A stretch of 64,000 nt of DNA, taken from the NCBI RefSeq assembly GCF_010993745.1, contig NZ_WOTN01000001.1, positions 1,181,235 through 1,245,234 on the forward strand. The letters are read 5' to 3'. The notes under the pieces were generated by a model. That model was not told the origin of the DNA. It searched no databases and saw only the letters and a list, made by a program, of their open reading frames with translations. This DNA comes from Fodinicola acaciae (GTDB taxonomy: Bacteria; Actinomycetota; Actinomycetes; Mycobacteriales; HKI-0501). The translations under genes were made by a program, and so were the position numbers. Positions 1 to 64,000 of this stretch are shown here, piece after piece (within the stretch, counting starts at the first letter, position 1; every line of letters starts with the position of its first letter).

Positions 1-2
1 CC

Positions 3-470
3 ATGGTGACCAACCGGCTCGGCGACGTCCTCGCCCACACCAGTGGCTACGAGTTGGTGACCAGCGGAAGTGGGCTGCTCGACGCCGACATCCCCAACCT
101 CACGCGTTACGTGTTCACCGACCCCCGGGCCAGGACGTACTTCGCCGACTGGGACGACGTCGCGGCCGAGCACGCCTTCGATCTGTGGCGTGCACCATCC
201 ATCGAGAACTCCGAGTGGCTCACCGCCGAGCTTGCCCGCACCGCCGGCGTGGATTTCACCCGCCGGCTGCACCGGCACGCGGTGCCGCAACGTGGAGTTC
301 TCCGGCTCAACCACCCGACGGAGGGCCGGCTCCAGCTGCTGCGCGAGATCCTCGAGCTGCCTGCCGACGGCCAACAACTGGTCGTCTTCCATCCCGCGGA
401 CGAACAAACGGCCCAATCGGTCGACCGACTCCGCCGCCGGCCCCACGCCCGGCTCCGGTCCATCTCATGA
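3..470 (+). CDS. MmyB-type XRE-family transcriptional regulator, C-terminal part
   Basis: The 155 readable residues match the ligand-binding domain of MmyB-like regulators, a family with an N-terminal XRE helix-turn-helix and this domain behind it. Family landmarks are VTNRLGDVLA near the start, the SGLLDAD and NLTRYVFTDP stretch, and the late QLVVFHPAD segment. The helix-turn-helix is not present because the window begins inside the gene; the ATG at position 3 is an internal methionine rather than a likely start. It should act as a cytoplasmic DNA-binding regulator, often of a neighbouring oxidoreductase in this family, but the target would lie outside the window. The gene ends at TGA 468-470 with a basic tail. 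Confidence 0.75.
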   Translation: MVTNRLGDVLAHTSGYELVTSGSGLLDADIPNLTRYVFTDPRARTYFADWDDVAAEHAFDLWRAPSIENSEWLTAELARTAGVDFTRRLHRHAVPQRGVLRLNHPTEGRLQLLREILELPADGQQLVVFHPADEQTAQSVDRLRRRPHARLRSIS

Positions 471-593
471 CAGCGGTGGTTCACCGGTCGGGTTTTCTGC
501 TTGTCGCTGAGGAACGGCCGGCCGGTGGGAAGTGTGGTACGTCCAGCCCAGCGGTGTCGTACGCCTCAACGGTCGAGACCAGGAGCGGCCGAA

Positions 594-1313
594 ATGCGCT
601 TGGCTCCTGCCTGGATGTCGCAGGAAGCCGTACGATCCGCTGGCATGGACTTCTGGCATCGGGTTCACGAGTTTCTCCTCACGCTGCCTCCGATCCTCGG
701 CCCAGCGACAGGTGCGCTCATCGGCACTGTCGGGTCGTTTCTGGTCGCCTCGTATCTGGCGAGGAAAGGAAGACTGAGCGCGGAGCGCCTCGCCGCGGCC
801 GGTCAGCGGCACGCCGAGGAGCTTGCCGAAGCGGGACGCCGGCACACCGAACAACTCGCGCGTAAACAGGCCGCCCTCGCCGCCGCCGAGCACATTCACG
901 CGGAGCTGAGCAAGCTGCTCGTCGCGCTCAACGAAGGACCGGACGTCGGGTCGTTGGAAGCAATAATTCAGGCCGGCGTGATTCCCGACCCCGAAGGTGA
1001 CGCGTGGAACGCGTTCAAGTTGGTGGTCGACACGAAAACGCCGGCCATCGACGAACCGGCGCTCACGGACGAGATCCAACGGGTTCGGTCGACGTGTTAC
1101 GAGGCATTCCTGGCAATGCCACGGTTCACCGCGCATCCGGCGGATCAGCAGCGCGTCCAACAAGGCATCGTCGAAGCCCTCATGGGGCTGCATCGGGAGA
1201 TTGGCGATTGGCGTAGGGACGGCACTGTCCCGCAACGCTCCGCGGCGGCGCAGCTCGAGTTCGCGATGAAGCAGCCATGGTTCAACCGGATTGAGGCAGC
1301 CCGGGGGGCCTGA
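594..1313 (+). CDS. Membrane-anchored coiled-coil protein of unknown function
   Basis: No family is recognised. The start is ATG 594, preceded by AGGAG at 581-585; an ATG at 645 is the main alternative and begins just before the membrane segment. The predicted 239-residue product has one hydrophobic segment (about residues 25-50), followed by a charged helical stretch rich in Arg, Ala, Glu and Gln (about 52-85) that looks like a coiled coil, and a mostly helical C-terminal region. This layout fits a single-pass membrane protein with a cytoplasmic helical domain, a common shape for small actinobacterial proteins of unknown role. It appears to be transcribed alone. Confidence 0.55.
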   Translation: MRLAPAWMSQEAVRSAGMDFWHRVHEFLLTLPPILGPATGALIGTVGSFLVASYLARKGRLSAERLAAAGQRHAEELAEAGRRHTEQLARKQAALAAAEHIHAELSKLLVALNEGPDVGSLEAIIQAGVIPDPEGDAWNAFKLVVDTKTPAIDEPALTDEIQRVRSTCYEAFLAMPRFTAHPADQQRVQQGIVEALMGLHREIGDWRRDGTVPQRSAAAQLEFAMKQPWFNRIEAARGA

Positions 1314-1463
1314 GCGCCGGACCTACGCCGCGGCCATCGCACGTCGCCAGGTGCCGGACGGAGTCTTTTGACGTTCAGGTTGGCCTAGTCGGCCATACTG
1401 GTCACCGATTCCGGTCGGTTTGGCGGGTTGTCGGTCCTGCTCGATTTTGGGTGTGGTGCACTC

Positions 1464-1640
1464 ATGATCCGGTTCGCGCTGAGTTATCCGGCCAGGTATG
1501 CCGGTACGAGCGGGATCGGCTACGCCTGCACGGTGCTGGCCGTGCTGCAGGTGCTCGTCCTGGCGGCGGCGATGGCCGTCATCGCGACCGGCGGATCGGC
1601 TCGCTTCTTTCAACGAAAACAAGCTGCGTCGTTGGGATAG
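1464..1640 (+). CDS. Possible small membrane protein
   Basis: This is a short reading frame of 58 codons starting at ATG 1464. The product begins MIRFALSYPARYAG and contains a hydrophobic run (about residues 15-40) that could span the membrane. No clear ribosome binding site is visible and no family is recognised. It occupies the otherwise empty stretch 1314-1729, where nothing else coding is seen. It may be a real small membrane protein or chance; confidence is low. Confidence 0.2.
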   Translation: MIRFALSYPARYAGTSGIGYACTVLAVLQVLVLAAAMAVIATGGSARFFQRKQAASLG

Positions 1641-1690
1641 GCGAATTTGTCTGCCGCGAGTGGGAAATGCGGCTCTAGGGTCGGCGGCGG

Positions 1691-1708
1691 CTCAGCCGCG
1701 TGGCTGAG
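1691..1708. terminator. Short GC-rich hairpin downstream of the minus-strand gene at 1730
   Basis: CTCAGCC (1691-1697) and GGCTGAG (1702-1708) form a perfect 7-bp stem with a 4-nt loop. It lies 22 bp beyond the stop codon of the small secreted protein gene, so it could end that transcript. No U-tract follows on either strand, as is usual in high-GC actinobacteria. Confidence 0.4.
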
Positions 1709-1729
1709 GCGCGGTCGTGGCGGGCCGGG

Positions 1730-2017
1730 TCAGTAGTCGAAAATCACCACCGCATTGCCGGAACATTTGTCGTACGCGTGGGACCTGTCCTCACAAACCT
1801 TGATTTCCGCGCGCGCACGCTTGCCGTCAGGAGACAGCCGGTCCGACAGGCTTCCGACGGTCGCGTACGGGCCGTTCTTGGCAAAGTCGCCGTAGGCCTT
1901 GGCGATCGGCGTGCTCCCACTCATCGCGGTGACAGACCATGGCTTGCCGGCCGCCTGCGCCGCCGCCGGTGCCAGCAGTGCGGTCGTGACGACGGCCGCT
2001 GTCGCGGTGGCGAACAC
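1730..2017 (-). CDS. Small secreted protein; possible longer start interrupted by TGA
   Basis: From GTG 2017 the product is 95 residues: a hydrophobic signal region ending in an Ala-rich AAAQA cleavage site, then a mature domain of about 70 residues with two cysteines (CEDRSHAYDKC) that could form a disulfide. No family is recognised. The GTG has no good ribosome binding site. An ATG at 2069-2071, with a near-perfect AGGAGGAGG (2078-2086) 6 bases before it, opens the same frame and would supply a charged signal-peptide n-region, but its 13th codon is TGA (2033-2035). The gene may therefore be recently inactivated, misread at one base, or start at 2017. Confidence 0.5.
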   Translation of the reverse strand: MFATATAAVVTTALLAPAAAQAAGKPWSVTAMSGSTPIAKAYGDFAKNGPYATVGSLSDRLSPDGKRARAEIKVCEDRSHAYDKCSGNAVVIFDY

Positions 2018-2190
2018 TTTGGCCGCCCGACATCAAAAAGTCTGCGTTCTTTCCTGCCAGCTCCGGAACATCGATGGCCTCCTCCTGTCAGACGCAGACT
2101 AGGAAGGACCGCTGTGTGATCACTAAGCAACGACTAATCCTCAGCCGTTTACGTTTAGGTAAATGAAAACTGGGGCTGACGACATGACCG

Positions 2191-2832
2191 TCAGCGCTCG
2201 CGGCCATCGGACTGGGCCAAATAGTCCGCGAAGGCGCTGGTCAGCAACGGCAACGCGGTTGCGAGCTGTCGCCGTGCCGCGCGACTCGCGGTGGTCGGCG
2301 ACCTGCCGGCGAGCAGTTGGGTGCGGACGGTGTTGACCAACGTACGATGCAGGCCCACCAAGGCGTACGCGACCAGGTGGGGCCGCGGATCCGCGGCCTT
2401 TGCCTTGGTCTCACGTGCCACGAGACCGGCCAGCACGTCGGCGTACTCGTCGTAGAGTTGTCGTTCTCTGGCAAGCAATGTCGGACTGCGCGCGATCATC
2501 CCGCTGATGGTGGCCAGCCGTTCGCCGGAGTCAGGCAACAGCCCGTCTCGTCGGTCGACATAGGCGGCGAATGCCTCCACGAGCGTCTGTCCGGCGGCGC
2601 GGTCACGGACCGCCGCGACCATCGAGTCCACATAGGACCCGAGGTCGCCGAGAACGAGATCTTCCTTGGTCGGGAAGTAGTTGAACAACGTCGCCTCCGA
2701 CACGCCGGCCTGGCGCGCGACGTCGACGACCCGCACCGCTTCGAAGCCGTGCGCGACGAACAGGTCGTACGCGGCCATGGCGATCTGCTCGCGGGTGCGC
2801 TGCTTCTTCTCCTCACGTAGTCCCACCGCCAC
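2191..2832 (-). CDS. TetR-family transcriptional repressor
   Basis: The 213-residue protein has a standard TetR N-terminal DNA-binding domain (about residues 10-55), with the helix-turn-helix around VVDVARQAGVSEATLFNYFPTKEDLV, and an all-helical C-terminal ligand domain. Length is typical of the family. It is transcribed divergently from the epoxide hydrolase-like gene at 2881, and the 48-bp gap carries repeated CCCTAA/TTAGGG half-sites that are the obvious operator, so autoregulation and control of the hydrolase are both likely. Start is GTG 2832; a second GTG at 2826 would shorten the product by two residues. The inducing ligand cannot be told from sequence. Confidence 0.9.
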   Translation of the reverse strand: MAVGLREEKKQRTREQIAMAAYDLFVAHGFEAVRVVDVARQAGVSEATLFNYFPTKEDLVLGDLGSYVDSMVAAVRDRAAGQTLVEAFAAYVDRRDGLLPDSGERLATISGMIARSPTLLARERQLYDEYADVLAGLVARETKAKAADPRPHLVAYALVGLHRTLVNTVRTQLLAGRSPTTASRAARRQLATALPLLTSAFADYLAQSDGRER

Positions 2833-2840
2833 AGGTTAAC

Positions 2841-2870
2841 AGGGTTGCCCTAATTTTAGGGTGACCCTAA
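2841..2870. promoter_or_regulatory. Probable TetR operator with four half-sites
   Basis: AGGG (2841-2844), CCCTAA (2848-2853), TTAGGG (2856-2861) and CCCTAA (2865-2870) alternate in orientation. They build two overlapping palindromes, one with a 2-bp and one with a 3-bp spacer, plus a partial third. The array sits between the divergent TetR and hydrolase genes, 10 bp from the hydrolase ATG, where bound repressor would block both promoters. Confidence 0.65.
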
Positions 2871-2880
2871 GATTGTCCAC

Positions 2881-3813
2881 ATGCGAGCGAACGGAATCGA
2901 CATTCATCTGGAAGAGGCCGGAAGCGGGCCGTTGGTGTTGCTGCTGCACGGTTTTCCCGAGCTTTCCTTTTCGTGGCGGCATCAACTACCCGCGCTGGCC
3001 GCGGCTGGCCACCATGCGGTGGCCGTGGATCTGCGCGGCTACGGTCGCAGCACCGCACCTGTCGACGTCACGGCGTACGCGATGCGGGAAATGGTCGCCG
3101 ATGCCGTGGCCGTGCTGGACGGGCTCGGCGAGCCGGCCGCGGCATTGGTCGGACACGACTGGGGTGCGCAGATCGCCTGGGCTGCCGCCGCGCTGCACCC
3201 GGACAGATTTCCGGCCATCGCCGCGTTGAGCGTGCCCTTCCAGCCGCGTACGCCGGTGCCGCCGACCGAGCAGCTCCGCGAATGGGCCGGCGACCGGCTG
3301 AACTGGCTGCTCTATTTTCAGCGGCCGGGCGTCGCCGATGCCGAGTTTGCCGCCGATCCGGAGCGCGCGATGCGGTTGATCATGTATGGCCTGTCCGGCG
3401 ACGCGGGGGAGCTGGGAACGAGGCTGGTGACCGAGTTGCCGGGCGGCGCCAGATTGCTGGATTCCATCCCGGAACCGGCCGCACTGCCGGCCTGGCTGGA
3501 GTTGGAGCCGTACGTGCGCGAGTTTTCCCGCACGGGCTTCACCGGCGCGCTCAACCGCTATCGCAATGTCGACCGCGACTGGCACGATCTTCCTGCCGTC
3601 GGAGCGACGACGATCGGCCAACCGGCGTTGTTCATCGGCGGAGAGTTCGACACCGCGACGCGATACGCCGACTGGACGGCGATTCGCGAACGGGTGCCGC
3701 GGCTGGCCGATCCGCTGATCCTGGCTGGCTGCGGTCACTGGGTGCAGCAGGAACGTCCGGTCGAGGTCAACGACCACCTGATCTGGTTTCTGCGGGAAAA
3801 CGCGTTCGCCTGA
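2881..3813 (+). CDS. Alpha/beta hydrolase, epoxide hydrolase-like
   Basis: The 310-residue protein has the alpha/beta-hydrolase fold with epoxide hydrolase marks: the oxyanion motif HGFPE (23-27), an aspartate nucleophile in GHDWG (Asp93) rather than serine, a cap region with tyrosines, and a catalytic histidine in GCGHW (His286). In this family the Asp forms an ester with an epoxide carbon, which water then releases as a diol; some members are haloalkane dehalogenases instead. No signal peptide is seen, so it acts in the cytoplasm. ATG 2881 has no clear ribosome binding site and may be leaderless. It is divergent from, and probably repressed by, the TetR gene at 2191. Confidence 0.85.
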   Translation: MRANGIDIHLEEAGSGPLVLLLHGFPELSFSWRHQLPALAAAGHHAVAVDLRGYGRSTAPVDVTAYAMREMVADAVAVLDGLGEPAAALVGHDWGAQIAWAAAALHPDRFPAIAALSVPFQPRTPVPPTEQLREWAGDRLNWLLYFQRPGVADAEFAADPERAMRLIMYGLSGDAGELGTRLVTELPGGARLLDSIPEPAALPAWLELEPYVREFSRTGFTGALNRYRNVDRDWHDLPAVGATTIGQPALFIGGEFDTATRYADWTAIRERVPRLADPLILAGCGHWVQQERPVEVNDHLIWFLRENAFA

Positions 3814-3833
3814 GTGCCTGGATCGCAGCCACC

Positions 3834-3867
3834 ACTGTCGGGCCTGCTAGACAGTAGGAGGACTGTC
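3834..3867. promoter_or_regulatory. Three alternating ACTGTC/GACAGT half-sites upstream of the carboxylesterase
   Basis: ACTGTC (3834-3839), GACAGT (3850-3855) and ACTGTC (3862-3867) form two overlapping inverted repeats with 10-bp and 6-bp spacers. They lie 17-50 bp before the carboxylesterase ATG and after the hydrolase stop, so they could be an operator for the esterase or a hairpin at the end of the hydrolase transcript. Confidence 0.4.
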
Positions 3868-3883
3868 GTGAGGTAGGAGTGGC

Positions 3884-5380
3884 ATGGGTGAGCCTCTGGT
3901 GCGTACGGCCGCAGGCGTGGTCGAGGGACGGTGGCGGTCGGGGATGGCCGACTTTCGTGGCGTGTCGTACGCGCAGCCTCCGGTGGGGGCTCTGCGCTTC
4001 GCCGCACCAGTTCCACCGGCGCGCTGGGACGGGACCAGGCCTGCCGTCGAGTTCGGCCCGCTGCCACCGCAGTCTGGCCCGGTGCAGGTGGACTCGGCGC
4101 ACGAGCCGGACTGGCTGACACTCAACATCCGCACGCCGGATCCCGGTGCGGCCGGGCTGCCGGTGCTGGTGTGGATCCCCGGCGGCGGCTACATCACGGC
4201 GATAGCCAGCGATCCGACGTATGACCCGCTTCGCTTGTGTGCGGCCGGATTCGTCGTGGTCAGCCTCAACTATCGAGTCGGTGTGGAGGGGTTCGCCCTG
4301 CTGGACGGTGCTCCGGCCAACCGCGGTTTTCTGGACCAGATGGCCGCGTTGGCCTGGGTCCAGGACAACATCGGGCGCTTCGGCGGAGACCCGGCCCAGG
4401 TCACCGTCGCCGGACAGTCCGCAGGAGCAGGATCGATCGCCGCGCTCCTTACGATGACACGGGCGCGCGGGCTGTTCCGGCGCGCGATCACCCACTCCGT
4501 GCCAGGAAATCACTGCACGCCGGCTCTTGCCGAACAGGTCGCGGCCGCGCTCGCGGACCGGCTCGGGACCACGCCCACTTCGGCGGCCCTGAGCGCCGTC
4601 GACCCGTGGCGCCTGGCCGACGAGCTCACCGCTCTCAACGCCGGCCTTGGCGCCGATCGCGACCGGTGGGGGCAGCTCGCGCAGTTGGGGATGGCGGTCT
4701 GTCCGGTCGTCGATGGCCACGTCCTGTCCGAAACGCCGTGGTCAGCGTTGACCGGCGGTCGCGTGCGCGGAGTCGAACTGCTTGCCGGCCACACGCGCGA
4801 CGAGTTCCGGTTGTTCTCCGTCATGGCCGGCCGGAGTGGCACGTTCACCGAAGATGAGGCGCAGACCGCGCTCGACCTGCTCGCTCCGCCTGGCGGCGCC
4901 GACGCGTACCGCGCCGCGTATCCCGCGGCCACCGCAGGGGAACTGCTGGAGACGGTCTCATCCGACGCCTTGTTTCGAATGCCTTCGCTGCACCTCGCCG
5001 AGGCAAACGCGGCAGCCGGCGGCAGCTCGTATCTTTTCGAGCTGTGCCTGGCATCGCCGGCCGCCGGCGGAGCTCTCGGCGCCTGCCACAGCCTCGATGT
5101 GCCGCTCGCCTTCGGCACGCTGGACAGCCCGACCGGCCGGCAGGTGTTCGGCGACGTGGCCAGCCCGGAAGTCGTGCGGGTGTCACAGGAACTCCACGAG
5201 GCATGGGTCGGCTTCGCGACCACCGGTGACCCCGGATGGCCCGCGTTCCGCTCGGATCAGCGGCTCACGCGCGTACTGGACACCGCGTCACACACCACGA
5301 CCTATCCGGAGGATGCGTCACGCCGGATCTGGGAACGCCACGCACCTGCGCCATTCGACCTCGCGGCGACCCGGAACTGA
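3884..5380 (+). CDS. Type B carboxylesterase (para-nitrobenzyl esterase family)
   Basis: The 498-residue length and motif order fit carboxylesterase type B enzymes, which hydrolyse carboxylic esters with a Ser-Glu-His triad. Visible are the early FRGVSYAQPPVG signature, the oxyanion loop GGGY (about 106-109), the nucleophile elbow GQSAGAGS with Ser179, and a histidine in the GACHSLDVPLAFG stretch near the C terminus. There is no signal peptide, so it is likely cytoplasmic. ATG 3884 follows TAGGAG (3874-3879). It is on the same strand as the epoxide hydrolase-like gene 70 bp upstream, but the repeats between them suggest separate control. The substrate is unknown. Confidence 0.88.
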   Translation: MGEPLVRTAAGVVEGRWRSGMADFRGVSYAQPPVGALRFAAPVPPARWDGTRPAVEFGPLPPQSGPVQVDSAHEPDWLTLNIRTPDPGAAGLPVLVWIPGGGYITAIASDPTYDPLRLCAAGFVVVSLNYRVGVEGFALLDGAPANRGFLDQMAALAWVQDNIGRFGGDPAQVTVAGQSAGAGSIAALLTMTRARGLFRRAITHSVPGNHCTPALAEQVAAALADRLGTTPTSAALSAVDPWRLADELTALNAGLGADRDRWGQLAQLGMAVCPVVDGHVLSETPWSALTGGRVRGVELLAGHTRDEFRLFSVMAGRSGTFTEDEAQTALDLLAPPGGADAYRAAYPAATAGELLETVSSDALFRMPSLHLAEANAAAGGSSYLFELCLASPAAGGALGACHSLDVPLAFGTLDSPTGRQVFGDVASPEVVRVSQELHEAWVGFATTGDPGWPAFRSDQRLTRVLDTASHTTTYPEDASRRIWERHAPAPFDLAATRN

Positions 5381-5591
5381 GATTCAGCCGACGTCGACGA
5401 GAAATCGATTTCCGACTGACGATACGCTGGTCTTTGCGTGTCGTCAATGGGATGTCGCGGGTCGCGACCAGTTCCGGTTTTAGCGGTAACAGAGTCTTTG
5501 ACGTCCGGGATTTCGGCCGCACACTCTAGATGAAATTTCCCTGGTCCGGTGGTGGACCTCTGCTCTGGAGTGCGTCGGAAGGAGCTCGTTG

Positions 5592-7268
5592 ATGGGATGG
5601 TCCCAGCGGCTTCGCGCGGGTGTCCGGCTCCTGGCCGCCGTCGCGAGTGTGACGATCGCGACCGCGGTCGGGCTGGTCGCCGTAACAGCGTCGTCACCAG
5701 CGTTCGCAACCTCGCAGGCCGATATCGTGAACCTCGCCAACGCCAACCTTGGTGGCATGGCCTGCGCCACGAACAGCCTGGGTGGAGGCGGGTTTTACAG
5801 CAGTTGCACAGGAAATGCCGGCCAGCCCGAATACTGGTGTGCCGACTTCGCGAAATGGGTCTGGGCCAACGCCGGAGTCGCGGATCTCGGCGGACTGACG
5901 CCGGCCGCGCGTAGTTTCTACACCTACGGTGTGGCTCGTGGCATTCTGACCGGCACGCCGGCTCTTGGTGACGCGGTTGTCTTTTCCAACAACCAAGGCG
6001 ACACCTCCTCCGGCGGTGGCGGCATCCACCACGTCGCGATCGTCACCGCGGTGAATGCCAACGGAACGATCGAGACGGTAAGCGGCGACTGGGGCGGCGA
6101 AAGCGGCAGCGAGGCGCATTTCGCCGGCACGTCGCACGTCATTCACAACACTCCCGCATACGGGTCAGGCGTCGGCACGTACTCGAGCGTGATGCGCATG
6201 TGGATCGAGGGTTACATCCCAGCGCCAGGTGTCACGGGGTTGAGCGACGCCGGTCACCATTTGGTGGTGGGGTCGTCGGCGGATGGTCGGATGGAGGTTT
6301 TTGCTGGTACGGGGTCGGGTGTGTGGCATGCGTATCAGACGGCTGCCGATGGTCCGTGGTCGGATTGGGAGAATATCGGTGGTCCGGCGAATGCGGCGTT
6401 GGCGATCGCCGCGGTGCCGGATGGCCGGTTGGAATTGTTTGCGTTGAACAGTCAGGCGTTCTGGCACACGTACCAGACGGCGCCGTCGGGGTCGTGGGCT
6501 TCGTGGGAGTCCAACTTTGGTGGTGGTGGCTATGACGTTGCTGTCGGTCGTAACAAGTCTGGTCGGCTGGAAGTGGTTGCCAGCAATGGTGGCGGTGTTT
6601 ACCACAAGTACCAGAACACGGACTTGAGCTGGTCAGGCTGGGGATCGCTGACGGGTCCCAATGGGGGAGGCGCCAACGGTAATGCGCATTTGGCGGCGGC
6701 GAGTTCGGCTGATGGTCGTATTGAGATTTTCGCGATGAATGATCAGAGTTTCTTCCACACTTACCAGACCGCGGCCGATGGTGGTTGGGCGAACTGGGAG
6801 AGCGATTTCGGTGGTGGCGGGTCGTATTTGGCGGTTGGTACGAACAAGTCCGGTCGCCTGGAGGTCGCGGCCAGTAACGGCGGTGGTATCTACCACAAAT
6901 ACCAGAACACCGACTTGAGCTGGTCAGGTTGGGGATCGCTGGTCGGACCGGATGGGGTTGGTGGCAACGGAAACGCCAAGCTCGCCACCGAGCGGTCCCC
7001 GGACGGGCGTATCGAACTCTTCGCCGTGAACAGCCAGGTTTTCGATCACATCTACCAGACCGCCACCGACGGCAACTGGTCGAACTGGGAAACCAACTTC
7101 GGCGGAGGCGGCAGCGACGTAGCCGTCGGCCACAACAAAACCGGACGACTGGAAGTCGTTGCCAGCAACGGTGGCGGCATCTACCACAAATACCAGAACA
7201 CCGACCTCACCTGGTCCAGCTGGTCCTCACTGGTCGGACCCAACGGCACCGGCGCACCCGGCATCTAA
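5592..7268 (+). CDS. Secreted CHAP-domain cell-wall hydrolase with seven-bladed propeller
   Basis: The 558-residue protein begins with a signal peptide (about 1-39, ending SSPAFA). Residues 42-200 form a CHAP-like domain, with the expected cysteine in YWCADFAKW (Cys83) and histidine in HHVAIV (His147); such domains cut peptidoglycan as amidases or endopeptidases. From residue 221 there are seven repeats of about 48 residues, with DGR.E.F..N / HTYQTA or SGRLEV.ASNGGG / YHKYQN motifs, resembling PLL-type fucose-binding lectin propellers. ATG 5592 has GGAAGGAG at 5577-5584. The next gene carries the same propeller behind a different catalytic domain. The 210 bp upstream shows no recognised riboswitch. 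Confidence 0.8.
   Translation: MGWSQRLRAGVRLLAAVASVTIATAVGLVAVTASSPAFATSQADIVNLANANLGGMACATNSLGGGGFYSSCTGNAGQPEYWCADFAKWVWANAGVADLGGLTPAARSFYTYGVARGILTGTPALGDAVVFSNNQGDTSSGGGGIHHVAIVTAVNANGTIETVSGDWGGESGSEAHFAGTSHVIHNTPAYGSGVGTYSSVMRMWIEGYIPAPGVTGLSDAGHHLVVGSSADGRMEVFAGTGSGVWHAYQTAADGPWSDWENIGGPANAALAIAAVPDGRLELFALNSQAFWHTYQTAPSGSWASWESNFGGGGYDVAVGRNKSGRLEVVASNGGGVYHKYQNTDLSWSGWGSLTGPNGGGANGNAHLAAASSADGRIEIFAMNDQSFFHTYQTAADGGWANWESDFGGGGSYLAVGTNKSGRLEVAASNGGGIYHKYQNTDLSWSGWGSLVGPDGVGGNGNAKLATERSPDGRIELFAVNSQVFDHIYQTATDGNWSNWETNFGGGGSDVAVGHNKTGRLEVVASNGGGIYHKYQNTDLTWSSWSSLVGPNGTGAPGI
6252..7264 (+). repeat. First copy of a 1-kb near-identical direct repeat (propeller module)
   Basis: Bases 6252-7264 recur at 7867-8879, offset by 1615 bp. 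Only two nearby differences were noticed by eye (near 7150 against 8765) and they are silent. The repeat encodes the entire seven-bladed propeller and nothing of the catalytic domains, which points to a recent module copy or gene conversion. Confidence 0.9.
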
Positions 7269-7278
7269 GGAGAGACAC

Positions 7279-8883
7279 GTGAGGACATTGACCAGATCCA
7301 TGCGGTCGCTCGCGGCCGTCGCAATGATCCTGCTGGCCGTCGCCGGTGTCATGGTGGCCTCGCCGGCGTACGCCGCGACATTGCCTTGCGACCCGGCCGG
7401 CGTGCAGTCGATCGACGCGGAGCTGGCGGCACAGCTGAGCCCGCAGCTGAACGGACGGATGCGCGGCGGCCTGACGGCCTACCGGATGTCGTGTGCTCGA
7501 GTGGTGACCCAAACCGTACGCGGCCGCGGTTTCTCCGCACGGGCGGCGGCGATCGCGATCACCACGATCATCGTCGAGTCCACCATGGACAACCTGACCA
7601 CCGGAGACGGATCGAGCGTCGGCCTCTACCAGCAGACCGCGTCGTCCTATCCCAACATCAATCGCAACGACCCGGTCGCGGCGACGAACGCCTTTCTCAA
7701 CGAGATGATACGTGTCTATCCCAACAACAGTTGGGAGACCGCTCCGATCGGGGACGTGTGCGCCAACGTCCAGCGGCCGGCGCAACAGTACAGATATCGC
7801 TACGCGCTCGAGGCGCACGATGGCACGTTGATCGCGGACGCATACTGGCAGGGCCAGGTGTCGACGGGTCACCATTTGGTGGTGGGGTCGTCGGCGGATG
7901 GTCGGATGGAGGTTTTTGCTGGTACGGGGTCGGGTGTGTGGCATGCGTATCAGACGGCTGCCGATGGTCCGTGGTCGGATTGGGAGAATATCGGTGGTCC
8001 GGCGAATGCGGCGTTGGCGATCGCCGCGGTGCCGGATGGCCGGTTGGAATTGTTTGCGTTGAACAGTCAGGCGTTCTGGCACACGTACCAGACGGCGCCG
8101 TCGGGGTCGTGGGCTTCGTGGGAGTCCAACTTTGGTGGTGGTGGCTATGACGTTGCTGTCGGTCGTAACAAGTCTGGTCGGCTGGAAGTGGTTGCCAGCA
8201 ATGGTGGCGGTGTTTACCACAAGTACCAGAACACGGACTTGAGCTGGTCAGGCTGGGGATCGCTGACGGGTCCCAATGGGGGAGGCGCCAACGGTAATGC
8301 GCATTTGGCGGCGGCGAGTTCGGCTGATGGTCGTATTGAGATTTTCGCGATGAATGATCAGAGTTTCTTCCACACTTACCAGACCGCGGCCGATGGTGGT
8401 TGGGCGAACTGGGAGAGCGATTTCGGTGGTGGCGGGTCGTATTTGGCGGTTGGTACGAACAAGTCCGGTCGCCTGGAGGTCGCGGCCAGTAACGGCGGTG
8501 GTATCTACCACAAATACCAGAACACCGACTTGAGCTGGTCAGGTTGGGGATCGCTGGTCGGACCGGATGGGGTTGGTGGCAACGGAAACGCCAAGCTCGC
8601 CACCGAGCGGTCCCCGGACGGGCGTATCGAACTCTTCGCCGTGAACAGCCAGGTTTTCGATCACATCTACCAGACCGCCACCGACGGCAACTGGTCGAAC
8701 TGGGAAACCAACTTCGGCGGAGGCGGCAGCGACGTAGCCGTCGGCCACAACAAAACCGGACGACTGGAAGTGGTCGCCAGCAACGGTGGCGGCATCTACC
8801 ACAAATACCAGAACACCGACCTCACCTGGTCCAGCTGGTCCTCACTGGTCGGACCCAACGGCACCGGCGCACCCGGCATTTAG
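7279..8883 (+). CDS. Secreted lysozyme-like protein with the same seven-bladed propeller
   Basis: The 534-residue protein starts at GTG 7279, 10 bases after the upstream stop, with AAGGAGAG at 7267-7274. A signal peptide (about 1-32, ending SPAYA) precedes a helical domain (about 34-195) resembling lysozyme/transglycosylase-like peptidoglycan hydrolases, with a candidate catalytic Glu100 in TTIIVESTMDN and the GLYQQ motif; four cysteines are present. Residues 197-534 are the propeller, identical in translation to the CHAP protein. The two genes form an operon and would deliver two different peptidoglycan-cutting activities with the same sugar-binding or wall-binding module. Enzyme type is inferred from fold-level resemblance. 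Confidence 0.75.
   Translation: MRTLTRSMRSLAAVAMILLAVAGVMVASPAYAATLPCDPAGVQSIDAELAAQLSPQLNGRMRGGLTAYRMSCARVVTQTVRGRGFSARAAAIAITTIIVESTMDNLTTGDGSSVGLYQQTASSYPNINRNDPVAATNAFLNEMIRVYPNNSWETAPIGDVCANVQRPAQQYRYRYALEAHDGTLIADAYWQGQVSTGHHLVVGSSADGRMEVFAGTGSGVWHAYQTAADGPWSDWENIGGPANAALAIAAVPDGRLELFALNSQAFWHTYQTAPSGSWASWESNFGGGGYDVAVGRNKSGRLEVVASNGGGVYHKYQNTDLSWSGWGSLTGPNGGGANGNAHLAAASSADGRIEIFAMNDQSFFHTYQTAADGGWANWESDFGGGGSYLAVGTNKSGRLEVAASNGGGIYHKYQNTDLSWSGWGSLVGPDGVGGNGNAKLATERSPDGRIELFAVNSQVFDHIYQTATDGNWSNWETNFGGGGSDVAVGHNKTGRLEVVASNGGGIYHKYQNTDLTWSSWSSLVGPNGTGAPGI
7867..8879 (+). repeat. Second copy of the 1-kb direct repeat (propeller module)
   Basis: This is the partner of 6252-7264. Identity begins at GGTCACCATTT, immediately after the unrelated linker of the lysozyme-like gene, and ends within the last codons. 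Both copies change composition part-way: the first two thirds use many T-ending and TTG/GGT codons, while the last third is C-rich like the surrounding genes. Confidence 0.9.
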
Positions 8884-8890
8884 TGAAAAC

Positions 8891-8927
8891 GGCGGCACCC
8901 TCGGCGCGATCCGCCGAGGGTGCCGCC
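8891..8927. terminator. Strong bidirectional hairpin terminator
   Basis: GGCGGCACCCTCGGCG (8891-8906) pairs perfectly with 8912-8927 around a 5-nt loop. It lies 8 bp after the stop of the propeller operon and 14 bp from the stop of the convergent cutinase gene, so it can end both transcripts. There is no T-run, as is usual in high-GC genomes. Confidence 0.85.
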
Positions 8928-8940
8928 TGTGCCAGCCGGA

Positions 8941-10134
8941 TCAAGGAGCGATTGACCAGCTCTGCAGATAGCCGGTGTCGACCCGCGACACGTCGGTGAG
9001 TTCGAGCTGCCAGCTGCCGGCGGCCTGGATCGTCGAGGCGTTGACGGCGTACGTGACGTCCAGGTTGACGCGGCCGTCGCTCTCGTCGGGATTCTTGAGC
9101 ACACTGGAAAATCCGCCGGGTCCGTGCAGCGCGATGCGCAGGTCGCCGACGAAACTGTGCTTGACGTGTACGGTCACGGTCGTACGGCTGGAGGCGGCTC
9201 TGGCGCACATTGGCAGGTCGATCGTGCTGGACACGGGTTGACCGGGACCGGCGGCGGTCGCGTCCGGGATGGCCAGTTGGCTGTCGTTGGCCTTCTGGCA
9301 CACCGGTTTGAGCAGCTGGGCGGCGAAAACCGCGCCGAACGCGTTCGGCAGGTTGAGGGTGCCGGCGGTCTCGGCATAGCGGCCGTGGATGGGATTGTTC
9401 AGGATGTTGACGAGCTGGTTGAGGTTGCTGATCGGCGGATAGCTGCCGCTTTCCCACGGCTCGTCCAGAAGCGGCGCCGGCGCGTCGCAGATTCCGTCGC
9501 CATACAGGCAAAGTTCGGTCGTGCGGCCCTGGGCGTCGGCTGGCACCGGCAGCCGCAGGAGCGCACCGGCTCCGTACGGTGCGACGACCTGACCGGTCAA
9601 CAGATCGACGTAGGTGCTGTAGATCGACCCACCGATGCTGAACGGGTTTGCCAGCAACAGCACCGATCCGACCGCGTTCCGCTCGGTCGCGGTCAGCTGC
9701 GAAAGCGCCAACTGGATGACCATCGAACCCTGCGAATAGCCGATCAGACCGATACGTTCCTGTGGACACTGCGCGATTCTGCTGCGGATCAGGTGATAGA
9801 GGTCGTCGCCGCCGTTGCTGGCGGAGTTGACGAAGTTGGTCCAGTTGAAGTCCGGCAGGTCACCGTTGATCCCGGCCGCCGGATAGGGGAGCGAATAGTA
9901 GCCGGTGTTGGCCGGCAGGAGAATCGACGCGGCCTGCGCGTACGCGCCGACCCGTGCGGCCATGCCGTTCCAGCCGTCCATGCCCTCGCCGCTGCCGCGC
10001 ACGCCGACGACCAGATACGGTCCGCACGGCGGCGGAGCCGGATCGGCGGCGGCTGGCCGCGCGGCGGCTGGCACGACGATCAGCACGACGGACAGGCAGA
10101 TCAGGATGGCACGTCGCAGGCGTTTCATGGTCAT
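8941..10134 (-). CDS. Secreted cutinase-family esterase with C-terminal P-domain-like region
   Basis: The 397-residue protein has a signal peptide (about 1-31), a cutinase domain (about 35-270) and a beta-rich C-terminal region (about 285-397) resembling the P-domain of proprotein convertases and bacterial subtilases. Cutinase marks are GYSQGS with Ser134, Asp217 in GDGICD and His250 in NPIHGRY. Cutinases hydrolyse esters of cutin, lipids or cell-envelope acyl chains; actinobacterial members often act on lipids. The start ATG 10134 overlaps the upstream stop as TGATG, so translation is coupled to the geranylgeranyl reductase fusion. It is the last gene of the five-gene operon and its only product with a classic Sec signal. 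Confidence 0.85.
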   Translation of the reverse strand: MTMKRLRRAILICLSVVLIVVPAAARPAAADPAPPPCGPYLVVGVRGSGEGMDGWNGMAARVGAYAQAASILLPANTGYYSLPYPAAGINGDLPDFNWTNFVNSASNGGDDLYHLIRSRIAQCPQERIGLIGYSQGSMVIQLALSQLTATERNAVGSVLLLANPFSIGGSIYSTYVDLLTGQVVAPYGAGALLRLPVPADAQGRTTELCLYGDGICDAPAPLLDEPWESGSYPPISNLNQLVNILNNPIHGRYAETAGTLNLPNAFGAVFAAQLLKPVCQKANDSQLAIPDATAAGPGQPVSSTIDLPMCARAASSRTTVTVHVKHSFVGDLRIALHGPGGFSSVLKNPDESDGRVNLDVTYAVNASTIQAAGSWQLELTDVSRVDTGYLQSWSIAP

Positions 10135-12095
10135 CACCGTTTTCGCTCGGTCAGGTCGGCGCGGACCGTGGCGGCGAAGGCTCGCAGGATGCCGGCCGGA
10201 CGTTCCGGCAGCCCGGCGAGCTGGTCGAGCGCACGGTCGTACGCCTTGGTCATGGCTGTCTCGACGGCCCGGCCGGCAGCTGTGCGGAGTTCGTCGCCGG
10301 CGAGTGCGGCCGCGGTGAGGTGCTGGTTGCCCAGCAGGTCCGGAAAACTGGAGATCCGGTCGGTGAGCAGACCGGCGAGGTCGGTGTCCAGCCGGTTCGG
10401 CTTTCCCCGCAACGCGGCCAGATCCTCGGCGAACAGGAAGGCCCGGCCGCATTCGTATCCGTACTCGCGCAGTGTCTTCGCGGCCTCCGATGGCACCTCG
10501 GCGAGCTCGGCGCCGATCCGGCACGGAAACTCGAAGAGCGAACCGAAAAGCTCGACCGCAGCCGCGTCGTCCGCGCGATCCAGCTGCCTGGTACGCAGCG
10601 CGATCAGCTCTGTCAACCATTCCGCGAACGACCACGAAAACCGCGGTCCGCCGGCGCCGGCGACGAGTTTTGCCGCGACGGCGATGAGAAAGTCGCCGGC
10701 AAGCACTCTGGTGGCGCAGGCCCAGTCGACGCCGCGCGCCGGCCGGCGCGGATCGGCCGGCGCGCCGATGAAGGCCAGCATGGCGAGGCTGGCGAGCTCG
10801 ATGCCGGCCGCGATCGCGGCGGCGTTGGCTGGCGGCGGTCCGCCAGCGCACAGTGTGGCGGCCAGGAACGGCACCGCCGGCCGCAGCTGTTCGCCTTCGC
10901 TGGCGGCGAAAAGCCGCGCGAGAAACGGCCACTCGGTCCGGACAGCCGCGATCTGGATCGCGTCGCAGTTGGCGAGGAATGCCTTGACCAGCAACGAATC
11001 CGCGGCAGGAACGGCAATCCGGTGCCGGCCGCTCAACCGGTCGAGCCCTTCCGGCAGGATCAGCGCACGACGCGCTTTGGTGAAGAAGGTGCCATCGGTG
11101 TGCAGGGTGGCACCGAGCGCCCGCCAGGCCAGGTGATAGCGGCGGCTGGTGTGCCGTGCGGTCTCGAAATATCCGACGTACGCCGCCGTCGTCCGCCGCC
11201 GGTATTCCGCGGCGGCCGCGATCGGATCGTCGGGATGGTCGGCGATGCAGGTGGCCGCTGTCGCGCCACTTTGTGTGGCATAGCTGATGCCTTCGCCAGT
11301 GAACGGATTTGTCAGGCCGGCGGCACCGCCGACCAGCAGTTGTCCATTGTGGACACAGGTGTCCGGGCTGAAGGACGCGTTGACCGGTGCCGATACGACC
11401 GGTCCGATTGGCTCCGCCGAGTCGAAACGCGGATCGGCGTCGCGGATCTCGGCAAGCGTGGCATGGAAAAGGTCGACCGGACGGTGCAATGCGGTGACTG
11501 TCACCGTGCACATGCCGTCCGGTCCGGGCACAATCCGCGCACACGCCATCCGGCCGGTGGTGTCGGTGACGGCCGGCGTGCTGAAATGCAGTGCCGTGCC
11601 GGATCCGAGGTCGACGCCGCGCATCCGCTGGCTGACCGCGATGCCAGGAGGACACACGTGAGCCGCGCCGGTGGCGATCACGACATGACGTGCGTCGACG
11701 GCGAAAACCTCGCCAGCCGCGGCGCGTACGCGCAACCGCTGGTCGACGCGACCGTCGATTTTGGTCGCACCGCTGGCAATCGCGGCCGCCAGCAGCTGCT
11801 CACGGAACGACCGCCAGTCGTACGCGTAGAGGTCGGGTGCGGACAGCGTTCGCCGGCGCTGCGCGCCAAACACCAGCTCGAGGTCGTCGAGGCGGCGCGC
11901 CGCCGAGGTCGACGCACCAGACATCACAAATGCGGCGCCGCTGATCGTCACGTCGTAGTTGGCCGGCGCTCCGTCGTCCACGAGCAGGACGCTCAGGCCA
12001 CGCTGGCTCAGCGTACGAGCGGCTGTCGAGCCGGCCGGTCCGCCGCCGGCAACCAGGACGTCGACCGATCGCCCGGTCACGTCAGCCCGCGCCAT
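10134..12095 (-). CDS. Geranylgeranyl reductase fused to a degenerate polyprenyl synthase domain
   Basis: Residues 10-370 match geranylgeranyl reductase-family flavoproteins: the dinucleotide motif GGGPAG (17-22) and a second FAD motif GGAAGLTNPFTGEGI (about 256-270). Such enzymes reduce double bonds of prenyl chains. Residues about 395-600 read as an isoprenyl diphosphate synthase fold: GEQLRP (401-406) replaces GKxLRP, LASLAMLAFIGAP replaces the segment with the first DDxxD, VLAGDFL is kept, and AFLFAEDLA stands where the second DDxxD should be. The synthase half should therefore be catalytically dead. Start ATG 12095 overlaps the upstream gene by 19 bp; GTG 12080, forming a GTGA overlap, is equally plausible. 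It sits directly after an intact synthase. Confidence 0.82.
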   Translation of the reverse strand: MARADVTGRSVDVLVAGGGPAGSTAARTLSQRGLSVLLVDDGAPANYDVTISGAAFVMSGASTSAARRLDDLELVFGAQRRRTLSAPDLYAYDWRSFREQLLAAAIASGATKIDGRVDQRLRVRAAAGEVFAVDARHVVIATGAAHVCPPGIAVSQRMRGVDLGSGTALHFSTPAVTDTTGRMACARIVPGPDGMCTVTVTALHRPVDLFHATLAEIRDADPRFDSAEPIGPVVSAPVNASFSPDTCVHNGQLLVGGAAGLTNPFTGEGISYATQSGATAATCIADHPDDPIAAAAEYRRRTTAAYVGYFETARHTSRRYHLAWRALGATLHTDGTFFTKARRALILPEGLDRLSGRHRIAVPAADSLLVKAFLANCDAIQIAAVRTEWPFLARLFAASEGEQLRPAVPFLAATLCAGGPPPANAAAIAAGIELASLAMLAFIGAPADPRRPARGVDWACATRVLAGDFLIAVAAKLVAGAGGPRFSWSFAEWLTELIALRTRQLDRADDAAAVELFGSLFEFPCRIGAELAEVPSEAAKTLREYGYECGRAFLFAEDLAALRGKPNRLDTDLAGLLTDRISSFPDLLGNQHLTAAALAGDELRTAAGRAVETAMTKAYDRALDQLAGLPERPAGILRAFAATVRADLTERKR

Positions 12096-12994
12096 TCCAG
12101 CCGCACCACCTCGGCCAACCGGTCGCGCAGGTCCGGATCGGAGAGGCGGTCGAGTTGGTCCAGCGCGGCCCGATGACCGGCGTCGGCCATCACCGTGGCC
12201 GCTCGCAGACCGCCGAGCGAGTCGACCATTGCGCGTACGCCTGGAAGAGAGTCGACGTCGAAGTGCGGATCCAGCAGGAGCGCGGCCAACCGGCCGGATC
12301 GATCCGCGCGCAGCGCGCACAGTGTCGGCGCGCCGAAAAGTCCGAGCAGGTGGTCGGTGCCGGCCGACTTGTCATTGTCCAGGCGAAAATCCAGGGTGTC
12401 GTCGAGGATCTGGAAAGCCGCTCCGAGCCGGAGGCCGAACATGGCCAGGATCGCGATCTGGTCGGCCGGCTGGCCACCGGCCAGACCGCCGAGCTGGCAG
12501 CTGAGCCGGAACAGCTCGCCGGTCTTGTGCCTGATCAGCTCGTCGTAGTCGGCCGGTGAGAAGTCCACGTCGAAGGCACGCTCGACATCGAGCAACTCAC
12601 CGTGCGCGAGATTTGCCATCGCACTGCTGAAAATCTCGTTGACCTGGTCGCCGAGGTCGGCCGCTTCGCGTGCGGCCAGGCCGAAAACCGCCAGCCCGGC
12701 GAGCAGCGCCAGCTCCTCGCCGACAACGGTGTACGCGGCCGGACGCCGCCGCCGGACGGGTGCGCGGTCGACCACGTCGTCGTGCAACAGAGACGCGAGA
12801 TGCACCAGCTCCACCACCGTCGCGGCGCGTACGACGGCCTCCTGGTCGACTGGACCTGCGCAGGCCTGGAGCAGCGTACGCCGCAGCCCTTTTCCCTGTC
12901 TGCTCGCCAAATCCTGGACGACCTGGCGGGCCGGTTGGGCCAGCTCACCGGCGAGCCGGTCGATCCGGTCCGACACCAGGGTCGCGAACGTCAT
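12077..12994 (-). CDS. Polyprenyl diphosphate synthase
   Basis: The 305-residue protein carries all catalytic motifs of trans-isoprenyl diphosphate synthases: GKGLRR (34-39), the first aspartate-rich motif in LLHDDVVDRA (DDVVD 72-76), the KT pair in RHKTGELF, and the second aspartate-rich motif in AFQILDDTLDF (198-202). It should condense isopentenyl diphosphate with an allylic diphosphate, using magnesium. Chain length cannot be set with confidence; the residues before the first motif (VHLASLL) are not bulky aromatics, which allows longer products. It lies 2 bp after the protease gene and overlaps the reductase fusion, so synthesis and reduction of a prenyl chain are probably one pathway. 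Confidence 0.92.
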   Translation of the reverse strand: MTFATLVSDRIDRLAGELAQPARQVVQDLASRQGKGLRRTLLQACAGPVDQEAVVRAATVVELVHLASLLHDDVVDRAPVRRRRPAAYTVVGEELALLAGLAVFGLAAREAADLGDQVNEIFSSAMANLAHGELLDVERAFDVDFSPADYDELIRHKTGELFRLSCQLGGLAGGQPADQIAILAMFGLRLGAAFQILDDTLDFRLDNDKSAGTDHLLGLFGAPTLCALRADRSGRLAALLLDPHFDVDSLPGVRAMVDSLGGLRAATVMADAGHRAALDQLDRLSDPDLRDRLAEVVRLEWRGLT

Positions 12995-12996
12995 CG

Positions 12997-14574
12997 TCAG
13001 AATGCCTCGGCGGGCGAGTGCAGCACGATGTCCGGGTCGGCGGCGAGGATCGAATAGACCTTCCGATAGGTCGCCATGTCGTCCAGATATGCCAGCACCT
13101 GCCGGTAGTTCATCCCGATCGCCGGCCGCAGCACTTCGACGACCAGGGCCCTGGCCGCCGTCGTCTGGGCCGGTGTCGCGCGCAGTTGGATCCCGGTCAG
13201 GGCGGTGACGGCGTCGTTGTAATGCGCCTCGGTGATGACGTATTCAGGACTGTCCGGATTGTTGAGCGCGGACTCCAGAAAGTCGCGGTATTTGTCATAA
13301 AGCGAGTTGGCGTAGGACTTCTCGTTGTCGCTCGCCTCGACTCCCTCGGTCTTCGACCGGATCTGCGCCTCGTTGAGGTAGATCACCTCGATCATCAGCC
13401 GGCCGACCCGGGTCAGCGCGAAGAACTCGTCACGGATCCGGTCGGCGAACTCCGCGGTGGCAGTTGCCGGCAGGTCATACATGTCCGGGACCACCGGAAA
13501 CATGAAGCAACCCGCGACCAGCGTGTAGACCGGCCGGTTGGCGTTTCCTCCGGCGCAGACCACCGAGCCGGAGTCGCCGGACCACCCGAAGTTGGCGATG
13601 TAGTGCACGTTGGTCATGTACATGGCCGGCGGCACACCGGGGATTCCTTCGGTGCCGACCGCCACGGTGAAGTCCAGGCCGCTGATCTTGTTGGCCGTGT
13701 AGGCGGTCGTACGGCCAACCTTGTCGACGTTCATGTCCAGTTGCGCGGTGGCGACCGCGTTGCTGGCCAGCAACTCCACGTTGAGCGCGTTGAGCGTGCG
13801 CGCCATGTCGGTAATGAAGATGCCGCCGTAGGAGTCACCGGCGAACAACACGCCGACCGCCGGATGCGAGCTGGAGATCGGTGGCATCAGTCCGCCGTAG
13901 ATCCCCTTGCTCACCAGCGATTCGTCGACGACCTGCGCGATGCCGCCGTCCACGTTGCCAGGTGCCTGCGGATCGAAGCTGAGCGGCACGAACCGCTTCA
14001 GCCGCGCGATCGTGTTGTTGTCGTCCAAACCGCCGTCGCCGGGCTGGATGATGTGCTGGCCGACCCGGCCGAGGTTGAGGTTGGCGACCACGTGGTTGCA
14101 GGACAGCAGGCAGATCGTCTGGTCGGTCCGATCCCTGACCAGGCAACCGAAAGTGCCGATGCCGAAACCGTCGAGGTTGGCGATGCCGGTGCCTTCGGTG
14201 GCCGGTCTGACCTTCTGCCAGATCGGCATCGGCACCCGCCAGTTCTGGCCGTCGGGGTCCAGCACGCGCAGCTGGTCGGTGCCTTCCGGACGCTGCACGC
14301 TGAAGGGCCCGGCCTCGATGACGTCGACGCCGTACGTCTGACCGGAAATGCTCACCTGGCGCGGCAGCAGGCGCGACCGTGCGACCAGGTTTTGCGGCCT
14401 TTTCTTCGCCACCATCGCGATGACCACCGGTTCGTCGGTGGTTTCGCCGTTCTGCTGGCGATATCCGAGACCGAAGGCGGTGCAGTTGGGATCGGCGCCA
14501 AACCTCGCGCGCAGGCCGTCGCGGCCCTGGCGCAGCGTGGCGCGATGCGCGCGGTCGAACTCCTGCTGGTTCAT
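12997..14574 (-). CDS. Trypsin-like serine protease without signal peptide
   Basis: The 525-residue protein has a chymotrypsin-fold triad in order: His161 in LSCNHVVAN, Asp209 in GNVDGGIAQ and Ser335 in GWSGDSGSVV. The architecture (an N-terminal cap, the protease core, and a helical C-terminal region of about 150 residues) resembles bacterial relatives of the NAL1-type trypsin-like proteases. No Sec or Tat signal is seen, so it should act in the cytoplasm, or leave by another route. It overlaps the upstream Tat-protein gene as ATGA and precedes the polyprenyl synthase by 2 bp, placing it in the prenyl operon. Its substrate is unknown; a neighbouring operon product is an obvious candidate. 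Confidence 0.8.
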   Translation of the reverse strand: MNQQEFDRAHRATLRQGRDGLRARFGADPNCTAFGLGYRQQNGETTDEPVVIAMVAKKRPQNLVARSRLLPRQVSISGQTYGVDVIEAGPFSVQRPEGTDQLRVLDPDGQNWRVPMPIWQKVRPATEGTGIANLDGFGIGTFGCLVRDRTDQTICLLSCNHVVANLNLGRVGQHIIQPGDGGLDDNNTIARLKRFVPLSFDPQAPGNVDGGIAQVVDESLVSKGIYGGLMPPISSSHPAVGVLFAGDSYGGIFITDMARTLNALNVELLASNAVATAQLDMNVDKVGRTTAYTANKISGLDFTVAVGTEGIPGVPPAMYMTNVHYIANFGWSGDSGSVVCAGGNANRPVYTLVAGCFMFPVVPDMYDLPATATAEFADRIRDEFFALTRVGRLMIEVIYLNEAQIRSKTEGVEASDNEKSYANSLYDKYRDFLESALNNPDSPEYVITEAHYNDAVTALTGIQLRATPAQTTAARALVVEVLRPAIGMNYRQVLAYLDDMATYRKVYSILAADPDIVLHSPAEAF

Positions 14575-15101
14575 CGGTGCACCCTTGCCTTGGTGGAAGC
14601 GGAAAGGCGTGCGATCGCGGCCAGCCAGACCTTGGCCAGATCATCGGCGGTCGGCTTGACCTGGCGGGTCACCGTCGCCGCGGCGAGTGCGACCAGTGCG
14701 ATCAGCCCGTCGGTCTTGTCCGGCTCGACCGCTCGCTTGCCGATCGCGGCAAGCATCGTGGCGTCATCGCCGTCCACGAGGCCTTCCTGCAGCAACGAGT
14801 CGGCGGCAGCGCGTACGAGCGCCAGTCGCTGCTCAGGCAGTCCGGCGACCGCGCCAGCCAACCGATCGGCGGTCGCACGGCTCATGGCCGGTCCTGACTC
14901 GCCGAAATCCGGCAGCGGCGCCGGCACTCGCGCGCCGAACGCCGCCACCCGCAACACCATGCGGGTTTGTCGTTCGTCCAATGGCAAATCCGCCGCCTGC
15001 GCGGACTCGCCGGTGGCCAGTACGGCGCCGGAGGCGAGTGCACCGGAGACGGTGAGGAAGGTCCGGCGAGAAAGCTCGCCGCCGGATACGGGGTCGGCCA
15101 C
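14571..15101 (-). CDS. Tat-exported helical protein of unknown function
   Basis: No family is recognised. From GTG 15101, which has AAAGGCGAG shortly upstream, the product is 176 residues. A twin-arginine signal (SRRTFLTVSGALASG, cleavage after ESAQA) is followed by about 135 residues that are predicted helical and rich in Ala, Leu and Arg, with no cysteines. A longer frame back to 15182 exists but adds a basic region with no signal-like character. It is the first gene of the five-gene operon and overlaps the protease by 4 bp. Being folded before export and paired with a protease, it could be a substrate, scaffold or envelope-side partner; this is inference. Confidence 0.6.
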   Translation of the reverse strand: MADPVSGGELSRRTFLTVSGALASGAVLATGESAQAADLPLDERQTRMVLRVAAFGARVPAPLPDFGESGPAMSRATADRLAGAVAGLPEQRLALVRAAADSLLQEGLVDGDDATMLAAIGKRAVEPDKTDGLIALVALAAATVTRQVKPTADDLAKVWLAAIARLSASTKARVHR

Positions 15102-15365
15102 GCCGCTCGCCTTTCGTCGCGGATGACACGCGAAAAATCGCTGTCGGCGGCTGACTCTAAGATCCACATCATCGTGCGTCAAGCAGACTTTTACTTGTAT
15201 GGTCGAAATGTAGCGTTACAGATCCTGACCGCAAGCGGTCGACTGCCTGGCGCAGGAAAGCTGTTTTCGGCAACCGGACCTTGCCCCAGGACGGGCCGCG
15301 CGTGGTCGGCCGCGCCCGACCTTCGTATGATGCGGCAGTCGTCGGGTGAGAGGTGCGGGGACGCC

Positions 15366-17105
15366 GTGCGTGCTGGTCAGATGGTGGCCGACCGATATCG
15401 GTTGGTCGAGCAACTCGGCGCCGGTGGCAATGGCGTTGTGTGGCGAGCAAATGACCGGCGCCTGCGCCGTGACGTGGCCCTGAAACGCGCCGGATTCGGC
15501 GGCGACCGGCAGGTCGAGCTGTTGCGCCGCGAGGGGATTGTCGCGGCCGGGTTTCACCATCCGAACGTGGTGACGTTGCTGGACGTGCTGGCCGACGGCG
15601 ACGAGCTGTGGCTGGTCATGGAGTACGTGCCGGCGCGCAGCCTCGCCGAGCTGCTGGCCGACGACGGGACCGTGGACGCGCAGGTCGCCATTGCGATCGG
15701 CGTACAGGTCGCGCGCGCGTTGGAAGCCGTGCACGCCAAAGGTGTTGTGCATCGAGACATCAAGCCGAGCAACATTCTGGTGGCGGCGGACCGTACGGTG
15801 AAGGTGACGGATTTCGGCGTCTCGCGAGCGGTGTGGAGCGAGCCGACGCTGACCGGTGACGCGCTCGTTGTCGGCACTCCTGGCTATCTGGCGCCGGAAG
15901 TGGCGCGCGGCGAACGGGTCACGGCGGCCGCGGATATCTTTTCGCTCGGCGCGACTTTGTACGCGGCGGTCGAGGGATCGGTGCCATACGTACCGGCCGA
16001 CACCCCGCAGGAGGCCCTGCGATCGGTCTGCGAGCAGGACATGCGGCCCACGCGCCGCGCCGGACCGCTGGGTGACGTGCTCGTGCAACTGCTGGCGCGC
16101 GACGTGGCCAAGCGTCCGGACGCGGCCCGTACACGGCAACTTTTGGAGGCTCTGCAAGGCATCGAGCCGCCGGTCGCACCGAAGCCACGACGACGGCGGC
16201 TGGCACTGATCGGCGCCGCGGCCGCCGTCGCTGTGGCGACGGTGGCCGGCGGCACGGCGTACGCGCTCACCCGCCATCCCACGCAGCAGGCCACAGCCGT
16301 CGGCGATCCGCACACCGCTGATCCGTGCGGCCTGGTGCAGCCGGCGGGTCTGAGCCGCTTTGGCCGGACCGAGCTGCGGACGGCGTACGGCGGCTTCGAG
16401 CGGTGTGACGTGCTGGTCCGGCCGGAAACCGCCGACGAAACCGATGTCGAGGTGGCCTTCGCGGCGCCGAGCGGCGGGATGCGACCGGCCGGACGGTTGC
16501 CGGTGCTGCGTCCGCCGCCGGACAGCGATGGCTGCGGCCGTACGATCCTGCTCGCCGACGCCGACGTGGAGATCATCGCCAAGCAAAACGCTCAACAGCA
16601 GCGCCGCGACTATTGCCAGCTGGCCGATGCCGCGACCAGTTTCGCGCTCGGCAAGCTCGCGACCGGCGTGCCGCGCCGCACCGCGACGTATCCGCGAGAC
16701 TCGCTCTTCTACCTGAAGGCGTGCTCATTGCTCAACGGGTCGGCCTTGGCGCGCCTGCCCGGCGTGGACGCGGGCGATCCAGACGCCGGTTTCGCCGGCT
16801 GGCAGTGCCGGTGGCACAGCATCACCGACGACGTCTACCTCGACGTGGCGTTCGACCGTAACCTGCCGCTGACCAGCACGGACGGCAAGGTGAGCCGGAT
16901 GTCCGGCCGGGAGGTGTACGTCGCGGCCACGGAGGACTCCTGCCGAGCGCGCGTCGCCTACCGCGAGTTTCGCGACGAGCGCGGTGAGCGGCTGGTCGAG
17001 CTGGTGAAGGTGACGCTGGCCGGCAGGCTCGGCTCGGGTGAGCGGCTGTGTCCGCTGGTCACCGACCTGACCCGCGCGTTGGTCCAGCAGCTACCGGCCA
17101 GTTAG
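15366..17105 (+). CDS. Membrane Ser/Thr protein kinase with Cys-rich sensor domain
   Basis: The 579-residue protein is a PknB-type receptor kinase. Residues 10-265 hold the glycine loop GAGGNG, Lys40 in VALK, the HRDIKPSN catalytic loop (Asp131, Asn136), DFG (149-151) and the APE motif. A membrane segment follows (about 279-301). The outer domain of about 275 residues has at least six cysteines and no PASTA repeats, so it probably senses something other than muropeptides through PASTA. GTG 15366 gives the typical MRAGQMVADRY start. It is divergent from the prenyl operon across 264 bp that hold both promoters, and 36 bp upstream of an FHA-domain gene, its likely phospho-binding partner. Confidence 0.9.
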   Translation: MRAGQMVADRYRLVEQLGAGGNGVVWRANDRRLRRDVALKRAGFGGDRQVELLRREGIVAAGFHHPNVVTLLDVLADGDELWLVMEYVPARSLAELLADDGTVDAQVAIAIGVQVARALEAVHAKGVVHRDIKPSNILVAADRTVKVTDFGVSRAVWSEPTLTGDALVVGTPGYLAPEVARGERVTAAADIFSLGATLYAAVEGSVPYVPADTPQEALRSVCEQDMRPTRRAGPLGDVLVQLLARDVAKRPDAARTRQLLEALQGIEPPVAPKPRRRRLALIGAAAAVAVATVAGGTAYALTRHPTQQATAVGDPHTADPCGLVQPAGLSRFGRTELRTAYGGFERCDVLVRPETADETDVEVAFAAPSGGMRPAGRLPVLRPPPDSDGCGRTILLADADVEIIAKQNAQQQRRDYCQLADAATSFALGKLATGVPRRTATYPRDSLFYLKACSLLNGSALARLPGVDAGDPDAGFAGWQCRWHSITDDVYLDVAFDRNLPLTSTDGKVSRMSGREVYVAATEDSCRARVAYREFRDERGERLVELVKVTLAGRLGSGERLCPLVTDLTRALVQQLPAS

Positions 17106-17141
17106 TGCCCGTCTCGTGCGGTTTTGGCGTTCAATAGCGGT

Positions 17142-17918
17142 ATGAGCCCGACCGCGCAGACGAGCCGACGGCGCAGCCTGGCGTACGCCGTGGTGGCGCC
17201 GCCGGACCGGCCCGGCACGTTGCGTGCGCTCACAGTCGCCAGCGACTACCAGGTCGGTCCCTTCGAGGGCCGCCAGGTCATCTTCGGCCGCAACCGCGAG
17301 GCCGTACACGTGTGCGTCGGCGAGGACGACCGCCGGGTCAGCCGCGCGCACGGCCGGCTGACCTGGCGGCGCGGCCAGTGGTGGCTGGAAAACACCGGGC
17401 GGCAGCCGATGCGGTTGCCGGACGGCTGGCTGCTGTTTCCCGGCGAGGACCCGTTTCCGTTGCCGGCCGGTTATACGCCGCTGTTCGTTGCCGGCTCGGG
17501 AAGCCGTGAGCATCTGCTGGAGATCTTCGTGACCGGCGAGGATGGTGCGCGACCGGTGGCCAAGCCGTCGGACGCGACGATCCCGCCGGAGGTCTATTGG
17601 CTGTCGGAAAAGGAAAGGCTCGTGCTGGTCGTACTGGGCCAACGCTATCTGCAGCACCACAGCCGGCCGCAGCCGCTGACGCGTCAGCAGGTCGCCGGCC
17701 AGCTCGCCGAGCTGCAGCCGGAGGCCGGCTGGAACGACAAAATGGTGGAGCGGGTCATCGCTCCGGTGCGTGAACGGCTCTCGCGCGCCGGCGTACGGGG
17801 ACTGACGCGAGAGGAAGTCGGAGAGCCGGTTGGCAACGCGCTCAACGACAACCTGCTGCGCGCGCTGATGGAGTCGACCGCGCTCGTACCACCTGATCTC
17901 GCATTGCTCGATCATTAG
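17142..17918 (+). CDS. FHA-domain protein
   Basis: The 258-residue protein has an FHA domain (about residues 25-110) with the phosphothreonine-binding marks GRN (49-51) and SRAH (67-70). The C-terminal part (about 140-258) is helical with a winged-helix feel (LSEKERLVLVVLGQRYL and a following helix-turn-helix-like region), so it may link phospho-peptide binding to another contact; no named family is recognised for that part. It follows the membrane kinase by 36 bp on the same strand. Such kinase-FHA pairs are common in actinobacteria and the FHA protein is usually a substrate or adaptor of the kinase. It is predicted cytoplasmic, with no signal or membrane segment. Confidence 0.82.
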   Translation: MSPTAQTSRRRSLAYAVVAPPDRPGTLRALTVASDYQVGPFEGRQVIFGRNREAVHVCVGEDDRRVSRAHGRLTWRRGQWWLENTGRQPMRLPDGWLLFPGEDPFPLPAGYTPLFVAGSGSREHLLEIFVTGEDGARPVAKPSDATIPPEVYWLSEKERLVLVVLGQRYLQHHSRPQPLTRQQVAGQLAELQPEAGWNDKMVERVIAPVRERLSRAGVRGLTREEVGEPVGNALNDNLLRALMESTALVPPDLALLDH

Positions 17919-17999
17919 CGCTGAGGCACGGGAACCCTCCCGCTGCGACCTGTTAGGCACCTACCTCGGACGGAACGTCAAGAGGAGGAGGGTGCATCG

Positions 18000-19292
18000 G
18001 TGAAACGCATTCTGGCAGCCGCGCTGTGCGCGTGCGCCACTCTCGGCTCGGTGACGTTGTACGCGTCATCGGTGACCGCGGCGACGCTGCAGGTCGTCGC
18101 GGCGACGGCCAGCGCCGACGACGGCAACGGACCGGCCAACGCGATCGACGGCGACCTGTCCACGCGGTGGTCCGCCGCCGGTGACGGCGTCTGGATCCGC
18201 CTGGACCTCGGCACCGTCACGGCGGTCGGCTCGGTGTCGGTGGCCTGGTATGACGGTGACAGTCGGAAGGAAACGTTTGACGTCCAGCTGTCCAAGGACG
18301 GCTCGAGCTGGTCGACTGTGCTGTCCAGGGTGACCAGCAGCGGCACCACGCTCAGTCCTGAGGCGTACGGTTTCACCGGTCAGCAGGCCCGCTACCTACG
18401 GATCGTCGGGCACGGCAACTCATCGACCGACTCGGCAACGTGGACGAGCATCGCCGAGGCGACCGTGTCCGACACCTCGACCCAGCCGCCTCCGCCAACG
18501 CAGACTCCTGGCGTCGGCGGCGTGCCGACACCGTCAGGTGCGATTTTGGTGCCGAGCCGGAATTCCACCTACACGATCAGCTCCGGCGGCACGGCGTCGG
18601 CGCCGAAGGTCTATGACTGCCAGGGAAACACCATCCGTGGCGGCGTCGTGATCAAGGCCGACAACGTCGTCATCCAGAACTGCCGCGTGGACGCCCAACA
18701 GCAGTATGGCATCTACTCGGACAACAACACCAACGTCACCATCCAGAACAACGACATCAGGGGGGTGAAGGGCCCCGGTGACCTGAACGCCATCACTTTC
18801 TTCGGCAACGGCCACAAAATCCTTTACAACACCGCCATCAACTTCGTCACCGGCGATCCGGGGGACAGCCACACCGACTTCATCCAGACCTGGGTCTCCA
18901 GCTCGCATCCCACCGCCAGTGACGACGTACAGATCCGCGGCAACAAAGCCATCGGACCGGCGAATCCGGACCGCGACCACAGCGTACCGAGCATCCATCA
19001 GTTTCTGATGGCCGAGGACTACGGTCGTGGCGGCAACAGCGGCGGCAACACCGACGGCATGAAAAACTGGATCGTCGCGGACAACCAGGTAGGCGACAGC
19101 TGGAACCAGGCCATCAAGCTGGACGGGCCGGACAGCGTTTCCATCACCCGCAACACGTTCGTCGGTTCCTCGACCAAGGTCATGGAGGTGACCTCGGCCT
19201 CGACCGGGGTGAAGTTCTACGCCGACAACCAGGTCGGCTCCGGCTACGGTTCGGTCGGCATGCCGGTCACGCCAGGACAGGGACCCGGCTGA
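18000..19292 (+). CDS. Secreted discoidin-domain plus right-handed beta-helix protein
   Basis: The 430-residue protein starts at GTG 18000 behind a strong GAGGAGGAGGG. After a signal peptide (about 1-27) come an F5/8 type C (CBM32-like) domain (about 30-155), with the AIDGDLSTRWSA and ARYLRIVGHGN signatures, a proline-rich linker, and a right-handed parallel beta-helix (about 185-415) rich in Asn ladders such as VVIQNCRVD and NVTIQNNDI. Beta-helix proteins of this kind are often polysaccharide lyases or hydrolases; the catalytic residues cannot be assigned here, so the substrate is open. It is probably an extracellular polysaccharide-degrading enzyme and appears monocistronic. Confidence 0.8.
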   Translation: MKRILAAALCACATLGSVTLYASSVTAATLQVVAATASADDGNGPANAIDGDLSTRWSAAGDGVWIRLDLGTVTAVGSVSVAWYDGDSRKETFDVQLSKDGSSWSTVLSRVTSSGTTLSPEAYGFTGQQARYLRIVGHGNSSTDSATWTSIAEATVSDTSTQPPPPTQTPGVGGVPTPSGAILVPSRNSTYTISSGGTASAPKVYDCQGNTIRGGVVIKADNVVIQNCRVDAQQQYGIYSDNNTNVTIQNNDIRGVKGPGDLNAITFFGNGHKILYNTAINFVTGDPGDSHTDFIQTWVSSSHPTASDDVQIRGNKAIGPANPDRDHSVPSIHQFLMAEDYGRGGNSGGNTDGMKNWIVADNQVGDSWNQAIKLDGPDSVSITRNTFVGSSTKVMEVTSASTGVKFYADNQVGSGYGSVGMPVTPGQGPG

Positions 19293-19360
19293 TATCCCGG
19301 ACGTACCGGAAATCGCATACGCCGGCGCAACGTTCTTCGGTCTTCGATGAGGTCACAACC

Positions 19361-19375
19361 GTGAGGAATCCTCAC
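19361..19375. promoter_or_regulatory. 15-bp palindrome upstream of the TPR/retropepsin-like gene
   Basis: GTGAGGAATCCTCAC is a perfect inverted repeat (7-1-7) ending 15 bp before the TTG start at 19391. Its length and single-base centre suit a dimeric repressor. No adjacent regulator gene is an obvious owner. Confidence 0.5.
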
Positions 19376-19390
19376 ACGGGAGAGTGAACG

Positions 19391-20692
19391 TTGGCTGGTG
19401 ACGGAAACTGGGATCGGCGTTCGGTGCTACGAGGTGCGGCGGTGTTGGCTGGCGCGACCGTGCCATTCTTCGGTGGCGCGGCTGTTGCCGAGCCAGGCAG
19501 CAACGCGGATGCGTTGTTCGCGGCCGGGAAGTTCGAGCAGGCTGGCCGCGCGTACGAGGAGATCCTGAGAAAGGAGCCCGAAAACCTGCGCGCGGCCCGC
19601 CAGCGCGGCTATGTCGGCCTGCTGTCCAACAGGTTCACCGAGGCCGAGAAGTATTTCAAGGTGGCGCTGCGCCTGGCGCCCGCGGACAAGGAAACCAACT
19701 GGCTGCTTGGCGACTGCTACATCCGGCAGGACAAGTTCGCGCTTTCCGTGCCGTGCTGGCAGGCCGCCGGCGAGGAGGCGTACGCGACCTGGTTCGCGGC
19801 GGTTCGCGGCAATCCGTACGAGATCCATGGTGACACCGGCCGCGTACCGTTTCTGCGGATGGACCCGTCGGTGCAGGTGCAGGCATCGGTCAACGGCGGG
19901 CCGTTGAAGCGTTTTTCCTTCTATACCGGCGCGCCGTGGTTGGGGGTCTCCGCCGCGGTGGCCAAGGAGGCCGGCCTGAAGTCGGTGTACAAGCAGAAGA
20001 CCGAGTTTGAGAACGGCTTCGTGTGGATGTATTTCGGCATGCTGGACTCGTTCAAGATCGGCGGCATCGAAGTGCGCAACGTCCCGGTGGGCTGGTCGGA
20101 GCCGGCCGGTGCAGACGTGCCTCCGCAGACCGACGACGGGCTCATCGGGACGTGGTTCTTCTACCATCTGTTGACCACTTTCGACTACGCCGGCCGGTCG
20201 CTGATCCTGCGGCGACGGACCTCCGAAGCGGCCAGGAAGGCCCGTGCAGGCAGCAAACCGCTGCCGATGTGGCTCGCCCTCGAGCACTACGTTCACAGTC
20301 AAGGAAGCTTCGCCGGCAGCACCGACTCCGGTCCGCGAGTGGTCGGCGTGAACTTGGGCGGCAACAGTGAGATCATCGCCGGTTTGCGCGGAAAAACCGC
20401 GGAGCAGTTGGGAATACGGAGCGACTACGACCGCGAGATCGGCACGTTTGGCTCGAGCCATCCGGCTGTCGTCTATCCCTGCTATCCGAACGAGGTGCGG
20501 CTCGGCGACGCGGTCGCCAAGGGCGTCTACTGCTACAACAACCCCAACCAGAAGCCCAACGTGCCATGGCCGTACGGGACTGGGTTCGACACGATCGGCT
20601 GGTTTTCGCACTGCTTCTGGAAACCGTACAACGTCACGCTCGACTTCACCGAGATGCGCCTCTACATCGCGCGCGGCAAGGCAACCGGCTAG
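19391..20692 (+). CDS. Tat-exported TPR protein with catalytically degenerate retropepsin-like domains
   Basis: The 433-residue protein has a Tat signal (DRRSVLRGAAVLAG, cleaved near AAVA), a TPR block (about 38-130), and a C-terminal part with two lobes that read like retropepsin aspartic proteases. In lobe one the expected DTGA is YTGA (178-181), followed by LGVSAAVAKEAGL and the GLIGTWFF stretch. In lobe two the expected DTGAN is NLGGN (321-325), followed by SEIIAG. Both catalytic aspartates are therefore absent (Tyr178, Asn321), so binding rather than cleavage is likely. The TTG start at 19391 follows GGGAGAG. Outside the cell it could bind a peptide or wall component. Confidence 0.6.
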   Translation: MAGDGNWDRRSVLRGAAVLAGATVPFFGGAAVAEPGSNADALFAAGKFEQAGRAYEEILRKEPENLRAARQRGYVGLLSNRFTEAEKYFKVALRLAPADKETNWLLGDCYIRQDKFALSVPCWQAAGEEAYATWFAAVRGNPYEIHGDTGRVPFLRMDPSVQVQASVNGGPLKRFSFYTGAPWLGVSAAVAKEAGLKSVYKQKTEFENGFVWMYFGMLDSFKIGGIEVRNVPVGWSEPAGADVPPQTDDGLIGTWFFYHLLTTFDYAGRSLILRRRTSEAARKARAGSKPLPMWLALEHYVHSQGSFAGSTDSGPRVVGVNLGGNSEIIAGLRGKTAEQLGIRSDYDREIGTFGSSHPAVVYPCYPNEVRLGDAVAKGVYCYNNPNQKPNVPWPYGTGFDTIGWFSHCFWKPYNVTLDFTEMRLYIARGKATG

Positions 20693-20823
20693 CAGAGGGG
20701 ACGCCGCCCGGCGACCTCAGCAGCACCGAGAGGCCTCCATCTCGCGCTCGGCCAGCAGGCCCTGAGAACGGCGGCTGATCGACGGTATCCGGTGGCAGCC
20801 GCGTACAGGCCGATTGCAGTCCG

Positions 20824-21186
20824 ATGCAGACGGAGCGGGTCGTCTTCGTATTGCACGATATTTTCCAGCTGTCATTCGAAAAGGTCGCGGAGACGGTCAG
20901 CCGTACGCCGGCCGCCTGCCGAAAGCTGGCGAGCCGGGCCAGACAGCACGTCGCCGCCGAGCTCCGCTTCGACGTGGACCGCGCCGAACAGCGGCAGATC
21001 ACTGAGAAAATCATCGCGGCCTGCGCTGGCGGCGACCTGGATGCGTTGGTGCGGTTGCTGGATCCGGACGTCGGCGGCGACACGGACAGCGGAGGATTGG
21101 TGGCGACGGCGCAGACCAGGATCATCGGACGCGAGCGGACCGCGCGGACATTGCTCGGCCACATCCAGAGGACGGCGAGGCGGTGA
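20824..21186 (+). pseudogene. Truncated SigJ-like ECF sigma factor remnant
   Basis: The readable 120 residues begin inside sigma region 4 (ERVVFVLHDIFQLSFEKVAETV, then RTPAACRKLASRAR) and run into the start of a SnoaL-like C-terminal domain. The region 2 half and most of the SnoaL domain are missing. Upstream, the frame hits a stop within about 50 bases, so no N-terminal part is hidden nearby. It resembles the intact factor at 49772 but is not identical, so it is the remains of a separate paralogue. Confidence 0.7.
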
Positions 21187-21205
21187 CGCCTCGCCGTCCT
21201 TGGAG

Positions 21206-21640
21206 TCAGTAGAGCGAAATGTTGCAGATACGTGCCTGGCTGAGCGCGCCGTTGTGGTCACCGGGACCGAAGAAGGTCACCGGCTGGCAGAATCCGTTGC
21301 CACTGCCATAAGTGAACTGTCCACCGTCTGTGCCGTACGTGGCCCACATCTGCACGTCGAAGAGGCCGGCGTTGTACGAGCCGTGGCCGGAAAAGCAATA
21401 CCAGCTGCCACCCATCGTCGTCCAGACCAGGAAATCCAGCCGCGGATCGGCGCCGCAGGTGGGGGAGATCGACATCGGCTCGACACCGTGCGGCACCGGT
21501 GTCACGGCCAGTGTCAGGCCCGGTGCCGGATGGGAGAACGTGACGGCCGCGGAGGCCGGTGTCGCGGAAAATCCAGCGGTCGCCAGCGCGGCGAGAACGG
21601 CGACGAGTAGCGCTGCTCGTCGCAGAACCGAAATTCGCAT
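21206..21640 (-). CDS. Small secreted protein with four cysteines
   Basis: The 144-residue protein starts at ATG 21640 with GAGGAGG shortly upstream. A clear signal peptide (about 1-31, ending ATPASA) is followed by a mature domain of about 113 residues with four cysteines and many Gly, Tyr, Phe and Trp residues, suggesting a compact disulfide-bonded beta fold. No family is recognised with confidence. It is probably secreted and monocistronic. Nothing in the neighbourhood, which holds a sigma-factor remnant and the fluoride cluster, explains its job. Confidence 0.65.
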   Translation of the reverse strand: MRISVLRRAALLVAVLAALATAGFSATPASAAVTFSHPAPGLTLAVTPVPHGVEPMSISPTCGADPRLDFLVWTTMGGSWYCFSGHGSYNAGLFDVQMWATYGTDGGQFTYGSGNGFCQPVTFFGPGDHNGALSQARICNISLY

Positions 21641-21729
21641 GTATCCTCCTCGATTGGTGTGATCCTGCCGTCGAGCGAAACTATGCTCCGGTCCGCTGTC
21701 ATCCGACTGTCACTTCGCTGGCGCTCGGG

Positions 21730-22023
21730 TTGGCCGTCACCGCCGCGATGATGCTGCGGCCGCGGATGTGGCAATCAGTTGCCGGCTGGATGATGGCCGC
21801 CGTCCTGGTGTTGCTGGTGCCCGACATCCGGGTGCCGCAGAATGGCGCGTACGCTTTCACGCTGTATTTCGGAAAACTCGAATGGGCGATCGGGTTTCGG
21901 GTTTTCTGCCTGGCCGGCGGCCTGTTGTGGGCGATGGCGGCAGATCATCGACAACGATGCGTTCCCCGTCGACACGAAAGGACAGTCGGCGTTTATCGCA
22001 CGATGGCGGCGATCGCGGTGTAG
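21730..22023 (+). CDS. Possible small membrane protein overlapping crcB
   Basis: From TTG 21730 (ATG 21748 is an alternative) a frame of 97 codons encodes three hydrophobic segments, including VAGWMMAAVLVLLVP and FRVFCLAGGLLWAMA. These look like real membrane helices rather than chance. No ribosome binding site or family is visible, and an ATG just upstream at about 21684 is in another frame, so the true start may be lost or shifted. The 3' end overlaps the convergent crcB gene by 31 bp. It may be a remnant. Confidence 0.3.
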   Translation: MAVTAAMMLRPRMWQSVAGWMMAAVLVLLVPDIRVPQNGAYAFTLYFGKLEWAIGFRVFCLAGGLLWAMAADHRQRCVPRRHERTVGVYRTMAAIAV

Positions 22024-22361
22024 CCAAGAAGCGCCGCGCCGAGGCCGGCGACAATACTGACAGCGACATTCATGAACGCGTAGAAATACGCCTTTTCCTC
22101 GAGCAGCCGTACGGTCTCGTAGCTGAAAGTGCTGTAGGTCGTGAGCGCACCGCACAGGCCAGTGCCGAGCAGCGACAGCACCGGCCCCGGCACGGCGTTG
22201 CCGGCGCCGGTCAGCGCGCCGAGGACAAGGCAACCGACGACGTTGGCGGTGAACGTGCCCCACGGAAACGTGGTGTCGTGGCGGGTCTGCACGGCTCGGT
22301 CGGTGAGATAGCGCAACGGCGCGCCGATCATGGCACCGAGGAAAACCAGCGCGATCGTCAT
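21993..22361 (-). CDS. crcB: Fluoride channel CrcB/Fluc, subunit 1
   Basis: The 122-residue protein has four hydrophobic helices and the CrcB signatures [18 protein letters not shown] and the TTYSTFS motif with its conserved phenylalanine region. CrcB/Fluc proteins form dimeric channels that let fluoride leave the cytoplasm. ATG 22361 overlaps the upstream DUF190 stop as ATGA. A second crcB lies in the same operon, as in species where two different subunits make a heterodimer or provide opposite topologies. Confidence 0.92.
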
Positions 22362-22699
22362 GTCTGCGCCTTTCCGTCCAGGCGTACGATCTCGACCTCG
22401 TCGAGCACGACCATTCCTTCCTCGACGAGCTCGTCGAGCTGGGGGAGAAAGCCGCGGATGCGGTCGTCGGCGTCGACGATGACCACCACGGCCGGGAGGT
22501 CCTCGGTCATGCTGAGCAGCCGGTCGGTGTGAACAAGCTGGGTCGCGCCGAAGCCCTCGGCGCCGCGCAGGACGGTGGCACCGGCCAGGCCGGCGGCGTG
22601 CGCGCGGCTGACGATCTCGTGGTAGAGCGGCTTGTGGTGCCACATGTCGTCCTCGCCGATGAAGATCGACAGCCGGGTGCCGTGTCCAAGTGGCCGCAT
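22358..22699 (-). CDS. DUF190 family protein, copy 1
   Basis: The 113-residue protein matches the DUF190 family: [19 protein letters not shown] near the start, [16 protein letters not shown] in the middle, and [18 protein letters not shown]. The fold is PII-like, and family members are frequently encoded beside crcB, so a regulatory role in fluoride or ion transport is inferred. It starts 1 bp after the upstream crcB stop and overlaps the downstream crcB by 4 bp, so all three are one transcript. The exact ligand is not known. Confidence 0.88.
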
Positions 22700-22700
22700 G

Positions 22701-23204
22701 TCAGCGCCGTCCCCCGTACAGTCCGGCCCAGGTCGTCACCGCGCGCGTGACCCAGACGCCGGCGATGACGGCCAGCAGCGCGCCGATCAGCGTGCCGGCC
22801 AGATACGCGAAGGCGATGCCGACCGTGTCCGGTTGCAGCAACGCGCGGATTTCCACGGCGTACGTGGAAAAAGTCGTGAAGCCGCCGAGCACTCCGACGC
22901 CGAGGAACGGGCGGAGCAGCCGGTGCGCCGACCACACCTCGGTGATCAGCACCATGAGTACGCCGATGAGCAGGCAGCCGACGACGTTGATGGTCAGCGT
23001 CCCCCAGGGGACCTGCCCAGGTGTGGTCGGCAGGAGCTGTGACACGGCGTGCCGCGCGACGGCCCCTACGCCGCCACCGAGAGAGATCGCCAGCAGCACG
23101 GCACCGTGTGACCGCACCAGCTCGCCGCGCTGACTGTCGACTCGGACGTCGATGTCCGGGTCGACCGGGCGGTTGACATCGACATCACCGACCTCGCTGC
23201 TCAC
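22701..23204 (-). CDS. crcB: Fluoride channel CrcB/Fluc, subunit 2 with N-terminal extension
   Basis: The 167-residue protein contains the CrcB core from about residue 35 ([37 protein letters not shown]) and four hydrophobic helices. It differs from subunit 1 by an acidic N-terminal extension of about 35 residues ([18 protein letters not shown]). GTG 23204 has AGGAGG at 23212-23217, and that site lies in a possible RNA hairpin. It heads the crcB-DUF190-crcB operon. A heteromeric channel with subunit 1 is likely. Confidence 0.9.
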
Positions 23205-23211
23205 CTGCGTG

Positions 23212-23255
23212 CCTCCTACTCGTCCCCGCACACCATTGTGGGGTGTCTGAGTAGG
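23212..23255 (-). promoter_or_regulatory. Leader hairpin overlapping the ribosome binding site of crcB
   Basis: On the minus strand CCTACTC (23255-23249) can pair with GAGTAGG (23221-23215), and the second arm includes part of the AGGAGG ribosome binding site. Inner ACACC/GGTGT and CCCC/GGGG pairings extend the structure. A possible minus-strand -10 (TATAGT within the TATATA stretch near 23326-23335) would give a leader of about 110 nt. It does not match the classical fluoride riboswitch consensus. Confidence 0.4.
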
Positions 23256-23367
23256 GACCGTTGGCAGCGGCCTGAGCTGCGGTTTTTCCGACTGCGCCGG
23301 AACGGCGGGCCCCACCGCCGCACTTCAACTATATATCGACGTCCACAGCGCCATGTGGTGTCGTGGA

Positions 23368-23706
23368 TCACCGCGAGCGGACCGCCTTGCGGTAGACGAC
23401 GGCTTCCACCTCGTCGAGTACGCAGAGGCCGCTGACGCCGAGCTCGTCGAGCTGCGGCAGGAAGTCGCGTATGCGTTGCTCGGCGTCGGCGATGACGATG
23501 AGGACGGGCACGCCGCTGCCGAACATGTGCGTCGTGTGGATCTTGGCGGCGTGCCCATAGCCTTCCACACCGCGGATGACGGTGGCGCCGGCGAGGCCGG
23601 CCTTGTGCGCGCGGTGCACGATCTCGGCGTAGACCGGCTTGTGGTGCCAGATGTCGTCGTCACGCAGGAAGATCGACAGGCGCAGGGCTCGTACCGGCAC
23701 TTTCAC
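23368..23706 (-). CDS. DUF190 family protein, copy 2
   Basis: The 112-residue protein is a second DUF190 member ([54 protein letters not shown]). It is clearly related to copy 1 but diverged. GTG 23706 follows AAGGAGAC. It lies 163 bp upstream of the second crcB on the same strand, separated by the structured leader, so it may be transcribed separately or read through. Together they make a DUF190-crcB-DUF190-crcB cluster for fluoride export. Confidence 0.88.
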   Translation of the reverse strand: MKVPVRALRLSIFLRDDDIWHHKPVYAEIVHRAHKAGLAGATVIRGVEGYGHAAKIHTTHMFGSGVPVLIVIADAEQRIRDFLPQLDELGVSGLCVLDEVEAVVYRKAVRSR

Positions 23707-23820
23707 CGTCGTCTCCTTCTGGTCGCGAGACGATTTACGCCTGAGTAGACCGGTTGCCGACTACGCCGTCAACCTGTCCGATGTGGACGGTCGACCGGAC
23801 GGGTGCCGTACCATCCCGAC

Positions 23821-24708
23821 ATGTCGTACGACCCCGAGCTCGTCCCTTTCCTCGCAACCATCCCGAAGATTCAGTTCGACGACATAGCGGCCGAGCGAGA
23901 GCGGCGCGGCCGTCTGCCGAAGCCGCCGCTCAACCGGCCGGCCGGCCTCGACGTGGAGGACATCGCGGCCGACGTGCCAGTGCGCGTCTATACGCCGTCC
24001 GGCCGGGACAGTCTGCCTGGCTTGCTCTATTTCCACGGCGGTGGATTCGTCACCGGCAGCCTCGACACCGTCGACGCGACAGCCGTACGGATTGCCGCCG
24101 GCGCCGACGTTGTGGTCGTGTCGGTGGACTATCGCCTCGCACCGGAGCATCCGTATCCGGCTGCGGTGGACGACGGCTACGCGGCCTTGGAATGGACCGT
24201 CAAGAACGCGAGCCGGCTGCGGATCGACCCGGCTCGGCTCGGCATCGGCGGTGACAGTGCCGGTGGCACGGTGGCCGCCGCGGTCGCCTTGCTGGTTCGT
24301 GACCGCGGCGGTGCGTCACTGCGCTTCCAGTATCTCAACGTGCCGACCGTCGACGACCGCTCGAGCACGCCGTCCAGGCTCACGTTGGTCGACACGCCCC
24401 AGCTCGACCGCGCTGGGATCGAGGCCGTGTGGCGGCACTATCTCGGACCGAGGACGGCTGACGCGTACGCGGCACCGATGCGCGCCGACGACCTCACCGG
24501 ACTGCCACCGGCGCACGTCGTCGTCTGCGAATTCGACCCGCTGCGCGACGAAGGCATCGCGTACGCACAGCGGCTCGTCCAGTCAGGTGTGCCGACCGAG
24601 CTGCACCTGTATCCCGGCACGTTCCACGGCTCGACGGCCTTCGACAGCGCGGTCAGCCGACGGATGATCGCCGACCAGACAGCCGCCGTCCGCCGGCTGG
24701 CGCACTAG
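23821..24708 (+). CDS. Alpha/beta hydrolase of the HSL (GDXG) lipase family
   Basis: The 295-residue protein has the HSL-family signatures: HGGGF (72-76) for the oxyanion hole, the GDSAGG nucleophile elbow (Ser146), the acid residue in FDPLRDEG and a histidine in GTFHGS near the C terminus. These enzymes hydrolyse short-chain esters and acylglycerols. ATG 23821 was chosen over GTG 23803 because it directly precedes the family-like N terminus. No signal peptide is present. It is divergent from the DUF190 gene at 23706 and is followed by a weak hairpin with a T-run at about 24773-24790. Confidence 0.88.
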   Translation: MSYDPELVPFLATIPKIQFDDIAAERERRGRLPKPPLNRPAGLDVEDIAADVPVRVYTPSGRDSLPGLLYFHGGGFVTGSLDTVDATAVRIAAGADVVVVSVDYRLAPEHPYPAAVDDGYAALEWTVKNASRLRIDPARLGIGGDSAGGTVAAAVALLVRDRGGASLRFQYLNVPTVDDRSSTPSRLTLVDTPQLDRAGIEAVWRHYLGPRTADAYAAPMRADDLTGLPPAHVVVCEFDPLRDEGIAYAQRLVQSGVPTELHLYPGTFHGSTAFDSAVSRRMIADQTAAVRRLAH

Positions 24709-24772
24709 GGACGTGCGCTTGATGACCTTTGGGTGTCGCCTGCCGTTCCGGGCCGGCGGCATGGAGCGCTAC

Positions 24773-24844
24773 AGGACCGTCATGTCCTTTTGTGTCGTGG
24801 TCGCAGGGACCCCTTGCGTGCGCCTGGGGCACGTAGGGACCCCT
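24773..24844 (+). other. Weak terminator hairpin followed by a direct-repeat pair
   Basis: AGGAC (24773-24777) and GTCCT (24784-24788) with a following T-run can end the hydrolase transcript. Just after, AGGGACCCCT occurs twice (24805-24814 and 24835-24844), exactly 30 bp apart, with a small CGTGC/GCACG hairpin between. No gene is seen in 24709-24901. Confidence 0.45.
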
Positions 24845-24901
24845 GTCACCATCACGATCGGGGCCATCACGCCTGCCGGCACCCCACCCCTGGAATGGAC
24901 A

Positions 24902-25237
24902 CTAGTTTGCCGGGTCAGACTCGGGACACTGACGAAGCACGACGTCGAGCAGACCAGGAAACCGCGTCTGCAGATCCTGCGTGCGTACGGTCAGAACGCG
25001 CTGCGCACCATTGATGCGCTCGCGGATGATGCCGGCCTCCCGCAGGACCTTCTGATGGTGCGAGAACGTCGACCGGCTGACCGTCAGGCCGGCACTGTCG
25101 TGCAGTTCGTTGCAGGGTGACGCGCCGAGCGCGGCGAGCGTCCGGACCGTGGCGAGGCGGACGGGGTCGGCGAGCGCGGCGAACACGTCGGTCAGCTCGA
25201 CGTCCTCGATCGCCGGGTGCCGGTCGTCACCGCTCAT
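24902..25237 (-). CDS. ArsR-family transcriptional regulator
   Basis: The 111-residue protein is a winged-helix ArsR-type repressor: LTDVFAALADPVRLATVRTL, a helix-turn-helix around LTVSRSTFSHHQKVLREAG, and the wing IRERINGAQRVLTV. It lacks the classic ELCVCDL metal site; a single cysteine in SPCNELH occupies that region, so metal sensing is uncertain. It is divergent from the GDSL hydrolase gene at 25310, and a perfect 16-bp palindrome in the 72-bp gap is its probable operator. It should repress itself and the hydrolase. Confidence 0.88.
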   Translation of the reverse strand: MSGDDRHPAIEDVELTDVFAALADPVRLATVRTLAALGASPCNELHDSAGLTVSRSTFSHHQKVLREAGIIRERINGAQRVLTVRTQDLQTRFPGLLDVVLRQCPESDPAN

Positions 25238-25261
25238 GTCGAAAGACTATCCAGGCGCAAG

Positions 25262-25296
25262 TTCGATGTCTATCGTACTGTTCGATGATCATCGAA
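25262..25296. promoter_or_regulatory. Probable ArsR operator
   Basis: TTCGATGATCATCGAA (25281-25296) is a perfect palindrome. A degenerate copy, TTCGATG then TATCG (25262-25275), lies about 20 bp away on the ArsR side. Both are between the divergent ArsR and GDSL-hydrolase genes, and the palindrome sits 13 bp before the hydrolase ATG. Confidence 0.65.
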
Positions 25297-25309
25297 TATA
25301 AGGAGTGCC

Positions 25310-26410
25310 ATGGCGACCGGCTTCTGGACCACGTCGTTTCTCACCGCGCTTGCCGGGCCCGACCGGTCGGTGACGATTCCGCCACCGACGCGCGACTTCG
25401 CCGACGAGACGATCCGCCAGGCCGTACGGCTGTGTCGCGGCGGCACCACCGTACGGGTCGAGCTGAGCAACGAGTTCGGTCTCGTGCCGTTGGTGATCGA
25501 CGAAATCAGGATCGGCGCAACTCCAGTGCCTCGCGATGGCGTTGCGCGATGGCACATTCCAGCCGGCGCGACCGCGCTGAGCGACCCGGTCCCGTTGGCC
25601 GTTCGCGCCGGCGCTGAGCTGTCGATCAGCTGTTACGTGTCCGGTCGGACCGGACCGGCGACATATCTGCACTCGGCGCAGCGTACGACCGAGATCGCGC
25701 CGGGTCGCCAGACGACGGCGTCTCGCCTGGTCGGTGCGCAACCCTCTCCGTCGCTGTACTGGATCAGCCGCGTCCTCGTCGACCAGCCGGCGCAAGGTCC
25801 GGTGATCGTCACGATCGGCGACTCGATCACCAGGGGAGACGTCACCACACCGGATGCCGACCAGCGCTATCCGGATCACCTGCAGCGGCGGCTGCCGGCC
25901 GGCGCGGCGGTCCTCAACGCCGGCCTGGGCGCCAACCGGGTGCTCCGGCCGGGCCTGGGTCCGTCGATGTCGCAGCGGTTCGAGCGCGACGTACTCTCCA
26001 TCGCCGAAGCGACGCACGTGATCATCATGGGTGGCATCAACGACATCGCGCTGCCGGACGGTCTCGGCGAGCCGCGGCCGACCGCTGCCGAGGTCTTCGA
26101 CGGTCTGCACACGTTGGCGGAGCGCGCCAAAGAGCGAGGAATCCGGCCGATTCTCGGCACGATGACACCGCTCGGCGACAGCCGCTACGACGACTTCGTC
26201 GCGGCCGGCTACGAGGCGATGCGGCGTACGGTCAACGACGCGATCGCGAGCCAGTCGGACTGGGCCGTTGTCGACTTCGCCGCCGCGGTCTGCGAACCCG
26301 GCGGCAACGGGCGGCTGGCGCGGACATACGACTCCGGAGATGGCTTGCATCCCAACGATGCCGGCGCACGGGCACTCGCCGACGCCATCGACCTCGACCT
26401 GCTCCGCTGA
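25310..26410 (+). CDS. SGNH/GDSL hydrolase with N-terminal beta domain
   Basis: The 366-residue protein has a jelly-roll-like N-terminal domain (about 1-155) and a C-terminal SGNH hydrolase domain. Block I is GDSIT (170-174, Ser172), then a Gly/Asn pair in NAGLGANR, block III GGINDI, and block V DGLHPN with the catalytic Asp and His. Such enzymes act as esterases or deacetylases on sugars and lipids; this two-domain layout is frequent in secreted carbohydrate esterases, but no signal peptide is seen here. ATG 25310 follows AAGGAG (25300-25305). Control by the divergent ArsR gene is likely. Confidence 0.85.
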   Translation: MATGFWTTSFLTALAGPDRSVTIPPPTRDFADETIRQAVRLCRGGTTVRVELSNEFGLVPLVIDEIRIGATPVPRDGVARWHIPAGATALSDPVPLAVRAGAELSISCYVSGRTGPATYLHSAQRTTEIAPGRQTTASRLVGAQPSPSLYWISRVLVDQPAQGPVIVTIGDSITRGDVTTPDADQRYPDHLQRRLPAGAAVLNAGLGANRVLRPGLGPSMSQRFERDVLSIAEATHVIIMGGINDIALPDGLGEPRPTAAEVFDGLHTLAERAKERGIRPILGTMTPLGDSRYDDFVAAGYEAMRRTVNDAIASQSDWAVVDFAAAVCEPGGNGRLARTYDSGDGLHPNDAGARALADAIDLDLLR

Positions 26411-26478
26411 CGGTGGATGTGACGGATGTGAATGTACATGCGACACTGTGTAAAGGGTGAGCGTCTGGGGGGACGAAC

Positions 26479-26793
26479 ATGACCGCGGAGACCGACAGCC
26501 GGCAGTCCGGCAAAACCGCACCGGCTCGGCATGCCACACAGCAACCTGACGAGGACGAGCTCCGGCAGGCGTACGAGAAATGGTGGCACAGCGCCGGCCT
26601 GGTGCACGACATCCTGGAACAGGACGTGGCCAAACCGATCGAGGTCACCGAGCGGTTCCAGGCCGAGTACGACACGCGCCGCAGCTATGCCAGCCTGCTG
26701 CGCCACCGCGGCCGCGACGTGCCGGACTATCTGGCCGCCGACAAGGCGTTCCCGCCGCGCTGGCCGGTGCCGGAGCCGCCGAGCGGCGACTGA
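26479..26793 (+). CDS. Small hydrophilic protein of unknown function
   Basis: No family is recognised. The 104-residue product is hydrophilic, has no signal peptide or membrane segment, and has a central charged helical part (DEDELRQAYEKWWHSAGLVH) with many Asp, Glu and Arg residues. ATG 26479 has a G-rich stretch (GGGGGGACGAAC) before it. It is convergent with the small sigma-like gene, with only 1 bp between the stops. It is probably a real cytoplasmic protein of unknown role. Confidence 0.55.
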   Translation: MTAETDSRQSGKTAPARHATQQPDEDELRQAYEKWWHSAGLVHDILEQDVAKPIEVTERFQAEYDTRRSYASLLRHRGRDVPDYLAADKAFPPRWPVPEPPSGD

Positions 26794-26794
26794 G

Positions 26795-27019
26795 CTATTC
26801 GTCAGCCGACTCCAGGATGGTCCGAAGTTTCGCGTCGGCGAGCCGAAACATCGTCGGCACCGCCGACACCGGCACGTCGAGATCGGCGGCGATGTCGGCC
26901 GCCGATTTCCCCAGCTCGCGCAGTTCCAGAGCGCGTGCGTAGGCTTCCGGCAGAGCCGCCATCGCTTTTGCGCGGTCGCCGTCCGATCCCGCCATCACCG
27001 GACCGTACGGCCGGATCAT
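26795..27019 (-). CDS. Small helix-turn-helix protein resembling sigma region 4
   Basis: The product of about 74 residues has a single helix-turn-helix (LPEAYARALELRELGKSAADIAADL, then a recognition helix PVSAVPTMFRLADAKL) that resembles isolated sigma-70 region 4. Nothing else is encoded, so it may be a DNA-binding adaptor or a stand-alone region 4 protein. The start is uncertain: ATG 27019 is given, while ATG 27049 and ATG 26995 are possible. It is divergent from the LysR gene and shares its promoter region. Confidence 0.5.
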   Translation of the reverse strand: MIRPYGPVMAGSDGDRAKAMAALPEAYARALELRELGKSAADIAADLDVPVSAVPTMFRLADAKLRTILESADE

Positions 27020-27030
27020 CGCGCCACGCC

Positions 27031-27048
27031 TGAGTATCCGGCTACTCA
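27031..27048. promoter_or_regulatory. Probable LysR binding site
   Basis: TGAGTA (27031-27036) and TACTCA (27043-27048) form a perfect inverted repeat with a 6-bp spacer, containing the T-N11-A pattern of LysR sites. It ends 16 bp before the LysR ATG, in the gap shared with the divergent helix-turn-helix gene, the normal place for autoregulation and control of the divergent gene. Confidence 0.6.
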
Positions 27049-27064
27049 TAAATACGATGGTGGC

Positions 27065-27955
27065 ATGATCACCTCCCGCCAGCTGGAGTATTTCCAGGCG
27101 GTCGCGCGCGAGCTGCATTTCACCAGGGCCGCGGAGTCGCTGCGGATCGCGCAGCCGGCGCTGTCGCAGCACATTCGCCGGTTGGAACGGCAGCTGGGAT
27201 TGCTGCTGTTCGAGCGCGACAACCACCGTGTCGAACTGACGCCGGCCGGCGCCGCATTGCGCGAGCACGCCGAGCGGATCCTCGGCGATCTGGTCGCGGT
27301 CGAGGACGAGATGCTGGGGTGGGCCGGTGGCGTACGCGGCCGGATCCGGCTCGGCGCGGCGCGCGGAGTGATGGCGCAGCTGGCCAGGACACTCGCGGCG
27401 TTCTGCCAGGCGTATCCGGCCGTCGACGTGGACCTGCGCGAGGCCAACACGCAGGCGATGATCGCGGGTCTGGCCGCCGGCCGCCTCGACGTCGCCACGC
27501 TGGCCACTTCCGACGGGCTCGACAGCCGCCAGTTGGCGGTGCATCCACTCGGCAGCGAGCCGCTCGTGCTGGTCACGGCGGTCAGCTGGGCTGCCGCGCC
27601 GACGGTCGCGGTCACCGAACTGGACGGCATGGATCTGGTCGCGTATCCGGACGGATCGGCGCTGAGCGGGCTCATCGCCGCGGCGTTGTCCGCGGCCGGG
27701 GCGACACCGCGTACGCGCTTCGAGAGCCGCGAATACAGCACGGCGCGGATCCTGGCGAGTGTCGGACTGGCCGCCGCGATCATGCCGCTGTCGGTCGCCG
27801 AGGCACCTGGTCCGCCGGTACGCGTGGCGCGGCTCGAGCCGGAGCCGTGCTGGCGGCCGTCCCTGGTCTGGTCGTACGGCCGCCGGCCGGCGCCGGCCGT
27901 ACGGACCTTCGTCGACTTCGTGGTCGGTCAGCCGGACTTCATGACGCTGACCTGA
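27065..27955 (+). CDS. LysR-family transcriptional regulator
   Basis: The 296-residue protein has a typical LysR N-terminal helix-turn-helix (RQLEYFQAVARELHFTRAA and QPALSQHIRRLERQLG, residues about 5-60) and a C-terminal periplasmic-binding-like effector domain. Length is standard. ATG 27065 was chosen because the family N terminus starts there; the frame is open much further upstream but that part is unrelated. It is convergent with argG (3 bp between stops), so it is unlikely to regulate argG directly from this side. A palindromic LysR site lies just upstream. The effector is unknown. Confidence 0.9.
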   Translation: MITSRQLEYFQAVARELHFTRAAESLRIAQPALSQHIRRLERQLGLLLFERDNHRVELTPAGAALREHAERILGDLVAVEDEMLGWAGGVRGRIRLGAARGVMAQLARTLAAFCQAYPAVDVDLREANTQAMIAGLAAGRLDVATLATSDGLDSRQLAVHPLGSEPLVLVTAVSWAAAPTVAVTELDGMDLVAYPDGSALSGLIAAALSAAGATPRTRFESREYSTARILASVGLAAAIMPLSVAEAPGPPVRVARLEPEPCWRPSLVWSYGRRPAPAVRTFVDFVVGQPDFMTLT

Positions 27956-27958
27956 ACC

Positions 27959-29436
<1,478 letters not shown>

Positions 29437-29463
29437 AGCCGGTGCGACCCGGCTCACGCACCG

Positions 29464-30180
29464 TTACTTGGCGGCTTCGATGGCTGCGGTGAGGGTCGCC
29501 GGTGTGATCGGGCCGTCGATTGCCTTGCCTGCGACGATGACGGTCGGCGTGGCGGAGACGCCATGACGGGAGGCGTCGTCGGTGATTGCCGTCGTCCAGG
29601 CGGTGTAGCGGCCATCGCGTACGCATCGGTCGAAGTCGGCGCCGGTCGCACCGGCCTGCCGGCCGAGCGCCACCAGCCGATCGTCGGTCAGTCCGGCCGA
29701 GCCTTCGGCCGGCTGGTTGTCGAAGAGCAGTGCGCGGAACCGGTCGAACGTCCCTGCCTGTTGCGCGCAAGCCGATGCGGCCGACGCTCTGGTCGAATAC
29801 CGCGTGCCGGCGGACCTGTCGTCGAGGTAGGCGACCGGGTGGTAGACGACGCGTACGGTGCCGGCGCGCACGTACCGGTCGAACGTGGGACCGACTTCCT
29901 GTTCCATCGCGCGGCAATGTGGACACATGAAGTCGAGGTAGATGTCGATTTTCACCGCGGCGCTGGCTTTTCCGACGGTGATGCCGGCTAATGTTCCCGC
30001 CGGCGCGGCCGCCGGAGCGGCGGAGTTCGTACGATATATCACGACACCGACGACGATCGCGATGACCAGCAACGAAACCGCGATGACGCCGGTCACCGAT
30101 CCGGTCACCAGCCGCTGCCGGCGACGCTGTGCGGCGAGCCGCTTGGCGGCGATCTCACGTGCTTTGCTCTTGGACGCCAT
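29464..30180 (-). CDS. Membrane-anchored DsbA-like thioredoxin-fold protein
   Basis: The 238-residue protein has a basic N terminus, one membrane segment (about 27-49) and an outer thioredoxin-fold domain with the active-site motif CPHC (Cys86, Cys89), followed by the helical insertion typical of DsbA/thioredoxin_4 proteins and a cis-proline-like ATPTVIV segment. Such proteins form or rearrange disulfides in exported proteins; two extra cysteines are present. Start ATG 30180 lies inside the end of the upstream membrane-protein gene (26-bp overlap), so the two are cotranscribed. It could serve the cysteine-containing secreted proteins encoded nearby; that link is inference. Confidence 0.87.
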   Translation of the reverse strand: MASKSKAREIAAKRLAAQRRRQRLVTGSVTGVIAVSLLVIAIVVGVVIYRTNSAAPAAAPAGTLAGITVGKASAAVKIDIYLDFMCPHCRAMEQEVGPTFDRYVRAGTVRVVYHPVAYLDDRSAGTRYSTRASAASACAQQAGTFDRFRALLFDNQPAEGSAGLTDDRLVALGRQAGATGADFDRCVRDGRYTAWTTAITDDASRHGVSATPTVIVAGKAIDGPITPATLTAAIEAAK

Positions 30181-31168
30181 GCGGATCGGACGCGTCGTGC
30201 GGCGACCTGGTTCCGGCGAGCCTGCGACTCCAGGCGGCCAAAATCGCGGCGGTCACGACGATCAAGGCGGCGACCACCAACCGGTCGCGCGTCGTCTGAG
30301 GCTGTGTGAGGCCCCACAACAACGAGTGGCCGAGCAGCGTGCCACCGCCAAGCGCCAGCAGATGCCGGTCGTCGCTGTTCCAGCGGCTCACAAGGCGCCA
30401 CATGACGACGACGATTGCCGCCGAGGCCAGCATCGGGACGACGACCAGCGGCGCGTGGAGGAGGTGCGCGCGTGCCGGCAGCACCAGGACGCCGAGCGCC
30501 ATGAAGCTGCCGACGAGAGCGGTCACGAAGACCAGCCATGGCGTAGGCGTCGTCCGATTGCCGCGTACGGCCTGCGCGCGCGGAATTGCGATGAGCGCGG
30601 CGATCGCGAGCGCGACGACGACCACCGCCGCCGCGATGAGCGACGCTGACGGCACGACACCGCCGGGATCCAGGGTCGTACGCGCTGAGAGGCCGAAAAT
30701 CGCCACTCCGGCAAGGAAGAACCCGGTCGTCACGATGAGACCAAACCAGCGGAGCAACGGTTTGCGCTGCCACCGCGGGAAAAGCAGCTCGACCAGCAGG
30801 ATCGGCACGGCGATGCTCCACACCGCGTGGTTGATGATCTGCACCTCGGCGTAGACACCGTTGACGCCGAGAATCCGCGCACCCCAGTCCGGTCCGATGC
30901 CGTGATAGATGGTGGCGCTGAACAAACTCCGCAGCGCGAGGCCTTCCTCGACGATTCCGTACGCGGCGCCTAGCAACAGAATGCTCGGCCAGCCGCGGCC
31001 ACGACGCCACACCAGTTCGCGGATCAGCACGGCGGCGCCGCCGTACGCCGGCACCGCGAAAAGAAATCCGGCGACGCTGCTCGGCGTGAACGGAAGGTCA
31101 CCGATCAGCACCTCGGCCACCGTCGGCGCGAGCAGGATCAGGACGATGACCGGCACGAGTCGTCTCAT
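30155..31168 (-). CDS. Polytopic membrane protein of unknown function
   Basis: The 337-residue protein has about nine or ten hydrophobic helices and a basic C-terminal tail. A short acidic motif (YGIVEEGLALRS, about residues 90-101) recalls CPBP intramembrane proteases but the spacing does not match, and the later histidine motifs cannot be assigned. No family is recognised. It overlaps the DsbA-like gene by 26 bp and is probably translationally coupled to it, so a role in envelope biogenesis or redox is possible. It is divergent from the MatC-type carrier gene at 31336. Confidence 0.6.
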   Translation of the reverse strand: MRRLVPVIVLILLAPTVAEVLIGDLPFTPSSVAGFLFAVPAYGGAAVLIRELVWRRGRGWPSILLLGAAYGIVEEGLALRSLFSATIYHGIGPDWGARILGVNGVYAEVQIINHAVWSIAVPILLVELLFPRWQRKPLLRWFGLIVTTGFFLAGVAIFGLSARTTLDPGGVVPSASLIAAAVVVVALAIAALIAIPRAQAVRGNRTTPTPWLVFVTALVGSFMALGVLVLPARAHLLHAPLVVVPMLASAAIVVVMWRLVSRWNSDDRHLLALGGGTLLGHSLLWGLTQPQTTRDRLVVAALIVVTAAILAAWSRRLAGTRSPHDASDPHGVQEQST

Positions 31169-31335
31169 GCGGCCAGTAAAACGGCGGCCGGATGTGCCGC
31201 GCAGCCGACGAAAGTTGGTGTGGACACGGCCGATGGTGTTGTCGTACGGCCCGACCCGCTACGCTGTGCCGCACGCGACGACCGTCAGCGGGGGCGGGTC
31301 GGCTTTCATCACACCACATGTCAGCGGAGGTCGCC

Positions 31336-32589
31336 GTGTCGATGCCGATCCTGATCTCGATCGTCGTGCTCGCGGTCATTTTCGTGATTGCGACCGTGCG
31401 GCCGGTCAATCTCGGGGCGCTGGCGCTGATCGCCACCTTCGGCATCGGCATTCTGCTGGTCGGTGAGGATCTGAAGGCGACGCTGGCCGGTTTTCCGGCT
31501 GACGTCTTCGTGTTGCTGGTCGGCGTGACGTATCTGTTCGGCATCGCCGCCGTCAATGGCACCATCGAATGGCTGGTCAACGGCACGGCCCGGCTGGTGC
31601 GGCAGAACCGGCTGGTCATTCCGTGGATGTTGTTCTTCGTGGCGGCGATACCGACCACCATCGGTGCCGCCGGTCCGGCCAGCGTCGCGCTGCTGTCGCC
31701 GTTTGCCTTGCGGCTGGCCAAAAAACACAACATCAACCCGCGGCTGGCCGGTGCCATGGTGCTGAACGGTTCCAACGCCGGCAACTTCTCACCGCTGAAC
31801 GTGCTCGGCGTCATCGTGAACGGCACGATCGCGCGCAACGGCCTGGAGGCGAGCGCGTTGTGGCTGTGGCTCGGAAACTTCGGCTTCACGGTGTTGCTCG
31901 GCGGCGCCGCCTTCCTGGTTTTCGGTGGACGTCGACTGATCCGAGAACGCGGCGACCGTACGCCCGTGAACGACGACGCGGTGACGGAGGAAAAGCCGGT
32001 CGGCCGGATCCCGCTGATCGCCACGCTGGCCGCGATCGTGCTGGTCGCCGTCGGCGCGTTGGCTTTCCGTTTGGACATCGGCGTCATCGCGCTGACCGCC
32101 GCTGTCCTGTTGCATCTTTTCCTGCCGGAGAGCAGCAAAGGCGCGGTTGCCCGGATCAGCTGGTCGACCGTGTTGCTGATCTGTGGCGTAGTCACGTACG
32201 TGGCGCTGATGCAGAGAATCGGTGCGGTCAAAGCGATCGGTGGTGCGGTCGCCGGCATCGCGGCACCGCTGCTGGCGATCCTGCTGCTGTGCCTGATCGC
32301 CGCGCTCACGTCGGCGTTCGCCTCCAGCATCGGCATCCTCGGTGCCATCATTCCGCTCGCCGTGCCGTTCCTGGCCAGTGGCGACGTGCCGGTGACCGGC
32401 GCGGCGATCGCGCTCGCCGTCTCGGCGACCGCCGTCGACGCCGTACCGTTCTCCTCGCTCGGCGCCGTGGCTGTCGCGAGCGCACCGGACGTCGACCGCG
32501 ACGCGCTCTATCGCGGCCTGATCAGGTGGGGGTTCGCGATGGTGCCGGTCGCGCCGGCCGCCACCTGGTTACTGTTCGTGCTCCTGTGA
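31336..32589 (+). CDS. MatC/SLC13-like dicarboxylate carrier
   Basis: The 417-residue protein is a polytopic transporter (about 11 helices) related to the MatC/ion-transporter superfamily. Marks are PTTIGAAGPASVALLSPFALRL and MVLNGSNAGNFSPLNVLG in the N-terminal half, and the repeated SATAVDAVPFSSLGA segment in the second half. Family members carry malonate or other dicarboxylates across the membrane, usually with sodium or protons. GTG 31336 has GGAGG at 31325-31329; the frame is open earlier but that part is not membrane-like. No malonate-using enzymes are nearby, so the substrate is not fixed. Confidence 0.8.
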   Translation: MSMPILISIVVLAVIFVIATVRPVNLGALALIATFGIGILLVGEDLKATLAGFPADVFVLLVGVTYLFGIAAVNGTIEWLVNGTARLVRQNRLVIPWMLFFVAAIPTTIGAAGPASVALLSPFALRLAKKHNINPRLAGAMVLNGSNAGNFSPLNVLGVIVNGTIARNGLEASALWLWLGNFGFTVLLGGAAFLVFGGRRLIRERGDRTPVNDDAVTEEKPVGRIPLIATLAAIVLVAVGALAFRLDIGVIALTAAVLLHLFLPESSKGAVARISWSTVLLICGVVTYVALMQRIGAVKAIGGAVAGIAAPLLAILLLCLIAALTSAFASSIGILGAIIPLAVPFLASGDVPVTGAAIALAVSATAVDAVPFSSLGAVAVASAPDVDRDALYRGLIRWGFAMVPVAPAATWLLFVLL

Positions 32590-32635
32590 CGGCCGCGGCT
32601 ATAGTTGAGGCCGCGCCGCCGGGGGAGGAGACGCC

Positions 32636-32980
32636 ATGTCGACGTGGGACTGGATCGGGATCGGGCTGATCGCCGTCCTGGTGATCGTCACCGGCGTGAT
32701 CGCCATCTGGCTGGTGGTCAAGGTGATCCGGCACTACCGGATGGTCATGCGGCCGGACGTGCCGGTGGCCGCGAAGATCACCTTCTTCGCCTCCATCGCG
32801 TACGCGATCTTCCCGCTCGACCTGCTGCCGGACCCGGTGCTGATCGACGACATCGCGGTGCTGGTCGGGGCCCTCGCGTATCTCGGCCATGTCGCCAAGA
32901 AGCTCAAGGACCCCGACGCCGAGCTGACCGCACCGGGGCAACCGCTCAAGCAGTCGCCGAGCGCCGGCACCAGGCGCTAA
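32636..32980 (+). CDS. DUF1232 (YkvA-like) small membrane protein
   Basis: The 114-residue protein has an N-terminal hydrophobic helix (about 6-30) and the DUF1232 core YAIFPLDLLPDPVLIDDIAVL, whose PxDLLPD..ID pattern defines the family. ATG 32636 follows a strong GGGGGAGGAGAC. The function of this family is not known; members are small membrane proteins, widespread in bacteria. It lies 46 bp after the MatC-like gene and may be cotranscribed. The short gap to the convergent amidase (22 bp) leaves little room for a terminator. Confidence 0.85.
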   Translation: MSTWDWIGIGLIAVLVIVTGVIAIWLVVKVIRHYRMVMRPDVPVAAKITFFASIAYAIFPLDLLPDPVLIDDIAVLVGALAYLGHVAKKLKDPDAELTAPGQPLKQSPSAGTRR

Positions 32981-33002
32981 CTCCCAGGCCAGCCCGCGCG
33001 GC

Positions 33003-34211
33003 TCAGCCGGCTTCCGGTGGGAACGGGACGTTCTTGATGGCGCGCGCGGCGAGGTCGCGTACGTTGCCGATCGCGCGCATGCCGCCGTCGCCGGGACAGT
33101 CGGTCCGGCTGGTCTGCCGGTGCGGCCAGACGCTCGGCAGCGTGACGGTGACCTGGTGGCGATACATGGTGTTCGGGCCGCCGGTCATCGAGATGTCGCC
33201 GTGCGCGTCGCGGTCGTACGTGCCGAGCTTCCAGCCGATCCACCGCGCGGCCGCCTCGCGCATCACCTGCGGCACGTCGTCCTTGGTGAAGCTGCCGAGC
33301 ATCGAGATGCCGCCGGAGCGGTAGTTGAAACCGCCCGCGTGTGCGCCGATCACCGGCCGGTCGATGCCGCCGCAGCGACCCTCCCAGACCCGGCCGAACT
33401 TGTCGACCAGCGCGTTGTAGCCGATGTCTCCCCATTTCCTGGTGACCGCGTGGAAGTGATAGATCGACCGCAGGATCGCCGGCACGTCCTCCTCGTCGTA
33501 TTTGTTCGAGGTCTCCGTGTGGTGCAGGCAGACCGCGCGGATCGTGTCGGAGTATTCCGGCCGCCAGGTCATCTGACGCTCGTCGGCCTTCCAGTCCTTG
33601 CGGGTCAGCACGTCCGGCCGGCTGGAGAACGTACGCGGATGCGCCGCGCGGTCGGTGTCCAGCCGCGCCGGGTCGATCAGCGCGAGCCGCACGTCGCGTG
33701 GCGACCGGGCGCCGGAGCCGGAGACGATGACCTCGAGGCCGCCCGCGGCGCCGGTCCACAACGGTTCGGAGCCGGTGCGCTCCTGCTTGGCGGTGTCGAA
33801 GGCGTCGTCGAGACCGATTGCCTGCCAGTCCGACCACCGGCCGGCGCCGTCGGTCGTGCGTACGGCGATCGACACCTCGCCGTTGTAGAGCTCCTGCGGT
33901 CGCTCGGTGGCCCACGTCAGGCCGACCAGCGAGAAGGCCGGCACGTCCTGGGTGCGGAAGCGGATCGACCGTACGTCCGCCTTGCCGCGCATCAGGTGCA
34001 TCCGCGGGGCCTCGCCAGCGGTTGGTACGCCAGGCGGCAGTCCTGGTGCGGCGGTCACCCCGGCCGCCGGTGTGCCGAGGTTGCCGAGCTCCAGCTCGTG
34101 CGCTGTCGTCGTGGCCCGCAGTGACGCGCGGCGTGCGGTGGCCGCCTCGACCGGAGCGGACAGCGCGAACGGCGCTAACGCGGCAGCGGACAGAATGGTA
34201 CGACGGTTCAT
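33003..34211 (-). CDS. Secreted peptidoglycan amidase (PGRP/amidase_2 type)
   Basis: The 402-residue protein has an N-terminal export signal (NRRTILSAAALAPFALSA, Tat-like), a beta-rich region (about 70-180) and a PGRP-like amidase domain (about 200-385). Zinc ligands are the HHT pair in VCLHHTETS (about 230-231), the later histidine in GAHAGGFN or downstream TMYRH, and the cysteine in TDCPGD near the C terminus. It should cut the bond between muramic acid and L-alanine in peptidoglycan. ATG 34211 follows a G-run. The layout with an N-terminal beta domain is common in actinobacterial amidases. Confidence 0.87.
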   Translation of the reverse strand: MNRRTILSAAALAPFALSAPVEAATARRASLRATTTAHELELGNLGTPAAGVTAAPGLPPGVPTAGEAPRMHLMRGKADVRSIRFRTQDVPAFSLVGLTWATERPQELYNGEVSIAVRTTDGAGRWSDWQAIGLDDAFDTAKQERTGSEPLWTGAAGGLEVIVSGSGARSPRDVRLALIDPARLDTDRAAHPRTFSSRPDVLTRKDWKADERQMTWRPEYSDTIRAVCLHHTETSNKYDEEDVPAILRSIYHFHAVTRKWGDIGYNALVDKFGRVWEGRCGGIDRPVIGAHAGGFNYRSGGISMLGSFTKDDVPQVMREAAARWIGWKLGTYDRDAHGDISMTGGPNTMYRHQVTVTLPSVWPHRQTSRTDCPGDGGMRAIGNVRDLAARAIKNVPFPPEAG

Positions 34212-34291
34212 CAGACCCCCCAAAAGCCCTCAACTGACTCGTCGGAGTATGTCTGATTTATGCCGTCTGTGACTAGAGTGGTCGCTGAGAT

Positions 34292-35056
34292 TTAAGAGTC
34301 GGATGAGAGAGCATCGGCGGCCGTGATCAGCTCGCCCAGCTCGGTCACCTCGTCTTCCGCGAGTACGGCGAGGCAGTGCGCAAACGTCACGCTGGTCGTC
34401 TCCTCGGCGCCGTTCCACCGCTCCCGCAGGTCCGGCATGGCGTCCGCACGACGTACCAGCGGCTCGATGTCCTCAGGCCGCCAGGCCGTGCGGCGCAACC
34501 GCGGCAGGCCACCGATCGGATCACCGAGCACGGCCAGTGGTACGTCCAGTCCGGCCGCTCGCAGCGCGGCGAAGTGCAGGCCGCCGCGCAGTTCACGCAG
34601 CAGCATCAGCGCGTACGCGGCTCGCTCCGAGGTGGCGTCCGGACGCGACTGAGCGCGCCAGCCGGCAAACAGTGGCAGCGCGGTCGCCTCCGCGCGGTCG
34701 ATGACCTTCTCGGCCAGCTCGACCAGCCGGTCGGCGCCGGGAAAGCCCGCGAGCCGCTCCGCGCTCCACGCGCTCAGCGCGCCAACGTACGCGGGCACGG
34801 CCGCCTGCGCCGGAAGGGCCTTGGTCTGTTCCCAGGTCATCTCCACGACCCAGCGCGGAAACAGGCCGAGCAGGCTGACCGCCACTGGCGCCGCGACCGA
34901 TCCGGCCGCGCCGATCCGGCCGCGGAAGTAGAGTGCCGTGCCTGGCATGCCATAGCGCTCGGCGGCGGTGTCCATGTGTTCGCTGGTCATGAAACGGCCA
35001 CCGACGCGTACCAGCGCGGCCGCGGTGGACCGGGAGACTTCGAGGCTCTTCGGCAT
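34292..35056 (-). CDS. Helical protein, SCO6745-like
   Basis: The 254-residue protein is predicted mostly helical, without signal or membrane segments. It resembles the actinobacterial SCO6745-type family: SRSTAAALVRVGGRFMTSEHMDTAAERYGM near the start and RGGLHFAALRAAGLDV followed by AHCLAVL in the C-terminal part. The function of the family is not established and the call rests on recollection of its pattern. The gene is divergent from the M20 peptidase with only 14 bp between the start codons, so the promoters must overlap the coding ends and the pair is probably controlled together. Confidence 0.65.
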   Translation of the reverse strand: MPKSLEVSRSTAAALVRVGGRFMTSEHMDTAAERYGMPGTALYFRGRIGAAGSVAAPVAVSLLGLFPRWVVEMTWEQTKALPAQAAVPAYVGALSAWSAERLAGFPGADRLVELAEKVIDRAEATALPLFAGWRAQSRPDATSERAAYALMLLRELRGGLHFAALRAAGLDVPLAVLGDPIGGLPRLRRTAWRPEDIEPLVRRADAMPDLRERWNGAEETTSVTFAHCLAVLAEDEVTELGELITAADALSSDS

Positions 35057-35070
35057 GCCAGGATCAAAGC

Positions 35071-36393
35071 ATGCCGAACACCGTCACCGCGGAGGACGAG
35101 GTCGTCGATCTCTGCCGCGAGCTCATCCGGATCGACACCAGCAACACCGGTGAGACAGCGACCAGCGCCGGTGAACGCGTCGCCGCCGAGTACGTGGCGG
35201 AGAAGCTGTCCGAGGTGGGGCTGGAGGTGACGGTCAGCGAGAGTGAGCCGACCAGAGCCAGCGTGGTGACCCGGATCGCCGGCACCGACTCGTCGCGTCC
35301 GGCGCTGCTGCTGCACGGCCACCTCGACGTCGTGCCGGCGCAGGCCGACGACTGGACGCATCCGCCGTTCGCCGGGGAGATCACCGACGACGGCTATTTG
35401 TGGGGCCGCGGCGCCGTGGACATGAAGGACATGGACGCGATGATCCTGGCGCTCGTACGCCAATGGAAGCGCGATGGCTGGACTCCGCCGCGTGATCTGG
35501 TGGTGGCTTTCTTCGCCGACGAGGAGGCCGGCAGCATCCACGGCGCGCACCACCTGGTCGAGACCAGGCCGGAGCTGTTCGACGGCGTCACCGAGGCGGT
35601 CAGCGAGGTCGGCGGCTTCAGCGTGAGCCTGGACGCCGACCGCCGGCTCTATCCGATCCAGGGCGCCGAGCGCGGCATCGGCTGGATGAAGCTGACCGCG
35701 ACCGGCCGCGCCGGCCACGGCTCGTTCATCCACGACGACAACGCGGTGACCACGCTCGCCGAGGCGGTCGGTCGGATCGGCCGGCACCGCTTTCCGCTGC
35801 AGATGACCGACACGGTCGCGGCGTTCCTGCGCGCGGCCGCGGCCGAGCTCGGCATCGAGGTCGACCTGGACAACCCGGAGCTGACCGTCGACAAGCTCGG
35901 TCCGATCAGCAAGATCATCGGCGCGACGCTGCGCAACACCGCCAACCCGACCATGCTGTCGGCCGGCTACAAGGCCAACGTCATCCCGGGCAAGGCGGAG
36001 GCGGTGATCGACGGCCGCTTCCTGCCCGGCACGCAGGAGGAGTTCGAGCGGACGATCGACGAGCTGGCCGGTCCGGACGTGACCCGCGAGTGGGTCGGCG
36101 GCCAGGCGCAGCCGGCGCTGGAGTTTCCGTTCGAGGGCGCGCTGGTCGACGCGATGACCGCCGCGCTGATCGCCGAGGACCCGGGCGCGCGGCCGGTGCC
36201 GTACATGCTCTCCGGTGGCACCGACGGCAAGGCGCTGAACCGCCTCGGCATCCGGTCGTACGGCTTCGCGCCCCTCAAGCTGCCGGCCGACCTGGACTTC
36301 GCGGCGCTGTTCCACGGTGTCGACGAGCGCGTGCCGACCGAGGCGCTGAGGTTTGGCGTACGCGTGCTCCGGAGGTTTGTCGAGAGCGCCTGA
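35071..36393 (+). CDS. M20-family metallopeptidase
   Basis: The 440-residue protein is an M20 dipeptidase/deacylase: HGHLDVVP with zinc ligand His84, RGAVDMKD with bridging Asp117, and DEEAGS with the catalytic Glu151 pair, then the dimerisation domain starting near GIGWMKLTATGRAGHGS, and a C-terminal histidine in ALFHGVDE. Such enzymes hydrolyse peptide or acyl-amide bonds in the cytoplasm. Length fits the ArgE/DapE/CPG2-like group. The start ATG 35071 is near-symmetric with the divergent neighbour's start, giving a GGCATG/CATGCC inverted repeat that probably reflects the two start regions rather than an operator. Confidence 0.9.
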   Translation: MPNTVTAEDEVVDLCRELIRIDTSNTGETATSAGERVAAEYVAEKLSEVGLEVTVSESEPTRASVVTRIAGTDSSRPALLLHGHLDVVPAQADDWTHPPFAGEITDDGYLWGRGAVDMKDMDAMILALVRQWKRDGWTPPRDLVVAFFADEEAGSIHGAHHLVETRPELFDGVTEAVSEVGGFSVSLDADRRLYPIQGAERGIGWMKLTATGRAGHGSFIHDDNAVTTLAEAVGRIGRHRFPLQMTDTVAAFLRAAAAELGIEVDLDNPELTVDKLGPISKIIGATLRNTANPTMLSAGYKANVIPGKAEAVIDGRFLPGTQEEFERTIDELAGPDVTREWVGGQAQPALEFPFEGALVDAMTAALIAEDPGARPVPYMLSGGTDGKALNRLGIRSYGFAPLKLPADLDFAALFHGVDERVPTEALRFGVRVLRRFVESA

Positions 36394-36428
36394 TCGGCGG
36401 TGACCGCGGATGCGGCACCCTGGCGGTC

Positions 36429-36941
36429 ATGACCGACCACGACTTCACCGCTCACGCACGAGAACTCATCGACAGAAACCGCTATCTGAGCCTCGCCACG
36501 GTCGATCCGGACGGCAGGCCGTGGGTCTCGCCCGTGTACTTCGCGCCGGGGGAGGACGGCGAGTTCATCTGGGTCTCCACCGTCGACGCGGAGCACTCGC
36601 GCAACCTCGCCGCGCGGCCGGACGTCAGCCTGGTGATCTTCGACTCGACGGTCCAGCCGTACCACGGTCGGGCCGTGTACGCGTCCGGCGAGGCGTACGC
36701 GCTGGCCGGCGACGACCTCGACCGCGCACTGAGGATCTACCCAGGCGCGGCTGATCGTGGCGGCGCACAGCTGACGCTGGACGACGTGACCGGCGACGCG
36801 CCGTACCGCCTCTATCGGGCAGCCGCCACGCGGCTGTGGGTCCTCTGTCCGCGTGAGCCACGGCAGCCCTGCGCCGCGCACGGTCTCGCCAAGGACCACC
36901 GCGCGGCCGTACCGCTGGTCAGGCGGCGACAGTCGGCTTGA
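36429..36941 (+). CDS. Pyridoxamine 5'-phosphate oxidase-like flavin protein
   Basis: The 170-residue protein has the split-barrel flavin-binding fold of the PPOX family: YLSLATVDPDGRPWVSPVYF in the first strands and STVDAEHSRNLAARPDVSLVIFD in the middle, then RAVYASGEAY. Members bind FMN or F420 and reduce or oxidise small molecules; the substrate cannot be told here. ATG 36429 lies 35 bp after the M20 peptidase stop, so they may be cotranscribed. The 3' end overlaps the convergent MFS gene by 23 bp. Confidence 0.82.
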   Translation: MTDHDFTAHARELIDRNRYLSLATVDPDGRPWVSPVYFAPGEDGEFIWVSTVDAEHSRNLAARPDVSLVIFDSTVQPYHGRAVYASGEAYALAGDDLDRALRIYPGAADRGGAQLTLDDVTGDAPYRLYRAAATRLWVLCPREPRQPCAAHGLAKDHRAAVPLVRRRQSA

Positions 36942-38121
36942 GCCGAGCCCAGGAGATGGTCGCCGGCACGGCGATCAGCAGGCCGATGACCGCGCAGATG
37001 GCGATCGTGTAGGAGCTGGAGCCGATCAGCTGGGCGATCACGCCGCCGGCGGCGATGCCGAGCCCCTGCGAGACGCGCAGGCCGGTACGGAAGACGCCGT
37101 TGGTGCCGCCGCGCATCTCAGCCGGTGTCCAGGTGGCGACCGCCGAGATGACCGAGATGTGGTACGCGCCGGTGGCGCCCGCGACGACCAGCAGGAACAG
37201 TGCCAACGGCAGGCTCGGCTGGAAGAAGAACAGCACGAGGATCGCCAGTGACGCGGTGGAAAGGATGCCGATCATCGACAGCCGTGCCTGTGCGTTGAAG
37301 AACCGCGACAGCACGAACGCGCCGATGATGAAGCCGAGCGGGTCGGCGGCGAGCAGCCAGCCGACCGCGGCGTCGCCGGCGTGCAGTTCCTTGGCCAGTG
37401 GCGCGGCCAGCCCTTCGACGACCACCGCGAGGCCGACCAGCCAGGACAGCGTCAGCAGGACGCGCATCCGGCGCTGCTTGAAGACCCAGCCGGTGGAGGA
37501 GAACCAGCTGGTCATCTCGCCGCCGGGCGCCGGCCGGCGGGACAGCAGCAGCCACACGGTCGCGGCGGCGAGCAGGCAGCTCACCGCGTCGATCGCGAGC
37601 GCGAGCGACGTGCCGATAGCGGCGATCAGGAAGCCGCCGACCGCCAGCCCGCCGAGCATGATGGTGTTGTTGCTGATCTGCCGCAGATCCTGCGAGCGTA
37701 CGTACACCTCGTCGTCCTCGATGACCTCGCGCGCGAGCGCGTTCTGCGCGGCGTTGGCCGGCGCCAGCAGAAACTGTTGGAGGACGACGAGCAGGCACAG
37801 CACCGGCAGCGGCATGTGCGGAATCGCCATGAGCGCGAGGCAGGTGGCCTGGCCGAGCGAGCAGACGACCAGCACGTTGCGGCGCGGAAACCGGTCGGCG
37901 AACTGCGACAGGCCGAGTCCGCCGGCGATCGCCGGCAGGAACGTGAGGGCGAAGACGCCGGCGGCCCAGAGCGCCGATCCGGTGCGTGCGTAGACCAGGA
38001 CCATCAACGCGACCTTGGCCAGCTGGTCGCCGGCGGCCGACTGGGACTCGGCCAGCCACAGCGCGCGGAACTCGCGGTTGGCCAGCACATCGCGCGTACG
38101 CGGACGGAGAGCGGTTGTCAC
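36919..38121 (-). CDS. Major facilitator superfamily transporter
   Basis: The 400-residue protein has about 12 hydrophobic helices and the MFS loop motif in SQFADRFPRRNVLV. The N terminus LRPRTRDVLANREFRALWLAE is typical of actinobacterial MFS-3/EntS-like exporters, which carry siderophores or drugs outward; the substrate is not known here. GTG 38121 gives this N terminus, although the frame is open to 38178. A 13-bp palindrome, GACAACGATTGTC, sits upstream (38174-38186) and may be an operator. Confidence 0.85.
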   Translation of the reverse strand: MTTALRPRTRDVLANREFRALWLAESQSAAGDQLAKVALMVLVYARTGSALWAAGVFALTFLPAIAGGLGLSQFADRFPRRNVLVVCSLGQATCLALMAIPHMPLPVLCLLVVLQQFLLAPANAAQNALAREVIEDDEVYVRSQDLRQISNNTIMLGGLAVGGFLIAAIGTSLALAIDAVSCLLAAATVWLLLSRRPAPGGEMTSWFSSTGWVFKQRRMRVLLTLSWLVGLAVVVEGLAAPLAKELHAGDAAVGWLLAADPLGFIIGAFVLSRFFNAQARLSMIGILSTASLAILVLFFFQPSLPLALFLLVVAGATGAYHISVISAVATWTPAEMRGGTNGVFRTGLRVSQGLGIAAGGVIAQLIGSSSYTIAICAVIGLLIAVPATISWARLKPTVAA

Positions 38122-38173
38122 GCCGGTCAGGCTGGCATTTTTCTTAGCGCTACAACCAGGTGTTGCGTGTATT

Positions 38174-38186
38174 GACAACGATTGTC
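38174..38186. promoter_or_regulatory. Palindrome between the NYN gene and the MFS gene
   Basis: GACAA and TTGTC flank a 3-bp centre (38174-38186). The site is 53 bp upstream of the MFS start on the minus strand, beside a TTGTCA hexamer that could act as a -35 element, so it fits a repressor site for the transporter. Confidence 0.4.
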
Positions 38187-38570
38187 TTACTCATTGCCGA
38201 GCAACGACCACAGCCAGCGAGGAGACTCCGTCTGCGCGCCGACCGCACGTACTCGTTCGCGCAATGCCCGGTCGGCGGTGATGACCGTCGTTTGCGCATT
38301 TCGCGCTGCGTCACGCGCCTGCTCGACGATCGTGTCGTCGCCTTCGCCAGGCGCCGCGACGACCCGTACGCCGGTCGCGTCCTCAGTCGCGAGCGGCCGC
38401 GCCCTGCCTTCTACGACCAAGATCACGTCGATGCTGTCCGGCGGCTGCCCGGCATGCCATTCGTCCAGCTCCGCGCGCAGCCGGCGGGCCGCGCCGAGCC
38501 GGTCGCGCCACCAGCCGTCCGGCCGCGACCCCACCACGTTCGCGCCATCGACGATGAGAATGTGCGCCAT
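38187..38570 (-). CDS. NYN-domain RNase-like protein
   Basis: The 127-residue protein is a small NYN/PIN-like domain: the first acidic motif in LIVDGANVVGSRPDGWWRDR, conserved Asp residues in PPDSIDVILVVEGRA, and the C-terminal acidic motif in TVITADRALRERV. NYN proteins cut or process RNA with a metal ion. The arrangement of the aspartates is complete, so activity is likely. It is divergent from the gene at 38621 (50 bp between). It is probably cytoplasmic; no toxin-antitoxin partner is visible next to it. Confidence 0.82.
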   Translation of the reverse strand: MAHILIVDGANVVGSRPDGWWRDRLGAARRLRAELDEWHAGQPPDSIDVILVVEGRARPLATEDATGVRVVAAPGEGDDTIVEQARDAARNAQTTVITADRALRERVRAVGAQTESPRWLWSLLGNE

Positions 38571-38620
38571 CGCGATAGGGTCGCAGGTTCCCCCTCAAAC
38601 CAGGCACGAAGGGCCCCGGA

Positions 38621-39268
38621 GTGAGCGAATTCAGCGATGACCTCGACGTCGCACTCGAGCGCGTCACGCACGCCGCGAAAGTGCACTTGGAGGCCGTACG
38701 GTCCGGCAGCGAACCGGCCATCGAGGAGGCTTTCCGCGCGCTGGCCGCGGCGTCCGAGTCATACGGCCACCGGCTGCGTTCGACCACCGGCGAGGTGACG
38801 CCGTGGCGGCCGGTGCGGGCGACCCGCCGCCGGCCGGACCCGTCGTCGCTGGTGCACGACGGCATGACGATCTCGGTGCGCAAGCGGCGCGACTACACCG
38901 TGCCGAACGTGGAGGACCTGCTGGTCGCCGCCACCGAGGTCCGCAACGACTCGTACTCCTCCGGTGGCGACGACGTGCACTGGTCGGACCTCGACGCGGA
39001 GATCAACGACGTCGGCGAGGCGATCTACGAGCTGCTGCAGGCCGCCGACGGCTCACTCGCCGGCCTGGACTTACCCGAGCTGTGGGCCGGCGCTGGCCTG
39101 ATCATGGTCAACGCCGTGCCGCGGCCGCTCGACCTGGACGAGGACGACGACCAGGAGGACCTGCCGTTCCTGCTCGGCCGCCGCACCGCCGTACTCATGC
39201 GCATCGACGAACAGGTCCAGCCAACCGTCGTCGCCGAGCCCGACCCCTTCGACGACGATGGCGCCTGA
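38621..39268 (+). CDS. Conserved actinobacterial protein of unknown function
   Basis: No named family is recognised. The 215-residue protein starts at GTG 38621 and has a helical first part (DDLDVALERVTHAAKVHLEAV) and an acidic second half (several Asp runs such as DLDEDDDQEDLPF). There is no signal peptide or membrane segment. It is a cytoplasmic acidic protein, divergent from the NYN gene. Codon use is like that of its neighbours, so it looks like a resident gene. Confidence 0.6.
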   Translation: MSEFSDDLDVALERVTHAAKVHLEAVRSGSEPAIEEAFRALAAASESYGHRLRSTTGEVTPWRPVRATRRRPDPSSLVHDGMTISVRKRRDYTVPNVEDLLVAATEVRNDSYSSGGDDVHWSDLDAEINDVGEAIYELLQAADGSLAGLDLPELWAGAGLIMVNAVPRPLDLDEDDDQEDLPFLLGRRTAVLMRIDEQVQPTVVAEPDPFDDDGA

Positions 39269-39330
39269 CCCCGCCCTGGTGCGGCGGCGTCGGGTCTCCC
39301 TCTCCGCCTGACCGGCTCGCCCCAACAGTC

Positions 39331-39407
39331 GCCAGTTACAGCGACTGGCAATCATGCGGGAGTGAAGCCGTTTTCCTTGCGTCTAGCGCTAGTAAAGCGG
39401 CTTTCAC
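39331..39407. other. Two hairpins in a gene-free stretch (39269-39629)
   Basis: GCCAGT (39331-39336) pairs with ACTGGC (39344-39349). A larger imperfect stem joins GTGAAGCCG (39362-39370) to CGGCTTTCAC (39398-39407) around a loop that includes the TAGCGCTA palindrome. The 361-bp stretch has no convincing reading frame; these structures may end the upstream transcript or mark a small RNA. Nothing else is seen in it. Confidence 0.35.
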
Positions 39408-39629
39408 CTCGTTCACAAGCATCACCAGCCGGACATTTAGCGCTCCACCTGCTTGCGGGTCTCACATAGTGGACCTTCTCGCCACTTGTCGGGGAGCCGT
39501 GGAACGCCCCTTCGGCGGACCAGCCAAGACCGCGGGACGGACGCCTGGCCGCGCGCGAATCATCAAGTTTCTCGAGGCACCAACAAACAAGCCGCTGGCG
39601 GACAGCTCAGCGGCCTTGTCGCGGGGCCG

Positions 39630-39830
39630 TCAGGTGGACAGCCCCGGTTGCAGTGGGTGGGTACGCCGCCGCCGCAGCAGGACCTGCCGGGTCCCGTCCG
39701 CGAAGAGTCGCAGCTTCGCCAGCTCCCAGCCGGAGAACTCCGCCTGGATGGCCAGTTGAGCGTGCGCCGTCGCGGTGTCCGTGTTGGGCGGGATCCGCAG
39801 CGGAGCGTACTCGTAGTCGGGTGGACTCAC
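39630..39830 (-). CDS. DUF5703-like small protein
   Basis: The product of about 66 residues (GTG 39830; GTG 39845 is an alternative) has the pattern YEYAPLRIPPNTDTATAHAQL and AEFSGWELAKLRLFADGTRQV, which resembles the small actinobacterial DUF5703 family. Function is unknown. It is cytoplasmic by prediction and sits 71 bp upstream of the AKR-gene stop on the same side, so the two are probably separate transcripts or a loose unit. The basic C-terminal end LLRRRRTHPLQPG is characteristic. Confidence 0.6.
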   Translation of the reverse strand: MSPPDYEYAPLRIPPNTDTATAHAQLAIQAEFSGWELAKLRLFADGTRQVLLRRRRTHPLQPGLST

Positions 39831-39901
39831 GCTCCCATCCTGCACCGTTCACGGCCCGCTCGTCTCCCCGACACCGAGAGTTTTTTTCCGGCAAACGCCG
39901 G

Positions 39902-40861
39902 CTAACTCCCCGTTTGGTCAGGGGAGGAGACGTCGTCGAGAGCGGAAATGATCTCTGGTGGCAACGAAAGTCCCTCGGTGTCCAACGACACGAGCAGCTG
40001 CTCGGCCGTACGCGCACCGACCACCGGCGCCACCACACCGGGCTGGTCGCGGACCCAGACCAGCGACACCGCCAGCGGCGAGACGCCGAGCCCGTCGGAC
40101 GCGGTGGCCACCGCCTGCACGATCCCGGCCGAGCGATCGTCCAGAAATCTTCCGACAAAACGGTCAAACCGCGAGGATGCTGCCCGCGAGTCCGCAGGCA
40201 CGCCGTTGCGGTATTTGCCGGTCAGCACGCCGCGGCCGAGCGGTGACCAGGGGAGTACGCCGACGCCGGCATCCCGGCAGGCCGGCAGCAGCTCGGTCTC
40301 CGCGCCCCGCGCCAGCAGCGAATACTCGACCTGCGCGGAGGCGATCGGGGCGCGTCCCGGCCAGGCCGCCTGCCAGGCCGCCGCCTTGGCGACCTGCCAA
40401 CCGGTGTAGTTGGAGATGCCGGCATAACGTACGCGCCCGGAGGACACCGCCAGGTCGACCGCCGCCAGCGTCTCCTCCAACGGTGTCCGGTCGTCCCACG
40501 CGTGCAGTTGCCACAGGTCCAGATAGTCCGTACGCAGCCGCCGCAGCGACGCGTCCAGCGCGGACAGCAGGTGTCCGCGCGAGGCGTCGAAGCGGCGTTG
40601 GTGGTCCGGCCGGGCGACCGCCTTGCTGGCGATGATCACCTCGGCGCGGTCGTACGATTCGGCGACCAGCGTTCCCAGCAGCCGCTCGGCCTCGCCGCCG
40701 CCGTAGACGTCGGCGGTGTCGACCAGCGTCCCCCCGGCGTCGGTGAACGCCTTCAGCTGGGCCGCCGCGTCGTCCGGCCCGGTGTCGGAACCCCAGGTCA
40801 TCGTGCCGAGCGCCAACCGGGACACCATCAGGCCGGTGCGGCCGAGGCTGCGCAGTTCCAT
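39902..40861 (-). CDS. Aldo/keto reductase
   Basis: The 319-residue protein has the AKR barrel and catalytic tetrad: Asp48 and Tyr53 in DTADVYGGG, Lys80 in IIASK and His120 in LWQLHAWD. The nucleotide-binding end has WSPLGRGVLTGKY and ARTAEQL. It should reduce carbonyl compounds with NADPH. ATG 40861 is divergent from the LLM oxidoreductase at 41001. This gene and the following ones form a neighbourhood seen in many actinobacteria (AKR, LLM, uppP, phosphatase, DUF3090, SCO1664-like). The physiological substrate is unknown. Confidence 0.9.
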   Translation of the reverse strand: MELRSLGRTGLMVSRLALGTMTWGSDTGPDDAAAQLKAFTDAGGTLVDTADVYGGGEAERLLGTLVAESYDRAEVIIASKAVARPDHQRRFDASRGHLLSALDASLRRLRTDYLDLWQLHAWDDRTPLEETLAAVDLAVSSGRVRYAGISNYTGWQVAKAAAWQAAWPGRAPIASAQVEYSLLARGAETELLPACRDAGVGVLPWSPLGRGVLTGKYRNGVPADSRAASSRFDRFVGRFLDDRSAGIVQAVATASDGLGVSPLAVSLVWVRDQPGVVAPVVGARTAEQLLVSLDTEGLSLPPEIISALDDVSSPDQTGS

Positions 40862-41000
40862 GGTCGCGGACGCTACCGCTGCCCTGCCGAATCCCCGAGC
40901 AGCGACCCGCCATAGGCTGCACGAGCGTCACGTCGTGCCACGGGCCGGGGACTGGTGGCACGGCGACATACGGTCGGGAGAAGCGTCAAAGGAGACGAGT

Positions 41001-42050
41001 GTGCGGCTGGCGGTGAACCTCGGCTACTGGGGAGCCGGGAACGACGCGGGCAACCTGGCCCTGGCCAGGGAGGCCGACCGGCTCGGCTATGCCGTTGCCT
41101 GGGCCGCCGAGGCCTACGGTTCCGACGTGCCGACCGTGTTGTCGTGGGTCGCCGCGCAAACGACCAGGATCGACGTCGGCGCCGCCGTGATGCAGATCCC
41201 GGCGCGTACGCCCGCCGCCACCGCGATGACCGCGGCGACCCTGGACACGCTGTCCGGCGGCCGGTTCCGGCTCGGTCTCGGCGTCTCCGGCCCGCAGGTC
41301 TCCGAAGGCTGGCACGGCGTACGGTTCGACCATCCGCTCGGCCGCACGCGCGAATACGTCGACATCGTGCGGCTCGCGCTGTCGCGCAAGCGGGTCGCGT
41401 ACGACGGCAGGCATTACCAGCTGCCGCTGCCGGACGGTCCCGGCAAGGCGCTGCAGCTGACCGTGCACGGCGCGCGGACCGAGATCCCGGTCTACATCGC
41501 CTCGGTGGGGCCGAAAAACCTGGAGCTCACCGGCGAGATCGCCGATGGCTGGCTGGCCATCTTCTTCGCGCCCGACTTCGCGCCGGAGCCGCTCGGGCAG
41601 GTGCGCGCCGGCCGCGAGAAGGCCGGCAAGACCATGGAAGGGTTCGACGTGTCCGCCTCGGTGGCGCTGTCGATCGGCGACGACATCGAGGCCTGCGCCG
41701 AGCCGGTACGGCCCTATCCCGCGCTCTACATCGGCGGCATGGGCAGCCGCGAGAAAAACTTCTACAACCAGCTGGCGGTCCGGATGGGCTACGGCGAGGC
41801 CGCCGCGAAGATCCAGGACCTGTTCCTGGACCGGAAATATCGCGAGGCCGCGGCCGCGGTCCCGCTGGAGTTCATCGACTCCACCTCGCTGCTCGGACCG
41901 AAGGAACGGATCGCCGAGAAGATGCAGGCGTACGCGCAGATCGGAGTGACGACGCTGAACGTGTCGCCGGCCGGCAACGACATGGACGTGAAGATCGCCG
42001 CGCTGCGGACGGCCGCGGAGGCGCTGGACCTGGCGGGGGTGGCGGCATGA
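41001..42050 (+). CDS. LLM-class F420-dependent oxidoreductase
   Basis: The 349-residue protein is a luciferase-like monooxygenase-fold enzyme of the F420 group: MRLAVNLGYWGAGND at the start, then TLDTLSGGRFRLGLGVSGPQV and YIASVGPKNLELTGEIADGW. GTG 41001 has AAAGGAGA (40988-40994). The downstream uppP start overlaps its stop as ATGA, so the two are translationally coupled. This coupling of an F420 enzyme to undecaprenyl phosphate recycling is conserved in gene order, but a shared pathway is only inferred. The substrate is not known. Confidence 0.88.
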   Translation: MRLAVNLGYWGAGNDAGNLALAREADRLGYAVAWAAEAYGSDVPTVLSWVAAQTTRIDVGAAVMQIPARTPAATAMTAATLDTLSGGRFRLGLGVSGPQVSEGWHGVRFDHPLGRTREYVDIVRLALSRKRVAYDGRHYQLPLPDGPGKALQLTVHGARTEIPVYIASVGPKNLELTGEIADGWLAIFFAPDFAPEPLGQVRAGREKAGKTMEGFDVSASVALSIGDDIEACAEPVRPYPALYIGGMGSREKNFYNQLAVRMGYGEAAAKIQDLFLDRKYREAAAAVPLEFIDSTSLLGPKERIAEKMQAYAQIGVTTLNVSPAGNDMDVKIAALRTAAEALDLAGVAA

Positions 42051-42982
42051 TGATCTCGGCGATGTACGCGGAGGCCGCCGCCGGCGACCCGGCCAACCAC
42101 ATGAACCTCATCCAGGCGGTGATCCTCGGCATCGTCGAGGGGCTGACCGAATTCCTGCCGGTCTCCTCGACCGGTCACCTGACCGTCGCCGAGAAGCTGA
42201 TGGGCCTGCAGATCGACAGCGTCGCGGTCACCGCGTTCACCGCTGTCGTGCAGGTCGGCGCGATCTTCGCCGCCGTCCTCTATTTCATCAAGGACATCTT
42301 CCGGATCGCCATCGGCTGGATCAAAGGCATCTTCTCGGCGCAGGCCCGTCAGCAGATGGAGTGGCGGTTCGGCTGGGCCGTCATCGTCGGCTCGATCCCG
42401 ATCGCGATCATCGGCCTGGTCGGCAAGGACCTCATCGAGGGCGCGCTGCGCAGCCTCTGGTTCGTCGCCGCCGGCCTGATCGTGTGGAGCGCGGTGATGG
42501 TGGCCGCCGAGTGGTATCACAACCGGCTCACCGCCGAGCCGCTCGGCCGGCACGGACCGGACGACAGCGGCATCCGGCACGAGGACCAGGTCACCGTCAT
42601 GGACGGCCTGCTGATCGGCCTGGCGCAGTGCCTGGCGCTGGTGCCGGGCGTGTCCCGCTCAGGGGCGACCATCTCGATCGGCCTGTTCCGCAGCCTGGAC
42701 CGGGTCGCCGCCACCAGGATGTCGTTCTTCCTCGGCATTCCGGCGCTGTCCGCGGCCGGACTGCTGGAGGCCGTCGACTATCGCGACCAGATCGCCAGCA
42801 CGGTCGGCTGGGTGCCCACGATCGTCGGCATCGTGGTGTCGTTCCTGGTCGGCTACGCGTCGATCGCCTGGTTGCTGCGGCTGGTCGGCAAGCATCCGAT
42901 CAGCGTCTTCGTGCCCTACCGGATCATCGTCGGCGTGGTGATCATCGTGTTGGTCGCCTTCGGGTTCATCTCCGCGACCTGA
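42047..42982 (+). CDS. uppP: Undecaprenyl-diphosphatase (UppP/BacA)
   Basis: The 311-residue membrane protein removes one phosphate from undecaprenyl diphosphate so that the lipid carrier can be reused in wall synthesis; it also gives bacitracin tolerance. The family signatures are EGLTEFLPVSSTGHL (about 25-39) and PGVSRSGATISI in the second half, and there are about eight helices. ATG 42047 overlaps the LLM gene as ATGA. The N terminus is slightly extended before the first helix. This is the clearest link in the region to cell-wall lipid carriers. Confidence 0.95.
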   Translation: MMISAMYAEAAAGDPANHMNLIQAVILGIVEGLTEFLPVSSTGHLTVAEKLMGLQIDSVAVTAFTAVVQVGAIFAAVLYFIKDIFRIAIGWIKGIFSAQARQQMEWRFGWAVIVGSIPIAIIGLVGKDLIEGALRSLWFVAAGLIVWSAVMVAAEWYHNRLTAEPLGRHGPDDSGIRHEDQVTVMDGLLIGLAQCLALVPGVSRSGATISIGLFRSLDRVAATRMSFFLGIPALSAAGLLEAVDYRDQIASTVGWVPTIVGIVVSFLVGYASIAWLLRLVGKHPISVFVPYRIIVGVVIIVLVAFGFISAT

Positions 42983-43016
42983 CCGTACGGCCGGTCCTCG
43001 ACGTAGAGTTTCCGCG

Positions 43017-43769
43017 ATGACAACGGTGCTCCTGGTCCGGCATGGCCGGTCGACGGCCAACAGCTCCGCCGTACTGGCCGGCTGGTCGCCTGGCGTGCTG
43101 CTCGACGCGTACGGCGAGCAGCAGGCCACAAAGCTCGGCGAACGGCTCGCTGCGGTGCCGCTGTCGGCGGTCGTGGCGAGTCCGCTCGAGCGCTGCCAAC
43201 AGACCGCCACCGCCGTCGTGTCGGCGCGTACGGACGAGCTGAAGGTCGAGACCGACGAACGGCTCGGCGAGTGCCGCTATGGCGACTGGACCGGCCGGCC
43301 GATCAAGGAGCTGCTCAAGGATCCGCTGTGGAAGGTCGTGCAGCAGCATCCGTCCGCGGTCGTCTTCCCCGGCCCGGAAGGCGAGGCGCTGGCGGCCACC
43401 CAGGTCCGCGCGGTCACCGCGATCCGTGACTGGGACGCGCGGGTTGCCGAGGAACACGGTCCGGACGCGGTGTGGATGGCCTGCAGTCACGCCGATGTCA
43501 TCAAGGCGGTGCTCGCCGACGCGCTCGGCCTGCACCTCGACCTGTTCCAGCGGATCGTCGTCGACCCGTGCTCGGTGAGCGTCGTCCGCTACACCGAGAC
43601 GCGGCCATTCGTCGTACGAATGAATGACACCGGCGGCGACGTTTCCGCTTTGCTGCCACCGAAAAAGCGCCGCCGGCGGTCCCGGGCGAAAGACTCCGAC
43701 GCGATCGTCGGCGGGGGTGCCGGGGGTCCGGTGGGATCTGAGGCGACAGCCTCGCCGGCCGGCCAGTAG
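43017..43769 (+). CDS. Histidine phosphatase-superfamily protein (MSMEG_4193 type)
   Basis: The 250-residue protein has the phosphohistidine motif LVRHGRSTANSS with the catalytic His9, a paired Arg in ERCQQTA and the second histidine in ACSHADVIKAVL. It matches the actinobacterial MSMEG_4193-type phosphatase found next to DUF3090 and SCO1664-like genes. The last 30 residues are basic then Gly/Ala-rich (PPKKRRRRSRAK), probably disordered. The substrate is not known. It is 34 bp after uppP and 9 bp before the DUF3090 gene, so it is part of one operon. Confidence 0.88.
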   Translation: MTTVLLVRHGRSTANSSAVLAGWSPGVLLDAYGEQQATKLGERLAAVPLSAVVASPLERCQQTATAVVSARTDELKVETDERLGECRYGDWTGRPIKELLKDPLWKVVQQHPSAVVFPGPEGEALAATQVRAVTAIRDWDARVAEEHGPDAVWMACSHADVIKAVLADALGLHLDLFQRIVVDPCSVSVVRYTETRPFVVRMNDTGGDVSALLPPKKRRRRSRAKDSDAIVGGGAGGPVGSEATASPAGQ

Positions 43770-43778
43770 GGTTGCGAC

Positions 43779-44336
43779 ATGCCCCGTCGCGTCTACTCTT
43801 TCGAGCCGCCGGAGCGGTTCATCGCCGGGACCGTCGGCGAGCCAGGGGACCGCACCTTCTACCTGCAGGCCAGCGGAGGCGGCCGTACGGTCAGCGTCGC
43901 CCTGGAGAAGGTCCAGGTGGCGCTGCTCGCCGAGCGGTTGAGCGCGCTGCTGGACGAGGCACGCCGCCGGCTCGGCGCCGACGTGCCGGACGGCGCGCCG
44001 GAGCTGGAGGACGCCGCACCGCTGGACACGCCGATCGAGGAGGAGTTCCGCGTCGGCACGCTGGGGCTGGCCTGGGAAGGCGACTCCTCCACGGTGGTCA
44101 TCGAGGCGACCGCCGAGGGCGACGAGCCGGAAGGCGAGGAGGACGAGGAGCCCGACCCGGAGATCGACGACACGCGCGACATGTTGCGCGTACGCATCTC
44201 CGCCGCGGCCGCACGCGCGTTCATCACCCGCGCCGAGCGCGTCGTCGCGGCCGGCCGGCCGCCGTGTCCGCTCTGCGGCCTGCCGCTGGATCCGGAGGGC
44301 CACATCTGTCCCCGCCACAACGGATACCGGCGCTGA
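43779..44336 (+). CDS. DUF3090 family protein
   Basis: The 185-residue protein matches DUF3090: PRRVYSFEPPERFIAGTVGEPG at the start, RTFYLQA, and a C-terminal CPLCGLPLDPEGHICPRHNGYRR with four cysteines or histidines that look like a zinc ribbon. The middle part is acidic (EGDEPEGEEDEEPDPE). The family is actinobacterial and of unknown function; it always travels with the phosphatase upstream and the SCO1664-like gene downstream. It is cytoplasmic. Confidence 0.92.
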   Translation: MPRRVYSFEPPERFIAGTVGEPGDRTFYLQASGGGRTVSVALEKVQVALLAERLSALLDEARRRLGADVPDGAPELEDAAPLDTPIEEEFRVGTLGLAWEGDSSTVVIEATAEGDEPEGEEDEEPDPEIDDTRDMLRVRISAAAARAFITRAERVVAAGRPPCPLCGLPLDPEGHICPRHNGYRR

Positions 44337-44385
44337 TCCGTATCACAATCGCCAGCCGGGTTTTCCCGGTGAATACTTGCAGGCG

Positions 44386-45168
44386 ATGAACCCTGACACC
44401 GAGGTGCTGCTCACCACCGGCGCGATCGAGATCTCCGGTCGGCTGGTGGAGGCGAGCAACGCGACGCTCTTCGGCACGGTGAGCCTGGACGGCGTGAGCG
44501 CGGAGTGCGTCTACAAGCCGATCCGCGGCGAGCGGCCGCTGTGGGACTTCCCGGACGGCACGCTGGCCGGCCGCGAGGTCGCCACGTACCTGCTCTCCGA
44601 GGCCTCCGGCTGGTCGCTCGTACCGCCGACGGTGTTCCGCGACGGTCCGTTCGGGCCCGGCATGTGCCAGCTGTGGATCGACAGCGAGGACATCTCGTCG
44701 CTGCTCGACATCATGCGTGCCGGGTCGGTGCCGGCCGGCTGGCTGCAGGTTTTCGAGGGGTACGGCGCCGACGGCGAGGAGGTCGTCGTCGCGCACGCCG
44801 ACGACGAGCGGCTGCGGCGGCTCGCCGTGCTCGACGTGGTGTCCAACAACGCCGACCGCAAGGGTGGGCATCTCCTGCTCTCCGGCGACCGGTTGTACGG
44901 CGTGGACCACGGCATCTGCTGGCACGGCGACAACAAGCTGCGCACGATCCTGTGGGGCTGGGCCGGCGACCGGCTGCCGGACGACGCTCGCGAGGTCGTG
45001 GAGAAGCTGCACTCCGACCTCGATGGTGACCTCGGCGAGCAACTGTGCGACTACATCACGCTGGACGAGGTGATCGCCGCCCGCCGCCGCGCCGACCGCC
45101 TGCTGCGTACCGGCCGCTTCCCGTCACCCCGCCCCGACGGCCGCGCCATTCCCTGGCCGCCGTTCTAG
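44386..45168 (+). CDS. SCO1664-like protein with PI3/4-kinase-type fold
   Basis: The 260-residue protein starts at ATG 44386. It has the pattern VSAECVYKPIRGERPLWDFPDGTLAGREVA and LAVLDVVSNNADRKGGHLL, then GVDHGICWH, the last two resembling the catalytic and metal motifs of phosphatidylinositol-kinase-like folds (DVVSNNADRK for HRD.N, VDHG for DFG). Enzymatic activity is unproven. It is the third member of the phosphatase-DUF3090-SCO1664 set, which normally leads directly to mshC; here mshC is about 10.6 kb downstream. A bidirectional hairpin follows. Confidence 0.88.
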   Translation: MNPDTEVLLTTGAIEISGRLVEASNATLFGTVSLDGVSAECVYKPIRGERPLWDFPDGTLAGREVATYLLSEASGWSLVPPTVFRDGPFGPGMCQLWIDSEDISSLLDIMRAGSVPAGWLQVFEGYGADGEEVVVAHADDERLRRLAVLDVVSNNADRKGGHLLLSGDRLYGVDHGICWHGDNKLRTILWGWAGDRLPDDAREVVEKLHSDLDGDLGEQLCDYITLDEVIAARRRADRLLRTGRFPSPRPDGRAIPWPPF

Positions 45169-45189
45169 TGTCCCGAGTCGCGACACTAG
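45165..45189. terminator. Bidirectional hairpin terminator
   Basis: CTAGTGTC (45165-45172) pairs perfectly with GACACTAG (45182-45189). It spans the stop codon of the SCO1664-like gene and the stop codon of the convergent ComB-like gene, so it can end both transcripts. Confidence 0.7.
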
Positions 45190-45935
45190 GTCGCGGCGGT
45201 GAAGTGGTCGGCGGTGAGTAGTGGTACGGATTGGCTCGCGTCGACTTCGGCGGCGACGGTCACGTCGTCGGCATAGCCGTAGGCGATGAGTTCTCGGCCG
45301 CTCGTACACTCGCGCAGCAGCTCCGGCAGGCGGTCGGCGGCGTCACGGTAGGCGGCCGCAGCCGCCGCGGCCTCCGGGGACAGTGGCCTCACGCCAGCCA
45401 GTTTGGCGAGCAGCGCGCCGGCGCCCCACAGGTCTTCGAGTGCCGGCCGCAGCGAACCGTCCGGCCACCGCTCGCCGGCCGCGATCACTGTCACGTAGGA
45501 GTTTTTGTCGACATTGCTGGAGATCCACGCGGCGGCGGCTTCGGCGTTGCGCAGGCACACACCGATCACTCGAGAGCCGCTGGCGGCGACCCGTTGCGCG
45601 ATGGTCGACCCGTTCGGCGACGGCAGTACCAGCCGGCGGATGTCGTCAGCCCGGCGGATCGACTGCGCCGACAGGCTGATCTGTCCGTCGCCGGCCTCCG
45701 ATCTGCCGACCGCCAAGACGGCATCATGCCGTTGCGCGTACGCGATCGCTGTCTCGTCGCGCCAGCGGTAGGGAAACACGTCGATTCCCCGGTCGACGGC
45801 GACCGAAAGCGCGGTGGTGAAGGAAAGTACGTCGACGACCGCGACGATGTCGGCGCCCGATCCGACCGTGTCGGCGCCGACCGGCCCCCAGTCGAACCGC
45901 GCACGAAATCCGGGTTGTGCGTACAGGTTGGCCAT
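45186..45935 (-). CDS. 2-phosphosulfolactate phosphatase-like protein (ComB)
   Basis: The 249-residue protein matches the ComB family: VVDVLSFTTALSVAVDRG, PSPNGSTIA and SRVIGVCLRNAEAAA, with the late PALEDLWGAGALLAKL. ComB removes phosphate from 2-phosphosulfolactate in coenzyme M synthesis, but many bacteria that make no coenzyme M carry it; its role there is open. No other coenzyme M gene is present. It is convergent with the SCO1664-like gene. The stretch 45936-46309 upstream of it has no gene that can be supported. Confidence 0.85.
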   Translation of the reverse strand: MANLYAQPGFRARFDWGPVGADTVGSGADIVAVVDVLSFTTALSVAVDRGIDVFPYRWRDETAIAYAQRHDAVLAVGRSEAGDGQISLSAQSIRRADDIRRLVLPSPNGSTIAQRVAASGSRVIGVCLRNAEAAAAWISSNVDKNSYVTVIAAGERWPDGSLRPALEDLWGAGALLAKLAGVRPLSPEAAAAAAAYRDAADRLPELLRECTSGRELIAYGYADDVTVAAEVDASQSVPLLTADHFTAAT

Positions 45936-46309
45936 TCCGCCAACGCTAGCCCAGGTGTTTCCATGCTGAAGGGGACCGAGCGGGTCGATCGTCGCCGTCG
46001 AATCCTCTGTTACCGAGCCGTCGAGAAACGCACCGAGCCTTTCTTGGCGAGGCTAGCCTTCACCGACCGGCTGACCGTGGCACTGGACACCTACCCGCGG
46101 CCCCCGCGTTCACCGCCAACGCGCTGCGTTCTGCGACACGTCACAGACACCAACCCCACCCCAACTCCGCAGCTGAGAACCACCACGGGGTGATGTTTTC
46201 AACGGCCATCGCCGGGACCGCCGAAGACGTCGTCATCGGCCCGCCGCTTTTGCTTATGCGCAAAGCGAAAATGAAGGAATCGACGTTCGCGGAGTGATAT
46301 CGCGGGAAC

Positions 46310-47192
46310 ATGCGTTCGACTATGGGTGATGCGATCAGCCTGGTCGACGCGCTGTCCGACAGTGAGGTGAAGCCGTTCCCGCGGGATGCCTGTGTGGAGT
46401 TCGCGCGGGCGTACGCGGCGATGGTGGCGGCGATCGCCGCGTTGGAGAATCGGGGTATCGCGGCCGCGGATGGATACCTGCCGCGGCAGACGGCGCAGTT
46501 GGTGAAGCAGTTGACCCGTCAGTCGCTTGGTGATTGCCGGTGGTTGGTGAAGGTCGCGCGGTTGACCAGTCAGCGCGCTACCGGCGGCTCGTGTTTCGCT
46601 GATGCGGAGTTGCCGGCCACCGCTGTTGCTTTGGCTGAGGTTGGGATCACTCCGGGGCATGTGCGGGAGATCGTGAAGGCGATGTCGGTGGTGCCGCCGG
46701 GTTGGCCGGATCGTGAGGGTTTTGATCGGTCGTTGGCGGGGTTGGCGCGGTCGGGCTACCCGGAGGATGTCAAAGAGCTGGGCAAGGTGATCGCGGATCG
46801 GATCGAGCAGGAAACACCGCCGCCGGAGGACGATGATGATGATGGGCGGTTGGCGGAGCTGATTCTCCATGGCATCACCTGTGCTGGTGTGTTGCCGCAT
46901 GACACGCGGCCGTTTCGGCGGAGAAACCAAGCTCCACAACCTCGTGCTGCTGTGCTTCGCACATCACCAAATCGTGCACCATTCGCAAATGGAAAATCAA
47001 AATGCGCGGCGGGATCCCGTATTTCATCCCGCCAGCGTTCATCGACCCGACCCGCACGCCGATACGGCACGCGCGCTACAGCATGAAATGCTAGGCCAAC
47101 CCAACTCATCCGCAAGCTCGTACGGCAGCCGCATTAAGTATCGCGGCGTTGATGACCGATTTGCCACGCGAGAACAGGTGGACGTTGGCTGA
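46310..47192 (+). pseudogene. DUF222-HNH endonuclease family remnant
   Basis: Frame one from ATG 46310 encodes the start of a DUF222 (13E12-type) protein (about 190 residues up to RLAELILHGITCAGV). A second frame from about 46905 then encodes the end of an HNH nuclease: GGETKLHNLVLLCFAHHQIVHH, the usual LDNLVLLC..HH motif. The roughly 170 residues that normally lie between are deleted and the frame is shifted near 46910. The second frame then reads into the neighbouring IS remnant, so its stop at 47192 is not original. These genes are repeated, mobile-like families in actinobacteria. Confidence 0.75.
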
Positions 47193-47972
47193 GCATGCCG
47201 GGGGACGAGATGCCTGACCGGATGCAGCGATTGCTCAATCAGGCGGTGTGGGATCACGCGACGGCTGTCGCGGCGATCCGTGGGGTTTGTCTCCGGAGTG
47301 TTGGGTGATCGGTCCTTGTGGGTGGCGGCTGTGGATGCGTCTGGGCAGCTGAAGCAGGGCAGCGCGACGGCTGGGGTGCAGCGCCAGTTGGGTGATCCAG
47401 ATCGTCGCGCCGCGGTGAAGCAGTTCCTACCGCCGGCGTCATCGCAGATCAACTCGGCAGGTCGCCTCCGTGGCCGGTTCAAGAGGCGAACGCGCATATG
47501 CCTGGGCCAGGTCGGCACCGTCAGCCCTCGCCATTTTCTGCTGATACGCAAGCATCTGGACACCGGTGAACTGGCCTACCACTACTGCTACGTCCCGCCA
47601 AGCGAGCCGATCCAGGCCATGACACTGGTACGGGCGGCGTGCCTGCGGTGGCCGGTCGAGGAAGATTTCGAGTTCGGGACAGATCAATTCGGGCGTGACC
47701 AGTCTCAGGTCCGCCTCTGCACCGCGCTAGTCCGGCACATTGTGTTGACCATGGCGGCCCTGGTCGTCTGCGCGATCACCGCAGCTCAGGCCAAAACCTG
47801 GGCGCCGGCGTCCGTCCTGCCGCACGCACCTGCTGACCTGCCACCGTCAGAGCTCGGCGTGATCGCACTGACTGTCGCCGAGATCAAACGCCTATTCACC
47901 CTGCTAACCCGCCGCATATGGCCCGACATCCACCACCGAGCCCGACTCCGCCGACACCACCAACCGGCATGA
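47140..47972 (+). pseudogene. IS701-family transposase remnant
   Basis: Three reading frames in order encode parts of one IS701-type transposase. From 47154, ALMTDLPRENRWTLAEHAG; after a 1-base shift, PDRMQRLLNQAVWDHATAVAA (about 47212-47275); after another shift, GDRSLWVAAVDASGQLKQGSA and, after a deletion of the middle, RHFLLIRKHLDTGELAYHYC to WPVEEDFEFG (47280-47972). At least two frameshifts, a stop and an internal deletion make it inactive. No terminal inverted repeats were identified. It abuts the DUF222-HNH remnant, which shows that 46.2-48.0 kb is a decaying mobile zone. Confidence 0.8.
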
Positions 47973-47985
47973 CAAGATCAAAGTG

Positions 47986-49554
47986 CTAGTGCGCGAAAAG
48001 CAGCGCCGGGATCGGTGCGCTCTCGCCGGACAACCGGTCGACCGAGCTGACGAAGTATGTGTACGTGCAACCGGTGACCGCGGTGGTGTCCACATAGGAC
48101 TGTCGACGGCTGGTGGCCGGCGCGACGGCGATCAGGTGGCTGGCGTCGGAGAAATCGCCGCGCGGATGCGCGCCGATGCCGTCGAAGCGATAGACGGCGT
48201 ACGACCGTGGCCGCAGCCCGGCGTCCCAGCCGACGGAGCGAATGTCCAGGACCGCACCGGAGTCGGCCCGGCGCGCCGAGACGACCGGCGGTGGTGGCGC
48301 CGGACGGCCACGGCGCAGATGCGGCATCGGTGGGGTCAGCGCCGGATGCTGGTAGTGGTCGGCGACCAGCCGGCTCATCGCACCGAGCTTGTCGTCGCCG
48401 ACGTCTTTCGCGGAAAAATAGACGTTTCCGCGCACCTGTGGATAGTCGCGGTCGAAGGTCAGGTGTTTGGTCAGCTCGGCGGGGTCGAGCCACGGGCCGG
48501 TGGTGCCGACTCGATATGTCGCCTCGCCGACATAGAGCTGGCAGTGCGTGCCGGCCACCTGGGTGGCCCACCACGGCACGAGTTTGGCGTAGTCGGCGAT
48601 GGCGAAACCGAGATACCAGTAGACCTGCGGATTGATGTAGTCGAGCCACTCGTTGCGCACCCACAGCCGCGTGTCCGCGGAAATCGCGTCGTACGACTGC
48701 AGACCGTTGGTGTCCGAGCCGAGCGGATCGGCGCTTTTGTTGCGCCAGATGCCAAACGGGCTGATGCCGAACTTGACCCACGGCTTGACCGCGTGGATGC
48801 GCGCGTTCATCTCGCGGACCAGCCGGTTGATGTTGTCGCGCCGCCAGTCCTCGACGTTGTCGAAGCCTTTTCCGTACGTGGCGAAGGTTTCCGCGTCCGG
48901 CACCGTCTGGCCGGCGATCGGATAAGGATAGAAGTAGTCGTCGAAATGTACGCCGTCGATGTCATAGCGGTGGACCGCGTCCATGATGGCGTCTTGGACG
49001 AACGCGCGTACGGCCGGAATGCCGGGGTTGTAGTAAAGCTTCGGACCGTAGACGAAAGTCCACTCCGGATGGCGGCGCGCCGGATGGCTCGGCAGCAGCT
49101 GGTTGAGGTCGGTCTGCATGCTGACCCGGTACGGGTTGAACCAGGCGTGCAGCTCGAGGCCGCGATTGTGTGCCTCCGCGACGGCGAAGGCGAGCGGGTC
49201 GTAGCCGGGATCGCCGCCTTGTTTGCCGGTCAGGTATTGCGACCAGGGCTCCAGCGGCGACGGCCAGAAGGCGTCGGCGGTCGGCCGGATCTGCAGCACG
49301 ACCGCGTTGAACCGCCGCCGTACGGCCAGGTCGAGCAGCGCGCGCAGCTCGGATTGTTGTTGCGCGGCCGGTAAACCGGTCGTCGACGGCCAGTCGATGT
49401 TGACCACGCTGGCGATCCACATCGCGCGCAGCTGGTGTTTCGGCGCGTACGTGGCCGGCGTCGCGAGCGAGCCGTCTCCAGGCGGCAGGAGCGCCACCGC
49501 CGCGCCGGCACTGAGATAGCCGAACTGCCGGCGGGACAGGTGGGGACCCGACAA
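47986..49554 (-). CDS. GHL10-type glycoside hydrolase with Tat signal
   Basis: The product of about 522 residues has a twin-arginine signal (LSRRQFGYLSAGAAVALL) and a GHL10 (YngK-like) barrel: LRAMWIASVVNIDWPS, FNAVVLQIRPTADAFWPS, ELHAWFNPYRVS, and the acidic VHFDDYFYPYP near the active site, then ISPFGIWRNK. The final 110 residues look like a fibronectin-type or beta-sandwich domain (ARRADSGAVLDIRSVGWD). Such enzymes hydrolyse wall or exopolysaccharide glycosidic bonds. TTG 49554 is chosen because it fits the signal; ATG 49635 and an earlier start at 49692 are possible. Confidence 0.8.
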   Translation of the reverse strand: MSGPHLSRRQFGYLSAGAAVALLPPGDGSLATPATYAPKHQLRAMWIASVVNIDWPSTTGLPAAQQQSELRALLDLAVRRRFNAVVLQIRPTADAFWPSPLEPWSQYLTGKQGGDPGYDPLAFAVAEAHNRGLELHAWFNPYRVSMQTDLNQLLPSHPARRHPEWTFVYGPKLYYNPGIPAVRAFVQDAIMDAVHRYDIDGVHFDDYFYPYPIAGQTVPDAETFATYGKGFDNVEDWRRDNINRLVREMNARIHAVKPWVKFGISPFGIWRNKSADPLGSDTNGLQSYDAISADTRLWVRNEWLDYINPQVYWYLGFAIADYAKLVPWWATQVAGTHCQLYVGEATYRVGTTGPWLDPAELTKHLTFDRDYPQVRGNVYFSAKDVGDDKLGAMSRLVADHYQHPALTPPMPHLRRGRPAPPPPVVSARRADSGAVLDIRSVGWDAGLRPRSYAVYRFDGIGAHPRGDFSDASHLIAVAPATSRRQSYVDTTAVTGCTYTYFVSSVDRLSGESAPIPALLFAH

Positions 49555-49771
49555 GGTGGCCTCATTCTTTTCGGCGGATGTCGGGACGAAACTCCTAAGA
49601 ATCCGGTCGCCGGCCCATCGGCCGTGCGGCCACATTGCCGGCACCGCGCGGCCGGAACCGCCATGAATACGCCGAAAACTCCTGACCGGCATGGGTCAGC
49701 GCCGGCCATGTCACAACGGGCCGAATGCGTCCGTCAGTGATATGACCAGACCGGATCATGGAGGACGCACA

Positions 49772-50638
49772 GTGGACGAGCAGGACGTGCTGGCTGGCAG
49801 GTTCGCGGAGAACCGGTCACACCTGCGAGCGGTGGCCTATCGGATGCTCGGCTCGCTGACCGAGGCCGACGACGCGGTGCAGGAGGCATGGATCCGGCTC
49901 AGCCGTGCGGACACCAGCGAGGTCGACAACCTGCGCGGCTGGCTGACCACCGTGGTCGCGCGCGTGTGCCTGGACATGCTGCGCACGCGGAAGTCCCGCC
50001 GCGAAGAGCTGCACGGCTCCTACTTTCCCGAACCGCTGATCGACCGCGAGGACAGTCAGAACCCGGAGCACGAGGCGTTGCTGGCCGACTCGGTCGGCCT
50101 GGCCCTGCTGGTGGTGCTGGAGGCGCTCACGCCGGCCGAGCGGCTGTCCTTCGTGCTGCACGACATGTTCGCGGTGCCGTTCGACGACATCGCGCCGATC
50201 GTCGGACGTACGCCGGCGGCCGTCCGTCAGCTGGCCAGCCGCGGCCGGCGGCGCGTACGCGGGTCGGCGGTGCCGGACGCGGACGTGTCCCGCCAGCGTG
50301 AGGTCGTCGACGCTTTTCTCACCGCCGCGCGTGGCGGCGACTTCCAGGCGCTGGTCACCATCCTCGACCCCGACGTGACACTGCGCGCGGCCATGCCGAC
50401 CGGTGTGATCGAGGTGCATGGTGCGGAGACGGTCGCCAAGCAGGCGGCGATGTTCTGGCAGCTGCTTGGCCCGTCCGTCGACATCCGGCCCGTGCTGGTC
50501 AACGGTGTCGCCGGCCTGGTCGCGATGCGGAAGGCAAAGCCGTACTCGGTGCTCGCCTTCACCGTCACCGACGGCAGGGTCGCCGCGATGGACATCGTCA
50601 ACGACCGCGCGCGGCTGGCCGCGCTGGACCTCGGTTAG
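49772..50638 (+). CDS. SigJ-like ECF sigma factor with SnoaL domain
   Basis: The 288-residue protein has sigma region 2 (LRAVAYRMLGSLTEADDAVQEAW), region 4 (ERLSFVLHDMFAVPFDDIAPIVGRTPAAVRQLASRG) and a C-terminal SnoaL-like domain of about 110 residues, the ECF41/SigJ layout. In that class the SnoaL part modulates promoter activity and there is often an adjacent oxidoreductase or carboxymuconolactone decarboxylase target; none is next to this gene. GTG 49772 follows GGAGG with a 7-base gap. It is divergent from the glycosidase and its stop overlaps the GntR gene's by 4 bp. Confidence 0.92.
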   Translation: MDEQDVLAGRFAENRSHLRAVAYRMLGSLTEADDAVQEAWIRLSRADTSEVDNLRGWLTTVVARVCLDMLRTRKSRREELHGSYFPEPLIDREDSQNPEHEALLADSVGLALLVVLEALTPAERLSFVLHDMFAVPFDDIAPIVGRTPAAVRQLASRGRRRVRGSAVPDADVSRQREVVDAFLTAARGGDFQALVTILDPDVTLRAAMPTGVIEVHGAETVAKQAAMFWQLLGPSVDIRPVLVNGVAGLVAMRKAKPYSVLAFTVTDGRVAAMDIVNDRARLAALDLG

Positions 50639-51312
50639 CCGTCGAGGTTGATGCGGTGCACCATGTCGTCGAGTACGGCGTGCGACTCGCGGGTCGCGGC
50701 GTCGGCGTCGCCGGCCTGGATGGCGCGTACGAGCGCGCTGTGATGGACGTACTCGATGTCCAGGTCCGCGTCCAGCGCGGTCGCCACACTGGCGCGGATC
50801 ACGTCGGTCAGACCGAGGTGCAGCTCGGACAGCAGCGCATTGTGCGAGCAGCGGACGACCGCCAGGTGAAACTGCGTGTCCGACTCGGCGGCCTCCTCCC
50901 AGCGCCGCTCGGCCATCGCCTGGTCGCGCGCGGCCAGCAGGTCGGCCAGCTCGGTGGCGTCCTGGTCGGTGCGGTGGATGGCGGCCAGCCGCGCACCCTC
51001 CACCTCCAGCAGCCGGCGCACCTGGATGACCTCACGCAGCTGCGAGCCGTAGAGCCGGCGAAGCGCACCTGAGATCTCGCTGGTGGCGCGTACGAAGGTG
51101 CCGTTTCCCTGCCGTACGTCCAGCAGGCCGGCATGGGACAGCGCACGGACCGCCTCGCGGATCGTGTTGCGGCCGACGCCGAGCGCGCTGACCAGCTCTG
51201 GCTCCGGCGGAATGCGCTGGTCGACCGGCCAGCTGCCGCTGACGATCGCTTGGCGCATCTGCTCGATGACCTGATCCACCAAGCCGGTGCGGCGAGTAGT
51301 GGCCAAAGGCAC
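50635..51312 (-). CDS. GntR/FadR-type transcriptional regulator
   Basis: The 225-residue protein has a GntR winged helix at the N terminus (DQVIEQMRQAIVSGSWP, then ELVSALGVGRNTIREAVRALSHAGLL and VRQGNGTFV) and a helical FCD ligand domain of the FadR type, with the metal-binding Asp/His pattern in AESDTQFHLAVVRCSHN. GTG 51312 has AAGGAAG before it. It is divergent from the MFS gene at 51523, and an 8-3-8 palindrome in the gap is its probable operator; the transporter and the amidohydrolase behind it are the likely targets. Confidence 0.92.
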   Translation of the reverse strand: MPLATTRRTGLVDQVIEQMRQAIVSGSWPVDQRIPPEPELVSALGVGRNTIREAVRALSHAGLLDVRQGNGTFVRATSEISGALRRLYGSQLREVIQVRRLLEVEGARLAAIHRTDQDATELADLLAARDQAMAERRWEEAAESDTQFHLAVVRCSHNALLSELHLGLTDVIRASVATALDADLDIEYVHHSALVRAIQAGDADAATRESHAVLDDMVHRINLDG

Positions 51313-51328
51313 AGTCGCTTCCTTCCCA

Positions 51329-51347
51329 CCAAACATCCTATGTTTGG
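51329..51347. promoter_or_regulatory. Probable GntR operator
   Basis: CCAAACAT-CCT-ATGTTTGG is a perfect inverted repeat (51329-51347). It starts 16 bp upstream of the GntR start codon and is about 175 bp from the divergent MFS gene, so it best fits autoregulation, with possible control of the transporter. Confidence 0.65.
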
Positions 51348-51522
51348 CACACTTGCAGCAGTGACGGATCACTGCCCCACACAGCCGGTCAGCAGGCCTG
51401 TCCGCCGCGTTCTCGTCCCACAGCCTAGGTCCAATGTGCACCGTTCGGCGGCGAATGGCCCCGCCTTGACGGCGACGGAGCGTGCCGGCGAGCTACAGAA
51501 CGCAGGTGCGGCGGAGACCATC

Positions 51523-52689
51523 ATGCGCCGCCGGCACGCGGCGCTCGCCGGGACCCCGCTGCTTGTGGCCGGTGTGGCGCTGGCCGCGTCCAACCTCCGG
51601 CCGGCGGTCACCAGCCTCGCGTCGGTGCTCGGCGAGGTACGGGCCGGACTCGATGCGAGCCCTGCATGGGTCAGCGTGCTGTCGTCGGTGCCGACGATCT
51701 GCTTCGGCCTGGCCGGACTCGCCGCGCCGTGGCTGGGCCGCAAGCTCGGCATGGCGCGCGCCGTCGGCCTCGCGCTCGCGGTGCTGACCGTCGGCCTGCT
51801 CGTACGTGTCTTGGACGGTCCGGCCGTCGTCCTCGGCGGCACCTTCGTGGCCTGCGGCGGCATCGCGGTCTGCAACGTGCTCATTCCGGTGGTGGTGAAG
51901 GAGGCCTTCCCCAACCGCATCGGCGTCGTCACCGGCGTCTACACGGCCACGATGGCGACCGGCGCCGGCCTTGGCGCCGTCCTCACACCGCGCGTCGAGC
52001 CGACCTGGGGTTGGCGGCTGACGCTGGCGGCCTGGGCACTGCTGGCGGCCGCCGCGCTGATCCTGTGGCTCGGAGCGGCACGGCATCGTGGTGAGGTCGT
52101 GGCGCCGGCGGAGGAGGGCCGGACGAAGCTGCTCGGCAGCGGCCTGGCGTGGATCGTCACGGTGTTCTTCGGGCTGCAGGCGTTGTACGCGTACACAGTG
52201 CTCAGCTGGCTGCCGGAGGTGCTGGTCAGCGTCGGCATCGACCGGCCGACCGCCGGCTTGTTGCTCGGGCTGACGCAGCTGTCCGGCATCCCGATCAGCT
52301 TTATCGTGCCGCCGCTGGCCGTACGCGCGCGCAACCAGTCGACCTGGACGGTCGCGCTGACCGCCGGCGGCTTCGCCGGAGCGGCCGGCTTGCTGCTCGC
52401 GCCGGCCGCGGCTCCGCTGCTGTGGGTCGCGTTGCTCGGCTGCGGCATGGGCGTCTTTCCGCTGATCCTGACGATCATCTCGCTGCGCGCGAAAACGCCG
52501 GCCGACACGGCAGGCCTGTCCGCGATGGCGCAGAGCGCCGGCTATCTGATCGCAGCTGTCGGCCCGTTCATGTTCGGCGTGCTGCACACGCCTGGACGCG
52601 GCTGGACGGTGTCGCTGCTGATGGTGTTGGCGCTGCTGGCCATCCAGATGGTGTTCGGCTGGCTGGCCGGCCGCGACCGTACGGTGTAG
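51523..52689 (+). CDS. MFS transporter, CynX/NimT-like
   Basis: The 388-residue protein has 12 predicted helices and the CynX/NimT/YeaN-group start GVALAASNLRPAVTSLASVLGEV with the conserved NLRPA motif. Further marks are FPNRIGVVTGVYTATMATGAGLG and the second-half SAGYLIAAVGPF. This group includes cyanate and nitroimidazole-related transporters; the real substrate is not known. ATG 51523 has GGAGA before it; the frame is open earlier but not membrane-like there. It is followed 11 bp later by the amidohydrolase, so a substrate is probably imported and then hydrolysed. Confidence 0.87.
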   Translation: MRRRHAALAGTPLLVAGVALAASNLRPAVTSLASVLGEVRAGLDASPAWVSVLSSVPTICFGLAGLAAPWLGRKLGMARAVGLALAVLTVGLLVRVLDGPAVVLGGTFVACGGIAVCNVLIPVVVKEAFPNRIGVVTGVYTATMATGAGLGAVLTPRVEPTWGWRLTLAAWALLAAAALILWLGAARHRGEVVAPAEEGRTKLLGSGLAWIVTVFFGLQALYAYTVLSWLPEVLVSVGIDRPTAGLLLGLTQLSGIPISFIVPPLAVRARNQSTWTVALTAGGFAGAAGLLLAPAAAPLLWVALLGCGMGVFPLILTIISLRAKTPADTAGLSAMAQSAGYLIAAVGPFMFGVLHTPGRGWTVSLLMVLALLAIQMVFGWLAGRDRTV

Positions 52690-52700
52690 AGAGGATGGTC

Positions 52701-54341
52701 GTGCGCCTCGACGTGCTCTTCACCAACGGCAGGTTCCGGACCCTCGACCCGGCGCGGCCGGCGGCCTCGCGGATCGGCGTCATCGCCGGCCGGATCGCCG
52801 GCTTCGACGAGGAGCTGGACGGCTCGGTCGCCGGCTCGGTGATCGACCTCGGCGGAGCGCCGGCCGTGCCGGGCTTCAACGACGCGCATCACCACCTGTC
52901 GATGCGCGGCCTGCGACTGTCCGAGCTCGACCTGCGTGACAGTGTCGTCGGCAGCCTCGACGGCTTGTACGCCGCGGTCGCCGCACGCGCCGCCGAGCTG
53001 CCAGCAGGCGCTTGGATCCGCGGCGCAGGCTATGACCAGAACAAGCTCGGCGCGCATCCGACGCGTACGGCCCTGGACGCGGTCGCCGGCGGCCATCCGG
53101 TGTGGCTTGCGCACACGTCCGCGCACATGGGGGTGGTGAACACCGCGGCGCTGGCGGCGATGGGCTTCGAGCCTGACTCGGTGCCGGATGTCGACGGCGG
53201 CACGGTCGTACGCGACGACCAGGGGCATTCCACCGGACTACTGACCGAACAGGCGCAGGGACTGGTGTTCGCGGTGCTGCGGCCGGCGCCATACGACGAC
53301 TTCGTCGCGGCCATCGGTGCCGGCAGCGCCGCCGCCGCGGCGGACGGCATCACCAGCTTCACCGAGCCAGGCGTCGGCCTCGGTCGCGTCGCCGGCAACG
53401 GCGCGGCCGACGTCGCCGCCTTTCAGGAGGCGCGACGACGCGGGCTGCTGCGGCTGCGCGCCACGCTGATGCCAGTGTCCGGCGCGCTGCACGCGGCCGG
53501 AGCGTACGAGCCAGGCGCCGACTGGTTCGGCCTCGATCTGGGGTTAGGCACCGGTTTCGGTGACGAGTGGCTGCGTATCGGACCGGTGAAGGTCTTCTCC
53601 GACGGCTCGCTGCTCGGCCGTACGGCCGCGATGTGGGACGACTTCAGCGGCGAGGCCGGCAACCGGGGTTTCTTCCAGGAGCCCGTCGAGGACCTGCGTG
53701 CCTTCATCCTGCGCGCACACGCGTACGGCTGGCAGATCGCGACGCACGCCATCGGCGACCGAGCCGTGGGGTTTGTGCTCGACACGTACGAGCAGGCCTT
53801 CGCCGAGATGCCACGCGTCGACGCGCGCCACCGCATCGAGCACGCCGGCGTCACCAGCGACGCGGACGTGGCCAGGATGGCCGCGCTCGGCGTGATCCCG
53901 GTGCCGCAGGGCCGGTTCGTCGGCGAGATCGGCGACGGCATGCTCGCCGCGCTCGGACCGGAGCGGTCTCGTGGCTGCTATCGGCTGCGATCGTTCGTGG
54001 ACGCTGGCATCGTGTTGCCCGGCAGCTCTGACGCGCCGGTGGTGAACGGCTCGCCACTGGCCGGCATCCACGACATGGTCAACCGTCACACCGACAGCGG
54101 GGCGCCGTTCGTGGTCGAGGAGGCGCTGACGGCGGAGCAGGCGTTGCGGGCCTACACGTTCGGATCGGCCTACGCGGTGCACGACGAGCCATTGAAAGGC
54201 GCGCTCAGCCGCGGAAAACTCGCGGATTTCGCGGTGCTGTCCGACGACCTGTTGGCCGTTTCTCCGGAGCGGATCAGGGACCTGGCAGTCGGCGCGACCG
54301 TGGTGGGCGGTGAGGTGGTGCACGACGCCGGCGTGCTGTGA
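52701..54341 (+). CDS. Amidohydrolase family 3 protein (YtcJ-like)
   Basis: The 546-residue protein belongs to the amidohydrolase superfamily: the first metal motif HHH in FNDAHHHLS, VKVFSDGSLLGRTAAMW in the middle, the histidine in IATHAIGDRAV and the RIEHAG segment, with the final Asp in GSSDAPVVNGSPL. YtcJ-like enzymes hydrolyse amide or related bonds in the cytoplasm with zinc. GTG 52701 has GAGAGG six bases before it; ATG 52695 is an alternative. It follows the MFS gene by 11 bp, forming a transport-catabolism unit under the GntR regulator. Confidence 0.9.
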   Translation: MRLDVLFTNGRFRTLDPARPAASRIGVIAGRIAGFDEELDGSVAGSVIDLGGAPAVPGFNDAHHHLSMRGLRLSELDLRDSVVGSLDGLYAAVAARAAELPAGAWIRGAGYDQNKLGAHPTRTALDAVAGGHPVWLAHTSAHMGVVNTAALAAMGFEPDSVPDVDGGTVVRDDQGHSTGLLTEQAQGLVFAVLRPAPYDDFVAAIGAGSAAAAADGITSFTEPGVGLGRVAGNGAADVAAFQEARRRGLLRLRATLMPVSGALHAAGAYEPGADWFGLDLGLGTGFGDEWLRIGPVKVFSDGSLLGRTAAMWDDFSGEAGNRGFFQEPVEDLRAFILRAHAYGWQIATHAIGDRAVGFVLDTYEQAFAEMPRVDARHRIEHAGVTSDADVARMAALGVIPVPQGRFVGEIGDGMLAALGPERSRGCYRLRSFVDAGIVLPGSSDAPVVNGSPLAGIHDMVNRHTDSGAPFVVEEALTAEQALRAYTFGSAYAVHDEPLKGALSRGKLADFAVLSDDLLAVSPERIRDLAVGATVVGGEVVHDAGVL

Positions 54342-54375
54342 GCCGCCCGAAACATGCGGCCGGCACAATGGCGGC

Positions 54376-55176
54376 ATGAGTGGTGAGCTGGCCGGTCGTC
54401 GCGTGGTCGTGACCGCGGAGCGGCGGCGCGAGACGCTCGCCGACATGCTGGAGCGGCATGGCGCGATCGTGTCCTTCACGCCGACAATCCACACGACGAG
54501 CTCGGCGGACGATCCGGAGCTGCGCTCGGCCACCGATGCCTGCGTACGTCCAGGCGTCGACGACCTGGTCGTCATGACCGGTGTGGGGTTCCGCGGCTGG
54601 CTGGACGCGGCCACCAGCTGGAACAGCCGCGACGACCTGGTGGCGGCGCTGCGCAGCGTACGCATCCTGGCACGCGGCCCCAAGGCCGTCGGCGCGGTCC
54701 GCGGTACGGGTCTTCGCGAATCGTACGCGGCAGCCTCGGAGTCATCTGACGAGCTGCTGACGCACCTGTTGGCCGAGCCGCTTACCGGTCGGCGGGTGGC
54801 CGTCCAGCTGCACGGCGACCGCATGCCAGCCTTTGTGACCGCCCTGCGCGACGCCGGCGCGTACGTCATCGAGGTGCCGGTCTATCAGTGGCATCCGCCG
54901 ACCGATCCGCAGGCGGTGAACGCGCTGGTCGACGCGATCGTCGCCGGCGAGCTGGACATCGTCACGTTCACCAGCGCGCCGGCCGCCGCCAACCTGCTCG
55001 CCGCGGCCGGCGAGCGCCGCGACGACGTCGTCAAGGCGTTCCACGGACCGGTGGTCGCCGGCTGTGTCGGGCCGGTCACGGCGGCGCCCCTGACCGCTCT
55101 GGGTGTGCCGACCGTGCAACCGGAACGCGGCCGCCTCGGTGCGCTCGTACGCGCGTTGGAAGAGCACTTCCGGTGA
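54376..55176 (+). CDS. hemD: Uroporphyrinogen-III synthase
   Basis: The 266-residue protein matches HemD: GRRVVVTAERRRETLADMLERHGA at the start, LVVMTGVGFRGWLDAA, and the later DIVTFTSAPAAANLLAAAG with GPVTAAPLTALGVPTVQP. It closes hydroxymethylbilane into uroporphyrinogen III, the branch point to heme, siroheme and cobamides. The stop overlaps the next gene as GTGA, so it is coupled to the sirohydrochlorin-type chelatase. In this pair it probably feeds siroheme. Some proteins of this type are combined with regulators, but here the length is that of a single synthase. Confidence 0.87.
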   Translation: MSGELAGRRVVVTAERRRETLADMLERHGAIVSFTPTIHTTSSADDPELRSATDACVRPGVDDLVVMTGVGFRGWLDAATSWNSRDDLVAALRSVRILARGPKAVGAVRGTGLRESYAAASESSDELLTHLLAEPLTGRRVAVQLHGDRMPAFVTALRDAGAYVIEVPVYQWHPPTDPQAVNALVDAIVAGELDIVTFTSAPAAANLLAAAGERRDDVVKAFHGPVVAGCVGPVTAAPLTALGVPTVQPERGRLGALVRALEEHFR

Positions 55177-55817
55177 GTCCGACGCTGGTGGCGGTGGCGC
55201 ACGGCAGCCGCGATCCGCGTGCGGCGCGCAGCACGTACGCGCTGGTCGAGGCCGTGCGCAAAGCGCGGCCGGAGGTGACCGTACGCACGGCTTTTCTCGA
55301 GCTGACCGAGCCGCTGCTGTCCGAGGTGCTGGCGGAGCTGGACGAGCCGGCTGTCGTCGTGCCGCTGCTGCTGTCCGGCGGCTATCACGTGCACGTGGAC
55401 ATTCCGGGCGTGGCCGGGGGACACCAGGTCGCACCGGCGCTGGGGCCGTCCGCGCTGCTGGTCGAGGCGTTGAGCGACCGGCTGCGGGAGGCCGGTTGGC
55501 GCGAGGGTCCGGTCGTACTCGCCGCCGCCGGCTCCACCGACCAGCGTGCGGTCGACGACAGTCTGACAGTCGGACGGATGCTGTCCGATGCACTGGAGAC
55601 GGACGTGACGACCAGCTTCGTCTCCGCGGCGAGCCCGACCGTGGAGGAGGCCTGCGCGGGACGGCGGGTGGCGGTGGCGACGTACCTGCTGGCGCCGGGT
55701 TTCTTCGCCGACAGGGTGGCGGAGGCGGCCGGCCCGGCGGTCTGCTCGGCGCCGCTCGGGGACCACCCGGCGGTGGCTGGCCTGGTCTGGCAGCGTTACG
55801 ACGCCTCACGGAGCTGA
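55173..55817 (+). CDS. Sirohydrochlorin chelatase-like protein (CbiX family)
   Basis: The 214-residue protein has the CbiX marks: LVAVAHGSRDPRA with His10, RTAFLELTEPLLSEVLAEL, and the second metal histidines in LLLSGGYHVHVDIP, then the C-terminal half repeats the pattern (VVLAAAGSTDQRA). These enzymes insert iron or cobalt into sirohydrochlorin, giving siroheme or a cobamide precursor. GTG 55173 overlaps the hemD stop. It is 17 bp upstream of mshC, but mshC has its own start region; an operon with mshC is possible. Confidence 0.9.
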   Translation: MSPTLVAVAHGSRDPRAARSTYALVEAVRKARPEVTVRTAFLELTEPLLSEVLAELDEPAVVVPLLLSGGYHVHVDIPGVAGGHQVAPALGPSALLVEALSDRLREAGWREGPVVLAAAGSTDQRAVDDSLTVGRMLSDALETDVTTSFVSAASPTVEEACAGRRVAVATYLLAPGFFADRVAEAAGPAVCSAPLGDHPAVAGLVWQRYDASRS

Positions 55818-55834
55818 CAAGTTAGGCTCGACGC

Positions 55835-57076
55835 ATGGAATCCTGGTCGCCGATCGACGTCCCCACCGTGCCTGGACGCGGCCCGGAGCTGCGGCTCTAC
55901 GACACCGCGACGGGCGAGGTGCGGCCGACGGCGCCCGGCGACCCGGCGCGGATGTACGTCTGCGGCATCACGCCATACGACGCGACCCACCTCGGCCACG
56001 CCGCCACCTACCTGACCTTCGACCTCGTCAACCGGATGTGGCGGGACGCCGGCCACCGGGTCGCGTACGTGCAGAACGTCACCGACATCGACGACCCGCT
56101 GCTGGAGCGCGCCGAGCGCGACGGCGCCGACTGGGTCGTGCTCGGGATGGCCGAGACGGCGTTGTTCCGCGAGGACATGGAAGCGCTGCGCGTGCTGCCG
56201 CCGGACCACTTCGTCGGCGCCGTCGAGTCGGTGCCGGAGATCGTCGAGGCGGTCGAGAAACTGCTGGTCGACGGCGCCGCGTACACCCTGACCGATGGCA
56301 CCGCGGACGTTTACTTCGACATCTCGACCGATCCGCACTTCGGCTCGGAGTCACGCTATGACGAGGCGACGATGCTCGCGTACTTCGCCGAGCGCGGCGG
56401 CGATCCGGACCGTGCCGGCAAGCGGCACCGGCTCGACCCGCTGCTGTGGCGTGGCGCGCGCGAGGGCGAGCCGAGCTGGCCGTCGTCGCTCGGCGCCGGC
56501 CGGCCAGGCTGGCACATCGAGTGCGCGGCGATCGCGCTGCGCTATCTCGGCGGCGGCAACATCGACGTCCAGGGCGGCGGATCCGACCTGCGCTTTCCGC
56601 ACCACGAGATGTCGGCCGCGCACGCCGAGGTGCTGACCGGGCAATGGCCGTTCGCGCGGCATTACGTGCACGCCGGCATGATCGGCTGGGACGGCGAGAA
56701 GATGTCCAAGTCGCGCGGCAACCTGGTCTTCGTCTCGCGGCTGCGCGGCGACGGCGTCGACCCGGCGGCCGTACGGATCGGCTTGCTGTCCGAGCACTAC
56801 CGCAGCGACCGGCCGTGGAGCAACGACCTGCTGGCCGCCTCGCAGGACCGGCTGGCTCGCTGGCGCGCGGCCGCTGCCGAAGACACCGCGGCGCCGGCCG
56901 CGCCGGTGATCGCGCGGATCCGCGATCGGCTCAGCGACGACCTCGACACACCCGCGGCGTTCGCGGCTCTCGACCGCTGGGCCGACGACTCGCGTACGGC
57001 CGCCGCCACCGACCGCGACGCTCCGGCGCTGGTCGCCCAGGCCGCCGACGCGCTTCTCGGCATACCGCTTCGCTGA
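55835..57076 (+). CDS. mshC: Cysteine:1-D-myo-inosityl-glucosamine ligase (mycothiol synthesis)
   Basis: The 413-residue protein is the ATP-dependent ligase that joins cysteine to glucosaminyl-inositol in mycothiol synthesis, a thiol found only in actinobacteria. Marks are the zinc cysteine in [19 protein letters not shown] (Cys43, HLGH 52-55), the second zinc ligands in [12 protein letters not shown], and KMSKS near 288. It resembles a cysteinyl-tRNA synthetase but has the shorter length of MshC. In many actinobacteria it follows the SCO1664-like gene directly; here an island of about 10.6 kb lies between. Its 3' end is overlapped antisense by the gene at 56931. Confidence 0.95.
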
Positions 57077-57551
57077 CGGCGGTGCGGCTCAGTCGACGAC
57101 CCGGAAAGCGGGTGATCTCGGTGCCGGCCGGCAGGGCGCGCACCTGCTCGTGCACCTGGCCGAGGATGGACAGGATGACCGGAAAGGACATCGCCCCGAG
57201 GTTGGACACGTCGAAGCCACCGCCGATCACCGGCGGCACCTTGAACGCGTAGATCTCGTCGTCGCCGAGCGCGATCCCGGCCCGGTACGCGGCCATCGCG
57301 AGGCCGGCGAGCAGATAGTGGTCTGCACCTTCCTCGGTGTCGACCTCGGCCTTCAGCGCGGCCGCGTCGTCCCAGATCCGCTCGAAGCGGCCTTCCAGCG
57401 TGTCCAACAGCCAGATGCCGTCTGCCGACCTGAAGAACACGTCACCGAACAGCGAGGTGAACAGCGGCTTCTGGTCGCCGATGCCGACCCAGGCCCACGG
57501 CTCCAGCGCGTCGGCGAGGGTCTCGGCCGGGAAGACGCGGGTCAGGTCCAC
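56931..57551 (-). CDS. Tdi1/DUF1851-like protein with run-on C terminus
   Basis: Residues 1-150 of this 206-residue frame resemble the DUF1851/T6SS-immunity Tdi1-like domain: [41 protein letters not shown] and [18 protein letters not shown]. The last 55 residues are Arg/Pro-rich and lie antisense in mshC, overlapping it by 146 bp. A change of one base near 57100 would give the ending ITRFRVVD and a stop at 57089-57091, the sort of end expected for the family, so a frameshift is suspected. GTG 57551 has a weak ribosome binding site. A 14-bp palindrome, CTGTTTCGAAACAG (57567-57580), lies upstream. A real immunity function is unproven. Confidence 0.6.
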
Positions 57552-57566
57552 CCGCCGATCTAGGGC

Positions 57567-57580
57567 CTGTTTCGAAACAG
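57567..57580. promoter_or_regulatory. Palindrome upstream of the Tdi1-like gene
   Basis: CTGTTTCGAAACAG is a perfect palindrome, followed by GTAACCGTTAC (57584-57594), a second perfect one. They lie between the Tdi1-like gene and the divergent helicase gene. The CTGT...ACAG ends recall LexA boxes, but the spacing (N6) does not match. Confidence 0.4.
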
Positions 57581-57728
57581 ACCGTAACCGTTACTGGCAG
57601 GACATGCTGGCACTGCGGTCGGGCTCGTCCCTCCGGTCAGAGTTTGCTGACCGTTTTCGTCCGCTTTCGCGGGAACACCGGTCGCCGGCTCGCCGTTGTA
57701 CGGCGCGAACGAGCGGAAAGCGGAGGGT

Positions 57729-60425
57729 ATGCCGGAGCTTCCTGACCACACGCCAATCGTTTTCGAACCAGCCGATCCGCCAAGGACGGGTCGTGTTGCC
57801 TGGTGGGGGCCGCGGGTGCGGTCCGCTGACAAGTTGACCGTTGTCGATCGTGACCTTCAGCGCGTACGGATGCCGGCGATCCGGCTGTCCGTCGCCGAAG
57901 CCATCCCACATCTCCTGCGAGCCGCCGACGATCCGGCCGCCGCGTTCTGGTCGGCCGCGACCCGGCTGGCGCTGAAGCTGGTCGCGGCCGGACGGATCCT
58001 GCCAGGCGTCACCGCCGGTGGCTACGACGCGTGGCGGGTGGGGCCGCTGACCAGCGCGGACATCGACCTGATCCGCCGGCTCGCGGCCGCCATGCCACCG
58101 GAGGCGCGCGCCACACCGACCGCCGGCACGTCGCTGCCAGCGGCGGAAGACCTGCTCCGCGCGTACGTCGACGCGGTGGCCGACACGATGCCACGGTCGC
58201 CGGCAGCGCCACTGGCCGCGGGTCAACGCGCGTACGCGGCGACCGAGCCGCTGCGGCTGCCGGAGCTGCACGGTTGGTCGGAGGAGATCTCCGCGACCCT
58301 CGACCCGGACGTACGCGTGTCGTTGCGGCTCGAGGCGGCGATGCCGGGGCCGTTCCGCGCGGTGGTGCAGGTCCACAGCGTCACCGATCCGACCTTGGTG
58401 GTCGACGCCGCCGAGCTCTGGACAAACGGTGGCCTCGGACCGCGCGCGACCGTCGAAGCGACCGTCGCGCTGCGCCGAGCGGCGCGCGTGTGGCCGCCAC
58501 TGGAGCGGTTGTTGCAGGTCGCCGTGCCCGACGAGTTCGTGCTCGGCGACGACGAGCTCAGCGAGCTGGCCGGCGGCGCGGCGGCGGCGCTGGCGGAGGC
58601 CGGTGTCGACGTGCACTGGCCGCGTGAGCTGGTGCGGGAGCTGTCCGCACGTACGATCATCGGCCCCTCCGAGGACGCGCCGAGCGACCTGGCCGGCTTC
58701 CTCGGAGGCGACGAGCTGCTCACCTTCCGCTGGCAGCTGGCCGCCGGCGGCGACCCTCTGACCGAGGCGGAGCTGGACCAGCTCGCCGAGGCGCAGCGGC
58801 CGGTCGTACGGCTGCGCGACCGCTGGATGCTGGTCAGTCCCGACCTGATCCGCAAGGCGCGCGAACGCGATCTCAAGCCGCTGAGCGCGCTGGATGCACT
58901 CGGCGCCGCCCTGGGCGGCTCGACCGACATCGACGGCGAGCACGTCGACGTCGTCACGACCGGTTGGCTGGAGGCGCTGCGCCGGCGGATCGCCGATCCG
59001 GACAGTGGTGCGGACCTGGTCGACGCGCCGGCCGGGCTGGCCGCCAACCTGCGCGACTACCAGCTGCGCGGCCTTCGCTGGCTGGCCAGGATGACGTCAC
59101 TCGGCCTCGGCGCCTGCCTGGCCGACGACATGGGTCTGGGCAAGACGATCACGCTGATCGCCTTGCATCTGCACCGGCAGACGGGCCCGACGCTGGTTGT
59201 GTGTCCGGCCTCGCTGCTGGGCAACTGGCAGCGCGAGATCGCGCGGTTCGCGCCAGGTGTGGCCGTACGCCGGTTCCACGGCACAGAGCGAGCACTGGAC
59301 GACAACGGCTTCGTCCTCACGACGTACGGAACCATGCGGCGCGACACCGCCACGCTGGCTGGCCACCGCTGGGGGATGGTCGTGGCCGACGAGGCACAGC
59401 ACGTCAAGAATCCGTCGTCGCAGACGGCGAAAGCGCTGCGTACGATCCGCCACGGCGCGCGCGTGGCGCTGACCGGCACGCCGGTGGAGAACAACCTCTC
59501 CGAGCTGTGGGCCATCCTGGACTGGACGACGCCTGGCCTGCTCGGTTCGCTCGGCGCGTTCCGGTCGCGCTGGGCCAGCGCGATCGAGTCCGGCGAGGAT
59601 CCGGTCGCCGCCCAACGCTTCGCCAGGCTCGTACGACCTTTCCTGCTGCGCCGCAAGAAATCCGACCCCGGCATCGCGCCGGAACTACCGGCCAAGACCG
59701 AGACCGACCGGCCGGTGCCACTCAGCCGCGAACAGATCACCCTGTACGAGGCGGTCGTACGCGAGTCGATGGCGCAGATCCGAGCGAGCAGCGCGATCGC
59801 TCGGCGCGGCCTGATCCTCAAGCTGCTGACCGGCCTCAAGCAGATCTGCAACCATCCGGCGCAGTATTTACGCGAGGACGATCCCGTCCTCGCCGGCAGG
59901 TCCGGAAAACTCGAGCTGCTCGACGAGCTGGTCGACACCATCACCGCCGGCGACGGCGCGATGCTCGTCTTCACGCAGTACGTGGCGATGGCTCGGCTCC
60001 TCGACCGGCACCTGACCGATCGCGGCCTGTCGCCGCTGCTGCTGCACGGCGGCACACCGGTCGCACAACGCGACGAGATGGTGCGCCGGTTCCAGGCCGG
60101 CGAGGCGCCGGTTTTCCTGCTGTCGCTGAAAGCCGCCGGCACCGGACTCAACCTCACGCGCGCCGACCACGTCGTACATTACGACCGCTGGTGGAATCCG
60201 GCCGTCGAGGAACAGGCGACCGACCGTGCGTACCGGATCGGCCAGACCAAGCCGGTCCAGGTCCACCGGCTGATCGCCGAAGGAACCGTGGAGGACCGGA
60301 TTTCGGCTCTGTTGCAGAGCAAACGCCAGCTCGCCGACGCCGTGTTGTCGTCTGGTGAGACCGCGTTGACCGAGCTGTCCGACCGCGAGCTGGCCGACCT
60401 GGTCGAGCTGAGGGGGAGCCGATGA
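57729..60425 (+). CDS. SNF2-family DEAD/DEAH-box helicase
   Basis: The 898-residue protein has an unrelated N-terminal domain (about 1-420, with a SNF2-associated feel) and a SNF2 ATPase core. Motif I is ADDMGLGKT (Lys472), motif II is DEAQ (554-557), motif III LTGTPVENN, and the C-terminal RecA domain has KAAGTGLNLTRAD and the DRAYRIGQ arginine finger motif. It should translocate on DNA and remodel protein-DNA contacts. It is followed, with a 4-bp ATGA overlap, by a SWIM zinc-finger protein, a pair repeated in many actinobacteria. ATG 57729 was chosen at the start of the conserved MPELPDH region. Confidence 0.92.
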   Translation: MPELPDHTPIVFEPADPPRTGRVAWWGPRVRSADKLTVVDRDLQRVRMPAIRLSVAEAIPHLLRAADDPAAAFWSAATRLALKLVAAGRILPGVTAGGYDAWRVGPLTSADIDLIRRLAAAMPPEARATPTAGTSLPAAEDLLRAYVDAVADTMPRSPAAPLAAGQRAYAATEPLRLPELHGWSEEISATLDPDVRVSLRLEAAMPGPFRAVVQVHSVTDPTLVVDAAELWTNGGLGPRATVEATVALRRAARVWPPLERLLQVAVPDEFVLGDDELSELAGGAAAALAEAGVDVHWPRELVRELSARTIIGPSEDAPSDLAGFLGGDELLTFRWQLAAGGDPLTEAELDQLAEAQRPVVRLRDRWMLVSPDLIRKARERDLKPLSALDALGAALGGSTDIDGEHVDVVTTGWLEALRRRIADPDSGADLVDAPAGLAANLRDYQLRGLRWLARMTSLGLGACLADDMGLGKTITLIALHLHRQTGPTLVVCPASLLGNWQREIARFAPGVAVRRFHGTERALDDNGFVLTTYGTMRRDTATLAGHRWGMVVADEAQHVKNPSSQTAKALRTIRHGARVALTGTPVENNLSELWAILDWTTPGLLGSLGAFRSRWASAIESGEDPVAAQRFARLVRPFLLRRKKSDPGIAPELPAKTETDRPVPLSREQITLYEAVVRESMAQIRASSAIARRGLILKLLTGLKQICNHPAQYLREDDPVLAGRSGKLELLDELVDTITAGDGAMLVFTQYVAMARLLDRHLTDRGLSPLLLHGGTPVAQRDEMVRRFQAGEAPVFLLSLKAAGTGLNLTRADHVVHYDRWWNPAVEEQATDRAYRIGQTKPVQVHRLIAEGTVEDRISALLQSKRQLADAVLSSGETALTELSDRELADLVELRGSR

Positions 60426-61576
60426 ACGCACGTGGATTCGCCGCCTTCCCCCCGGGTCCGCAGCGCAGCGCGCGTACGTGGTGGGGGAAGGCCTGGGTCA
60501 AGGCGATGGAGGACACCTCGCTGGACGCCGGCCAGCTGCGCCGTGGCCGCCGCTATGCCAACCGCGGCATGGTCGGATCCATCACGGTCAGTCCCGGCCG
60601 GATCTCCGCGGACGTACACGACGAGGCCGAGGCCGCGACCTACCGGACGGTGGTCTTCGTCGGCCAGCTGACCGTCGCCGACTGGGACCGGATCGCCGAG
60701 CAGATCGCCGCCAAGGCCGGCCACATCGCCGCGCTGATGGACCGCGAGATGCCGCGCGAGCTGGTCGAGACGGCCGCTGACGCGGAGGTGCCGCTGCTGC
60801 CGGAGATCGGCGACCTCGAACCCGAGTGCGAGTGCCCGTCCTGGGAACTGCCGTGCAAGCACGCGGCCGCGCTCTGCTATCAGGTCTCCTGGCTGGTCGA
60901 CGAGGATCCGTTCCTGTTGCTGCTGATGCGCGGCCGCGACAGCGCCGACCTGCTGGACGACCTGCGCGCGCGTACGACACCCACAGAGCCGGATGGCGGC
61001 ACGCCAGCGGCGCAGGCCTACGCGAAGGACATCTCACCGCTGCCACGCATCGACGTGGTGCTGCCAGGCAGCGCGATCGCCGACGTGCCGGACGGGCCCG
61101 GTGTCGAGGCCGACGCGCTGCGGCTGCTGGTGGCGGACGCGGCCGCGCGCGCCAAGATGTTGTTGGCCGGCGTCGAAACACCGTGCGACGAGTGGAGCGA
61201 CAGCGTACGGCTTGCCGCGACGCACCAGCTGTCCGACCGGCTGCGCGACAGGTCCAGCCGGCCGGCCGACTTCGACCGGTCCGTACGTGCGTGGCAGCAG
61301 GCCGGAGCCACCGGCCTCGCCGTGCTGGACGAGCCATGGGAGGCGCCGGTCTCGGTGCTGGCGAAGGCGACCGCGGCGATCGCGGCGGCCTGGGACGGCG
61401 AGGACCTCGGACAGTCCACTGTGGACGGCAACCGGTGGACCTGGCCGGAGCGCGGCTGGCAGTTGCGCTATGGCCGCGACTCGCGCTGGCACCCGTACCG
61501 GCTCGAGTCCGGCCAGTGGTGGCCGGCCGGAGCCGCCGCGGCCGATCCGGTGACCGCGCTCGGCGAGCTGAGCTGA
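60422..61576 (+). CDS. SWIM zinc-finger protein
   Basis: The 384-residue protein has a SWIM finger CxCx6CxH (Cys136, Cys138, Cys145, His147 in ECECPSWELPCKHAA), a zinc site known to bind DNA or protein. The N-terminal part (WWGKAWVKAMEDTSL) and the long C-terminal helical region with a WEAPVSVLAKATAAIAAAW stretch are conserved in this family beside SNF2 helicases. ATG 60422 overlaps the helicase stop. Together they probably act as a DNA-remodelling complex; a DNA-repair or RNA-polymerase context is inference. Confidence 0.88.
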   Translation: MNARGFAAFPPGPQRSARTWWGKAWVKAMEDTSLDAGQLRRGRRYANRGMVGSITVSPGRISADVHDEAEAATYRTVVFVGQLTVADWDRIAEQIAAKAGHIAALMDREMPRELVETAADAEVPLLPEIGDLEPECECPSWELPCKHAAALCYQVSWLVDEDPFLLLLMRGRDSADLLDDLRARTTPTEPDGGTPAAQAYAKDISPLPRIDVVLPGSAIADVPDGPGVEADALRLLVADAAARAKMLLAGVETPCDEWSDSVRLAATHQLSDRLRDRSSRPADFDRSVRAWQQAGATGLAVLDEPWEAPVSVLAKATAAIAAAWDGEDLGQSTVDGNRWTWPERGWQLRYGRDSRWHPYRLESGQWWPAGAAAADPVTALGELS

Positions 61577-61590
61577 CGACCGCGCGGAGG

Positions 61591-62010
61591 TCAGCCGGCG
61601 TACGACCAGCCGTGCCAGGCGTCGACCCGCGCCACGATGTACGGCCCGGCGGGTGGCGTCCGCGCGTACTGCGGATACTTGGCGGCCAGCAGCTCGACGG
61701 CCTCGGCGGACGAGTCGGTGACGGTGGCGGTGCAGTCGGCGCGCGACCACCACAGTCGCTCCCAGTCGTCGTCGTACACGTCGGCGAGGAAGCAGACGGA
61801 CGGATTGGCCTCGATGTGCTCAAGCCGGCGCAGCCGGCGCGTCGACTTCGGCTTGTGGTCGACGGCGACGTAGACGACGTCGGCCATGTCGTCGGGGGAC
61901 ACCGCGAAGGTCACCGGCACGAGCAGCGGCCGGTCGCCGGCCGCGGTCGCCATCCGCGCCACCCGCGCCGCCGCGAACCGCCGCCGAGACTCCTCCGAGG
62001 TCAGCCGCAC
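61591..62010 (-). CDS. PPOX-class F420-dependent oxidoreductase
   Basis: The 139-residue protein has the split-barrel flavin/F420-binding fold, like the mycobacterial Rv0121-type PPOX proteins: FAAARVARMATAAGDRPLLVPVTF at the start, then VVYVAVDHKPKSTRRLRRLEHI and ADVYDDDWERLWWSRADCTA. It should bind deazaflavin F420 and oxidise or reduce a small substrate. GTG 62010 was chosen because MRLTSEESRRRF is the family N terminus; the frame is open to 62421 but reads the opposite side of the phosphatidyltransferase gene. It is convergent with the SWIM gene. Confidence 0.85.
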   Translation of the reverse strand: MRLTSEESRRRFAAARVARMATAAGDRPLLVPVTFAVSPDDMADVVYVAVDHKPKSTRRLRRLEHIEANPSVCFLADVYDDDWERLWWSRADCTATVTDSSAEAVELLAAKYPQYARTPPAGPYIVARVDAWHGWSYAG

Positions 62011-62040
62011 GCGCCAACGGTAGCCAGCTAGGCTGGACAC

Positions 62041-62643
62041 GTGGTCGGCAACTCGGTCTTCACCGTGCCCAACCTGCTCAGTTTCATCCGGTTGCTCGGC
62101 GTCCCCGTCTTTCTCTACCTGGTGCTGGTCCCCGAGGACCACCGGGTCACGGATCTGATCGCGATCGCGGTGCTGGTGGGTAGTGGCATCTCGGACTATC
62201 TCGACGGCTTCCTGGCCCGCCGGTGGAACCAGGTGAGCCGGCTCGGCCAGCTGCTCGACCCGTCCGCCGACGCGCTCTACATGATCTCCACGCTGTACGC
62301 GCTGGCCATGCGGGAGATCATCCCGTGGTGGTTCGCGATCGCGCTGATCGCGCGCGAGGTGTTCATGTTCGCGCTGCTGCCGGTGCTGCGCTATCACGGC
62401 TACGGCCCGCTGCCGGTGCACTGGCTCGGCAAGGCCGCCACCTTCGTGCTGATGTACGGCTTCCCGCTGCTGCTGCTGTCGGTGCAGCCGGGCGTGGCCG
62501 GCCGGATCGCCGGACCGATCGCGTGGGCCTTCGCGATCTGGGGTGCGTGCCTGTTCTACTGGGCCGCCGGCCTCTATGCCGTACAGGCGGCGACGGTGAT
62601 CCGGGAGGCTCGCTGCGCGGCCCGGAAGCAGGTGAGCGGATGA
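62041..62643 (+). CDS. CDP-alcohol phosphatidyltransferase
   Basis: The 200-residue membrane protein has the complete CDP-alcohol phosphotransferase motif D(x)2DG(x)2AR(x)8G(x)3D(x)3D: Asp52, DG 55-56, AR 59-60, Gly69, Asp73 and Asp77, and about five helices. It should move a phosphatidyl group from CDP-diacylglycerol to a small alcohol, giving phosphatidylglycerol, phosphatidylinositol or cardiolipin; the alcohol is not fixed by the motif. GTG 62041. It overlaps the DUF881 gene by 4 bp and heads the envelope operon at the window end. Confidence 0.9.
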   Translation: MVGNSVFTVPNLLSFIRLLGVPVFLYLVLVPEDHRVTDLIAIAVLVGSGISDYLDGFLARRWNQVSRLGQLLDPSADALYMISTLYALAMREIIPWWFAIALIAREVFMFALLPVLRYHGYGPLPVHWLGKAATFVLMYGFPLLLLSVQPGVAGRIAGPIAWAFAIWGACLFYWAAGLYAVQAATVIREARCAARKQVSG

Positions 62644-63518
62644 CTCGACCGGCGAGGAAGACCGGCCGGTGGTCTCGCGAGCTGTTCTCGCCAGGTGCGG
62701 CGATGCTCACGGACCTGCTCAACAACCACCTCGACGGCGGCTACTCGGCGGCGGCCCGACGCCGCGCCGAGACCGGGCCACCGACCAAGGCCGAGCAGAC
62801 CCGGCACCGGGTCGCCAGCGCGGTGGCCGCGGTCGTGGTCGGACTCGTGCTGGTCACCGCGTACAACGAGACGGTCGCCAACGCACCACAGGCAGCGCGT
62901 ACGCGGCAGGTGCTGCTGACCGACATCCGGCAGGGCAACGCCGGCGCGCAGGCACTGGACCGGCAGGCGCAGGCGCTGCGTGAGCAGATCAGTGCCGGCC
63001 GCAGCTCGCGGCGCACCAACGACACCGAAGGCAGCCAGCTGGCCAGCCAACTCAAGCAGCTGGAGGCGGGCACCGGCCTCGGCGCGGTGAGCGGCCCCGG
63101 CGTCGTGGTGACGGTGACCGACGGCGACCAGACGCGAGACACCACCAACAACCTGTGGCGCGTGCAGGACACCGATCTCCAGGGCGTGGTCAACGCGTTG
63201 TGGTCGATCGGAGCCGAGGCCGTCGCGGTCGACGGCCAGCGGCTCTCGCCGGTCTCGACCATCCGCGCCGCCGGCGGGGCGATCCTGGTCGATCTGGAGC
63301 CGGTGAGCAGTCCGTACGAGGTGACCGCGATCGGCGACCCGAAGCTCCTGCCGCAGGGCTTCAACCGGTCCGCGGCGGCCGTGCAGCTGCGGTCGTACAA
63401 CCGGCAGTACGGCATCACGCTGAAGGTGGCGGCGGCCGACAGCCTCAACCTGCCGGCGGCGATGTCGCCGAACCTGCGATACGCCCAGCCCGTAGGCTCC
63501 CCGCCAGGAGGTAAGTGA
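62640..63518 (+). CDS. DUF881 family protein, first copy
   Basis: The 292-residue protein has a cytoplasmic N terminus, one membrane segment (about 57-76, VASAVAAVVVGLVLVTAY) and a DUF881 outer domain with a coiled stretch (about 85-140) and the pattern VSGPGVVVTVTDGDQTRD and NALWSIGAEAVAVDGQRLSP. The function of the family is not settled; its genes sit next to sbp and division genes in actinobacteria and Firmicutes. ATG 62640 overlaps the phosphatidyltransferase stop as ATGA. It is the first of two DUF881 genes flanking sbp. Confidence 0.9.
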   Translation: MTRPARKTGRWSRELFSPGAAMLTDLLNNHLDGGYSAAARRRAETGPPTKAEQTRHRVASAVAAVVVGLVLVTAYNETVANAPQAARTRQVLLTDIRQGNAGAQALDRQAQALREQISAGRSSRRTNDTEGSQLASQLKQLEAGTGLGAVSGPGVVVTVTDGDQTRDTTNNLWRVQDTDLQGVVNALWSIGAEAVAVDGQRLSPVSTIRAAGGAILVDLEPVSSPYEVTAIGDPKLLPQGFNRSAAAVQLRSYNRQYGITLKVAAADSLNLPAAMSPNLRYAQPVGSPPGGK

Positions 63519-63521
63519 CCG

Positions 63522-63854
63522 GTGATCGCCGCCATTGGGCTCATAGTCGGCATCGTGCTCGGCGTGCTGCTGCACCCGTCGGTGCCGGCGCCGCTGCAGC
63601 CGTATCTGCCGATCGCGGTGGTGGCCGCGCTGGACGCGGTCTTCGGCGGCATCCGCGCGCGCCTGGACGGCATCTTCGACGACAAGGTGTTCGTCGTCTC
63701 GTTCGTGTCCAACGTGCTGGTCGCCGCGGTCATCGTCTATCTCGGCGACAAGCTCGGGGTCGGCGGCCAGCTGTCCACCGGTGTGGTGGTCGTCCTCGGC
63801 ATCCGGATCTTCGGCAACGCCGCGGCCATCCGGCGGCACCTGTTCCGAGCGTGA
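63522..63854 (+). CDS. sbp: Small basic protein (Sbp, DUF1290)
   Basis: The 110-residue membrane protein matches Sbp/DUF1290: AIGLIVGIVLGVLLHPSVP, YLPIAVVAALDAVFGGIRA, FDDKVFVVSFVSNVLVA and LGIRIFGNAAAIRRHLF. It has three helices and a small basic C terminus. In Bacillus and actinobacteria sbp lies beside cell-division or DUF881 genes, but its function is unknown. GTG 63522 is 3 bp after the DUF881 stop and 4 bp before the second DUF881 gene, so all are one operon. Confidence 0.93.
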   Translation: MIAAIGLIVGIVLGVLLHPSVPAPLQPYLPIAVVAALDAVFGGIRARLDGIFDDKVFVVSFVSNVLVAAVIVYLGDKLGVGGQLSTGVVVVLGIRIFGNAAAIRRHLFRA

Positions 63855-63858
63855 GCCG

Positions 63859-64000
63859 ATGAGCGACCAGCACCGCGACGGTGACCGCGACCGTGACAAG
63901 GAACCGACCACCGGCTTCAGCTGGCCGCTGAACGCCGATCCGGACAAGACCGAGCGGATCGACCTGCCGCGCGCCATCGAGATCACCTCGAGCACGTCAC
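63859..64000 (+). CDS. DUF881 family protein, second copy (start only)
   Basis: ATG 63859 opens 47 codons (start MSDQHRDGDRDRDKEPTTG) that continue beyond the window. The charged Asp/Arg-rich start and its place directly after sbp fit the second DUF881 gene of the DUF881-sbp-DUF881 set; the diagnostic part is not visible. The gap to sbp is 4 bp. Confidence 0.6.
   Translation, partial: MSDQHRDGDRDRDKEPTTGFSWPLNADPDKTERIDLPRAIEITSSTS

Follow-up and report, generated by a model that had tools for sequence, protein, structure and literature searches.

A conserved bacterial gene cassette joins a live prenyl diphosphate synthase to a catalytically dead, flavoprotein-fused partner in a likely heteromeric enzyme

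Background

What does a prenyl synthase domain do once it has lost its catalytic motifs, has become fused to a flavoprotein, and is encoded beside a synthase that has kept them? The question arises from a locus of Fodinicola acaciae, present within a stretch of 64,000 nucleotides (the window; contig NZ_WOTN01000001.1, positions 1,181,235 to 1,245,234), in which a geranylgeranyl reductase (GGR)-type flavoprotein and a degenerate trans-prenyl synthase share one reading frame. The original prediction, made from the DNA sequence, held that the fused synthase half may dock to the live synthase next door and pass the nascent chain straight to the reductase, making a saturated polyprenyl product.

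Prenyl synthases with unlike subunits are known. HexA/HexB of Micrococcus luteus and HepS/HepT of Bacillus subtilis are heterodimeric hexaprenyl and heptaprenyl diphosphate synthases, respectively, and the small subunit of the mint GPPS (SSU/LSU) is without DDxxD motifs (from the available part of PMC7839719). In rice, GRP-GGPPS1 heterodimers recruit GGR (from the available part of PMC9863795).

Architecture and fold of the fusion

The fusion ORF encodes 653 aa on the reverse strand, from an ATG at 12095 to a stop at 10134. Its start codon lies inside the synthase gene (12077-12994), and the two genes overlap by 19 nt. Residues 1-367 (10995..12095, reverse strand) form the flavoprotein half, of likely GGR descent, and residues 368-653 plus the stop (10134..10994, reverse strand) form the catalytically dead trans-prenyl-synthase half; sequence and family matches agree that the two halves follow each other in this order within one ORF, as had been read from the letters. 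The flavoprotein half scores above the cut-offs of several general FAD families and matches the GGR family TIGR02032 over residues 12-284 at 77 bits, below the cut-off of 158.8. The C half scores 25.3 bits with PF00348 (cut-off 27), or 28.7 bits with neighbours in the whole-genome scan.

Searches against solved structures place the C half among the prenyl synthases. A single-sequence search of the PDB (phmmer) finds a nonaprenyl diphosphate synthase at E 3.4e-8, and a profile of seven fused halves reaches a best E of 8.7e-23 and 62 distinct solved sequences at E <= 1e-5; among the best 60 of the 62 listed, all carry prenyl-synthase names except two rice chains, which have locus names only. The best of five AlphaFold models of the fusion, built from 10 sequences, has a pLDDT of 79.0 (the other four, 69-71) and a pTM of 0.75. 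In this model, residues 360-647 superpose on the E. coli octaprenyl-PP synthase (3wjo_B) with Z 25.3 and 3.0 A over 268 residues, and the closest solved fold for the N-terminal part is the GGR-like 3oz2 (Z 30.4, 3.1 A, 322 residues). The fold check that had been set in advance thus found a prenyl synthase in the C half both by profile and by model, and the prediction of a complete prenyl-synthase fold there is solid.

Distribution and gene order

An initial scan of contigs with the whole fusion as query gave no match. The cassette is now represented by 16 loci, the window included: four in Amycolatopsis, two in Nonomuraea, and others in Prauserella, Actinomadura, Streptosporangium, a plasmid of Rhodococcus oxybenzonivorans and elsewhere, among them L046 (Amycolatopsis family), the near-identical L047-L049 (another family) and L079 (a further family). 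L079 was reached via its peptidase and the remaining loci via the fusion or the window itself. Because their contigs are equally long, L083, L086 and L089 were treated as identical with L043, L045 and L044, respectively. Counting the window's own genome and the clearly separated cases among the matches listed, the cassette is present in at least 8 of 397 sampled genomes of the window's order and in at least 2 of 394 of its class. No cassette match was obtained in the two relatives from the window's family, one of which has a genome of only 74% completeness.

The side-by-side occurrence of fusion and synthase that the docking idea called for holds across genomes: each of the 16 loci has the live synthase as the immediate upstream neighbour of the fusion, encoded on the same strand. 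Upstream of the synthase there is in every case a serine peptidase, of the NARROW LEAF 1 (NAL1)/trypsin type in 15 loci and a subtilase in one. When all ORFs of 15 cassette loci and of L080 were compared, the genes that recur across lineages were those of the cassette; beyond them, matches are few, scattered and weak, and the flanking genes vary from lineage to lineage. Since the Rhodococcus copy lies on a plasmid and is surrounded by transposase genes, transfer of the cassette is suggested. None of the cassette genes was recognised as encoding a prenyltransferase that would consume the product.

Several genes around the cassettes deserve mention in their own right. Directly downstream of the window's cassette, 8944-10128 (reverse strand) encodes a cutinase domain with a proprotein-convertase P-domain, and a subtilase with a P-domain is encoded near the L046 cassette. 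Divergent from the window's cassette, 15300-17918 (forward strand) encodes a Ser/Thr kinase along with a protein of weak FHA resemblance, neither of which has a match in the other loci compared. Upstream of their cassettes, the three near-identical loci share a gene for a PKD-domain protein of 1257 aa (L047:14019-17792, reverse strand). Elsewhere in the window, the adjoining forward-strand ORFs 5589-7268 and 7159-8883, one with a CHAP domain, are nearly identical over more than 300 C-terminal residues, probably through recent duplication, and 19391-20692 (forward strand) encodes TPR repeats with a retropepsin-like aspartyl protease domain.

The fused half has lost its motifs and is conserved

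In the window, GEQLRP, LAMLAFIGAP and AFLFAEDLA do lie where the original prediction had placed them, at the sites of GKxLRP and of the first and second Asp-rich motifs; by alignment, the second site comprises E557 D558 ... A561 (10413..10427, reverse strand). The alignment also indicates that, besides the residues of both Asp-rich motifs, those of GK, KT, FQ and GK..GTD are gone. The loss is general. Fifteen loci were compared, L048 being omitted here and in the other 15-locus comparisons because it nearly duplicates L047 and L049. In all 15 fused halves the first motif is without its DD, the second site has no DDxxD, and GKxxR has lost its Lys but kept its Arg. The fused half of Rhodococcus is the closest to intact, with DExxD at the second motif, and on this sequence its total inactivity appears less plain than that of the others.

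For the dead half, dN/dS is 0.10-0.33 in 7/7 close pairs, which come from three groups; this is similar to the 0.11-0.27 of the GGR half in the close pairs; judged by these ratios, it is under purifying selection. That the fused half is a decaying pseudo-domain without function would agree with the absence of its catalytic residues, but is scarcely credible against losses that run in parallel in 15/15 sequences, low dN/dS, and residues newly conserved among the dead halves, such as WPF. Decay of a duplicated gene was rejected on the 15 parallel sequences together with the dN/dS values.

The live synthase and reciprocal loss

The neighbouring gene (12077..12994, reverse strand) encodes a trans-prenyl diphosphate synthase of 305 aa that scores 165.8 bits with PF00348 (cut-off 27). 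The description of this gene as intact stands: both Asp-rich motifs, HDDVVD and LDDTLD, are found. Both DDxxD motifs are likewise intact in all 15 live cassette synthases, and neither is present in any of the 15 fused halves. The top NCBIfam match of the live synthase is NF041169, a polyprenyl transferase that is a Family 2 encapsulin cargo; at 143.6 bits, against a cut-off of 450, a role as such cargo was rejected.

The live synthases have themselves lost something. Helix E is at the dimer face of trans-prenyl synthases, and the Asp of its GD motif is present in 31/31 ordinary synthases and in 15/15 dead halves (Asp468 in the window by alignment; 10692..10694, reverse strand) and in 0/15 live cassette synthases, which have Leu (10) or Thr (5) instead (Leu101 in the window by alignment; 12692..12694, reverse strand). 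The Leu two residues further on is present in 28/31 ordinary synthases and 15/15 dead halves, compared with 3/15 live ones. Among the positions at least 85% conserved in the ordinary set, to which the rule was restricted, these two columns are the only ones lost in the live and kept in the dead domains. Four distinct solved relatives among the alignments listed also have Asp at the helix-E site. The ordinary set began with 36 loci, five of which were removed by a filter for a GK-x-x-R-type motif and DDxxD; the presence of these motifs in 31/31 is therefore by construction, and the helix-E Asp is outside the filter. As a criterion, this Asp stands for conservation in the set compared rather than for a curated family rule.

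Each subunit has thus lost what the other keeps, and because these losses of conserved positions are reciprocal, the simplest reading of the sequences is that the working enzyme would be a heteromer. It is this observation that strengthens the heteromer part of the original prediction.

Trees and distance correlations

A tree of 61 domains separates the 15 live cassette synthases from the remainder at one branch (97/89) and the 15 dead halves at another (100/97). Live and dead domains alike contain the same clade I of 11 rows (window, Amycolatopsis, Prauserella, L046, Actinomadura, Nonomuraea, Streptosporangium) and a clade II core of three rows (L047, L049 and L079). The placement of Rhodococcus is unsure: its live row falls with clade I (94/84, no star) and its dead row at the base. 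Its fusion is 38-43% identical to those of clade II versus 32-35% to those of clade I, and for the flavoprotein half it is counted as clade II.

Over 14 loci, the distances of dead and live domains show the highest correlation of six pairs (r 0.974; partial 0.895; 0/2000 permutations as high). Within the 11 loci of clade I, the dead-live partial correlation is 0.215 (290/2000 as high, not significant), lower than the 0.647 between GGR and dead halves, and in a thinned clade I of seven loci the dead-live value is 0.632 (15/2000). The high 14-locus value thus rests largely on the split between the clades, and the distance correlations give mixed support for a dead-live pairing. The pairing of live and dead domains is old and has been maintained.

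Chemistry of the flavoprotein half

The flavoprotein halves resemble the GGR family (TIGR02032; 3oz2; the Sulfolobus GGR 3atq) in fold and in FAD motifs, with the GxGxxG motif and the PFTGxG region present in 15/15 aligned sequences (PFTGEG in the window). At the GDAAG motif, the window has GG, Rhodococcus GA and the other 13 rows GD. Two further marks of GGRs are KxCG and YxWxFP. KxCG is present in 4/4 rows of clade II and in 0/11 of clade I, and hence is absent in the window; an exact YxWxFP occurs only in L047 and L049 among the 15, and the window is without it. Similarly, three clade II fusions are over the TIGR02032 cut-off of 158.8 (195.5, 202.0 and 164.2 bits), whereas the two clade I fusions scanned, at 77.0 bits (window) and 78.2 bits, are under it. 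In a GGR scan of the window's genome, the fused half (77.6 bits) is on par with generic flavoproteins (78.5 and 75.3 bits), and a separate locus reaches 245.8 bits.

Since the fusions of clades I and II have a common architecture and align at about 29-36% identity, the clade I flavoprotein half has likely descended from a GGR. Whether it still carries out a reduction is, from its sequence, less sure, and because the GGR mark is absent and the cut-off is missed, the chemistry may have shifted in the window's clade. The "saturated polyprenyl" part of the original prediction is weakened accordingly for the window, which has no KxCG and 77 bits where 158.8 are called for. An alternative, then, is that the heteromer forms and that the clade I flavoprotein does other flavin chemistry, such as a cyclisation, a hydroxylation or a non-redox step, with no reduction of the chain. 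The clade difference in KxCG and in TIGR02032 scores speaks for this, as does the Pfam lycopene cyclase family, with which the window's flavoprotein half scores 27.9 bits (cut-off 23.4). However, the nearest solved fold is still the GGR-like 3oz2, and the PFTGxG region is kept throughout; on balance we regard this alternative as rather unlikely.

A further alternative would uncouple the two synthases. The dead half could be a self-dimerising lipid-binding or scaffold domain and the flavoenzyme could act on another prenyl lipid, for example a quinone, with the live synthase a mere supplier. The menaquinone reductase MenJ is among the top family matches of the clade II fusions, at 154.4, 164.2 and 108.9 bits, far under its cut-off of 700. 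However, loss of the helix-E Asp from 15/15 live synthases is unexpected for ordinary homodimers, the adjacency of fusion and live synthase is strict, and the sporadic occurrence of the cassette, together with the separate high-scoring GGR of the window's genome, argues against a part in basic quinone metabolism; this account seems clearly doubtful. Saturation of menaquinone as a basic function is disfavoured on the same two grounds of distribution and separate GGR.

The peptidase and the small exported protein

Two genes upstream of the synthase extend the unit beyond the pair named in the original prediction. Two nt from the synthase gene, 12997..14574 (reverse strand) encodes a trypsin-fold peptidase of the NARROW LEAF 1 type, 525 aa in length. 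A profile of this family (A2) matches rice NAL1 structures (7y77 and others) at E 3.9e-20, and the presumed triad, H161/D209/S335 in the window, is His-Asp-Ser in 14/14 aligned peptidases and in L048 too. With the NAL1_N domain (cut-off 27), the window's peptidase scores below the cut-off at 22.3 bits and three cassette relatives over it at 32.0-41.6 bits. The cassette peptidases are thus like rice NAL1 in profile and in trypsin triad; unlike it, they come from bacteria, and their genes are linked to those of a prenyl synthase and a flavoprotein.

As a control, 21 NAL1-type genes outside cassettes were considered, namely 20 of the 26 weaker matches plus L080. A synthase is present in one of these 21 stretches (L129, about 2.5 kb from the peptidase), and this synthase shares 51% identity with an ordinary one in the window's genome; a GGR is found in 0/21 at E <= 1e-6 with four GGR queries, one of them a wrong reading frame. 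With one synthase and no GGR around these 21 peptidases, the link is specific to the cassette type. L080 itself (9446-10465, reverse strand) encodes a NAL1-type peptidase that is shortened yet close to those of the cassettes (E 6e-70); its stretch has no synthase or GGR, and the gene is either a stand-alone form or a remnant.

The next gene upstream in the window (14571..15182, reverse strand) overlaps the peptidase gene by 4 nt and encodes a small helical protein of at most 203 aa, its start codon being uncertain, that carries a twin-arginine-like signal. It scores 17.5 bits with TAT_signal, under the cut-off of 22.7; its AF2 model is confident only past residue 64, and no fold match was found in the PDB at E <= 0.001. 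Small helical exported proteins of this kind are present in 7/16 loci, and the RR is invariant in the six rows of their alignment (A5). At the same place, the four Amycolatopsis loci encode another protein, which also begins with a twin-arginine-like sequence; L047-L049 and L079 yielded no homologue of either. In Rhodococcus, where the subtilase stands in place of the NAL1-type peptidase, one small gene lies between subtilase and synthase (L012:9853-10305, forward strand). Its 150-aa product, which by eye we presume to resemble an SCP2 lipid carrier, has no Pfam match at E <= 10.

With a serine peptidase in all 16 cassettes, the cassette could be viewed as a conflict or signalling unit centred on the peptidase, with the latter as effector and the prenyl enzymes as makers of its anchor or of a signal. 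The plasmid setting of the Rhodococcus copy among transposases and the sporadic spread would fit. Against this, the four window proteins match no PADLOC model at E <= 0.01, neither a sensor nor an effector-associated domain was recognised, and the letters "prenyl" do not occur in one paper on such systems (PMC8195603); we therefore hold such a unit to be very unlikely. The PADLOC result likewise led to rejection of a known defence system for the window. The Rhodococcus subtilase does match the PADLOC subtilase and IetS models.

A proposed heteromeric enzyme and its relatives

The preferred reading, to which we give a probability of roughly 0.6, is that the two genes encode one heteromeric prenyl-diphosphate synthase, comprising a live catalyst of 305 aa and an obligate inactive fused subunit with an attached GGR-type flavoenzyme that most likely reduces the chain. 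An obligate heteromer is proposed because of the reciprocal loss, the parallel trees and the purifying selection; taken separately, a heteromeric enzyme is likely and a reduced product plausible. The 305-aa protein would perform catalysis. The fused C half would be its obligate non-catalytic subunit, providing the second face of the dimer usual for such synthases and perhaps contributing part of the cavity that sets chain length. The covalently attached flavoenzyme would then act on the nascent or the finished chain, most likely reducing double bonds. The NAL1-type peptidase is part of this unit too, as is the small exported protein in many cassettes; their role would probably lie in regulation or in how the lipid is finally used.

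This arrangement has partial precedents. As in HexA/HexB and HepS/HepT, where a catalytic subunit with two Asp-rich motifs is joined by a partner thought to set chain length (from the available part of PMC7839719), a catalytic and a motif-less subunit of synthase fold are linked, here in 16/16 loci. Unlike in those enzymes, the inactive partner is a recognisable homologue of long-chain synthases and is fused to a flavoenzyme. The live partner, moreover, is without the helix-E Asp found in the 31 ordinary synthases compared. The plant GGPPS small subunits (SSU-I, SSU-II/GRP) are likewise inactive and synthase-like and unite a synthase with GGR (from the available part of PMC9863795), and by analogy the fusion would be the covalent, bacterial counterpart of these GGR-recruiting subunits. 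Their CxxxC motif was not seen, by eye, in the window's dead half.

The cassette is real and conserved, and it likely represents a variant of the heteromeric prenyl synthases to which a flavoenzyme is attached and a peptidase is linked. A more far-reaching proposal, which we consider unlikely and offer tentatively, is a self-contained, horizontally moving lipid cassette. Its two synthase halves, each lacking what the other has, would form one obligate enzyme that, with the attached flavoenzyme, makes a lipid for, or released by, the NAL1-type peptidase and the exported protein; this would be a new peptidase-coupled system of prenyl-lipid modification.

Significance

It was already known that inactive subunits steer prenyl synthases and that in rice one such subunit recruits GGR. 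Here, the proposed recruiter and the flavoenzyme are one chain, and the live synthase is without a residue that its inactive partner has kept. A search of the literature by GGR and prenyl-synthase terms found no description of the combination. The finding raises the question of why a serine peptidase, mostly of a type known from the genetics of rice leaf and yield, is present in every locus found. The cassette also suggests a built-in assembly line in which long isoprenoid lipids would be made and then modified, and it provides a compact system for studying how a pseudoenzyme can complete an enzyme and how chain length is coupled to saturation.
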